Positions 1-36,262 of a stretch of 36,262 bases of DNA are shown piece after piece. A model generated the notes under the pieces. The model saw only the letters and a list, made by a program, of their open reading frames with translations. It did no database searches and had not been told where the DNA came from. Numbering within the stretch: the stretch's first letter is position 1; every line of letters starts with the position of its first letter. The DNA is from an uncultured Bacteroidia bacterium. Its GTDB lineage: Bacteria; Bacteroidota; Bacteroidia; Bacteroidales; UBA932. The stretch is taken from NCBI GenBank assembly GCA_902768665.1, contig CACXMA010000019.1:1-36262 (forward strand). The letters are read 5' to 3'. The position numbers were made by a program, and so were the translations under genes.

Positions 1-636
1 TTTATGCTGATAATGCCATCCTTGGTCAGAGTGTATCATACAGCCCTCGGGGATGCTTATCTCCCGAAGAGCTTGGCTCATCATATCGGTTACCATATGT
101 AGATCTGGACGGTCCGTTATGGTGTAAGTTACTATCTCGCCATTATACATATCCAGCAAAGGAGAGAAGAACATCTTTTTGTCTTTTATCGTTATCTGGG
201 ATACGTCTGTTGTCATTTTCTGATAGGGCTTATCTGACCAGAAGTTGCGATCAACTACATTTGGGGCAACTACCCCTACTTCTCCTTTGAAGGAGCGGTA
301 ATGGACTTTTTTCTGTTTGCCCTTCAAGTGCAGTTGCCCCATCAACTTCTGGACTGTTTTGTGGTTAACCAAGATACCCTCGTTACGTAAAGCGAAGGTG
401 ATTCGTCGGTAACCATACCAACCGCGGTTATCATCATATATGCGATGTATTTCTTTCCTAAGGTCATCATAACCGTCAGAAAGTCCAATTCTTTTCAAGT
501 GATAATAGAACGTAGAGCGCGCCATCCCTTTGATTCTCAACAGTCTGTCAAGATCATGTTCTGGCCTTAGTTCTTGGATGGCTTCGACCCAGTCGCTTGT
601 TCTTGGGCCTCCCTCTTTTCGACTAAGGCTTTTACT
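1..636 (-). CDS. IS3-family transposase OrfB (DDE integrase core), partial, made by -1 frameshift
   Basis: I translated this frame by hand. It stays open from the A-run at 642-636 to the window edge and reads through SDWVEAIQELRPEHDLDRLL, then a TFYYHLKR helix, a GWYGYRRIT motif (HTH_21-like), and an RNase H-like integrase core. The first catalytic Asp is in TTDVSQIT (near 205-220) and the second in HSDQGWHY (near 10-30). The catalytic Glu would lie beyond position 1. No ATG or GTG opens this frame near its beginning, so it is most likely made only as an OrfAB fusion by -1 slippage on A_AAA_AAA. It would cut and join the element's ends. The gene looks intact as far as it can be seen. Confidence 0.85.
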
Positions 637-1088
637 TTTTTTAACAGCGCATTCTCGGCTGCTAGATCCTTAACCAGGTTCCTAAGCTCTGCTTCGGACA
701 TATTGGAAGGGTCTTTTCGTAATTTAGCCATTAGTGAATTGTTGATTAGAAAGTATCGTTTATCTTTCAAAGATTCAGCTCCTTCGCGTTTATAAGCACG
801 CATCCAACTTTTAAAGCATGCAATGCTTATGTCGTATTTCACAGCTATTTCCTCCAAAGTTAGCGATTCTTTCAAATAGTCAGTTATCGCCGCCTTCTTT
901 TCATCATAACTACACCAATGTTGCTTCCGATCTTCTAGACCCGACAAACCATCACGGCGATAACGCATGGCATAGACAATAATGTCGTGATGATCAATCC
1001 CTGTCTGTTTCTCAATAAAAGTGGATGCTTCGCCGTTTAGATATCTCTTAACGGCGGATAGTCTTTCCTCAATACTGTGTTTACTCAT
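567..1088 (-). CDS. IS3-family transposase OrfA (helix-turn-helix DNA-binding protein)
   Basis: A 173-residue protein starting MSKHSIEERLSAVKRYLNG, with two helix-turn-helix repeats (about residues 5-55 and 60-115) followed by a leucine-rich C-terminal helix (MSEAELRNLVKDLAAENALL), the usual IS3 OrfA build for end recognition and dimerisation. I chose ATG 1088 rather than the upstream TTG (1103) because a strong GGAGGT (plus strand 1096-1101) sits eight bases before it. OrfA ends at TAA 567-569 and overlaps OrfB in the -1 frame for about 70 bases. The coding-strand run of seven A at 642-636, read as TTA AAA AAA G, is the likely slip site. Confidence 0.85.
   Translation of the reverse strand: MSKHSIEERLSAVKRYLNGEASTFIEKQTGIDHHDIIVYAMRYRRDGLSGLEDRKQHWCSYDEKKAAITDYLKESLTLEEIAVKYDISIACFKSWMRAYKREGAESLKDKRYFLINNSLMAKLRKDPSNMSEAELRNLVKDLAAENALLKKVKALVEKREAQEQATGSKPSKN
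636..642 (-). other. Programmed -1 ribosomal frameshift heptamer A_AAA_AAA
   Basis: On the coding strand the OrfA frame reads TTA AAA AAA GTA. Slipping back one base at the run of seven A continues as AAA AAA AGT AAA AGC in the OrfB frame, which is open to the window edge. The position, just before the OrfA stop and in the overlap, is typical of IS3-family elements. Confidence 0.75.
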
Positions 1089-1224
1089 AATAATGACCTC
1101 CAAAAGTCTTTGTCTAACTTTTGGGGGTCATGTCAGTGTCCGGGGGTGGACACGCCTCTCAATGGCAACGGCCGACCTTCGCTTCGTGGTGCATTGTCTT
1201 TGGATGTTTCATAAAGAATAAACG

Positions 1225-1260
1225 AACTCTCCGAAGAGATGTTCGTCTCTTCGGAGAGTT
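1225..1260 (-). terminator. Intrinsic terminator, 15-bp perfect stem
   Basis: AACTCTCCGAAGAGA (1225-1239) pairs perfectly with TCTCTTCGGAGAGTT (1246-1260) around a six-base loop. On the minus strand it lies 35 bases after the ATPase stop codon and is followed by a T-rich stretch (CGTTTATTCTTT), so it most likely ends that transcript. It may also insulate against the insertion sequence. Confidence 0.7.
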
Positions 1261-1294
1261 ATTTCAAGGATATCAGTAACTTATGCGTCATCTT

Positions 1295-2500
1295 CTAATA
1301 GAGGAATCCGAAGAGCCAGAGCGGAATTCGGCTGCCGGAGCCGACCTCGGTATCGTCGACTGCTAGATAACTGTCCGGGACATCGGCAATCTGTTCGAAA
1401 CTCTTACCCTTACCGCCGACTTCGAAAAGATGCTTGCCGTCGATAAAGAAATCTCCCTGCTTGGGATATTGGACGTCGTGGAGGACGCGCAGCTGGCTGA
1501 TGAAGAATGTCTCCCGCTCGTTCCCCTTGTCCACCTTCGGACATAGCACATGCATCAGGCTGGGGTTGCCGAGAAATATCTTGTCCGGCTTGGTGAGGGA
1601 CTTGTAATTCCTGGTCTTGGCTGTGAGCAGGGCGAGGACCTGGGCCTTGTCGAGGGAGTAGAGCATCTTGAGCCCGGATTCGTTGTCCGTGGAGAGCTGT
1701 CGCCAGAGTTCCGACATATTAGGCTCGAAGGGAACATGTTCGCTGATGATCATCAGGAGTCTCTTCACCTTCTGCAGTGTCTCGTAGGTTACATTTTCGA
1801 CGGCAGGAAGGTCGGAATCAATGACCACGGTGACGGTTTCACGCAATCTGGACGGGAAATCCTCCAGGGATTCACGGTAGAAGGGGTAGTAGCCGTGGGA
1901 AAGGTATGCTTCGAAAAGAGGAGCTACTTTTATGCTTCCGACGATGTCCATCGCTTTCTTTACGTGGTGCGCCAGGACTTCGTCCAGCGGGATTTCATCG
2001 GTCTTGAAGATCCCTTCCAGCTCAAGGTATTCGCGGAAGGAAAGACCGTACAGGGTGTATGGGGTCTGACGGCGGGACATATCCACGGTTGCATTGTCAA
2101 GGACCAGCAGAGAACTGCTGGTGTAGACGATGCTCATATCGGGATAGTCGTCGTAGATGTTTTTCAGTGCCTGGGACCACCCTTCGTAACGATGAACTTC
2201 GTCCAGATAGAGCCGGGTAATACCATGCCGATCTGCCCAGTCGACGAGATCCATAAGGCTGTGTGTGGCAAACCACAGATTGTCCAGCGAGGCATAGAGC
2301 GTCTGGTCAATGTCTTCATAGTTCTCCAGGATATGCTGGAGGAGCATGGTGGTCTTTCCGACACCTCTGGCTCCCTTGATGCTGATGATACGCGCTTTCC
2401 AGTTGATCTGGCCGTAGAGATAACGCTTGAAGCGCAGGTCAATCTTCGCGATTATGCGGTGATAGCTGTCGTATAGCGGCTGAAGTTCTGCTTGTTCCAT
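1295..2500 (-). CDS. AAA_14/DUF4143-type P-loop ATPase
   Basis: A 401-residue protein with Walker A GARGVGKT (residues 43-50), Walker B LYLDEVH (97-103) and a SFREYLEL segment, the order of the AAA_14 plus DUF4143 family common and multi-copy in Bacteroidetes. The C-terminus (YPKQGDFFIDGKHLFEVGGKGKS region) has the acidic/lysine spacing of the nuclease-like DUF4143 tail. The cellular role of these proteins is not established. I chose ATG 2500 because the promoter -7 box (2526-2533) lies inside any longer reading frame. The gene stands alone between the insertion sequence and the Nudix regulator and has its own promoter and terminator. Confidence 0.8.
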   Translation of the reverse strand: MEQAELQPLYDSYHRIIAKIDLRFKRYLYGQINWKARIISIKGARGVGKTTMLLQHILENYEDIDQTLYASLDNLWFATHSLMDLVDWADRHGITRLYLDEVHRYEGWSQALKNIYDDYPDMSIVYTSSSLLVLDNATVDMSRRQTPYTLYGLSFREYLELEGIFKTDEIPLDEVLAHHVKKAMDIVGSIKVAPLFEAYLSHGYYPFYRESLEDFPSRLRETVTVVIDSDLPAVENVTYETLQKVKRLLMIISEHVPFEPNMSELWRQLSTDNESGLKMLYSLDKAQVLALLTAKTRNYKSLTKPDKIFLGNPSLMHVLCPKVDKGNERETFFISQLRVLHDVQYPKQGDFFIDGKHLFEVGGKGKSFEQIADVPDSYLAVDDTEVGSGSRIPLWLFGFLY

Positions 2501-2525
2501 GACAATAACCGTTTTATTTACTGAG

Positions 2526-2558
2526 CAAAGATAGCGATTTTGTGTTTCAAACCACAAA
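2526..2558 (-). promoter_or_regulatory. Bacteroidetes-type promoter for the ATPase gene
   Basis: On the minus strand TTTG (2558-2555) is followed after 21 bases by TATCTTTG (2533-2526), matching TTTG/TAnnTTTG. The ATG follows about 25 bases downstream. Confidence 0.6.
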
Positions 2559-2607
2559 AATTATAAAATTTTTATGGTCATAACCGAAAAACAATCCCTA
2601 CCTTGTT

Positions 2608-3333
2608 TTAGAATTCAAGTTGGAATCCATTCCTTTTCAGCCGGTCATAGTTATCCTTGTCAAAGCGATACTTGACCGGTGTTCTTGTGCCGTGCCGGGG
2701 AGTGTCGTCCTCTACCTCCGACAGGATGGCATAGTGCTTCATCTTGTTGGCGAAGTTTCTGCGGTCGAACTTGACTTCCAGAATGGATTCGTATAGGTTC
2801 TGAAGTTGAGGCAAGGTGAAGGTCTCCGGCAGGAGATCGAATCCCACGGGCTCAAAATGGATATCCTGCTTGAGCCTGGAGAAGGCGACTCTTAGGATCT
2901 TGTCATGGTCGAAGGCGAGGTGGGGGATATCATTCCAGCTGAACCATTCGGCTTTTTCGGCATCGGTGCTGGCCTCGACGTTAGCCAACTTGACGAGCGC
3001 ATAGTGCGCCACCGTTATTACGCGCTCGCGCGGGTCGCGATTGATATCGCTGAAGGTGCCGACTTCTTTGAAATCCTTGATGGAAAGCTTCAGGCCGGTT
3101 TCCTCTTTGAGTTCCCGGGCTGCCGTATGGGCGATGGTCTTATCCCTGTCGACTTCCAGGAAGCCGCCGGGCAGGGCCCACTGGCCGACGTAGGCGGTCG
3201 TGTCCGCTTCTTTCTCTTTCCCTCGCTTGATCAGGAGGACTTTGATCTCTTTCCCGTCATATCCGAAGACCACGCAGTCGGCCGTGACGGCCGGGTGTGG
3301 GTAGGCGTATGTGTATTGTCCTTTTGTCGCCAT
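2608..3333 (-). CDS. Nudix-domain/winged-helix transcriptional regulator, NrtR-like
   Basis: A 241-residue protein with an N-terminal Nudix fold (about residues 10-150; WALPGGFLEVD then RELKEETG) and a C-terminal winged helix (about 165-241; LPETFTLPQLQNLYESIL, then RRNFANKMKHYAIL), the two-part build of NrtR-type regulators. Compared with the Nudix signature Gx5Ex7REUxEExGU, the spacing before REL is two residues longer and the first Glu position is Lys, while RE and EE remain. The domain may therefore bind a nucleotide such as ADP-ribose rather than hydrolyse it. Characterised NrtR proteins respond to ADP-ribose. Here the gene is divergent from an ADP-ribosylglycohydrolase, with paired palindromes between them, which supports a local regulator. 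A sugar-responsive Nudix regulator is the main alternative. Confidence 0.8.
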   Translation of the reverse strand: MATKGQYTYAYPHPAVTADCVVFGYDGKEIKVLLIKRGKEKEADTTAYVGQWALPGGFLEVDRDKTIAHTAARELKEETGLKLSIKDFKEVGTFSDINRDPRERVITVAHYALVKLANVEASTDAEKAEWFSWNDIPHLAFDHDKILRVAFSRLKQDIHFEPVGFDLLPETFTLPQLQNLYESILEVKFDRRNFANKMKHYAILSEVEDDTPRHGTRTPVKYRFDKDNYDRLKRNGFQLEF

Positions 3334-3353
3334 GGTACTACAAATATCTGCCG

Positions 3354-3384
3354 CAAATGTAAGGACATTTTTTGTGCTTTCAAA
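3354..3384 (-). promoter_or_regulatory. Bacteroidetes-type promoter for the Nudix regulator
   Basis: On the minus strand TTTG (3384-3381), then 19 bases, then TACATTTG (3361-3354), a full match to TTTG/TAnnTTTG. The start codon is 20 bases further. Palindrome O1 (3391-3407) lies just upstream of the -33 box. Confidence 0.65.
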
Positions 3385-3390
3385 AAATTA

Positions 3391-3407
3391 TGCGTAAAAA
3401 ATACGCA
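3391..3407. promoter_or_regulatory. Palindromic operator O1 (perfect 6-5-6 inverted repeat)
   Basis: TGCGTA–AAAAA–TACGCA, a perfect inverted repeat between the divergent Nudix regulator and the ADP-ribosylglycohydrolase. It borders the regulator's -33 box and lies upstream of the hydrolase promoter. It is a candidate binding site for the Nudix/winged-helix protein. Confidence 0.6.
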
Positions 3408-3412
3408 AAATA

Positions 3413-3443
3413 TTTGTTGGTTCGAAAATAAGCTGTATATTTG
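3413..3443 (+). promoter_or_regulatory. Bacteroidetes-type promoter for the ADP-ribosylglycohydrolase
   Basis: TTTG (3413-3416), 19 bases, TATATTTG (3436-3443). The last bases of the -7 box overlap operator O2, so a bound repressor would block the polymerase. Confidence 0.65.
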
Positions 3444-3458
3444 CGTAAAATTCACACA
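3442..3458. promoter_or_regulatory. Palindromic operator O2 (imperfect copy of O1)
   Basis: TGCGTA–AAATT–CACACA keeps the same 6-5-6 geometry as O1 with two changes in the right half-site. Its centre is 51 bases from that of O1, close to five helical turns, which would put both sites on one face of the DNA. Confidence 0.5.
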
Positions 3459-3485
3459 AAACAAGATAAAACAGGAGGATTATTT

Positions 3486-4358
3486 ATGTTAGGCGCAATA
3501 ATAGGGGACACAGTAGGCTCCGTCTACGAGTTCCACAATACGAAGGATTACGATTTCCGGCTTTTCTGGCAAAACAGCAACTATACGGACGACAGCTTGA
3601 TGACAATGGCCGTTGCCAGCTGGCTTCTTTCGGACCCGAGCCACAGCTTCGAGGCTCTGGAGGATGCGATGGTAAAGGTCGCGAACGATTATCCCTGTCC
3701 TATGGGCGGTTATGGAGGCGGTTTCCTGCGGTGGCTGTTCACTCCTGAATCCTTAAATGCTTATAATAAGAATGGTGGCGTCCCTCCTTATCATTCCGCT
3801 AAGGGCCGTCATCCTTATGACTCCTGGGGGAATGGTTCCGCCATGCGTATATCCGCTGTCGGCTGGTTCTTCGAAACGCTCGAGGAGACCGAACGGGTGG
3901 CGGAGATTTCCGCTGCAATTACTCATGACCATCCGGAAGGAATCAAGGGCGCCCAGGCTACTGCGGCCGCTATCTGGATGGCCAGAAGCGGCAAGACCAA
4001 GGAAGAAATCCGGGATTACATTGTGCGCCGGTATGGCTACGACCTTCACCAGACATGGGCTTATTGGTATCCGATTTATCAATGGGAATCCAGCTGCCAG
4101 GGGACGGTGCCGCAGGCCATCATCGCCTTCCTGGACTCTACCGACTTCGAGGACTCCATTCGCAAAGCGGTCTCCCTGGGCGGCGATTCCGACACCCTCG
4201 CCTGCATCACCGGCGGCATTGCCGAGGCCTATTACAAAGAGATTCCGCGCTTCATGGCCGAGGAAGTCATGAATCGATTGCCCGACGATTTAAAGTCAGT
4301 TCTGGAGGCTGTTCGGGCCAAAACGGTGTATGGGAGGACTTGCCGGATAGTGGATTAA
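3486..4358 (+). CDS. ADP-ribosylglycohydrolase family protein (DraG/ARH type)
   Basis: A 290-residue protein with the family's metal-binding signatures: GD near the N-terminus (residues 7-8), TDDS (34-37), HDHPEG (147-152) and GGDSDT (232-237). DraG/ARH enzymes use two divalent cations to remove ADP-ribose from proteins, or to hydrolyse related ADP-ribose conjugates, in the cytoplasm. The substrate here is unknown. ATG 3486 is preceded by AGGAGG (3473-3478) and by a promoter overlapping operator O2. Its divergent neighbour is a Nudix/winged-helix regulator that may sense ADP-ribose, so product-responsive control is plausible. A hairpin terminator follows at once, making this a single-gene transcript. 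Confidence 0.85.
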   Translation: MLGAIIGDTVGSVYEFHNTKDYDFRLFWQNSNYTDDSLMTMAVASWLLSDPSHSFEALEDAMVKVANDYPCPMGGYGGGFLRWLFTPESLNAYNKNGGVPPYHSAKGRHPYDSWGNGSAMRISAVGWFFETLEETERVAEISAAITHDHPEGIKGAQATAAAIWMARSGKTKEEIRDYIVRRYGYDLHQTWAYWYPIYQWESSCQGTVPQAIIAFLDSTDFEDSIRKAVSLGGDSDTLACITGGIAEAYYKEIPRFMAEEVMNRLPDDLKSVLEAVRAKTVYGRTCRIVD

Positions 4359-4366
4359 GAAGTGTT

Positions 4367-4395
4367 GGGGCGACCGAAAGGCCGCCCCTTTATTT
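4367..4395 (+). terminator. Intrinsic terminator after the ADP-ribosylglycohydrolase gene
   Basis: GGGGCG-a-CC, loop GAAA, GG-c-CGCCCC, followed by TTTTATTT-like sequence (4389 on). It starts nine bases past the stop codon. Confidence 0.75.
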
Positions 4396-4410
4396 CTTTA
4401 CTATTCGAAT

Positions 4411-4650
4411 CTAATCCTTGTAACACAGTTTGCAAGGCCTTCTATTCATTCTAAGCGCCTCAGACAGCGTTACTTCTTTTACCGTATGTGTGGCCTTTTT
4501 TACAGCACTGCAGCTTTTCGTACGGTGATAAGCATACGAGCTGCTAGACATGACCACATATACTGTCTCTTCGGCTGATCGTGAACTCTCACCAAACGTG
4601 ATGGTCGTTGCAAGGAGAAGCATTATTAGGATAAGAATATACTTCTTCAT
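4411..4650 (-). CDS. Small secreted Cys/His protein, putative metal-binding fold
   Basis: A 79-residue protein. Residues 1-20 (MKKYILILIMLLLATTITFG) form a signal peptide. The mature part has YHRTKSC…(about 24 residues)…RRPCKLCY, which follows the pattern YHxxxxC…xPCxxC seen in small extracytoplasmic domains that resemble the Ada zinc-binding module and often end ComEC-like or nuclease proteins. A stand-alone secreted form suggests metal binding or a structural disulphide, but no function can be assigned. It has its own promoter and reads towards the hydrolase terminator. Confidence 0.7.
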   Translation of the reverse strand: MKKYILILIMLLLATTITFGESSRSAEETVYVVMSSSSYAYHRTKSCSAVKKATHTVKEVTLSEALRMNRRPCKLCYKD

Positions 4651-4675
4651 AGTTTTGGTTTATTGGGTTTGAAAA

Positions 4676-4707
4676 CAAAGGTAAGCAATCTGGATGTTTA
4701 AAACAAA
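4676..4707 (-). promoter_or_regulatory. Bacteroidetes-type promoter for the 79-residue secreted protein
   Basis: On the minus strand TTTG (4707-4704), 20 bases, TACCTTTG (4683-4676). The start codon is 25 bases downstream. Confidence 0.6.
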
Positions 4708-4762
4708 AATGTGCAAGGCTTGCATAGTTTTCATAAAGATATCTTTAATAAAGGATTATTAT

Positions 4763-4770
4763 TATATTTG
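4763..4770 (+). promoter_or_regulatory. -7 promoter box for the 4800 lipoprotein
   Basis: TATATTTG matches TAnnTTTG and is 29 bases before the ATG. I see no clean -33 TTTG at the expected distance. Confidence 0.45.
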
Positions 4771-4799
4771 CAAAAGACTATGCTGAAAAGTTTTTTGTA

Positions 4800-5432
4800 A
4801 TGAAAAGATTCTTCTTTCTTTCCCTCTGTGTTTTTGCCGTTGCATGTTCTTCGAAAACCAAGGAGCCTACTTTGGAAGAAAAGGCCAATGATCTTATGAA
4901 ACAAGCTGTTCAGAAGACGCTTCTTTTCCCGGATAGTTATTCGTTGGCAGATACTCAAATAGATAGTGCTTTCACTCCTTTTCATGATCCTGCCTTTGTG
5001 GAAACTGTTTTTAAGCTATATGGTATGGCCAATGAGATGGAAGATCTGGACCGGAAAATGAAGAATGCGAAATCTGATATGTCTTTTTATTCCAGCTATT
5101 CTTCATCCTTTTACCGTGAGCAATATAAAGAAGCAAAGGAAAAGTATGAAAAGGCTCAGGCTGGAATTGATTCTATCAATAAGAAGTTAAAATCGATGGG
5201 GGAGGGCTTTAGGAAACAACTTTATGGTCCTAAAGTTTTTATTGGTTATCGGGCTCACCATTCATTTAGAGCGCAGAATAATGCAGGTCAGACCATAATG
5301 TCGGGGGCGTACTTCCTGTTTGATAAAGATGTCACCAAGATTGTAGCACAGTGGAGCGAGGATGATATCAATATCTATAACGAATTTCTAAACGGACTAA
5401 TGGAGAGCGTTGATCGGCAGGAATTAAATTAG
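4800..5432 (+). CDS. Putative lipoprotein with coiled-coil segment, unknown function
   Basis: A 210-residue protein. The start MKRFFFLSLCVFAVACSSK is a lipoprotein signal peptide with Cys16 as the likely lipidation site. Residues about 80-135 are rich in Lys/Glu with heptad-like spacing (DLDRKMKNAKSD, then KEAKEKYEKAQAGIDSINKKLK), suggesting a coiled coil. The C-terminal part (VFIGYRAHHSFRAQNNAGQ, then YFLFDKDVTKIV) looks like a small β-sheet domain. I do not recognise a named family. Codon use and base composition are AT-richer than in the division cluster. The stop codon overlaps the end of the opposing small open frame by nine bases. Confidence 0.7.
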   Translation: MKRFFFLSLCVFAVACSSKTKEPTLEEKANDLMKQAVQKTLLFPDSYSLADTQIDSAFTPFHDPAFVETVFKLYGMANEMEDLDRKMKNAKSDMSFYSSYSSSFYREQYKEAKEKYEKAQAGIDSINKKLKSMGEGFRKQLYGPKVFIGYRAHHSFRAQNNAGQTIMSGAYFLFDKDVTKIVAQWSEDDINIYNEFLNGLMESVDRQELN

Positions 5433-5759
5433 AGAATAGTTTTCTTTCCACCCATTCAATAGGATTCGTCCGAAAGATATTTGGCTATAAGAGGAAGGGG
5501 ATGGAATGTAGTCCCCCTTATTAATTAGCGGTACCGTTAAGCTGAACTCACGAAAGACGAGCTGGTCAAGCGAGGCATTTGTGAGTCTCGTATATTCCTT
5601 GACACAAGGAATTTTATCTCTGGAAATTATCTCAAAACAATCCTCAATGCGATTGTCAGATCCCGTATTATCGTGGTAATCGTCACCAAAGACTGTTTCA
5701 AGAACCCACCTACGGATAGCACCTGGGTTAGGGTGATTGAATATGTTATCGAGCTCCAC
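5424..5759 (-). CDS. Doubtful 111-residue reading frame, unknown
   Basis: A minus-strand frame with GTG start, in an otherwise empty stretch of over 300 bases, with ordinary amino-acid composition and no motif I recognise (it ends ISFGRILLNGWKENYSLI). It overlaps the lipoprotein stop by nine bases and the beginning of a truncated plus-strand frame. No promoter box is visible in front of it. It may be a small real gene, the 3' end of a decayed gene, or chance. Confidence 0.3.
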   Translation of the reverse strand: MELDNIFNHPNPGAIRRWVLETVFGDDYHDNTGSDNRIEDCFEIISRDKIPCVKEYTRLTNASLDQLVFREFSLTVPLINKGDYIPSPSSYSQISFGRILLNGWKENYSLI

Positions 5760-6100
5760 AAGACATTGTCCCCATCTACTTCGATGGCATCACCGAATTG
5801 AAGGCTGACGAGATACCATCATGTATCCAGCGACTTGCATTTGAAAATGCTGTGCAGTATGTGCATCAATATGCGGATGCCAGCTTTGACCGTCTTGCGC
5901 CACGCTTATCCAAGGAGCCAATCACTCTCCTCAAGTGGAGTAAGTGTGTCCTTGGCGCTGTCGCTGTCGCTGCCGGCTGTCTGACTGTTGGCGGTTACGA
6001 AGCCGTGGATAATGTTGCTAATCTCAAGCCTGGGGAGGTGTATGTCGTGAACCCCAGCAGTAAAAGAGTTATCACAATTCCAAGTCTTGTGCGACCTTGA
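5741..6100 (+). pseudogene. Truncated remnant resembling the C-terminal part of a TIR-domain protein
   Basis: The plus-strand frame opens after TGA 5738-5740 without an ATG and reads APQDIVPIYFDGITELK, then ADEIPSCIQRLAFENAVQYV, then HQYADASFDRL, then a hydrophobic stretch (CVLGAVAVAAGCLTVGGY) and a short tail ending at TGA 6098-6100. The β-strand IVPIYFDG followed by an IQRL helix and FDRL resembles the last third of bacterial TIR domains, judged from memory only. With no start codon and no N-terminal two thirds, I treat it as a gene fragment. The only possible start is TTG 5798, giving 100 residues. Confidence 0.35.
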
Positions 6101-6186
6101 AGAATGCCAAGCATCGAATCCAATAAGATTACCGAGGGCTAGGCAGTTCAAGAAGGTAGGAGGCCGTGTAAGAGGTGCTATCAGGA

Positions 6187-7974
6187 CTAACGCTTATCAT
6201 TTACAACGGTTTTGTGCCTTGTCGTACATAGGTGACTGTAAAGTTCTGAAATAAGATTTACAGCCTCATTACAATCCATCTCATTGATTATCGGGAATCT
6301 GTTCTCTACAGCTTTAATTTTAGCGGTTGTTTCCTGATATTCTTCCACATAATAGTAGTCTTCCAGTATCACCAAACACTTTTTCAGTTCAAGGAGAGCA
6401 TATGCATAATACCCCTTCTCAAATAGCTCTGCCGCCAGCAATATGGACTTTTCTAAATAAAATCTTATTGAGGTTAACTCCTCATGCGAAGAAACAAAAG
6501 AAATAAAACGTAAAAAAGATGATGCTCTACTATTGGAGGAGGTCGAACAGGAAGGACTTTGCTTTATGGTTGAGCTCCCATCAGTGCTAAACCGCGACAT
6601 AAAACTTAGCACTTCCTTATCAACAATAATATCACTTATCGAGACGGGCGTAGTCAGATACAATCCCTGAAGAGATTTTACCCGGCTTAAAGCCACGTAC
6701 AATTGCCCTGAAGCGAAGATATGGCTATGTAAATCAAGGACTACTTTATCGTATGTTTGTCCTTGCGATTTATGAATTGTAAAAGCATAGGCTAACTTAA
6801 GTGGATACTGATTGGTTTTCTGTATAAATGGCGTCTCTTTTCTTAAAGTATGCTTTACTTCATCATACTTCATCTTATACCTATAATGGTCAACTCGATT
6901 GATTTCAACGACATCCCCACTTTTTTCAATACGTACCCAAATTGTACCACCCTCTTGACAAACAATCCTCCCAAAATCTCCATTTACATACCGGAGCTTT
7001 TTCTTAGACTCTGTAAAAATCACCCTAGCACCAGGCTTAAAGATAAACTCTGACTCAAACTTCGATGGCACTTCAATGGTATTGTACTCATTCTCATCAG
7101 GCTGCTCAAGATCAACGGTATACAGGGTGGTTTTGTCATTAATCTTGCTTTTTATCGTAATTAACGCCAATTCTCGATGGTCCGATCCCGGCAGTTTCGA
7201 TAATTCGGAGTGGTTGATTCGTAGGACTTCCGCATTTGAGCTCGCAATAGAAACAACATTATTAGGAATCTGGTTTGGTGTGACGACTCTGCTGTTGAGT
7301 TGTTGCAACAGGTGAACGGCCTGTTCAACCGGACATCCCCTCCGTAAACCATCAAGAATAGATTCATACTCCTTATCGTTATCGTGACGAACGGAATTCT
7401 TTAGCTCATAATATCTAACCTCTGAAAGATGATTTTGGATAACATGACTATTAAAGAAATAATTCCCGCCGTATTCAGCTCTAAGATACTTTGCGAGTTC
7501 TGGATCTTCGACTATGGGAGGCAACTGGAACATGTCTCCAACCAGAATAACCTTGATTCCGCCAAAAGGAGTTTTGTTGCGTCGTGTTTCCTGGCAAATA
7601 ACATTCATCATCTCAAATGTATCCGCGCGGACCATGGATATTTCATCAATAATCATTGTCTGAACTGAATTCAGCTTATTTGTGAAATATCCATGATAAC
7701 TGTTACGGCCTGATGAGTATTCTCTGGGATTTTGATATCCGTTCTCTAGTTCATCAAATTCACCGTAGAAAAATGAATGAATGGTCTGTGCGTTGTTATA
7801 CACAGACTTGGCCATATTGGTTGGGACGAGAATAATCGCGCCCCGTGTTTGGGTGATAAGTTCCCGAATCATGTAAGATTTTCCAGAACCAGCCTTCCCT
7901 TGAATTAGGGTGATTGGAGCCGGATTTTGGAGGAACTCATTGATTATTCTTTGTTGCTCAGAATTGCAAGGCAT
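6187..7974 (-). CDS. Pif1/RecD-type superfamily 1B DNA helicase with C-terminal extension
   Basis: A 595-residue protein. Motif I GKAGSGKS (26-33), motif II IIDEIS (108-113) and motif III GDMFQLPP (146-153) come first, followed by the C-terminal helicase lobe with FTIHKSQGQT and YVALSRVKS (motif VI). This order is typical of Pif1/RecD-like 5'-3' helicases that unwind DNA during replication, repair or mobile-element defence. After about residue 480 there is an extra helical region of about 115 residues, rich in Leu, Glu and Tyr (YAYALLELKKCLVILEDYYY), with no match I can name. The gene is AT-richer than the core genes and sits next to a gene fragment and an unknown membrane protein, so it looks accessory. 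Confidence 0.85.
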   Translation of the reverse strand: MPCNSEQQRIINEFLQNPAPITLIQGKAGSGKSYMIRELITQTRGAIILVPTNMAKSVYNNAQTIHSFFYGEFDELENGYQNPREYSSGRNSYHGYFTNKLNSVQTMIIDEISMVRADTFEMMNVICQETRRNKTPFGGIKVILVGDMFQLPPIVEDPELAKYLRAEYGGNYFFNSHVIQNHLSEVRYYELKNSVRHDNDKEYESILDGLRRGCPVEQAVHLLQQLNSRVVTPNQIPNNVVSIASSNAEVLRINHSELSKLPGSDHRELALITIKSKINDKTTLYTVDLEQPDENEYNTIEVPSKFESEFIFKPGARVIFTESKKKLRYVNGDFGRIVCQEGGTIWVRIEKSGDVVEINRVDHYRYKMKYDEVKHTLRKETPFIQKTNQYPLKLAYAFTIHKSQGQTYDKVVLDLHSHIFASGQLYVALSRVKSLQGLYLTTPVSISDIIVDKEVLSFMSRFSTDGSSTIKQSPSCSTSSNSRASSFLRFISFVSSHEELTSIRFYLEKSILLAAELFEKGYYAYALLELKKCLVILEDYYYVEEYQETTAKIKAVENRFPIINEMDCNEAVNLISELYSHLCTTRHKTVVNDKR

Positions 7975-8032
7975 TCTTTCTTTAAAACATTAAAAATGTA
8001 AAACTTAGCAAAGGACCAGGTCTTTTCTAAAC

Positions 8033-8662
8033 CTATCTCCGATAAAAGCTTTCAGTATCAGATGCATACTCTACCTCTTCCGCATATTCTTCGCACCATT
8101 CACAAATCGAATATCCCATTCCATTTATTTCATATCCCTTCATTTCTACCAGATCTTCGGCTTCTGCCGCCACCTCGCAGTCTTCGATCCATTTAAGGTG
8201 ATAAATGCCTGCTTTATGGTCGACTAAGATTGTACTGCACTCAAATGCGTACTGTTTTCTGTATCTATTGCTAAAGTAGATCGCGGAAACACCCAATAAG
8301 AGGAGTATCACGCCCCAAACAATAGTCAGTTTATAGTTGATAGTTTTGGGGCTATGAGTAGTCTCAAACCTGTAGTGTCCATCTGGTTCTATGACATAGG
8401 ATCCATCTGGTTCTATGACATCAACTTGTATATCTAGCAATAGAATAATAGCTGCTATATAGAATAAAAACAACAAAGAGGTGCCGGTAACCATGCTGAG
8501 TAATTTGCTGACGAACCTCCAGTGAACAAGGAAAGAAAGAAGAAAGAGGATTATCAGAATGCAACTCCCAATAAGTGTGATGGGCTTAGCAATTCCCCTA
8601 AGATCATCATAAGTATTTTGTCCAAGTAAATTTGAGAGGAAAGATTTCTTTATCCGCGCCAT
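8033..8662 (-). CDS. Predicted membrane protein, unknown family
   Basis: A 209-residue protein with hydrophobic segments at about residues 27-47 (ITLIGSCILIILFLLSFLV), 58-76 (SLLFLFYIAAIILLL) and 112-130 (LTIVWGVILLLLGVSAIYF), then a hydrophilic acidic tail with CEWC (about 187-190). Between the second and third segments, VIEPDGSY is followed at once by VIEPDGHY, encoded by a 24-base tandem duplication. I do not recognise the family. It lies 43 bases after the NAGPA-like gene and 58 bases before the helicase on the same strand, so co-transcription is possible, though no promoter box is clear in either gap. It shares AT-rich base use with the helicase. Confidence 0.65.
   Translation of the reverse strand: MARIKKSFLSNLLGQNTYDDLRGIAKPITLIGSCILIILFLLSFLVHWRFVSKLLSMVTGTSLLFLFYIAAIILLLDIQVDVIEPDGSYVIEPDGHYRFETTHSPKTINYKLTIVWGVILLLLGVSAIYFSNRYRKQYAFECSTILVDHKAGIYHLKWIEDCEVAAEAEDLVEMKGYEINGMGYSICEWCEEYAEEVEYASDTESFYRR
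8378..8425 (-). repeat. 24-base tandem duplication inside the membrane-protein gene
   Basis: TCCATCTGGTTCTATGACAT occurs at 8378-8397 and again at 8402-8421 in phase. It encodes VIEPDGSY then VIEPDGHY in the loop between two membrane segments. Confidence 0.8.
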
Positions 8663-8705
8663 AATTTACATTACGAGAAGAATATACCTTCACTATTGAT
8701 AAAAC

Positions 8706-9623
8706 TTAACGAGTATTGGTGTTTCTCCATATGATATAATTCTCATTCCGATACGTCTTCCGATGCACATCGGGAGCGAAGAGCGTCTTCTCGCCGGCCT
8801 CGTCAATGAACCAGCCGAAGGAAGAATGGCTGCCGACCAGGTAGATGGCGTTGTCGACACCGAGGTCGACCAGGGCCTGGGCGAAGTCGTGGAAGGACTC
8901 GTCCGTCTCGCTGACGGCAACGAATAGCTGGCCCGCGCGGTCGCAGAGGGCCTTCCGCATTGTCTTGTTTTTGGGCTCGTTTTCGACCAGCCGGCCATTG
9001 TCAACGAGCGGGAACTGGCGGAAGAAGTAGCCGCCCTTCTCCGTGGCTTCTTCGAACAGCGGCGAGTTCTCGGAAACGCCCACAGTCGTCTTTCCCTCGA
9101 TAATGGCGCAGAAGCCCTTCTTGGAGAGCCCCCAGGCGAGCGGCTCGCCTTTCAGCACGAAAGCACCGAGGATCTTCCGGTTGTCCCGACGGATATCGGC
9201 GGCCTGGGCGGCCAGAATGATACTCTTGTCCCTGCGGTCCGGAACGCCAACTGTGAGTTTCGGGGTGGCGTTATGGGGGATATAAAGGCTCAGCTGCACG
9301 TCGTTGATCACCGTGTCGAGCTTTTCCGTGAAGGATTTATCCGTTTCTGTGCCGAACCACTTGCGCTCGGCAGTTTGGACCGGAGCGGGGATGGTGTCGG
9401 GTTCGAACAGGCCGATTTCGGGTTCTTCGGCAGGTTCCTGCGGTTCCTGGCTCCTCGGCCAGAAAATGATGGCCGCTATCCCGATGCAAAGCACCAGCAG
9501 CAGGGAGAGGAGGGCCGCCTGTCTATTTCGGCGCCCCTCTCCGCTGGTCGCGGGGGTCTGTTCCGACGTTCGTCCGATTACGCGGAACTCGTCGTCCCTT
9601 ATATCTTTATTGTTCTCAGCCAT
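8706..9623 (-). CDS. Membrane-anchored protein with NAGPA/DUF2233-like domain
   Basis: A 305-residue protein with a charged cytoplasmic start (residues 1-35), one membrane helix (about 36-55, AALLSLLLVLCIGIAAIIFW), a Pro/Glu-rich linker and a periplasmic domain. From about residue 150 to the end (KGFCAIIEGKTTVGVSENSP, then FRQFPLVDNGRLV, then LVDLGVDNAIYLVGSHSSFG) the strand order resembles the phosphodiester glycosidase (NAGPA, formerly DUF2233) family. The usual glycine-rich Asp-Gly-Gly-Gly-Ser-Ser motif is replaced by LVGSHSSFG, so catalysis is doubtful. It overlaps the LytTR gene by eight bases, implying translational coupling and a shared task, perhaps at the envelope. No enzyme role should be assumed. 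Confidence 0.6.
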   Translation of the reverse strand: MAENNKDIRDDEFRVIGRTSEQTPATSGEGRRNRQAALLSLLLVLCIGIAAIIFWPRSQEPQEPAEEPEIGLFEPDTIPAPVQTAERKWFGTETDKSFTEKLDTVINDVQLSLYIPHNATPKLTVGVPDRRDKSIILAAQAADIRRDNRKILGAFVLKGEPLAWGLSKKGFCAIIEGKTTVGVSENSPLFEEATEKGGYFFRQFPLVDNGRLVENEPKNKTMRKALCDRAGQLFVAVSETDESFHDFAQALVDLGVDNAIYLVGSHSSFGWFIDEAGEKTLFAPDVHRKTYRNENYIIWRNTNTR

Positions 9624-9984
9624 GATTCAAAGTTGCATCGATGTATGCTTTCAGTTTGATAAGGACTTCCCGGGAGGCGGACAGCTCATGGTAGCAGCCG
9701 GCACAGTCCGAAAGGACCAGACGCTGCAGGGACACGTCGACGAGATGGACAAAGTCCGTGTTGACGATAAGTCCGCGGCCCAGGCGGACGAAATTGCCGC
9801 CTTCGTCGCCGAGCTGGTCGGCTAACATGTCTTCTACCTGCCCGAGCTGGAAAGAGACCATCTGGCTACGGTTATCCTGCGTGACGACGTTGGCATAATT
9901 GCCATCCGCCGACACATATACCAGCCGACTGACCGGAACGCGGAGCATCTCAGTGCCCTTGGATATGACCAGGAATCTTTCCAC
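9616..9984 (-). CDS. Stand-alone LytTR-type DNA-binding regulator
   Basis: A protein of up to 122 residues consisting almost only of a LytTR domain: IPVxxLxYxxADGNY-like core (LRVPVSRLVYVSADGNYANV), FVRLGRGLIVNTDFVHLV and a final helix. There is no receiver or membrane domain, so the input may come through the coupled membrane protein that follows. GTG 9984 is only five bases from a -7 box (TATCTTTG, 9997-9990), which would make the mRNA essentially leaderless. ATG 9948 (110 residues) is the alternative but trims the first strand. The upstream mirrored repeat at 10036-10112 has the direct-repeat geometry expected for LytTR sites, so the protein probably controls its own and the divergent operon. 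Confidence 0.75.
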   Translation of the reverse strand: MERFLVISKGTEMLRVPVSRLVYVSADGNYANVVTQDNRSQMVSFQLGQVEDMLADQLGDEGGNFVRLGRGLIVNTDFVHLVDVSLQRLVLSDCAGCYHELSASREVLIKLKAYIDATLNHG

Positions 9985-9989
9985 CTCTG

Positions 9990-9997
9990 CAAAGATA
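9990..9997 (-). promoter_or_regulatory. -7 box of the LytTR gene without a matching -33 box
   Basis: TATCTTTG on the minus strand. No TTTG is found 19-21 bases upstream, consistent with a promoter that needs an activator. The left arm of the mirrored operator begins 39 bases upstream. Confidence 0.5.
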
Positions 9998-10035
9998 CGT
10001 TTTTTTGACGTCCTTTACGCCCCTTTTTTTATCAA

Positions 10036-10112
10036 TGTACGAAATGAAAGAATACTGTACGAACCGGCATGCCTGAAGAGCGTTCATACAGCCCTTTTTC
10101 ATTCCGTACATC
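10036..10112. promoter_or_regulatory. Mirrored LytTR-type operator, 30-base imperfect inverted repeat
   Basis: The left arm 10036-10065 and the right arm 10083-10112 are reverse complements at 24 of 30 positions around a 17-base centre. Each arm contains two direct repeats (TGTACGAA at 10037-10044 and 10057-10064; the opposite arm has TGTACGGA and TGTATGAA) starting 20 bases apart, about two helical turns. Paired direct repeats at this pitch are how LytTR dimers bind DNA. Each arm faces one of two divergent promoters at nearly equal distance (39 and 38 bases to the -7 boxes). Confidence 0.6.
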
Positions 10113-10149
10113 GCCCCTAAAAATCCTTGTCAGAATGCTTTCCATTGCC

Positions 10150-10157
10150 GATTTTTG
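10150..10157 (+). promoter_or_regulatory. Probable -7 box for the WG-lipoprotein–mtgA operon
   Basis: GATTTTTG is one change from TAnnTTTG at a fixed position and lies 38 bases beyond the right operator arm, mirroring the LytTR side. The start codon is 29 bases downstream. Confidence 0.35.
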
Positions 10158-10185
10158 CAGTCGAAAACCAATCATATCACGCTTT

Positions 10186-11088
10186 ATGAAACACCTTTTT
10201 CCCCTTCTCGCCGTCATGGCGGTTCTCAGTTTTTTCTCCTGCAGCGAAGAGCCCCAGGAGGAACTTCCGGAAGTGGCCGAAGACGGCCTCCTGCTCAATG
10301 ACGACCTGATCGCCGTACGCTCGGCCGACGGTACGGTCTCCATCAAGAACGCGGCGACCGGCAAAGTCACCATCAAGGACATCAAGCTCGACTGGACGCA
10401 GCGCTCCCGCAACGATTCCCTGGCCGTTTTCTGCTCCGATAACAAACGCGGATACTATAATATGTATACGGGCGAGATCGCCATTCCGGCCCAGTATCGA
10501 CGCGCGTGGGTCTTCGAGGAAGGCCTGGCCGCCGTCCAAAAGAATGGAAATATCGGCTTCATCAACCACAAAGGCGAGGTTGTCATAGACTTCAAATATC
10601 CCTACCACGGCAATCCGCTGACGGATTATGTATTCCAGGACGGCCATTGCATCGTTGCCGACACGACGGGCAAGTGCGGTATCATCGACAAGACCGGTCG
10701 CTGGCTGATCGAACCCGAGTACGACTGCGTCAACGCCTATAAGGAATACGCTATTGTAACGAAGGCCGGCGTCACCATGCAGGTGGGCTATGACGGAACG
10801 GTAATGAACTCCTTTGTGCTTGACGCCGTTAAAGAGCTGACATACACCGTCGAAGAACGTTACGTTACAAAGGAGGGTGTTGTCGGTTATGCGGACCGGA
10901 CTGTCAGCACGGGCCTTTTCGCCTACTGCGTAGGTGGCCGCTACGGGCTGATGGACAGCCATTGCCGTCGTATTACCGAACCCCTCTACAAGGGTATCGA
11001 AGCTGTCAACGCCGGCATGTTCAAGGCGACGCTTCTTGACTGGTACTCCGAAGTGATTCTCGATGCCAAAGGCCAGGTTATGCGATAG
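10186..11088 (+). CDS. WG-repeat lipoprotein
   Basis: A 300-residue protein starting MKHLFPLLAVMAVLSFFSCS, a lipoprotein signal with Cys19 as the likely acylated residue. The mature protein has several repeats of the form G-hhxxxGxhhIxxxYDxh (KNGNIGFINHKGEVVIDFKY, then TGKCGIIDKTGRWLIEPEYD, then GGRYGLMDSHCRRITEPLYK), the WG β-repeat. Such proteins are thought to bind ligands or peptidoglycan-associated partners at the envelope, but no precise role is established. ATG 10186 is chosen because the upstream extension would cross the operator and lacks a signal peptide. mtgA starts three bases after its stop, so the two form an operon divergent from the LytTR gene. Confidence 0.8.
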   Translation: MKHLFPLLAVMAVLSFFSCSEEPQEELPEVAEDGLLLNDDLIAVRSADGTVSIKNAATGKVTIKDIKLDWTQRSRNDSLAVFCSDNKRGYYNMYTGEIAIPAQYRRAWVFEEGLAAVQKNGNIGFINHKGEVVIDFKYPYHGNPLTDYVFQDGHCIVADTTGKCGIIDKTGRWLIEPEYDCVNAYKEYAIVTKAGVTMQVGYDGTVMNSFVLDAVKELTYTVEERYVTKEGVVGYADRTVSTGLFAYCVGGRYGLMDSHCRRITEPLYKGIEAVNAGMFKATLLDWYSEVILDAKGQVMR

Positions 11089-11091
11089 CCC

Positions 11092-11754
11092 ATGAAACGC
11101 CGTAAATGGACATACTGGTTCTTCGTACGGATTCCCTCGTGGTATCTGTTACTGAGCGTCGTACTCGTAGTGCTGCTGCGATGGGTTCCGGTGCGATACA
11201 CTCCGGTGATGCTGAAGCGTGCGTTCCAGGCCCGGAATGAGCACTCCTACCATTCCGAGCGGGAATGGGTATCCCTGGAGGACATCTCCCCGGAACTCGT
11301 CAAGGCAGTCATCCGGACGGAGGACCAGCGTTTCTATCAGCACCACGGTTTCGACTGGGACGAGATGGACGCGATGTGGAGCCGCCACAAGAGTGACAAC
11401 GCATCGGTTCGCGGTTGTAGTACAATCTCCCAGCAGGTTGCCAAGAACGTCTTTACCTTCGGCTCGCCCACGCTGGCGCGCAAGGTCTCCGAGGCATACT
11501 GGACCTGCCTGATTGAGTTATTCTGGCCCAAGGACCGCATCATGGAGGTGTACCTCAATGTCGTGGAACTGGGACATGGCCTATACGGAGCCGAGGCCGC
11601 CGCCGAGCGCTATTTCGACTGCCCGGCCCGCTCCCTCGACCGCCGCCAGGCCGTCGCCCTCGCCGTCAGCCTGCCAGATCCCCTGGAGGGCAATCCGCTC
11701 GGGCCGAGTCCGCGCCAGCGCAGACAAAGGACGGCGCTGATGGATTCTTATTGA
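11092..11754 (+). CDS. mtgA: Monofunctional biosynthetic peptidoglycan glycosyltransferase MtgA (GT51)
   Basis: A 220-residue protein with one N-terminal membrane anchor (about residues 14-30, IPSWYLLLSVVLVVLLRW) and a GT51 domain. RTEDQRFYQHHGFD (about 75-88) holds the catalytic Glu, RGCSTISQQVAKN (about 107-119) is the second motif and IMEVYLNVVELG (about 150-161) the third. The family usually has Gly or Ala where Cys stands in RGCST. The enzyme polymerises lipid II into glycan strands on the periplasmic side without a transpeptidase domain. It lies three bases downstream of the WG lipoprotein under the divergent LytTR-type operator, hinting at regulated wall synthesis. It converges with the division cluster. 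Confidence 0.92.
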   Translation: MKRRKWTYWFFVRIPSWYLLLSVVLVVLLRWVPVRYTPVMLKRAFQARNEHSYHSEREWVSLEDISPELVKAVIRTEDQRFYQHHGFDWDEMDAMWSRHKSDNASVRGCSTISQQVAKNVFTFGSPTLARKVSEAYWTCLIELFWPKDRIMEVYLNVVELGHGLYGAEAAAERYFDCPARSLDRRQAVALAVSLPDPLEGNPLGPSPRQRRQRTALMDSY

Positions 11755-12099
11755 TTATTCGATCGCACGGAGTCGCCGTTGGAGTGAAAGCAACATGCCG
11801 ACGGGGCCTTCGGACTGCGCTCCTTCATGTCCGACAACGTCATCTCCGACCTGAAGGGGGACTGATCGGGCATCTGAGGCGTTGAATGGAAGTGATTGAA
11901 TAGCAGGTGATTATCCGATTTGCTGCCCCCTAAAACAGTAGGTAGGCAATAGCTTAATTGGCCATGAATCAATCGTTTCCATTCAACGCCCTGCTTTGGC
12001 TGCGAAGAGCCCTCCTTTGCTACTTGGGACGGCCGAATCTTGTCCTTGAAAAGGGCGGTTTTCAAGGACAGGTCAGCCTTTTTCGGGCTGTCGTCAGGG
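11755..12099. other. Gene-free stretch between mtgA and ftsZ with two inverted repeats
   Basis: No convincing coding frame is seen. Arms 11878-11898 and 11970-11990 are reverse complements at 19 of 21 positions around a 71-base centre. A second hairpin is annotated separately at 12041-12070. The arms could be a decayed insertion-sequence or MITE end pair, or a long hairpin ending both convergent transcripts. No clear T-run follows either. Confidence 0.5.
12041..12070 (-). terminator. Hairpin downstream of ftsZ, probable terminator
   Basis: TGTCCTTGAAAA (12041-12052) pairs perfectly with TTTTCAAGGACA (12059-12070) around GGGCGG. It lies 30 bases past the ftsZ stop on the minus strand. It lacks a T-run outside the stem, so the call rests on position and stem quality. 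Confidence 0.45.
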
Positions 12100-13350
12100 C
12101 TATTTCTTCTCGCGATGGGAGCGGCGGATGGCCGGGATGCCTTCCAGTTCGGAGAGGCTGCGGCCGGGCTCGACGATGAGGAGGGGCTTCTCCTCAAAAC
12201 TGTAGCGGGGCGCGTTCTCCGTGGCGTTGTAGGCGATGCGGGTGGCCGGGGGCGTGTCGGGGAGGGAGATCTCGTCGCCGACTTTCGGGCGCTCATACCG
12301 GTAGGTGCTGGGGATGTGGATGATATTGCCGAGATTGATGTCGGTGATGTCGCCCAGCTTGCCCATGTCGAAGCCGGTCACGATGGCCGTGATCTTGACC
12401 TGGTCGCCGAACTCGGGATCGTCTTCCCAGATGATGCCGCGCTTGAAGTGGTTGGCGTTGCCGGTGTACTTCGAGATCATCTCGTCGATGGACTTGAGCT
12501 CGGTCATCTTGACGCCGTGCTCGTTCATGCCGGTGGTGATGTTCAGGAGGACGTTCTTGGAGGTCTTGAGGTCGAAGTCGTTGAGGAGCGGGGACTCGAA
12601 GGCGCCCTTGACGGCCTGCTCGAGGCGGTCGGCGCCGCGGCCGGTACCCATGCCCATGAGGGCCATGCCGCTGCCGCGCATGAGCTTGCACACGTCCTGG
12701 AAGTCGACATTGATGAATCCGTGCTTGGTGATGACCTCGATGATGCCGCGGACGGCCGTGGAGAGCACCTCGTCGGCCTTCGGGAAGGCTTTCTGGATCA
12801 GCATGTCGCCGAAGAAGTCGTAGAGCTTCTCGTTGTTGATGAGGATGAGCGAGTCGACGTTCTTTTCGAGCTCATGGATGCCGTCGATGGCCTTGGAGTG
12901 GGACTCGATGCCCTCGTTCTTGAACGGGAGCGTGACGACGGCGACGGTGAGGATGCCCTTGTCCTTGGCCATCTTGGCGATGACGGGGGAGGCGCCGGTG
13001 CCGGTACCGCCGCCCATGCCGGCGGTGATGAAGAGCATCTGCGTACCGTTGTCAATCACCTTGGCGGCAATCTCTTCCTGGCTTTCCAGGGCTGCGTTGC
13101 GACCTGCGGCGGGATCGGTACCCGCACCGAGTCCCTGGCTGCCCATCTGGATCTTCGTCGGGACAGGGGAGGCGGCGAGCGCCTGTGAGTCGGTGTTGCA
13201 GACGATGAAACTGCACCCCTCGATCTTCTGCTCATACATATAGTTGACCGCGTTGCAACCGCCGCCGCCGACGCCGATCACCTTGATGAGCGTCCCTTCG
13301 CTCTCCCAGTCGTTCGGCTTGTAGAAATTGTTGATCAGATTGTCTTCCAT
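12100..13350 (-). CDS. ftsZ: Cell division GTPase FtsZ
   Basis: A 416-residue tubulin homologue that polymerises into the Z ring. The N-terminal GTPase domain has GVGGGGCNAV (26-35) and the tubulin signature GGGTGTGASP (113-122). The T7 loop NVDFQDV supplies the catalytic Asp of the next subunit. A short linker ends in LEGIPAIRR, close to the conserved FtsA-binding peptide. ATG 13350 is fixed by alignment to the family start and a GGAGG-like stretch before it. A longer open frame runs upstream but enters ftsA in another phase. Last gene of the dcw cluster, 11 bases after ftsA, with a hairpin downstream. Confidence 0.97.
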   Translation of the reverse strand: MEDNLINNFYKPNDWESEGTLIKVIGVGGGGCNAVNYMYEQKIEGCSFIVCNTDSQALAASPVPTKIQMGSQGLGAGTDPAAGRNAALESQEEIAAKVIDNGTQMLFITAGMGGGTGTGASPVIAKMAKDKGILTVAVVTLPFKNEGIESHSKAIDGIHELEKNVDSLILINNEKLYDFFGDMLIQKAFPKADEVLSTAVRGIIEVITKHGFINVDFQDVCKLMRGSGMALMGMGTGRGADRLEQAVKGAFESPLLNDFDLKTSKNVLLNITTGMNEHGVKMTELKSIDEMISKYTGNANHFKRGIIWEDDPEFGDQVKITAIVTGFDMGKLGDITDINLGNIIHIPSTYRYERPKVGDEISLPDTPPATRIAYNATENAPRYSFEEKPLLIVEPGRSLSELEGIPAIRRSHREKK

Positions 13351-13361
13351 GGCTTTTCCTC

Positions 13362-14855
13362 CTATTTCGTTGCGTCGTCGTAGATTTCTTCGAATGTGTT
13401 GCGGACCTTCTGCCAGAGCACGTTGATGGACTCGGGCGTCTTGATGCTCGGGGCTTTCCAGCGGCGTCTCGGTTTTTTCTCTTTCGGTTTCTCTTTTTTG
13501 ACCGGCTCGCCGAACTCGCTTTCGTCGATGAGCGTGCCCTGCTCGCCATTCTCGAAGTCGCTGTTCCACTCGGTGCCCGATGTCTCTTCGACCGTCTCCG
13601 GGGCCTCATCTTCCGTGGGCTCCACGACCTCGAGGCCGGCGTTGCGGAGAGCCTCCGGGTCGAATTCCGGCAGGTCGACGCAGTCCGGCAGGCGGTCGTT
13701 CTTCGCCGCGAGGATCATGCCCATCGCCGCCGTGGCGCTGGTCTCGTAGATGCCCGAGCAGCCTTCTGCGGAGAACAGATGGCGCGGATAGCCCATCTTG
13801 ACGTTGTAGCCGGAGCGCTCCTTGATGAGGTAGCTCAGGCCGAGCAGGTTGGCCCCGCCGCCGGTGATGACGATGCCGCTGCGCAGGTTCCCCGCGAAGC
13901 CGCTCTTCTGGATGTGCCAGAGGATGGCGTCGACAATCTCGCGGGTGCGCTCGCTGATGATCTCGGCGAGGTAGCTGACGCGCACCTCGATGTCGCTGCG
14001 GTCGTCGTACTGGATCTGGAGGGTCTTCTCGCTGAGGTTCTGGAGCCTTGTGGGCATGCAGGAGCCGAAGCCCTTCTTGATGTTGTCCGCGAGATCCTCC
14101 GAGATGGAGCATTCGGTCTTGATGTCGGAAGTGATCACCTTGCCGCCGAAGGGGATGGCGCCGTAGTAGCGCATGATGTTGCCGTGATAGATGCTGACCG
14201 AGGTCACCCCGCCGCCGAAATCGATGAGGGCGACACCGCTGTCCATCTCCTCGCAGGTGAGCACGGCCTTGGCCACGGCGTCCGGCAGGAAGTACATCCG
14301 GGCGATGGCGATATGGAGCTGGTTGAAGAGAACGTCGATGGTGTTGACCGCGTGCTGGCGGCCGATAAAGACCTTGAAATTGCCTTCCAGGGTGCGGGAA
14401 ACGGTGCCGATGACATCCTGCTCGACGAGCTGGTGGTACTCGGCGGTGGAGAAGGACTGGGCGACGGCGCCGTAGAGCTCGTCCGTGTCCGGATTGCTGA
14501 GCGGATAGGCTTCCAGCGCGAGGCTCTTGAGCGTGTCGATCTCCTCTTCCGTGATGCAGCTGTTGGGCTCGGTGCGGTCGAACTTTCCGGTCGCAATCTC
14601 CTGCGTGACAGGATAGCGCGGCAGGCCGACGCAGACCTGCATGATCTTGATGTTCAGCTCGCGCTCGGCTTCGCGGATGGCGGATTCCAGCTTCTGGCGC
14701 GTCTTGCCCGGATTGAATACCTCGCTGTTGCGGATACCGTCCGAGGGCGTTTCCTTGTAGTAGACGATCTGGATGTCGTCCCCGCTGATCCGTGCGACGG
14801 TCACGGCGAATTTCGAGGAGCCCAGGTCGATGGCGGCAATGTGTTTCTCTTCCAT
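13362..14855 (-). CDS. ftsA: Cell division actin-like protein FtsA
   Basis: A 497-residue actin-fold ATPase that links FtsZ filaments to the inner membrane. Visible motifs are the phosphate-1 loop IDLGSSKF (9-16), the SHS2-like insertion (about 85-165), phosphate-2 LIDFGGGVTSVSIY and the adenosine motif IVITGGGANLLGL. After the actin core the protein has a long acidic then basic tail (about 395-497, with KKEKPKEKKPRRRWK), longer than in E. coli FtsA (420), probably a spacer before the membrane-binding C-terminal helix (WQKVRNTFEEIY). It lies seven bases after ftsQ. Confidence 0.95.
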   Translation of the reverse strand: MEEKHIAAIDLGSSKFAVTVARISGDDIQIVYYKETPSDGIRNSEVFNPGKTRQKLESAIREAERELNIKIMQVCVGLPRYPVTQEIATGKFDRTEPNSCITEEEIDTLKSLALEAYPLSNPDTDELYGAVAQSFSTAEYHQLVEQDVIGTVSRTLEGNFKVFIGRQHAVNTIDVLFNQLHIAIARMYFLPDAVAKAVLTCEEMDSGVALIDFGGGVTSVSIYHGNIMRYYGAIPFGGKVITSDIKTECSISEDLADNIKKGFGSCMPTRLQNLSEKTLQIQYDDRSDIEVRVSYLAEIISERTREIVDAILWHIQKSGFAGNLRSGIVITGGGANLLGLSYLIKERSGYNVKMGYPRHLFSAEGCSGIYETSATAAMGMILAAKNDRLPDCVDLPEFDPEALRNAGLEVVEPTEDEAPETVEETSGTEWNSDFENGEQGTLIDESEFGEPVKKEKPKEKKPRRRWKAPSIKTPESINVLWQKVRNTFEEIYDDATK

Positions 14856-14862
14856 ATCTCTT

Positions 14863-15654
14863 CTATTTGTTTCGGCAGATGATCTGGCCTTTATATTTTA
14901 CGTTCACACTCTTGTAGGCGGCCCCTTCCGGCAGCTGCGGAAGGACCTTGCGGAAGTACTGGTCCATGCGGGCGAGCTTGGCGCCGGCGTTCTCCGGCTG
15001 GCCGAAAAGGAAACGCTCGGGACGATCGCGAAGGATCAGCGTCAGCTCCCCGCTGCCTTCCTCGACATGGATCTGGGCGATGTTGCCGGACCAGGTCGGG
15101 GAGCGGCGGATCGTGGCGACAAGACCCAGCATCCGCTGGAGCCACTCCTTGCCGGGGCCGTCCTCCGGGAAACCGGAGAAGCCGGCGGCGGGCATGTAGC
15201 CCAGGGCGCCGTCCACCGTCTGGACACGGATGGCGTTCGCGTTCAGCGGCAGGATATAGCCTTCGGCATCGCAGTAATAGCCTCCCTGCGGACCCTGGAA
15301 ACGGACCACGGGAATGCGCTGGTCGATGCTGGCATGGAGCTGGCCGTCCGGGGTTTTCCATACCTCGCTGCGGAGAATACCCACGCCGCGGTTGAGCCGG
15401 TGCTCGATGTCCGCGAGGTCGAGGCTGTCGAGAGCCTTCCCTTCTACGGTCCCGATCTCTTCCGCCAGATAAGCCCGCACGTCCGCAGCGGTCACGAAGC
15501 GGTGCTCGCTCGAATCGCGCACTTCCACGTTGAAGCCCGTGCAGCGGCTGCCCCTGCGCTCGGCGCGGCCGAGAAGGAGGACAAAGCCGAAGACGAGGGT
15601 CATCAGCGCGAGGCCCGTGAGGGCAAGGATCGTTTTCCGTGTAGGCTTTTCCAT
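14863..15654 (-). CDS. ftsQ: Cell division protein FtsQ/DivIB
   Basis: A 263-residue bitopic protein: short cytoplasmic start, membrane helix (about 9-28, ILALTGLALMTLVFGFVLLL), POTRA domain (about 38-105, FNVEVRDSS…LNRGVGILRSEVWKT) and β domain (about 106-255, IDQRIPVVRFQG, YYCDAEGYILPL). FtsQ connects early divisome proteins with FtsL and FtsI/FtsW in the periplasm. Sequence conservation in this family is low, so the call leans on position between murC and ftsA as well as on the fold pattern. Spaced three bases after murC and seven before ftsA. Confidence 0.88.
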   Translation of the reverse strand: MEKPTRKTILALTGLALMTLVFGFVLLLGRAERRGSRCTGFNVEVRDSSEHRFVTAADVRAYLAEEIGTVEGKALDSLDLADIEHRLNRGVGILRSEVWKTPDGQLHASIDQRIPVVRFQGPQGGYYCDAEGYILPLNANAIRVQTVDGALGYMPAAGFSGFPEDGPGKEWLQRMLGLVATIRRSPTWSGNIAQIHVEEGSGELTLILRDRPERFLFGQPENAGAKLARMDQYFRKVLPQLPEGAAYKSVNVKYKGQIICRNK

Positions 15655-15657
15655 GGG

Positions 15658-17010
15658 CTAGAGGCGGGATTGGAGAAGGTCGGTGATGGGCTGGATATAG
15701 CGGTCAACGTTGCCGGCGCCGAAAGTCGCCAGTACGTCGAGCGGTTCTTTTGCGAGATAGTCCATGAGCTCTTCCTTCCTGAGGAGCACCTTTTCCGGCG
15801 CGGTCACGCGGTTGAATATGATCTCGGACGTGACGCCCTCGATCGGCAGCTCCCGGGCGGGATAGATGTCGAGGAGGATGAGCTTGTCGACGGCGCTGAG
15901 CGCTTCGGCGAATTCCGGTGCGAAATCACGCGTACGGGTGTAGAGGTGCGGCTGGAAAACGGCCGTCAGCTTCCTGCCGGGGAAGATGTCGCGCATCGAG
16001 GCGATGGCGGCGGCGAGCTCGGCCGGATGGTGGGCGTAGTCGTCGATGTAGGAGAGCCCGGGCGTGTTGAGGTGGACGTCGAGGCGGCGCAACACGCCCT
16101 GGAAGGAGCCGATGGCGGCCTTCACGGCCTCGGGATCGAGCCCGTAGCTGAGGGCGATGGCGGCGGCGCCGACGCTGTTCTCGACGTTGATGCGGCCGGG
16201 GATGCCGACGCGGATGTCCCTGACGAGGCCGCCGGGCCAGCGGAGGTCATAGGTGAAGTGTCCGCAGGCGTCCGCACGGGCGTTTTCGGCATGGAAATCC
16301 GCTGCCGGATCGTTCGCATGGTAGGTCTTGAGCCCGGCCTTGGTGTCGGCGGCGGTGAGGGGGAGGCCCTTCTTGACGATGAGGGTGCCGCTCACCTGCG
16401 CGGCGAAGTCGCGGAAAGCCTGCTGATACTGCTGCAGGTCTCCGTAGATGTCGAGATGGTCGGCGTCCATGGCCGTGATGACGGCAATCTTCGGGAACAG
16501 CTGGAGGAACGAGCGGTCGAACTCGTCGGCCTCGGCGACGACCACGGGATTGTGGCTCGTCAGGAGGTTGGTCCGGTAGTTCTTGGAAATGCCGCCGAGG
16601 AAGGCGGTGCAGCCCCGGGTCTGCGTGAGAATGTGGGCCGTGAGCGTCGAGGTCGTCGTCTTCCCGTGTGTGCCGGCGACGGCGAGGCAGTCCTGTCCGG
16701 CGGCGATTTCGCCGAGCATCCGGGAGCGCTTGATGACGCGGTAGCCCTTCTGCTGGACATAGAGGAACTCGGGGAAATCCTTCGGGACGGCGGGCGTATA
16801 GACGACAAGCGTCTTCTGCGTATCCGCAGGGATCAGGTCCGGCCGGCTCTCATAGTGGACGGCGATGCCTTCCCGCTCGAGGGCGGCGGTGAGGTCGGAA
16901 GGGGTCTTGTCATAACCGCTGACCGCCAGGCCCTTGAACTTGTAGTAGCGGGCGATGGCGCTCATACCGATGCCGCCGATCCCGATAAAGTAGACGCTTG
17001 TGTATTCCAT
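15658..17010 (-). CDS. murC: UDP-N-acetylmuramate–L-alanine ligase MurC
   Basis: A 450-residue cytoplasmic ATP-dependent ligase that adds L-Ala to UDP-MurNAc, the first step of stem peptide assembly. The N-terminal substrate domain has GIGGIGMS (10-17). The central domain has the ATP loop GTHGKTTT (about 114-121) and EADEFDRSF. The C-terminal domain has YIDDYAHHP and AVFQPHLYTRT. Length is normal for the family. The start codon overlaps the murG stop by one base (TAATG), suggesting coupled translation. Confidence 0.97.
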   Translation of the reverse strand: MEYTSVYFIGIGGIGMSAIARYYKFKGLAVSGYDKTPSDLTAALEREGIAVHYESRPDLIPADTQKTLVVYTPAVPKDFPEFLYVQQKGYRVIKRSRMLGEIAAGQDCLAVAGTHGKTTTSTLTAHILTQTRGCTAFLGGISKNYRTNLLTSHNPVVVAEADEFDRSFLQLFPKIAVITAMDADHLDIYGDLQQYQQAFRDFAAQVSGTLIVKKGLPLTAADTKAGLKTYHANDPAADFHAENARADACGHFTYDLRWPGGLVRDIRVGIPGRINVENSVGAAAIALSYGLDPEAVKAAIGSFQGVLRRLDVHLNTPGLSYIDDYAHHPAELAAAIASMRDIFPGRKLTAVFQPHLYTRTRDFAPEFAEALSAVDKLILLDIYPARELPIEGVTSEIIFNRVTAPEKVLLRKEELMDYLAKEPLDVLATFGAGNVDRYIQPITDLLQSRL

Positions 17011-18137
17011 TATACCAATTTATATACTTCGTCACAAATAACCTGTGCGGCGTCGCGGAGGGCCATCTTCTCGGCGTTGGCGCCGAGGCTGGCGGTCCGC
17101 TCCGGGTCCGCGAGAAGGCCGAGGGCCGTCGGGAGAAGCTTCTCCGCGGCTTCGGCGTCTTTCACGATGAGGGCCGCGTCCTTCCGGACGAGGGCCATCG
17201 CGTTGTGGGTCTGGTGGTCCTCCGCCACATTCGGCGAGGGGACGAAGATGCAGGCCTTGCCCATGGCGCAGATCTCGGAGACCGTGCTGGCCCCGGAGCG
17301 CGACACGACGACATCCGCCGCCGCGAAGGCGAGGTCCATCCGCTGGATGAAATCATAGTGCCGGACGGACGGGGCGCTGTGCGCCGCCATGAACTCGTCC
17401 ACACCGGCCTTGTAGTACTTGCCGCACTGCCAGATGACTTCGACGTCTTCTCCGCCGGGGCAGCCGGCCTCGATCCAGGCGCGCATCGCCTTGTTCAGCG
17501 TGCCGCTGCCGAGGGAGCCGCCGACGATGAAAAGGTGCTTTTTCCGCGGGTCCAGTCCGTAGAACTCCATGGCCTCGGCGCGCATCGCGGGAGTCGGGGG
17601 CGTGGAGACTTCCTTGCGGATGGGGTTGCCGCTCATGACGATCTTGTCCGCCGGGAAGAAGCGCTCCATGCCTTCATAGGCGACGCAGATCCGCTGCACC
17701 TTCTCGCCGAGCATCTTGTTGGTCATGCCGGCGAATCCGTTCTGCTCCTGGATGAGGGCGGGAATCCCGAGGCGGGTCGCCGCCTTCAGCAGGGGAGCGC
17801 TGGCATAGCCGCCGACGCCGATGGCGATGTCCGGCTTGAAATCGCGGATGATCCTTTTCGCCTTCCGGAGGCTGGAGAGCACCTTGAACGGCACCTTGAG
17901 GTCGTTGATGATGTTCCTGAGGGTCAGCTGCCGCTGGAGGCCGACGATCGGAAGGCCGATGATCTTGTACCCCGCCGCGGGGACCTTCTCCATCTCCATC
18001 TTGCCGATGGCGCCGACAAAGAGGATCTCGTTCTCCGGGCAGAGTTCCCGGAGCTTGTTCGCGATGGACACGGCCGGGAAAATGTGGCCGCCCGTGCCGC
18101 CGCCGCTGATGATGATGCGAAGAGGTTTGTATTCCAT
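17010..18137 (-). CDS. murG: Lipid II synthase MurG (UDP-GlcNAc transferase)
   Basis: A 375-residue GT28-family glycosyltransferase that adds GlcNAc to lipid I at the cytoplasmic face of the membrane. The N-terminal GGGTGGHIFPAVSIA (about 11-25) is the lipid-side glycine loop. The middle has IQEQNGFAGMTNK and the C-terminal nucleotide-binding part has SRSGASTVSEI and FVPSPNVAEDHQTHNA. It lies two bases after ftsW and overlaps murC by one base. Confidence 0.97.
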   Translation of the reverse strand: MEYKPLRIIISGGGTGGHIFPAVSIANKLRELCPENEILFVGAIGKMEMEKVPAAGYKIIGLPIVGLQRQLTLRNIINDLKVPFKVLSSLRKAKRIIRDFKPDIAIGVGGYASAPLLKAATRLGIPALIQEQNGFAGMTNKMLGEKVQRICVAYEGMERFFPADKIVMSGNPIRKEVSTPPTPAMRAEAMEFYGLDPRKKHLFIVGGSLGSGTLNKAMRAWIEAGCPGGEDVEVIWQCGKYYKAGVDEFMAAHSAPSVRHYDFIQRMDLAFAAADVVVSRSGASTVSEICAMGKACIFVPSPNVAEDHQTHNAMALVRKDAALIVKDAEAAEKLLPTALGLLADPERTASLGANAEKMALRDAAQVICDEVYKLV

Positions 18138-18139
18138 GG

Positions 18140-19474
18140 TTAAGCGAGTTCTTCCTGGATTTCTTTTTCAATGCGGAGCCGCTCCTCCCGGTCCTTTCGG
18201 GCCTGGCGGCTGAAGGAGAGGATGATGCCGAAGACGATGCTGAAGGCGAGGAAAGAGGAGTTGCCGTGGCTGATCATCGGCAGGGTCTGGCCCGTCCGCG
18301 GCACGAGGTCGAGGTTGATGGCCATGTGCATGAAGGCCTGGCCGACGGTCAGCACGACAAGTCCCGCCACGGCGGTCTTTGCGTAGTAGTCGTTGAGCCA
18401 GTTGGATATCAGCGCTCCCCGCGCCAGCAGACTGGCGAAGATGATGATGATCAGCAGGGCGCCGATCAGGCCGTATTCCTCGATGATGAAGCTGTACATG
18501 TAGTCGCTGTACATGATCGAGACGACGTAGCGCTGGGTGCTTTCGCCGGGACCCTTTCCGAAGAGCTTGCCCTGGCGGATGGCCAGCTTGGCGCTGAAGG
18601 GCTGGCTGAGCTTGTCCTTGGCCCTGTTGTACTCGGGCGTGTCCCGCATCGCCGGGTCCAGCAGGATGGCCTCGTAGGTCTCGTCCGTGCTGCTGAGGCG
18701 GGACGCGGCGGTGTCGAGCCGGTTGAAGACGCGGCCGCCGGAGATCTTGTTGATGCCGACGGCGCCGATCAGCACGACGATGGCGACGATGCCGGGAATG
18801 ACGACGTCGCGGATGCTCATGCCGCCGATGAGGATGGTCACAAAGAGAATCGCGCCGATGAAAAGGGCGCTGGAGACGCTGCCCGTCAGGATCAGGCCGC
18901 AGACGACAACGATCGGAAGGTAGATGTAGAAAAAGCGTAGGCCGCCCGGGGTCCCCAGCCACTCGAGATGGCGGATGTTCGCAAGGCGTTTTCCGAGATG
19001 GAACCCGTCATAGCGGTAGGCGTCCACCGCCCAGGACAGGTAGAGGACCATCAGCACCTTGACGACTTCGAAGACATGGATCTGGAAGCCGAAGACCGAG
19101 AGCATGCGCCAGGCCTCGTTGATCTGGATCGGCCGGATCATCGGGATGATCGGCTTGTGGACGGCCAGCAGGCCCAGCAGCAGGAGCGACAGGGCGAAAC
19201 CATACTTGGAGAAGACGCGGAAGAACTTGATGCTGCGGATGTTGTAGCAGATTACGATCAGCACGATGCCGAGCCCCACGATGAGGCTCTGCTCCTTGAG
19301 GATGCTGACCCGGTCGGTCTTCTGGACATTCGCGAGCAGGGAGGTCGAGGAGAAGATCGTCACGAGCGAGATCAGGATCAGCAGGATCACGATCATCCAG
19401 ACGACCTTGTCGCCGGCGAAATTGTCGATAAAGCGCCAGAACCGGCTGCCTTGTTTTTTCTCCGTGTTCTCCAT
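18140..19474 (-). CDS. ftsW: Septal SEDS peptidoglycan polymerase FtsW
   Basis: A 444-residue polytopic membrane protein with about ten hydrophobic segments starting at residues 23-45 (VVWMIVILLILISLVTIF). The SEDS hallmark region LFGKGPGESTQRYVVSIMYS is followed by DYMYSFIIEEYG, in which the conserved Asp stands where other FtsW proteins have TDF. A second signature lies near the end (GQTLPMISHGNSSF). FtsW polymerises lipid II at the septum together with FtsI. Nine bases after murD, two before murG. Confidence 0.96.
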   Translation of the reverse strand: MENTEKKQGSRFWRFIDNFAGDKVVWMIVILLILISLVTIFSSTSLLANVQKTDRVSILKEQSLIVGLGIVLIVICYNIRSIKFFRVFSKYGFALSLLLLGLLAVHKPIIPMIRPIQINEAWRMLSVFGFQIHVFEVVKVLMVLYLSWAVDAYRYDGFHLGKRLANIRHLEWLGTPGGLRFFYIYLPIVVVCGLILTGSVSSALFIGAILFVTILIGGMSIRDVVIPGIVAIVVLIGAVGINKISGGRVFNRLDTAASRLSSTDETYEAILLDPAMRDTPEYNRAKDKLSQPFSAKLAIRQGKLFGKGPGESTQRYVVSIMYSDYMYSFIIEEYGLIGALLIIIIFASLLARGALISNWLNDYYAKTAVAGLVVLTVGQAFMHMAINLDLVPRTGQTLPMISHGNSSFLAFSIVFGIILSFSRQARKDREERLRIEKEIQEELA

Positions 19475-19483
19475 AAGCGCGGT

Positions 19484-20827
19484 TTAGAGGTTGCGGACGG
19501 CTTCCTTGAACTTGGCGCCGCGGTCTTCGTAATTCTCGAAGAGGTCGAAGCTCGCGCAGCAGGGGCTCAGGAGCACGACGTCGCCGCTCTCGGCGAAGTC
19601 GCGGGCGGCCCGTACGGCCTCCGCGGCGGATTTCGTGTCCTTCATCTTCTCGCTGCCGACGATGCCTTCGAACGCGGCGTGAATCTTCGTATTGTCGACA
19701 CCGAGGCAGACGATGGCCTTGACCTTCTCGCGCACGAGCTGGGTCAGGATGCTGTAGTCGTTGCCCTTGTCGGTGCCGCCGACAATCCAGACCACCGGCC
19801 GCTTCTGGCACTCGAGGGCGTACCAGGCGGAGTCGATGTTCGTGGCCTTGGAGTCGTTGATGTAGAGGACGTCCTTGATGGACAGGACGGGCTCGAGCCG
19901 GTGCTCGATGGGCTGGAAGGACATCAGGGAGTTGCGGATGACCTCGTTGGAGATGCCGCTGGCCTTGGCGGCGAGGGCGGCGGCCATCGAGTTGTAGACG
20001 TTGTGCTTTCCGCCGAGGGCGAGCTCGCGGAGATAGATCTCGCTCTCATCCTCTTCATAGCGGATGACGATCTTGTCGTCGCGCAGGAAAGCGCCGTTCC
20101 CGCTGACCTCTTTCTCCTGGGAGAAGGGCAGCATCTTGGCGCGGAGGATGATCTTGTCGAGGTGCCGGATGGTGATCTCGTCGTCGGAGTCGAAGATGAA
20201 GCAGTCGTCCTTGGAGAGGTTCTTCGTGATCTTGAACTTCGCCTCGACATAGTTCTCCATCTTGTGGTCGTAGCGGTCGAGATGGTCCGGCGTGATGTTG
20301 GTGATGATGGCGATGTCCGGCTTGAAGTCGTAGATGTCGTCGAGCTGGAAACTGCTGATTTCCAGGACATAGTAGTCGAAGTGCTCGGTCGCGACCTGAT
20401 AGGCGTAGGACTTGCCGATGTTGCCGCCGAGGCCGACGTTGAGGCCGGCGTTCTGCAGCAGGAAGTAGATCAGCGACGTGGTCGTGGTCTTGCCGTTGGA
20501 GCCGGTGATGCAGATCTTCTTCGCGCTGTCGTAGCGGCTCGCGAATTCGATCTCGGACACGATGTGCGTGCCCTGCTCCCGCAGCTTGCGGACCATCGGG
20601 ACGGTCCCGGGGATGCCGGGGCTCTTGACGACCTCGTCCGCATTGAGAATCAGGCTCTCCGTATGCTGGCCCTCCTCGTAGGGGATGTCCCACTCCTTGA
20701 GGGTCGCGATATATTTGTCGGCGATCTTCCCCTTGTCCGAGAGGAAAACGTCGAATCCTTTCACTTTTGCGAGCACCGCGGCTCCGACGCCGCTCTCTGC
20801 TCCTCCTAATACAACAACTCTAGACAT
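19484..20827 (-). CDS. murD: UDP-N-acetylmuramoylalanine–D-glutamate ligase MurD
   Basis: A 447-residue cytoplasmic ligase adding D-Glu to UDP-MurNAc-L-Ala. It has the N-terminal Rossmann start VVVLGGAESGVGAAVLA (4-20), SPGIPGT (about 73-79), the ATP loop ITGSNGKTTTTS (about 111-122), NITPDHLDRY, and the C-terminal NDSKATNIDSAWYAL and VWIVGGTDKGNDY. Length and motifs are normal. It is separated from mraY by 52 bases holding a repeat-like sequence, the only sizeable gap inside the cluster. Confidence 0.96.
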   Translation of the reverse strand: MSRVVVLGGAESGVGAAVLAKVKGFDVFLSDKGKIADKYIATLKEWDIPYEEGQHTESLILNADEVVKSPGIPGTVPMVRKLREQGTHIVSEIEFASRYDSAKKICITGSNGKTTTTSLIYFLLQNAGLNVGLGGNIGKSYAYQVATEHFDYYVLEISSFQLDDIYDFKPDIAIITNITPDHLDRYDHKMENYVEAKFKITKNLSKDDCFIFDSDDEITIRHLDKIILRAKMLPFSQEKEVSGNGAFLRDDKIVIRYEEDESEIYLRELALGGKHNVYNSMAAALAAKASGISNEVIRNSLMSFQPIEHRLEPVLSIKDVLYINDSKATNIDSAWYALECQKRPVVWIVGGTDKGNDYSILTQLVREKVKAIVCLGVDNTKIHAAFEGIVGSEKMKDTKSAAEAVRAARDFAESGDVVLLSPCCASFDLFENYEDRGAKFKEAVRNL

Positions 20828-20835
20828 AAATGGCT

Positions 20836-20879
20836 TCTATACAGATTTCTCCACTCACTTCGTTCGGTCGAAATGACAA
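20836..20879. repeat. REP-like intergenic sequence between mraY and murD
   Basis: The gap contains CTCCACTCACTTCGTTCGGT and then CGAAATGACA, a pattern I associate with dispersed intergenic repeats in Bacteroidetes genomes. Only one copy is in this window, so the repeat status rests on recollection. Confidence 0.35.
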
Positions 20880-22178
20880 TTATCTGACTTTCAACAGGGC
20901 CAGGGTGGCGACGGCGAGCATGATGCCGACAATCCAGAACCGGGCGGTAATCTTGGCTTCATGATGCGGCGGGACGGGCTTGTGGATCAGCACCACGCCG
21001 GGAACTTCCTTCTTGTCCTGGTAGTGGTGGTGCAGCGGGGTCATGCTCCAGACCCGGCGCCCCTCGCCGTATTTGTGTTTGGTAAACTTGAAATAGCCCC
21101 GCTGGATGAGCACCGACAGGCTCTCGACGAAGAAGATGCCGCAAAGAAGGGGAAGGAGCAGTTCCTTGCGGATCAGCACGGCGCTCACGCCGATGATGCC
21201 GCCGATGGTAAGGCTTCCGGTGTCGCCCATGAATACCTGGGCCGGGTAGGAATTGTACCACAGGAAACCCACCAGCGCGCCGACGAAGGCCGACATGAAA
21301 ATCGCGACTTCGCCGGTGCCGGGGATATACATAATATTAAGGTAATCCGAATTGATGAGGTTGCCGCCCAGCCAGGCCAGGATGCCGATGACGACACCCA
21401 CGATGGCGGATGTCCCCGCCGCGAGGCCGTCCAGGCCGTCGGTGAGGTTCGTGCCGTTGGAGCAGGCGGTGATGACGATGACGATCATCAGCACGTAGAT
21501 CGCCCATTTGAGATACCAGCCCCAGGCGCCGCCGACCGGACTCAGCCAGCCGTAGTCGAACTCGTGGTTCTTGACGAACGGGATGGTGGTCTTGGTGCTC
21601 TTGACGGCCTCGGCCTCGTCGACGAAATTCTCCTCGCCGGGTGCGGCGCCGACCTCTTCCGTGAGGGCCTTCACCTTCGACTCGACATCGTGCTTCTGGA
21701 AGACCTTGATGTCGGAGCTCATCCAGACCGTCAGGCCGATGATGAAACCGAGGGAGACCTGTCCGACGAGCTTTGCCTTCTCGCTGAGGCCTTCCTTGCG
21801 CTTTTTGAACACCTTGATGTAGTCGTCCGCGAACCCCAGGGCGCCGCACCAGAGCGTGCTGACAATCAGCAGGAGCACGTAGATGTTCGTCAGGTCGCAG
21901 AAGAGAAGGACCGACAGCAGGATGCTGGCGATGATGATGACACCGCCCATCGTCGGGGTGCCCTTTTTCTCGATCTGGCCCTGGAGGCCGAGGTCGCGCA
22001 CGGTCTCGCCGATCTGCTTGCGCTGGAGCAGGGTAATGATCTTCTTGCCTACGATCAGGGCGAAGAGCACGGCGAAGACGCTGGCCATCATGGCCCGGAC
22101 GGACATGTAGCCCATCAGGCGCATGCCCGGGAAGTCCCAGCCGAGGTGCTCGAAATATTGGAAGAGATGGTAAATCAT
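20880..22178 (-). CDS. mraY: Phospho-MurNAc-pentapeptide transferase MraY
   Basis: A 432-residue membrane enzyme that moves phospho-MurNAc-pentapeptide onto undecaprenyl phosphate, forming lipid I. Signatures: KKGTPTMGGVIII (about 72-84), FADDYIKVFKKRKEGLS (about 116-132), TDGLDGLAAG (about 241-250) and the C-terminal TPLHHHYQ. It is longer than the E. coli enzyme (360) because of an extra loop (about residues 158-215, with VESKVKALTEEVG and VKSTKTTIPFV), a feature also known from other Bacteroidetes. Three bases after murE. Confidence 0.97.
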   Translation of the reverse strand: MIYHLFQYFEHLGWDFPGMRLMGYMSVRAMMASVFAVLFALIVGKKIITLLQRKQIGETVRDLGLQGQIEKKGTPTMGGVIIIASILLSVLLFCDLTNIYVLLLIVSTLWCGALGFADDYIKVFKKRKEGLSEKAKLVGQVSLGFIIGLTVWMSSDIKVFQKHDVESKVKALTEEVGAAPGEENFVDEAEAVKSTKTTIPFVKNHEFDYGWLSPVGGAWGWYLKWAIYVLMIVIVITACSNGTNLTDGLDGLAAGTSAIVGVVIGILAWLGGNLINSDYLNIMYIPGTGEVAIFMSAFVGALVGFLWYNSYPAQVFMGDTGSLTIGGIIGVSAVLIRKELLLPLLCGIFFVESLSVLIQRGYFKFTKHKYGEGRRVWSMTPLHHHYQDKKEVPGVVLIHKPVPPHHEAKITARFWIVGIMLAVATLALLKVR

Positions 22179-22181
22179 GGT

Positions 22182-23645
22182 TTAGTTTTCTCTCTGCAGG
22201 TTGTTGAATAGTTCTTCCAGGACCTCCCGTTCGTCGAAATGACGCTTTTCGGTCCCGATGATCTGGTACGTTTCGTGGCCTTTGCCGGCCAGCAGCACGG
22301 TGGCCTTGTCATCCGCCGTCAGGATGGCGGTGCGGATGGCTTCGCGACGGTCGGCGATGAACAGGCATTTGGCCAGTTGCTTCGCGCTGAAGCCTTTCCG
22401 GATATCTTCCAGGATGTCCTCTGTCCGCTCGGTGCGGCTGTTGTCGGAGGTGACGATGATCCGGTCGGCGAGGCGGCCCGCCACGGCGGCCATTTCGGGG
22501 CGCTTCGTCCGGTCGCGGTCGCCGCCGCAGCCGAAGAGGCAGATGAGCTGGCGCTCCGGAGCGATGCTGCGGAGGGTCGTCAGCACGTTTTCGAGGGCGT
22601 CCGGGGTGTGGGCATAGTCGATGACGGCGCTGATGCCGCGCGGTCCCGGGATGTTCTCGAGACGTCCGGGAGCGGACTCGAGGCGGCTCAGGCCGACGAG
22701 TGCTTCTTCCGGGGAGATGCCGAGCTCCACGGCGGTGGAGTAGATGGCGAGGACGTTGTAGGCGTTGTGGGCACCGATGAGGCGCGTCCAGGCTTCCCGG
22801 CCGTCGATCTTGAGGAGCATGCCCTCAAAACTCTCCTCCATCATCCGGCAGGTGTGGTCCGCCATGCTCCGGCAGGAGTAGGTGACGACCCTCGCGGCGC
22901 AGTTCTGCACCATTACCCGCCCGTTCTTGTCATCGATGTTGATGATGGCGGCAGCTTCCTTGGAGAGGCCGTCGAAGAAGAGTTTCTTGCAACGGAGATA
23001 CTCGGCGAAGGTGCCGTGGTAGTCGAGATGGTCGTGGGTGAGGTTGGAAAAGATGCCCGCGCGGAAACGGAGCCCGGCGACGCGGTCCTGCTCGACGCCG
23101 ATGGAACTCACCTCCATGAAGCAGTAGCCGCAGCCCGCCTCGACCATTTCCGCGAGAAGGCGGTTGATGGTGATCGGGTCGGCGGTCGTGTTCACGGTCT
23201 CGCTCCGCCGCGTGCCGACATAGTTGGCGATGGTCGACAGCAGGCCGCAGTTGTAGCCGAGGCCGCGGAAGAGGTTGTAGAGAAGGGTGACCGTCGTGGT
23301 CTTGCCGTTGGTGCCGGTGATGCCGACGAGCTCGAGTTTCCGGGAGGGATGGCCGTAGAAATTGTCGGCGGCGAAGGCGAGGGCCTTGCGACTGTCGCTC
23401 GCGACAGCAAGGATGACGCCTTCGGGAACGTTCTCGGGCTCTTCCTGGCAGAGGATGGCGGCGGCGCCTTTTTCGACGGCGCTTCCGATGAAGCGGTGTC
23501 CGTCCGCGGCGGCTCCCTTCACGGCGATGAAGAGGCTGCCCGGAGCGACGCTGCGGGAATCACAGGTGATGCCGGTGATGTCCACGCGGGCATCTCCCTT
23601 GACGGCGGTAATGCCGCATCCTTCCAGTATCTGCGTCAGTTTCAT
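22182..23645 (-). CDS. murE: MurE ligase adding the diamino acid to UDP-MurNAc-dipeptide
   Basis: A 487-residue cytoplasmic ligase that adds the third residue of the stem peptide, expected to be meso-diaminopimelate. ATP loop GITGTNGKTTTVTL (about 108-121), NLTHDHLDYHGT (about 206-217) and IDYAHTPDALE (about 341-351) are intact. The residue-recognition motif, DNPR in meso-diaminopimelate enzymes, reads DNSRTE (codons GAC AAC AGC CGC ACC GAG), with the Arg kept and Pro replaced by Ser. Its last four bases overlap the mraY-proximal spacing closely, and its start overlaps the ftsI stop by four bases. Confidence 0.95.
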   Translation of the reverse strand: MKLTQILEGCGITAVKGDARVDITGITCDSRSVAPGSLFIAVKGAAADGHRFIGSAVEKGAAAILCQEEPENVPEGVILAVASDSRKALAFAADNFYGHPSRKLELVGITGTNGKTTTVTLLYNLFRGLGYNCGLLSTIANYVGTRRSETVNTTADPITINRLLAEMVEAGCGYCFMEVSSIGVEQDRVAGLRFRAGIFSNLTHDHLDYHGTFAEYLRCKKLFFDGLSKEAAAIINIDDKNGRVMVQNCAARVVTYSCRSMADHTCRMMEESFEGMLLKIDGREAWTRLIGAHNAYNVLAIYSTAVELGISPEEALVGLSRLESAPGRLENIPGPRGISAVIDYAHTPDALENVLTTLRSIAPERQLICLFGCGGDRDRTKRPEMAAVAGRLADRIIVTSDNSRTERTEDILEDIRKGFSAKQLAKCLFIADRREAIRTAILTADDKATVLLAGKGHETYQIIGTEKRHFDEREVLEELFNNLQREN

Positions 23646-25768
23646 TCCAGAGTCAGTTCTACGGTTTTGCCTTCGGCCAGGCGGGCGCCTGCCTCGGGAC
23701 GCATTCTCTTTACGTGTCCCATGCCCCGGTAGTTTACCCGGTATCCGCTCTTTTCAAGGGTGTAGAGCGCATCCTTGAGGGCCATGCCGGTCACGTCCGG
23801 GACCTGTCCTTCCGCGCTTTCCACGGCGGGGGTGGCCATGGCGGGGACACTGCCCGTCGTCACAGCGCCTTCCCCGGCCGGTTCGGAGGCGTAGATGCCG
23901 CGGATGGCATCCAGGGCGACCTGGGCCGGATAGCCGGAACCCCAGAGGGATTTCGGGTTGAGGCGGGAGTACATGGTTACGTAAATGGTATATTGCGGGT
24001 CGTCCGCGGGGAAGAACCCCACGAAGGAGCCCTGGTTTTTCTTCCAGTGGTTGCCGTAGGTCTCATAGATCTGCAGCGCGGCGCCCGGGGGACGGGTGCC
24101 CCTTTCCTTGGGATCGAGGTAGATCTTGGACGTGCCGGTCTTGCCGGCGACTTTCCAGGGAGCCTTGCCGAGCTTGGCCGCGGTGCCGCCCTTTCCGGTG
24201 ACGAGCTTCATGGAGTTGGTCAGCGTATCGGCCTGGGCGGGGGTGCAGATCTCCCGGAGGACCTGCGGCGTGGTCTTTTCGATGATCCGGCCGTCCTTCT
24301 CGATGCTCTCGATGAAGTAGGGGCGCATCATCCTGCCGTCGTTGGCCACGGCGTTGTAGAAATTCAGCACATGCATCGGCGTGACGCGGACGGTGTAGCC
24401 GAATCCGACGGTGCCGAGGTTGCGGGGGCTCCAGCCCTTGTCCTGCGGGAGGATGACGGTCGGCTTGACGGTCGGGCCGATGTCGGTCATGACCGGGTCG
24501 CCGAAGCCCCACTCGAGGAGCTTGTCGTAGAAGTCCTGCGGATGGGTGGAGAAGTATTTCGTGTTGATGAAGGCGAAGACGTTGTTGGAGGAGACCTTGA
24601 AGCCTTCGCTCATCGGCATTTCCCGGCGGTGCGTCGTGTCCTGGTAGTCGCGGATGTGCTTGTCGTAGCCGTAGACGCCGAATTTGCCGTCGTTGGTCGG
24701 GATCATTTCCTCGAACATGCTGGTGACATAGCCGGCGTTGATGGCGATCAGCGAGGCCACGCCCTTGAAGACGGAACCCGGCTCGCCGCCCTGCTTGAAG
24801 GCGATGTTGAGGCTCTCGTACATGCCGTCGTCCTCGCCCCGCTTGAGGTTGACCATGGCACGGATGGCGCCGGTGCGGGTCTCCATCAGGATGGCGGTTC
24901 CGCAGTCGATCCAGCGGACGGTGTCGATGTTGCGGTGCATCGCGTCGTCGAGGATGAGCTGGAGACCGAGGTCGAGGGTCGTGCGGACATCCATGCCGTC
25001 GACGGCTTCCGTGCCCTTTGTCCCGAAGTCCGGGATGGAGGCGTTGCGGTCGGTCTTGCGGCTGTATTCCATGCCGGCGGTGCCGCTGAGGTAGTGGTTC
25101 ATGCGGACCTCGATGTTGGTCGTGTCCTGCGATCCTTCCGCGCCGAAGTTGCCGATGAGGCTGCGGGCGACGGAATGGTAGGGGTATTTGCGCTTGCCGA
25201 GGCTCCTGGACTTGATGCCGCTGCGGTTGGGACCTTCCTGGGCGAAGGGATGGGCCATCAGGCGCTTCATGTTGGCATAGGTGCTGGAGGCGGCAATGGT
25301 CATGCTGCGGTTCATGCCGTTTTTGCCGGCGCGGCGGTCCGTTACCTCACGGAAGTAGTCGCTGGCACTCCTGCGACCGTTCCCATAGAGCTCGGCGATG
25401 AGCTCGCAGATGTCGCGGGCCTTGGTGAGCCACTCTTTCTCCGCCTCGGGGTTGTCCTTGAATTCGACCTTCCGGGCCTGGGTGTCGAAGGTGATCTGGT
25501 AGGCCGGGGCGTCGACGGCGAGGACGTGTCCGTCGCGGGTGAGGATGGAGCCGCGCATGGCTTCCAGCTCGTGGGGGGAGGTGCGGGGGCTGAAGATCTC
25601 CACCAGCTTCTGCGGCGGGTTCCAGATATACTGGATATAGATGATCTTGTAGACGATGATGCCGGAGACGAGCAGGATGAAGGCATAGAGGATATACAGC
25701 CACATGCCTACCCGGTCGCGGCCGGAGGCATTCTTGGTCTGGATTTTTTCTTTCTTCTTCGGTGCCAT
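23642..25768 (-). CDS. ftsI: Septal transpeptidase FtsI (PBP) with PASTA domain
   Basis: A 708-residue class B penicillin-binding protein. One membrane anchor (about 22-44) is followed by the pedestal domain from RGSILTRDG (72-80). The transpeptidase motifs are SVFK (332-335, nucleophile Ser332), SSN (393-395) and KTGT (543-546). The C-terminus (about 655-708) is one PASTA domain (VPDVTGMALKDALYTLEKSG). It cross-links septal peptidoglycan with FtsW in the periplasm. A PASTA tail on FtsI is usual in Bacteroidetes. Five bases after ftsL. Confidence 0.96.
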   Translation of the reverse strand: MAPKKKEKIQTKNASGRDRVGMWLYILYAFILLVSGIIVYKIIYIQYIWNPPQKLVEIFSPRTSPHELEAMRGSILTRDGHVLAVDAPAYQITFDTQARKVEFKDNPEAEKEWLTKARDICELIAELYGNGRRSASDYFREVTDRRAGKNGMNRSMTIAASSTYANMKRLMAHPFAQEGPNRSGIKSRSLGKRKYPYHSVARSLIGNFGAEGSQDTTNIEVRMNHYLSGTAGMEYSRKTDRNASIPDFGTKGTEAVDGMDVRTTLDLGLQLILDDAMHRNIDTVRWIDCGTAILMETRTGAIRAMVNLKRGEDDGMYESLNIAFKQGGEPGSVFKGVASLIAINAGYVTSMFEEMIPTNDGKFGVYGYDKHIRDYQDTTHRREMPMSEGFKVSSNNVFAFINTKYFSTHPQDFYDKLLEWGFGDPVMTDIGPTVKPTVILPQDKGWSPRNLGTVGFGYTVRVTPMHVLNFYNAVANDGRMMRPYFIESIEKDGRIIEKTTPQVLREICTPAQADTLTNSMKLVTGKGGTAAKLGKAPWKVAGKTGTSKIYLDPKERGTRPPGAALQIYETYGNHWKKNQGSFVGFFPADDPQYTIYVTMYSRLNPKSLWGSGYPAQVALDAIRGIYASEPAGEGAVTTGSVPAMATPAVESAEGQVPDVTGMALKDALYTLEKSGYRVNYRGMGHVKRMRPEAGARLAEGKTVELTLE

Positions 25769-25773
25769 TTCGT

Positions 25774-26091
25774 CTAATTCGTTTTACGGGCGGGTTTGTT
25801 CGGGCGGTGGAGCGTGGAGCCCGCCTCCTCGAGCTTCTGCTCGATCAGGGCCGTCGAGTTGAGTTCCTCGATGAGGAAGTTGAGTTCGTAGTTCCTGATT
25901 TTCAGCTCGTTCAGCTCCTTCTTGTTGGTCTGGACGCGGATGAAGGTCTTTTCCACGCGGATGCCGATCCAGATGGCCAGCATGATCAGAAGGAAGGTAT
26001 AGATCACGTGGATGATATACCTGTCCAGGCCGATGGTCAGGAGGAATTCGCCGTTGGTGAAGGACTTGATGACTTTTCCTAGCTTGCTCAT
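25774..26091 (-). CDS. ftsL: FtsL-like bitopic division protein
   Basis: A 105-residue protein with a short cytoplasmic start, one membrane helix (about 26-45, YIIHVIYTFLLIMLAIWIGI) and a leucine-zipper-like periplasmic helix (about 46-92, TNKKELNELKIRNYELNFLI) typical of FtsL, which pairs with FtsB/FtsQ and activates FtsI–FtsW. FtsL sequences diverge strongly, so the identification depends on build and position between rsmH and ftsI. It overlaps rsmH by four bases (ATGA). Confidence 0.85.
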   Translation of the reverse strand: MSKLGKVIKSFTNGEFLLTIGLDRYIIHVIYTFLLIMLAIWIGIRVEKTFIRVQTNKKELNELKIRNYELNFLIEELNSTALIEQKLEEAGSTLHRPNKPARKTN

Positions 26092-27008
26092 GCGTGCTCC
26101 TCCTTCTCCTTTTTCTCGGCGACGCGGAGCTTGGCGCTCCGGGCGCGGGTGTTAGCGGCGATTTCTTTCTCGGCGGGGAGGATGGGCTTCCGCCCAACGG
26201 CCTCCAGCGGGGAAAGCGGGCGGCCGTAGAGGTCCTTCTCTTCCTCTCCGGCGACATTGCCGCACTTGATGAAATTCTTGACCATCCGGTCCTCGAGGCT
26301 GTGGTAGGTGATCACGACCAGCCGGCCGCCGGGTCTGAGGCTCCGGACGGCGCCGTCCAGGAACTTCTCCAGCGAGCGCATTTCCTGGTTGACCTCGATG
26401 CGGAGGGCCTGGTAGACCTTCGCGAGGACCTTGTGCTCGGCTCCTCTCGGAAGCATGGAGGCGATGGCGGCGTCGAGCTGCCCGCTTGTGCGGATGGGCT
26501 CCTTGGCACGGGCGTCCGCGATGAGGCGGGCCATCCTGCCGGCGCCGTCCACCTCGCCGTAGAGGCGGAGGATCTGCTCGAGGCGCGCCGGGGTCTCATC
26601 GTTCAGCAGGTCGGCGGCTGTGCGGGACGCGGCGGTGTTCATCCGCATGTCCAGCGGCGCGTCGAAACGGAAGGAGAAGCCCCGCTCCGGCGTGTCGAAC
26701 TGGTGCGAGGAAACCCCCAGATCGGCAAGGACGCCGTCGAACTGCACGCCCAGCTGGCGGGCGTAGTTCTCGATGAAACGGAAGTTGTTATGGATGAGGG
26801 TGAGGCGACTGTCCCGGATGGGGGAGGCCTCTATGGCGTCCATGTCACGGTCGAAGGCGATGACCTTCCCGCTCGCGTGTAAGCGTGAAAGAATGGCGGC
26901 GGTGTGACCACCGCCTCCGAATGTGGCATCGGCGTATATACCTTGGGTGTTGGTGATAAGAGCGGAAACGCTCTCGTCAAGCAAAACGGGAGTATGATAT
27001 TGTGACAT
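26088..27008 (-). CDS. rsmH: 16S rRNA (cytosine-1402-N4)-methyltransferase RsmH (MraW)
   Basis: A 306-residue S-adenosylmethionine-dependent methyltransferase that modifies C1402 of 16S rRNA near the P site. The start HTPVLLDESV (5-14) is characteristic. Binding motifs include ATFGGGGHT (about 28-36), FDRD, LADLGVSSHQFD (about 95-106) and, near the C-terminus, GGRLVVITYHSLEDRMVKNF. The helical insertion between the motifs is present. It follows mraZ by 12 bases, as in most bacterial dcw clusters. Confidence 0.97.
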   Translation of the reverse strand: MSQYHTPVLLDESVSALITNTQGIYADATFGGGGHTAAILSRLHASGKVIAFDRDMDAIEASPIRDSRLTLIHNNFRFIENYARQLGVQFDGVLADLGVSSHQFDTPERGFSFRFDAPLDMRMNTAASRTAADLLNDETPARLEQILRLYGEVDGAGRMARLIADARAKEPIRTSGQLDAAIASMLPRGAEHKVLAKVYQALRIEVNQEMRSLEKFLDGAVRSLRPGGRLVVITYHSLEDRMVKNFIKCGNVAGEEEKDLYGRPLSPLEAVGRKPILPAEKEIAANTRARSAKLRVAEKKEKEEHA

Positions 27009-27020
27009 CTGAGGGCCTCC

Positions 27021-27479
27021 TTATCTCTTGTGAAGAGAGGAAAGCTCCACGGCGGTCTGTTCATACTTCTCGTCCGAGATCAGGCCGGCATCACGCCGCT
27101 CCCTGGCCCAGAGTTCGATTTTGTACCCGACACCTGCGAAAATCACCTCTTTGATGACACCAATCGATTCCAGCAGTTCCTTCGGAATGGAGATACGGCC
27201 GAGCTTCGCGTCGGGCTCGACGACGGCGCAGCCGCTCATGTATTTCCTCCAGAACGCAGCGTGCTCTCTGTTGAACACGATGTCGAGGCTCCCGCGGATG
27301 GCCGCGGCCTGCTGCTCCCACTCTGCATAGGCATAGATCTCAAGGCAGTCCGCATAGATGTCCTTCCGCACGACCAGTCGCATATCGGCACCTTCCAATG
27401 CGCCCTTGAAGACGGCCGGGAAGACCACTCTTCCCTTGTCGTCCACCTTCGCAGTGCTGTTGCCGATAAAACTGACCAT
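27021..27479 (-). CDS. mraZ: Transcriptional regulator MraZ
   Basis: A 152-residue protein with two SpoVT-AbrB-like halves, VDDKGRVVFPAVFKG (about 12-26) and EPDAKLGRISIPKEL (about 89-103), the standard MraZ build. MraZ forms rings that bind repeats spaced by 10 bases ahead of its own operon and controls the division cluster. Four such repeats are visible upstream of the promoter here. First gene of the 13-gene cluster. Confidence 0.96.
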   Translation of the reverse strand: MVSFIGNSTAKVDDKGRVVFPAVFKGALEGADMRLVVRKDIYADCLEIYAYAEWEQQAAAIRGSLDIVFNREHAAFWRKYMSGCAVVEPDAKLGRISIPKELLESIGVIKEVIFAGVGYKIELWARERRDAGLISDEKYEQTAVELSSLHKR

Positions 27480-27516
27480 TTCTACAGGTTGTTAAACTTA
27501 GTTCACGCTTTGGATG

Positions 27517-27524
27517 CAAAGGTA
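27517..27524 (-). promoter_or_regulatory. -7 box of the dcw cluster promoter
   Basis: TACCTTTG on the minus strand matches TAnnTTTG, 37 bases before the mraZ ATG. A good -33 TTTG is not seen at the expected spacing. The region upstream is occupied by the MraZ-type boxes. Confidence 0.6.
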
Positions 27525-27528
27525 GCAA

Positions 27529-27568
27529 AAACTTTCCATTTTCTTCCACACTTTTACAAAATTTTCCA
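27529..27568 (-). promoter_or_regulatory. Four 10-bp-spaced MraZ-type boxes
   Basis: On the minus strand, reading towards mraZ: TGGAAAATTT, TGTAAAAGTG, TGGAAGAAAA, TGGAAAGTTT, each exactly ten bases from the next and ending five bases before the -7 box. E. coli MraZ binds TGGGN repeated every ten bases, so the geometry matches although the base pattern is TGGAA. Confidence 0.6.
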
Positions 27569-27587
27569 CAAAAATATCAACAGGCAC

Positions 27588-27618
27588 AAAAAAAGCCCCC
27601 CGACACTGTCGGAGGGCT
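27588..27618 (-). terminator. infB: Intrinsic terminator of the rimP-nusA-infB operon
   Basis: On the minus strand AGCCCTCCGACA pairs with TGTCGGGGGGCT (one mismatch; 27618-27594), followed by a run of seven T (27594-27588). It lies about 100 bases after the infB stop and before the mraZ control region. Confidence 0.8.
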
Positions 27619-27630
27619 CATTGGAGAGAT

Positions 27631-27716
27631 GCCCTGCATTCGCTGGGCATGACGTTATTTCGTCGCATTCGCCGGGCATGACGTTATTTCGTCATTCCAC
27701 GGCTCGTCCGTGGAAT
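27631..27716. repeat. REP-like hairpins with a 29-base tandem duplication after infB
   Basis: Units 27636-27664 and 27665-27693 are the same 29-base sequence with one change (GCATTCGCTGGGCATGACGT versus GCATTCGCCGGGCATGACGT at the start). ATGCCC/GGGCAT at the beginning and ATTCCACGG/CCGTGGAAT (27694-27716) at the end form hairpins. The latter touches the infB stop codon. This is the look of REP-type extragenic palindromes. Confidence 0.65.
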
Positions 27717-30491
27717 CTAGAGACTGCGCTTGATCTCGACAATCTGGAAGGCCTCGATGATGTCGCCCGGATGGATGTCGTTGAAACGCTCCAGCGAGCA
27801 GCCGCATTCGAAGCCGGTCGCGACTTCCTTGGCGTCGTCCTTTCCTCTCTGCAGGGAGGCGAGGGCGCCGGTGTAGACCACGATACCGTCGCGGATGAGG
27901 CGGACCTGGGCCTTGGAGACGAGCTTGCCTTCCTTGACCTGGCAGCCGGCGACGGTGCCGACCTTGGAGATCTTGAAGGTCTGCTTGACCTCGGCGGTGG
28001 CGGTGACCTCTTCCTTCTTCTCCGGCTCGAGGAGACCCTCGATACCTTCCTTGACTTCGTTGATACAGTCGTAGATGACGGAGTAGAGGCGGATTTCGAT
28101 GCCCTCCTTCTCGGCGGAGCGGCGGGCTTCGGCGGAAGGACGGACCTGGAAGCCGATGATGACGGCGTCGGAGGCCTCAGCCAGCAGGACGTCGGACTCG
28201 GAAATCTGGCCGACGGCCTTGTGGATGACGTTGACGCGGACCTCTTCGGTCGAGAGCTTGATGAGGGAGTCGGAGAGGGCTTCCACGGAACCGTCCACGT
28301 CGCCCTTGACGATGACGTTGAGTTCCTTGAAGTTGCCGATGGCGATACGCCGGCCGATCTCCTCGAGGGTGAGGTGCTTCTGCGTCTTGATGCCCTGGAT
28401 GCGGAGAAGCTGCTCGCGCTTGTTGGCGATGTTCTTCGCTTCCTTTTCATCGGACATCACGTTGAACTTCTCACCGGCGGCAGGGGCGCCGTTCAGGCCG
28501 AGCATGCTCACCGGCGTGGAAGGACCGGCCTCGGTGACCTTCTGTCCGCGCTCGTTGAACATGGCCTTGACGCGGCCGTAGTAGCTGCCGGAGATGATAA
28601 CGTCGCCGACATGGACCGTTCCGTCCTGGACGAGGACCGTCGCGAGATAGCCGCGGCCCTTGTCGAGGGAAGATTCGATGACGGCGCCGCTGCCGAGCTT
28701 CTTCGGGTTGGCCTTGAGCTCCAGCAGGTCGGTCTCGAAGAGCACCTTGTCGAGGAGCTTATCCACGTTGATGCCCTTCTTGGCGGAGATTTCCTGGCAC
28801 TGGTACTTGCCGCCCCAGTCCTCCACGAGGATGTTCATCTCGGAGAGCTGGCGGCGGATGACGAGGATGTTCATCTCGGAGAGCTGGCGGCGGATGGTGT
28901 CCGCGTTGGCGCCGGGCTTGTCGATCTTGTTGATGGCGAAGACCATGGGGACGCCGGCGGCCTGTGCATGGGCGATGGCTTCCTTGGTCTGGGGCATCAC
29001 GGCGTCGTCGGCCGCGACGATGATGATGGCGAGGTCGGTCATCTGGGCGCCTCGGGCACGCATGGCGGTGAAGGCCTCGTGGCCCGGGGTGTCGAGGAAG
29101 GTGATGCGGCGGCCGTTCGCGAGCTTGACGTTGTAGGCGCCGATGTGCTGCGTGATACCGCCCGCCTCACCGGCGATGACGTTGGTGTTGCGGATGTTGT
29201 CGAGGAGGGAGGTCTTACCGTGGTCGACGTGGCCCATGACGGTGATCACCGGGGGACGCTCCACGAGGTCTTCCTCGCGGTCGGGCTCCTGCTCCTGGTT
29301 GATTTCCTCCGTCAGCTCGGCGGTCACGAACTCAACCTTGTAGCCGAATTCCTCTGCGACGAGGACGAGGGTCTCGGCGTCGAGGCGCTGGTTGATGGAC
29401 ACCATCATGCCGAGGGACATGCAGGCGCCGATAACCTTGACGACCGGGGTGTTGTTCATGAGGGTGGCGAGGTCGTTGACGGTCACGAACTCGGTGACTT
29501 TCAGCACCTTGTTCTCTGCCATCGCCTGCTCCATCTCCTCCTGGGAACGCATGGCGGCCAGTTCGCGTTTCTCCTTGCGGTGCTTCGCGCCGAAGTTGTT
29601 CTTCGACTCGTTCATCTTCGCATAGGTTTCCTTGACCTGCTTCTGGATCTCCTTCTGCATCGCCTCTTCCTCCTCCGGAGTCAGGGCTGCCTTGAAGCGG
29701 TCCTTGCCGCGGCTGCGCTTGCCGGTGCCGGGCGCGTTCTGGACCTGCTGGCCGTTCTTGCCGTTCTTTTTCCCGTCCTTGCCGGCGGGCTGGGCGACGT
29801 TGATCTTGGTGACGTCCACCTTCTGGCTGCCGCCCTTGGTGATGCGCTCGCGTTTGCTCTTCTTGGGGGCCTCGAACTGGGAGAGCTCGATCTTGCCGAG
29901 CACCTTGAGGCCGGTGCTCGCCTCGGCGGCCGGCTTGGGCTCTTCGGGAGCCGCGGGGGCTTCCGCGACGGGCTCGGGCTCAGCCACGGGCTCGGGTTCC
30001 GCTGCTGCGACCGGTTCGGGCTCGGCGACAGGCTCCGGTTCCTCGACGGGCTCGGGCTCCGGTTCTGCTACCGGTTCGGGCTCTGCGACAGGCTCCGGCT
30101 CCTCGACGGGTTCCGGTTCCGGCTCGGGCATGGGCTCGGGCTCCGGTTCCGGCTCCTGGACGGGCGCGGGTGCTTCGGGGATGAAGCTGGTTTTCTTGAT
30201 GTTGACTTCCTGGGCGGGCTCGTACTCTTCCTCCTCTTCCTCGGCGCCGGATTTCTGCTTCTTCGAGCTGCGTTCGAGGATTTCGGTGAGCTTGATGTCC
30301 ACCTTCTCGGACTCTTCCTTCATGGCGAGATCCTTTCCGAACTTCTTCTGGATGTCTGCAAGATAGGTATCCGGAATCTTGACGTTCGGATTGGCCTCGA
30401 TGTCGGCACCGAGGCTGTTGAGGAAATCGACCAGGTTCTGGAGGCCGATGTTGTATTGTTTGATGATTTTGTTGAGTCTGATTTCTGCCAT
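27717..30491 (-). CDS. infB: Translation initiation factor IF-2
   Basis: A 924-residue GTPase that places initiator tRNA on the 30S subunit and promotes subunit joining. An N-terminal IF2_N domain (1-55) is followed by an acidic Pro-Glu-Val-Ala repeat region (about 112-180), a basic linker, a second IF2_N (about 330-395), and the G domain: G1 GHVDHGKT (420-427), G3 DTPGH (467-471), G4 NKID (521-524), G5 SAK (569-571). Domains II to IV complete the C-terminus. Between G4 and G5 the segment [12 protein letters not shown] (533-544) is repeated exactly (545-556) by a perfect 36-base duplication, absent from normal IF-2. The frame stays open, so the protein is predicted full-length but with a lengthened helix. 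Confidence 0.95.
28825..28896 (-). repeat. infB: Perfect 36-base tandem duplication inside infB
   Basis: 28825-28860 and 28861-28896 are identical in all 36 positions (each begins ACGAGGATGTTCATCTCGGA on the plus strand). The duplication is in frame and adds 12 residues between GTPase motifs G4 and G5. Confidence 0.95.
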
Positions 30492-30509
30492 ATATGTTGG
30501 TCCCTCCTA

Positions 30510-31784
30510 TTATTCGTCTTCGAATTCCTTGCGGAGAATCTCGAGCACCTCCTCGACGGTCTCGTCCTCGAGGTCGGCACGCTTGGCGATGTCCTCCGGT
30601 GCAAGGGCGAGCACACCCTTGGCGGTGTCGCAGCCGATGCCCTTGAGTTTGTCGATGACCCACTGGTCGATCTCGTTGGAGAATTCGTCCAGCAGAACGT
30701 CCTCCTCGTCCTCGGCGGCGTTCTTCGGGAGCTCGCGCCAGACTTCGATCTCACGGCCGACGAGCATGCCGGCGAGCTTGATGTTGCAGCCGCCCTTGCC
30801 GATGCCCTTCTTGACTTCCTCGGAATCCATGAAGACCTTGATCTTGTCCTCAGGACCTTCGCCGAGGTCGATGCGGGAGATATGGGCCGGGCTGAGGGCG
30901 CGGTTGATTAGGAGCTGGACGTTGCTCGTCCACGGGATGACGTCGATGTTCTCGTTGCGGAGCTCGCGGACGATGCCGATGATGCGGGAACCCTTCACGC
31001 CGATGCAGGCGCCGATCGGGTCGATGCGGTCGTCATAGGACTCGACGGCGACCTTGGCGCGCTCGCCGGGGATGCGGACGACCTTCTTGATGGTGATCAG
31101 ACCGTCGTAGATCTCGGGAACCTCCTGCTCGAAGAGTTTCTTGAGGAACTCGTCGGAAACGCGGGAGAGCACGATGTACGGGGTCGTGTTGTTCTTCATC
31201 TCGACGCTCTTGATGATGGCGCGGATGCTGTCGTTCTTCTTGAAGTGCTCGCCGGGAATCTGCTCGCTCTTCGGAAGACGGAGCTCGTTGCCGTCCTCGT
31301 CGAGGATGAGGACTTCCTTGGCCCAGGTCTGGTAGACCTCGCCCTGGAAGAGCTGACCGATTTTGTCGCTGTATTTCTTGAAGACGTTGGCTTTCTCGAT
31401 GTCCATGATGCGGCCCTGGAGGTTCTGGCGGATGTTGAGGATGCCGCGGCGGCCGAAGGAGGCGAGGGAGAGTTTGCGGGTGTAGGTGTCGCCGATCTCG
31501 TAGTCGTCGTCACCGGTCTCTTTCTTGATCTCGTCGATGGTGATCTCGCAGACGGGGTCTTCCACTTCCTCGACGACGTCGAAGTTCTGGTAGATTTCGC
31601 AGTCTCCCTTGTCGACGTTGATGATCACGTCGAAGTTGTCGGAGGTGCCGAAGGTCTTCGCGATCTGGGTCAGGAACACGTCCTTGAGAACGCCCATCAT
31701 CACCGGGCGGTCGATGTTCTTCTCTTCCTTGAAATCCTTGAACGCATCAATCAGGGTGATGCCTTTTTCTTCTTTCTTTGCCAT
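30510..31784 (-). CDS. nusA: Transcription termination/antitermination factor NusA
   Basis: A 424-residue RNA-polymerase-associated protein controlling pausing, termination and antitermination. The N-terminal domain (1-125) is followed by the S1 domain (about 126-200, with GRIMDIEKANVFKKYSDKIG), then KH1 and KH2 (about 205-350, with DPIGACIGVKGSRIIGIVRE and VKKGIGKGGCNIKLAG, both keeping the GxxG loop). A short acidic C-terminal helix-hairpin part (about 370-424) follows, without the two long E. coli-type repeats. It lies 15 bases after rimP and 18 before infB. Confidence 0.96.
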   Translation of the reverse strand: MAKKEEKGITLIDAFKDFKEEKNIDRPVMMGVLKDVFLTQIAKTFGTSDNFDVIINVDKGDCEIYQNFDVVEEVEDPVCEITIDEIKKETGDDDYEIGDTYTRKLSLASFGRRGILNIRQNLQGRIMDIEKANVFKKYSDKIGQLFQGEVYQTWAKEVLILDEDGNELRLPKSEQIPGEHFKKNDSIRAIIKSVEMKNNTTPYIVLSRVSDEFLKKLFEQEVPEIYDGLITIKKVVRIPGERAKVAVESYDDRIDPIGACIGVKGSRIIGIVRELRNENIDVIPWTSNVQLLINRALSPAHISRIDLGEGPEDKIKVFMDSEEVKKGIGKGGCNIKLAGMLVGREIEVWRELPKNAAEDEEDVLLDEFSNEIDQWVIDKLKGIGCDTAKGVLALAPEDIAKRADLEDETVEEVLEILRKEFEDE

Positions 31785-31799
31785 TGGTTATATTGATTT

Positions 31800-32267
31800 T
31801 TATTTTACTTCGATGTAAGGGGTCACGGCATTGATTTCCGTGAGGGGGAAACGGTCGTTGTGCTCCACCTTCTCTTTCTTTTTCTTGCCTTCCACGGCTT
31901 CGAGGGCCGTGTAGGAGAGGGTGACGGACTCCTCGTCCGCATCCGTCAGCGTCGCGATGAGCCGCTTGCCGCCGCGGAATTTGACGTCCACCTGCTGCCC
32001 GATGGCCTTGCGGTACTGGCGCAGGACCTTGAAGGGACGGTCCAGGCCGGCGGAGGAGACGGTCAGCGCGTAGTCTTCCTCGTCCTGGGAGAACTTCTCA
32101 TGAAAGACTTTGTCGACGGCCGAGCAGTCGTCCCAGGTGACGGAATCCGTGTCCTTCTCGATAATGATTTCGATGTCGTTGGCGGCGGATACGGTCACGT
32201 CCACGATGAAGGCACCGAGGGCCTCCACGTCGGGGGTAATGGCGGATAGGATCAGTTTTTTGTCCAT
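31800..32267 (-). CDS. rimP: Ribosome maturation factor RimP
   Basis: A 155-residue protein needed for 30S subunit maturation. The N-terminal α/β domain has the family pattern (EIIIEKDTDSVTWDDCSAVD, then YALTVSSAGLDRPFK) and the C-terminal Sm-like barrel follows (KRLIATLTDADEESVTLSY). It is the first gene of the rimP-nusA-infB operon, a conserved order. Expression probably depends on read-through of the hairpin and U-tract in its leader. Confidence 0.95.
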   Translation of the reverse strand: MDKKLILSAITPDVEALGAFIVDVTVSAANDIEIIIEKDTDSVTWDDCSAVDKVFHEKFSQDEEDYALTVSSAGLDRPFKVLRQYRKAIGQQVDVKFRGGKRLIATLTDADEESVTLSYTALEAVEGKKKKEKVEHNDRFPLTEINAVTPYIEVK

Positions 32268-32277
32268 GGTACTTTAT

Positions 32278-32309
32278 AAAAAAGATAGGGGACGCGCGCG
32301 TCCTCTATC
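32278..32309 (-). terminator. Leader hairpin with U-tract before rimP, probable attenuator
   Basis: On the minus strand GATAG-a-GGACGCG pairs with CGCGTCC-c-CTATC (32309-32284), and six T follow at once (32283-32278). The structure lies between the promoter (-7 box 32330-32323) and the rimP ATG (32267), so it would end most transcripts unless read through. NusA, encoded two genes on, acts on exactly such hairpins. Confidence 0.6.
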
Positions 32310-32322
32310 CTCAACACGGGCA

Positions 32323-32353
32323 CAAAGGTAGCAATTATTCTCTAAAAGACAAA
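32323..32353 (-). promoter_or_regulatory. Bacteroidetes-type promoter of the rimP-nusA-infB operon
   Basis: On the minus strand TTTG (32353-32350), 19 bases, TACCTTTG (32330-32323), a full match to the consensus. Confidence 0.65.
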
Positions 32354-32367
32354 AAGAACGGGCATTT

Positions 32368-32399
32368 TTTCACTTTCTCATGAAAAGTCGTTATCTTTG
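32368..32399 (+). promoter_or_regulatory. Probable promoter of lpxD
   Basis: TTTC (32368-32371, one change from TTTG), 20 bases, TATCTTTG (32392-32399). The lpxD ATG follows after 21 bases. It is back to back with the rimP promoter. Confidence 0.5.
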
Positions 32400-32420
32400 T
32401 GTCAGATCAAAGCCGAAATT

Positions 32421-33413
32421 ATGGAATTTTCAGCAAAAGAATTAGCCGTTATCCTCAAAGGAACCGTCGACGGCGATGATAAGGCCACTGCCAGACGATT
32501 CGCCAAGATCGAGAACGGCAAGCCCGGAGATCTCTGCTTCTACGCCAATCCCAAATACGAGCATTACGTCTATACGACCACGGCCTCGCTGCTGCTGGTC
32601 AACAAGGATTTCGAGCCGAAGGAAAAGGTCGCACCGACCATGATCCGCGTCGAGAACGCCTATGCCGCGCTCGCCGAGCTGCTCAAATATGTCGCCTCAC
32701 ACCGCAACAAGGGCAAGATCCGCCGCTACCGCGCCTGGACGGCGACCTACTATCTTTCGACAAAGTTCGGGAAGAAGGTCTATGTCGGTCAGCATTCCCA
32801 TGTCGGCCGCCATACGGTGGTCGGGGACTGCACCCGCATCATGGAGAACGTCACCGTCGGCGACCACTGCAAGATCGGTAAGAACTGCATCTTCTATCCC
32901 GGTGTCCGGATCTATCCCGGCATGGTCATCGGCGACAACGTCATCATCCACTCCAACGCCGTCATCGGCGCCGACGGATTCGGCAATGTACCGCAGCCGG
33001 ACGGCTCCTGGGTCAAGATCGAGCACCTCGGAAACGTCGTGATCGGCAATGACGTCGAGATCGGCCCCGGCACGACCATCGGCCGTTCCGAGATGGAATC
33101 GACCCTCATCGGCAACGGCGTCAAGATCGACTCCCTCTGCGTGATCGGCCACAATGTCCAGATCGGCGACCACACCGCCATCGCGGGAGGCACCGGCATC
33201 GCCGGCTCGGCCAAGATCGGCAAATACTGCATCATCGCCGGCCAGGTCGGCATCTCCGGGCATCTGTCCATCGCCGACCATACGACCATCGGCCCTCAGG
33301 CCGGCATCATCGGCAGCATCACCGAAGAGGGCCGCACGGTCCTCGGATCGCCCGCCATCGACGCCCGGCAGTACTTCCGCAGCTACGCCGTCTTCCGCAA
33401 AGGCGGGAAATAG
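32421..33413 (+). CDS. lpxD: UDP-3-O-acylglucosamine N-acyltransferase LpxD
   Basis: A 330-residue enzyme of lipid A synthesis that adds the N-linked 3-hydroxyacyl chain to UDP-3-O-acyl-glucosamine. An N-terminal uridine-binding domain (about 1-100) is followed by a left-handed β-helix of hexapeptide repeats (about 110-320). [13 protein letters not shown] and [18 protein letters not shown] are the family motifs, the latter holding the catalytic His. ATG 32421 fits the family start ([12 protein letters not shown]); the frame begins further up but would overlap the promoter. It is transcribed away from rimP and ends before a palindromic terminator. Confidence 0.95.
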
Positions 33414-33435
33414 GTCTTCCCGGACATACAATGAA

Positions 33436-33468
33436 AAGGGACGTCCCGGCCGGGACGTCCCTTGTTTT
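33436..33468. terminator. 28-base perfect palindrome, bidirectional terminator
   Basis: AAGGGACGTCCCGG (33436-33449) is followed directly by its exact reverse complement (33450-33463), then GTTTT. It lies 22 bases after the lpxD stop and three bases before the end of the convergent receptor gene, so it can end both transcripts. Confidence 0.75.
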
Positions 33469-35827
33469 ACATGCGGTCCTTGGTGTCGGAGCCGGCGCCG
33501 GTGCCGCGGTACTTGCTTTTGGCGGTGTTGAAGCGGTAGCGGAGGGAAAACTTGATCATCTGCGTATCCATCAGATTGGTCTGGACGATGGCGTGGCTGC
33601 CGAAGTCGGCCTTGATGTCCCATCCGGACTTGTGGGCCAGGTCGCGGCCTTCGAGGCGGAGCACCAGCGAGCCGTCCTTGAGGAGGGTCTTCTGGATGGC
33701 GGCGGAGATGTCGTAGGTATTGTGATAGAGGTAGACGTTCTCCGTGCGGCCTTTGGACGTGAGCGCAGCGCCGAGCTCGAACTGCCAGCCGCCCTTCAGC
33801 GTGACGGTATTGAACAACTGGGCGAAATAGACGGGCTTTCCACCGAAATCAGCGTGGCGGATGCCGCTTGCCTCCCGGGCGTCCTCCAGGTCGACGGAGA
33901 ACCACTGCGGCTGGAAGCCGAAGGTGTAGTTCAGGTTCCAGACGCCGATGGTCGGAGTCAGGTTGACGAAGGCGGTCATCTTGCGATAGGGCGAGTCGAC
34001 ATTCAGGGGCGTCACCTTGATCGTACCATTGTCGTCGACGGGGGTGGACCAGGTCATGATGGCATCGTCCGTCCTGGTATATTCCACCATGAGGGTAACG
34101 AATTTCCATACGGTCGCAAGGCTGAAATCATGAATCAGTTCCGGCTGGAGCTGGGCGTTTCCGCTCTGGAGGATATAACGGCTGTTGTAGCGGACGGCGC
34201 TGGAGAGGTTGGCATAGCTGGGGCGCTCGGTCTTGGCGCTGTAGTTGAGCATGAACTGGAACGGACCCGCCGCGCCGGCATAGGAGACATTCGGGAACCA
34301 GTGACCGTAGTCGCGGGACAAGTTGTTTCCGGGCGTTACGGCATCTTCATAGGCATAATGGACGAACTCATAGCGGACGCCGGCGTTGATCATGCCGACC
34401 TTCGGCAGCATGAAACCATAGGACGCGAAGCCGGCGTAGTTATTCTCCTTGACCTCGGCGGAAGAGGCCGGGATGTCGATACCGCTGATATGGTAGACGT
34501 CGGAGCGGCGCGTGAAGGATTCCTCCGTTCCGACCTCGAACTGGCCCATCCAGACGGGATAGGAGAGGACAGCCTTGGCAGCGTACATCCGTGCATCGTT
34601 GTTGGAGTCGGAGTTGATGGCGGCATCGTGGGTCATTGTGCTGGTCTCGTCCGAGACGGAGAGGGTGCTCTCCGCCGTGCCGTAATAGTCGAAGTTGACG
34701 TCCACGCCCAGTTTCTGGCCGACCGTTCCGTTGTAATAGATGTTCGCGCCGATATTGTAAGGCGTCAGGTCGCCGTTCTCGTCGCGGGAGTCGGTAAGGA
34801 GCTCGTCGACCTTGACGTTGTTCTCGTAGACGATGTCATGGACGTCCGTATGTCCGGAGTTCCGGAAGCGGCGGCCCCATTCGACCTTGCCGCCCAGGAA
34901 GTGGTTATCGGCGAGCTGCCAGTTCACGCCGGCGTTACCGTAGATGGAACGTCCGAAGTACGTGGCCGTCAGGTCTCCGTCGTCCAGGGTGGTCTTGGTC
35001 TGGGTATAGGAGAGTTTGTTGGCATCGCTGATCTGGCGGGAAGTGTTGCCATCGAGGTTGATGCCGGCGAAGAAGTCCAGACCGCCGGTGCGGTAGTTGG
35101 CGTTGATGGCGGCGTGGGAGTCGTTACCCTTCTTCCACTGGAGCGACTGGGCGTCGGAGGCGTCGAAACTGAAGCCGAAACCGTCGCCCTGGCGGCGGAT
35201 GGTCTTGATGCGGACGACGCTGCGGACCGTGGCGTCATACTTGGCGCCGGGGTTGGTGATGACCTCGATGCTCTGGATCTCGTTGCTCTGGAGGCGTTCC
35301 AGTTCGCCGCTGTCGGTGACCTTATGTCCGTTGATATACACCAGCGGCGCGCCTTTGCCGATAACTTCGAGGCCGTTCTGGCCCTTGATCATACCCGGGG
35401 TCTTCGCCAGCACGTCGCTGGCGCTGCCGGCATTCTCCAGCACGGAGCCGCGGATGGCGGTCTGGAGGCCTTCGCCGGTCAGTTTCGTCTTCGGCATGAC
35501 GGCCGTCGCGACGGCACCCTCGAGGAAGAAGGAGTCGGCTTCGAGCCGGACGACGATGCCGTTGACCGGTTGGAAGGTCTGGGTCTTGTAGCCCAGCATT
35601 TCGACGACCATGAGGCCGCCTGTCTCGCTTGTAACTATATTAAAGGTGCCGTCTTCGGCGGTGGTCGTTCCACAAAGAACCGTGGAATCGGCCGGAGACA
35701 TTACATATACTGTCGCATAGGCTACCGGATCGCCGTTTTCGTCAACGACGCGGCCTTCCCAGTCTTTCTTGGCATAGACGGAAACGGCCGTCAGCAGGAA
35801 GATAATTGCAGTAAACAGTCTTTTCAT
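33467..35827 (-). CDS. TonB-dependent receptor-like outer membrane protein
   Basis: A 786-residue protein: signal peptide (1-19, ending VSVYA), carboxypeptidase-regulatory-like β-sandwich (about 22-100, WEGRVVDENGDPVAYATVYV, LGYKTQTF), plug domain (about 115-215, VLAKTPGMIKGQNGLEVIGK, PLVYINGHKV, IQSIEVITNPGAKYDA) and a C-terminal β-barrel of the OMP_b-brl_3 type ending FSLRYRFNTAKSKYRGTGAG. The whole looks like a Bacteroidetes TonB-linked transporter without a SusD partner nearby, so the substrate cannot be guessed. The gene stands alone and converges on lpxD. No consensus promoter is seen in the upstream 150 bases. Confidence 0.88.
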   Translation of the reverse strand: MKRLFTAIIFLLTAVSVYAKKDWEGRVVDENGDPVAYATVYVMSPADSTVLCGTTTAEDGTFNIVTSETGGLMVVEMLGYKTQTFQPVNGIVVRLEADSFFLEGAVATAVMPKTKLTGEGLQTAIRGSVLENAGSASDVLAKTPGMIKGQNGLEVIGKGAPLVYINGHKVTDSGELERLQSNEIQSIEVITNPGAKYDATVRSVVRIKTIRRQGDGFGFSFDASDAQSLQWKKGNDSHAAINANYRTGGLDFFAGINLDGNTSRQISDANKLSYTQTKTTLDDGDLTATYFGRSIYGNAGVNWQLADNHFLGGKVEWGRRFRNSGHTDVHDIVYENNVKVDELLTDSRDENGDLTPYNIGANIYYNGTVGQKLGVDVNFDYYGTAESTLSVSDETSTMTHDAAINSDSNNDARMYAAKAVLSYPVWMGQFEVGTEESFTRRSDVYHISGIDIPASSAEVKENNYAGFASYGFMLPKVGMINAGVRYEFVHYAYEDAVTPGNNLSRDYGHWFPNVSYAGAAGPFQFMLNYSAKTERPSYANLSSAVRYNSRYILQSGNAQLQPELIHDFSLATVWKFVTLMVEYTRTDDAIMTWSTPVDDNGTIKVTPLNVDSPYRKMTAFVNLTPTIGVWNLNYTFGFQPQWFSVDLEDAREASGIRHADFGGKPVYFAQLFNTVTLKGGWQFELGAALTSKGRTENVYLYHNTYDISAAIQKTLLKDGSLVLRLEGRDLAHKSGWDIKADFGSHAIVQTNLMDTQMIKFSLRYRFNTAKSKYRGTGAGSDTKDRM

Positions 35828-36030
35828 GACGCTTCATTTGAGGTTTTCTACCTAATCAACGCCAAGGTCATGGAATTGTAACAGGGAGATTCCTTATTTT
35901 TTTATTTAATTCATTTTCCGGTCGGTATTATTCAGTGCTGTTCGCCTTACGCTTACCATCCTGGCGATGACAAATCGCCTGTAGGCTCAATTCTCTTCAT
36001 ATTTTGATGTGAATAGTTGTAAGATTCGCT
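35828..36030. other. Intergenic stretch upstream of the receptor gene, no gene seen
   Basis: AT-rich near 35895-35930 (a T-run at 35898-35905). I see no TAnnTTTG box for the receptor gene, no strong hairpin and no coding frame. The receptor's promoter must lie here but is not of the common type. Confidence 0.4.
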
Positions 36031-36032
36031 TC

Positions 36033-36241
36033 ATTTTTTCCATGAATGAACGCCAAGTAAGGTTGTGAACATGTTATGGGACGGATTCGAAGGCAAACTC
36101 ACTACCACGAAGTGGGCCAAGATCTGCAAGACCTCCCAAGCCACCGCCCTTCGAGACATCAACGATTTGATAGAAAAAGGAATCTTGGTGAAAGGCGAAG
36201 AAGGGAGCAAGAACACCAATTACATTCTTGTCGAGAATTAG
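36033..36241 (+). pseudogene. Frameshifted C-terminal remnant of a Fic-family protein
   Basis: One frame reads MNERQVRL then stops (36042-36068). The next frame carries on VVNMLWDGFEGKLTTTKWAK (from 36062), then ICKTSQATALRDINDLIEKG and ILVKGEEGSKNTNYILVEN, ending at TAG 36239-36241. Together they match the winged-helix tail that follows the Fic domain in many Bacteroidetes Fic/DOC proteins (LNERQ…DGFEGKLTxxKWAK). Adding one A near 36060 would restore a single frame. The Fic catalytic part is absent upstream, where the sequence is not recognisable, so this is a decayed fragment rather than a small gene. Confidence 0.6.
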
Positions 36242-36262
36242 TTTAAATAAATTCTCCTCCCA

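Follow-up and report, generated by a model that had tools for sequence, protein, structure and literature searches.

In LytTR Regulatory Systems (LRS), such as HdrRM and BrsRM of Streptococcus mutans, a LytTR regulator is paired with an inhibitory membrane protein, and repeats serve autoregulation (PMC6193735). Their 9-bp repeats lie 11-13 bp apart and about 10 bp upstream of the -35 of the operon (PMC6193735). The membrane proteins usually have three or four transmembrane (TM) helices and no periplasmic domain (PMC13384398), and LRS-like operons of Bacteroides encode an NfeD/DUF2154 membrane protein upstream and a membrane-spanning LytTR protein (PMC6193735). A different arrangement is found in S. 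aureus, where the divergent promoters P2 and P3 are both activated by AgrA, whose direct-repeat sites are centred near -60 (PMC4227749).

We analysed a window of 36,262 nucleotides from an uncultured Bacteroidales bacterium; it spans the entire contig C19 of an 88% complete, 2.03 Mb assembly. In this window, a leftward gene pair encoding a LytTR protein and a NAGPA-like membrane protein and a rightward pair encoding a WG-repeat lipoprotein and MtgA flank an inverted repeat. As in the LRS, a gene for a small LytTR regulator lies directly upstream of its membrane protein gene (with an 8-base overlap in the window), direct repeats with a period of 20-22 stand just upstream of the promoter of this operon, and positive feedback is predicted. 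As in agr P2/P3, a repeat pair lies upstream of each divergent promoter, one of which drives the regulator's operon, and the proximal repeat is centred near -60. Unlike the LRS membrane proteins, the partner in this module is predicted to have one TM helix, and it carries a NAGPA-like domain together with a conserved DDE tail; the mirrored four-site array would also serve a divergent, exchangeable operon, the half-site is TGTAYGAAAT, and the promoters have Bacteroidales -7 boxes. The period fits that of the LRS repeats, but the sites lie mostly 38-40 bp from the -7 box and there is no conserved -33 from which to measure. The gene arrangement also differs from that reported for the LRS-like operons of Bacteroides, with their upstream NfeD/DUF2154 protein and membrane-spanning LytTR. 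In contrast to agr as described, the regulator lacks a receiver domain, no kinase or peptide was seen adjacent, the gap between pairs is fixed at 14-15 bp where agr has SarA sites between the AgrA repeats, and the divergent product is a protein operon that varies between species.

Judged from its sequence, the module is a variant of the LRS with an agr P2/P3-like control region; formally it falls in neither group on all features, because the predicted topology of the partner differs and the regulator has no receiver domain. We recognised no description of such a system in a record-level search of the literature on LytTR in Bacteroidetes, LRS, LytTR divergent promoters, NAGPA in Bacteroides and CreD. 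The array is conserved among these uncultured gut Bacteroidales, and it is very probably the operator by which one LytTR protein turns on its own genes and a neighbouring envelope operon of varying content. More specifically, we consider it likely that the two operons of a one-regulator envelope-signalling module share the array as their control region, with LytTR, presumably as dimers, activating both and the tailed membrane protein inhibiting LytTR.

A mirrored array of four half-sites between two divergent operons

The features of the locus are listed below in window coordinates. Identities are mean pairwise values over 19 non-redundant arrays; this set omits L056 and L057 as near-copies of L054.

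8706..9623, minus strand: membrane partner, 305 aa, overlapping the LytTR gene by 8 bases (PF09992, 23.8 bits, cut-off 25)
9616..9984, minus strand: stand-alone LytTR regulator, 122 aa, GTG start (PF04397, 27.6 bits against a cut-off of 22.6)
9990..9997, minus strand: putative -7 box of the LytTR operon, TATCTTTG, 38 bases from R1; conserved -33 absent
10036..10045, plus strand: R1, half-site TGTACGAAAT, outer site of the strong pair facing the LytTR promoter; identity 0.94
10056..10065, plus strand: R2, half-site TGTACGAACC, inner site of the strong pair, period 20; identity 0.85
10066..10080, no strand: inner gap of 15 bases, sequence free (identity 0.27); length 15 in 16 and 14 in 3 of 19 arrays
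10081..10090, minus strand: R3, half-site (CGTTCATACA on the plus strand), inner site of the weaker pair facing WG-mtgA; identity 0.69
10101..10110, minus strand: R4, half-site (ATTCCGTACA on the plus strand), outer site of the weaker pair; identity 0.72
10120..10129, plus strand: -33-like element of the putative WG-mtgA promoter, conserved AAAATCCTTG; A at 11, 12 and 13 in 17, 19 and 18 of 19 arrays, T at 17 and 18 in 17 and 19 of 19
10150..10157, plus strand: putative -7 box of the WG-mtgA promoter, GATTTTTG, 39 bases from R4
10186..11088, plus strand: WG-repeat lipoprotein, first gene of the divergent cargo operon (PF14903, 4.4e-19; lipoprotein signal by eye)
11092..11754, plus strand: mtgA, monofunctional peptidoglycan glycosyltransferase, second cargo gene (TIGR02070, 212.1 bits against a cut-off of 182.65)

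The inverted repeat (10035-10064 and 10082-10111) has 30-nt arms that match at 24 of 30 positions (80%), with 17 nt between them. First-order Markov resampling of 9990-10157 produced such an arm pair in 0 of 1000 sequences (maximum 22). Across the window, 24 matching arm bases were reached in 1 tile out of 430. The direct repeat TGTACGAA occurs at 10036 and 10056, a period of 20 that R3 and R4 share. The array consists of four half-sites TGTAYGAAAT: the strong pair is oriented towards LytTR, and the weaker pair, which is inverted, towards the divergent operon. A sequence-only reading of this DNA had described a mirrored repeat made of two direct-repeat pairs spaced 20 bases and nearly equidistant from two -7 boxes, and these measurements bear out that description. 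In the window's own genome the exact pair motif was found at this locus alone, so no second target is predicted there.

The WG and mtgA genes are 3 bases apart. Within 11092-15654, mtgA is convergent to a likely ftsZ-ftsA-ftsQ division cluster (12100-15654, minus strand; by eye).

The array is conserved with a nearly constant geometry

The genus of the window's genome comprises at least 400 species, and its named relatives include assemblies from yak omasum, goat omasum and red deer. At E <=1e-3, 41 of the 300 genus genomes searched gave a match to the LytTR protein, in many cases a distant one; nine named LytTR loci were 59-81% identical and a tenth was distant. In a first set of 26 loci, with periods of 20-21 imposed (an earlier pass had allowed 19-22), the LytTR-facing TGTAYGAAAT pair was present in 25, the exception (L063) being a 35-residue LytTR match, and 21 had the full array with a period of 20-21 and an inner gap of 14-15.

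A final geometry pass with the same imposed periods covered 32 loci. Besides the window it took in 24 from the first set, two that the array pattern had revealed and five from other families. Left out were L034 and L063 (LytTR matches of 35-38 residues, without repeats), the distant L046 and L005-L007, and the distant stand-alone LytTR loci L024-L033, L035 and L036; L042 and L044 represented L011 and L018. A LytTR-facing pair scoring at least 17 of 20 was found in 31 of the 32 loci, with the LytTR -7 box 38-40 bp from its pair in 28. An opposite-facing pair scored at least 14 in 27 loci (the remaining five scored 9-12), and in 24 of these 27 the cargo -7 box lay 38-40 bp from it. The cargo-facing pair scored below the LytTR-facing pair in 26 of 27 loci, a score that favours the left pair because its consensus was taken from R1 and R2; the identities over 19 arrays are free of this bias.

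The LytTR -7 box of L040 and L041 is at 29, 10 bp closer, and L182, from another family, has an inner gap of 24, differing by 9-10 bp; both shifts are close to one helical turn. At L059, CATATTTG (one mismatch) would be the -7 box at about 40 (by eye). The right -7 box is degenerate in L037, and in L061 and L062 the divergent gene is present but a right -7 box was absent at the expected place. L186 had no repeats and no divergent gene nearby. Absence of the repeat from relatives had been named beforehand as grounds for rejecting the operator proposal; when looked for, the array was found in many relatives and, in full, in two further families. We suggest that LytTR binds each TGTAYGAAAT direct-repeat pair, whose period of 20-21 equals two helical turns, presumably as a dimer.

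Strong pairs can stand alone

Two LytTR operators might merely stand back to back and act independently, with the constant gap reflecting shared ancestry or compactness and the pairs making no contact. This explanation, which we judge unlikely but worth weighing carefully, draws on the strong pair occurring alone at L052, L059, L184 and L185 and before a TPR-type lipoprotein in G230, from which it follows that a pair can stand alone. At L052, L059 and L184 no rightward frame of at least 70 aa was listed within 1 kb; L185 has a rightward frame at 384 and lacks the mirrored half, and says nothing either way on cooperativity. The agr P2/P3 region, with direct repeats upstream of each divergent promoter, is also in keeping with independent operators (PMC4227749). 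Against independence, the sequence of the gap is randomised (27% identity), yet its length is held at 14-15 in all 19 non-redundant arrays, and the sole deviating gap, that of L182, is off by 9-10 bp. In addition, two loci keep the distal strong pair with no TAnnTTTG within 60 bp on its side. In G178:C3 the full array follows the 3' end of the NAGPA-like gene and precedes a lipoprotein operon of the same orientation, and in G320:C80 it lies about 0.4 kb before a zinc-ribbon/FHA-type gene, right after the end of a same-direction gene. Both have a perfect R1, gaps of 15 and 14, respectively, and a cargo -7 box at 39-40 bp; TAnnTTTG was looked for within 60 bp on the far side and none was found.

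We read the strong pair as probably sufficient at its own promoter and the weak pair as one that is accompanied by a strong one. Cooperative loading is proposed because the two one-directional promoters retain all four sites while LytTR-only promoters keep the strong pair; this suggests cooperative binding across the array from two cases that could be relics of rearrangement. Under the shared control region that we favour, protein on the strong pair would help to load the weak pair over the fixed 14-15 bp gap, as this gap and the four sites kept at the two one-directional promoters suggest. Inner-gap changes of 5 bp versus 10 bp would provide a sharp test of LytTR cooperativity.

Three extra LytTR targets are predicted from these sites: the zinc-ribbon/FHA-type gene of G320:C80, the lipoprotein operon of G178:C3 and the TPR-type lipoprotein of G230:C1. 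At the last of these (L149 7502-7529, G230:C1:59501), a single pair 39 bp from the near -7 box CAAAAATG precedes a 541-aa TPR-like lipoprotein about 5 kb from LytTR. Another single repeat pair lies between a NUDIX-like gene and a rightward gene (L147 4771-4799, G141:C204). Further pair motifs, in G141:C28, G253 and G204, fall within coding frames and have the look of chance occurrences.

The two promoters differ

The LytTR side of the array has TAnnTTTG, but no column of at least 0.7 bits was found 3-32 bp from R1 in 17 arrays (L040 and L041 were left out of these columns). In contrast, the cargo side shows three conserved stretches past the array in 19 arrays, namely an A-run (10-13), then C-T-T-G (16-19) and further out GAnnTTTG (40-47), and TTG begins 17 or 18 bases past R4 in 23 of the 27 loci having the cargo-facing pair. 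In the window, the CTTG of the -33-like element lies 20 bases upstream of the -7 box. The -7 box is full on the LytTR side and imperfect on the cargo side. The earlier proposal that both promoters lack -33 boxes stands for the LytTR side and fails for the divergent side, where CTTG is conserved.

We propose that LytTR on the strong pair activates its own operon, which encodes LytTR and the tailed membrane protein; the promoter used has a good -7 box but lacks a -33, and the result would be positive feedback. On the weaker inverted pair, LytTR would activate the divergent cargo (WG lipoprotein-mtgA in the window), whose promoter has a -33 but an imperfect -7 box. The opposite arrangement, in which the array is a repression or looping operator and LytTR occupancy shuts the divergent promoters, is improbable. 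In its favour, the array does sit between two promoters, and bsaA is an AgrA-repressed target with its site downstream of the promoter (PMC4227749). Against it, the sites here are upstream of both core promoters and the LytTR-side promoter has no conserved -33. The spacing also resembles that of activators, with the AgrA proximal repeat centred at about -60 and the repeats of the LRS some 10 bp before -35.

In the window, 5 bases separate the -7 box of LytTR from its GTG start (9984-9997), so its mRNA would be leaderless or nearly so. At L037, 18 bases separate the -7 box and the ATG of LytTR.

The array accompanies the LytTR gene

We compared the best-matching 17 of the 41 LytTR-matching genomes with 17 genus genomes that had no match. 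The pair motif was present in 17 of 17 LytTR-positive versus 2 of 17 LytTR-negative genomes (2 of 34 for a reversed control), and the hits in the two LytTR-negative genomes fall within coding frames. A three-site pattern (R1, R2 and R3, period 20) occurred once each in 15 of 400 genomes and in none with the reversed control. This pattern is blind to period-21 arrays; the period-21 form, searched in 350 genomes, was found in seven, all LytTR-positive, against a control of 0. Two new loci came from the three-site pattern, G381 and G386: LytTR adjoins the array in both, and WG-mtgA is present in one. The comparison between genomes supports the link between array and LytTR that the sequence-only reading had drawn, as does the distance of 38-40 bp between most pairs and their own promoter.

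That a factor other than the adjacent LytTR binds the array is very improbable: repeats of this size would suit other dimeric regulators, but the array tracks the LytTR gene through cargo changes, and its period of 20-21 and placement are like those of LytTR sites. An RNA element (a long hairpin or attenuator) in place of a DNA operator is scarcely credible, since the array is upstream of both -7 boxes and the variable Y positions show no covariation (agreement within species in 10 and 11 of 19 arrays versus 9.6 and 8.7 expected across species), and an Rfam search of the window gave no match at the gathering threshold, even though the 30-nt inverted repeat could form a stem if transcribed and spacer pairing is slightly better within than between species (0.39 versus 0.29).

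If LytTR is the factor that reads the array, the rule that TGTAYGAAAT pairs stand 38-40 bp from TAnnTTTG is an operator code open to testing. It applies to a family of regulators in uncultured Bacteroidales, whose regulon would become readable from genomes.

The divergent operon varies between close relatives

Behind the weak pair, 13 of the 32 loci of the LytTR tree have WG-mtgA and four have an FHA/Ser-Thr-kinase/zinc-ribbon operon; two kinds of lipoprotein occur twice each, six other cargos occur singly, and five loci have none. Cargo labels, assigned by hand, require 14 changes on the tree, in which 8 of 28 inner branches are well supported, with a minimum possible of 10; shuffled labels gave a mean of 18.2 and were as low in 0 of 200 shuffles. 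Cargo is more clustered on the tree than shuffled labels, and it also differs among near neighbours in supported groups (L039 versus L040 and L041; L050 versus L051, L054, L056 and L057; L042 versus L043) and, in a group with weaker support, between the window and L037. Different operons (WG-mtgA, FHA/kinase, lipoproteins and, in a sister branch, creD) stand behind one conserved control element.

Close WG homologues (at least 61% identical) were found in 6 of 300 genus genomes, with LytTR alongside in all six, and weaker homologues (38-54%) in five further genomes. TIGR02070 was above cut-off in 68 of the 300. Besides this mtgA, the window's genome (88% complete) shows a Transgly domain in one frame of 827 aa. 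From the sequence alone, the locus had been taken as a possible switch for extra glycan-strand synthesis. This view survives for the WG-mtgA lineages, to which it is confined because cargo varies between close relatives; elsewhere the same operator has other cargos. The word "extra" does not fit what is visible in the window's genome, since mtgA is the only stand-alone glycosyltransferase found there, beside one Transgly domain.

The LytTR protein and its membrane partner

The regulator has a LytTR domain alone in 122 aa, with PF04397 over its cut-off, and was modelled with a pLDDT of 90.4. Foldseek matched the model to AgrA (3bs1, 4xqn), ComE (4cbv) and 3d6w in the PDB, with E of 4e-6 to 3e-4; the modelled fold resembles DNA-bound AgrA. 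A PDB sequence search with the LytTR and partner alignments gave no match up to E 10, and a domain scan of six neighbouring proteins found no kinase.

The partner has an N-terminal tail (IRDDEFRVIG), one predicted long helix (30-53) that we take as the TM helix, and a NAGPA-like domain. Its structure model, with a pLDDT of just 62, matches NAGPA (6pky) and BACOVA_00430 (3ohg). LytTR lies upstream of a NAGPA-like gene at 27 of 32 loci. No such partner was found at L050, L051, L054, L056 and L057, so the partner is not indispensable. The tail motif D-[DNS]-[DE]-hydrophobic is present in all 27 NAGPA-like partners (26 by script, L062 by eye), and the tail is presumably cytosolic. The Asp of Y-[LAC]-D-M-G-S-W-S, presumably catalytic, is kept in four of four relatives with no LytTR match in the fetched stretch (L177, L179, L180 and L181), and its position is V or T in 10 of 10 aligned LytTR-linked NAGPA-like proteins. 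Replacement of this residue would fit a sensor rather than an enzyme. The membrane protein most likely keeps LytTR inactive through its conserved tail until the periplasmic NAGPA-like domain senses an envelope signal, an inhibition that we propose by likeness to the membrane inhibitors of the LRS.

Related branches

In a sister branch (L065, L066, L067, L068, L069 and L071), LytTR is about 30% identical, and the NAGPA-like partner has the same tail motif. The divergent gene is CreD-type (PF06123 in L068, the one tested; starts are similar in the others). In 6 of 8 sister-branch loci, a one-sided pair, TTCRTAAA with a period of 21, lies 39-40 bp from the -7 box, and clear LytTR-facing repeats were not seen.

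A broader interpretation, which we offer tentatively and rate somewhat short of an even chance, is that these loci represent a new class of Bacteroidales envelope sensor. A single-pass protein would hold LytTR by its DDE tail, the NAGPA-like domain of this protein having turned into a ligand sensor, and the four sites would form a portable cassette in which the strong distal pair cooperatively loads the weak promoter-proximal pair over a fixed 15-bp gap, as a LytTR tetramer. Operons landing behind the weak pair would become later-firing targets, and the related one-sided branch, with its 39-bp geometry, would run creD.

At three loci with a distant stand-alone LytTR (L072, L073 and L076), the regulator gene is followed by one for a protein of 231-241 aa, FHA-like by eye, in place of the NAGPA-like gene. 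FHA/kinase genes are also cargo of the mirrored array, in L051, L054, L056 and L057.
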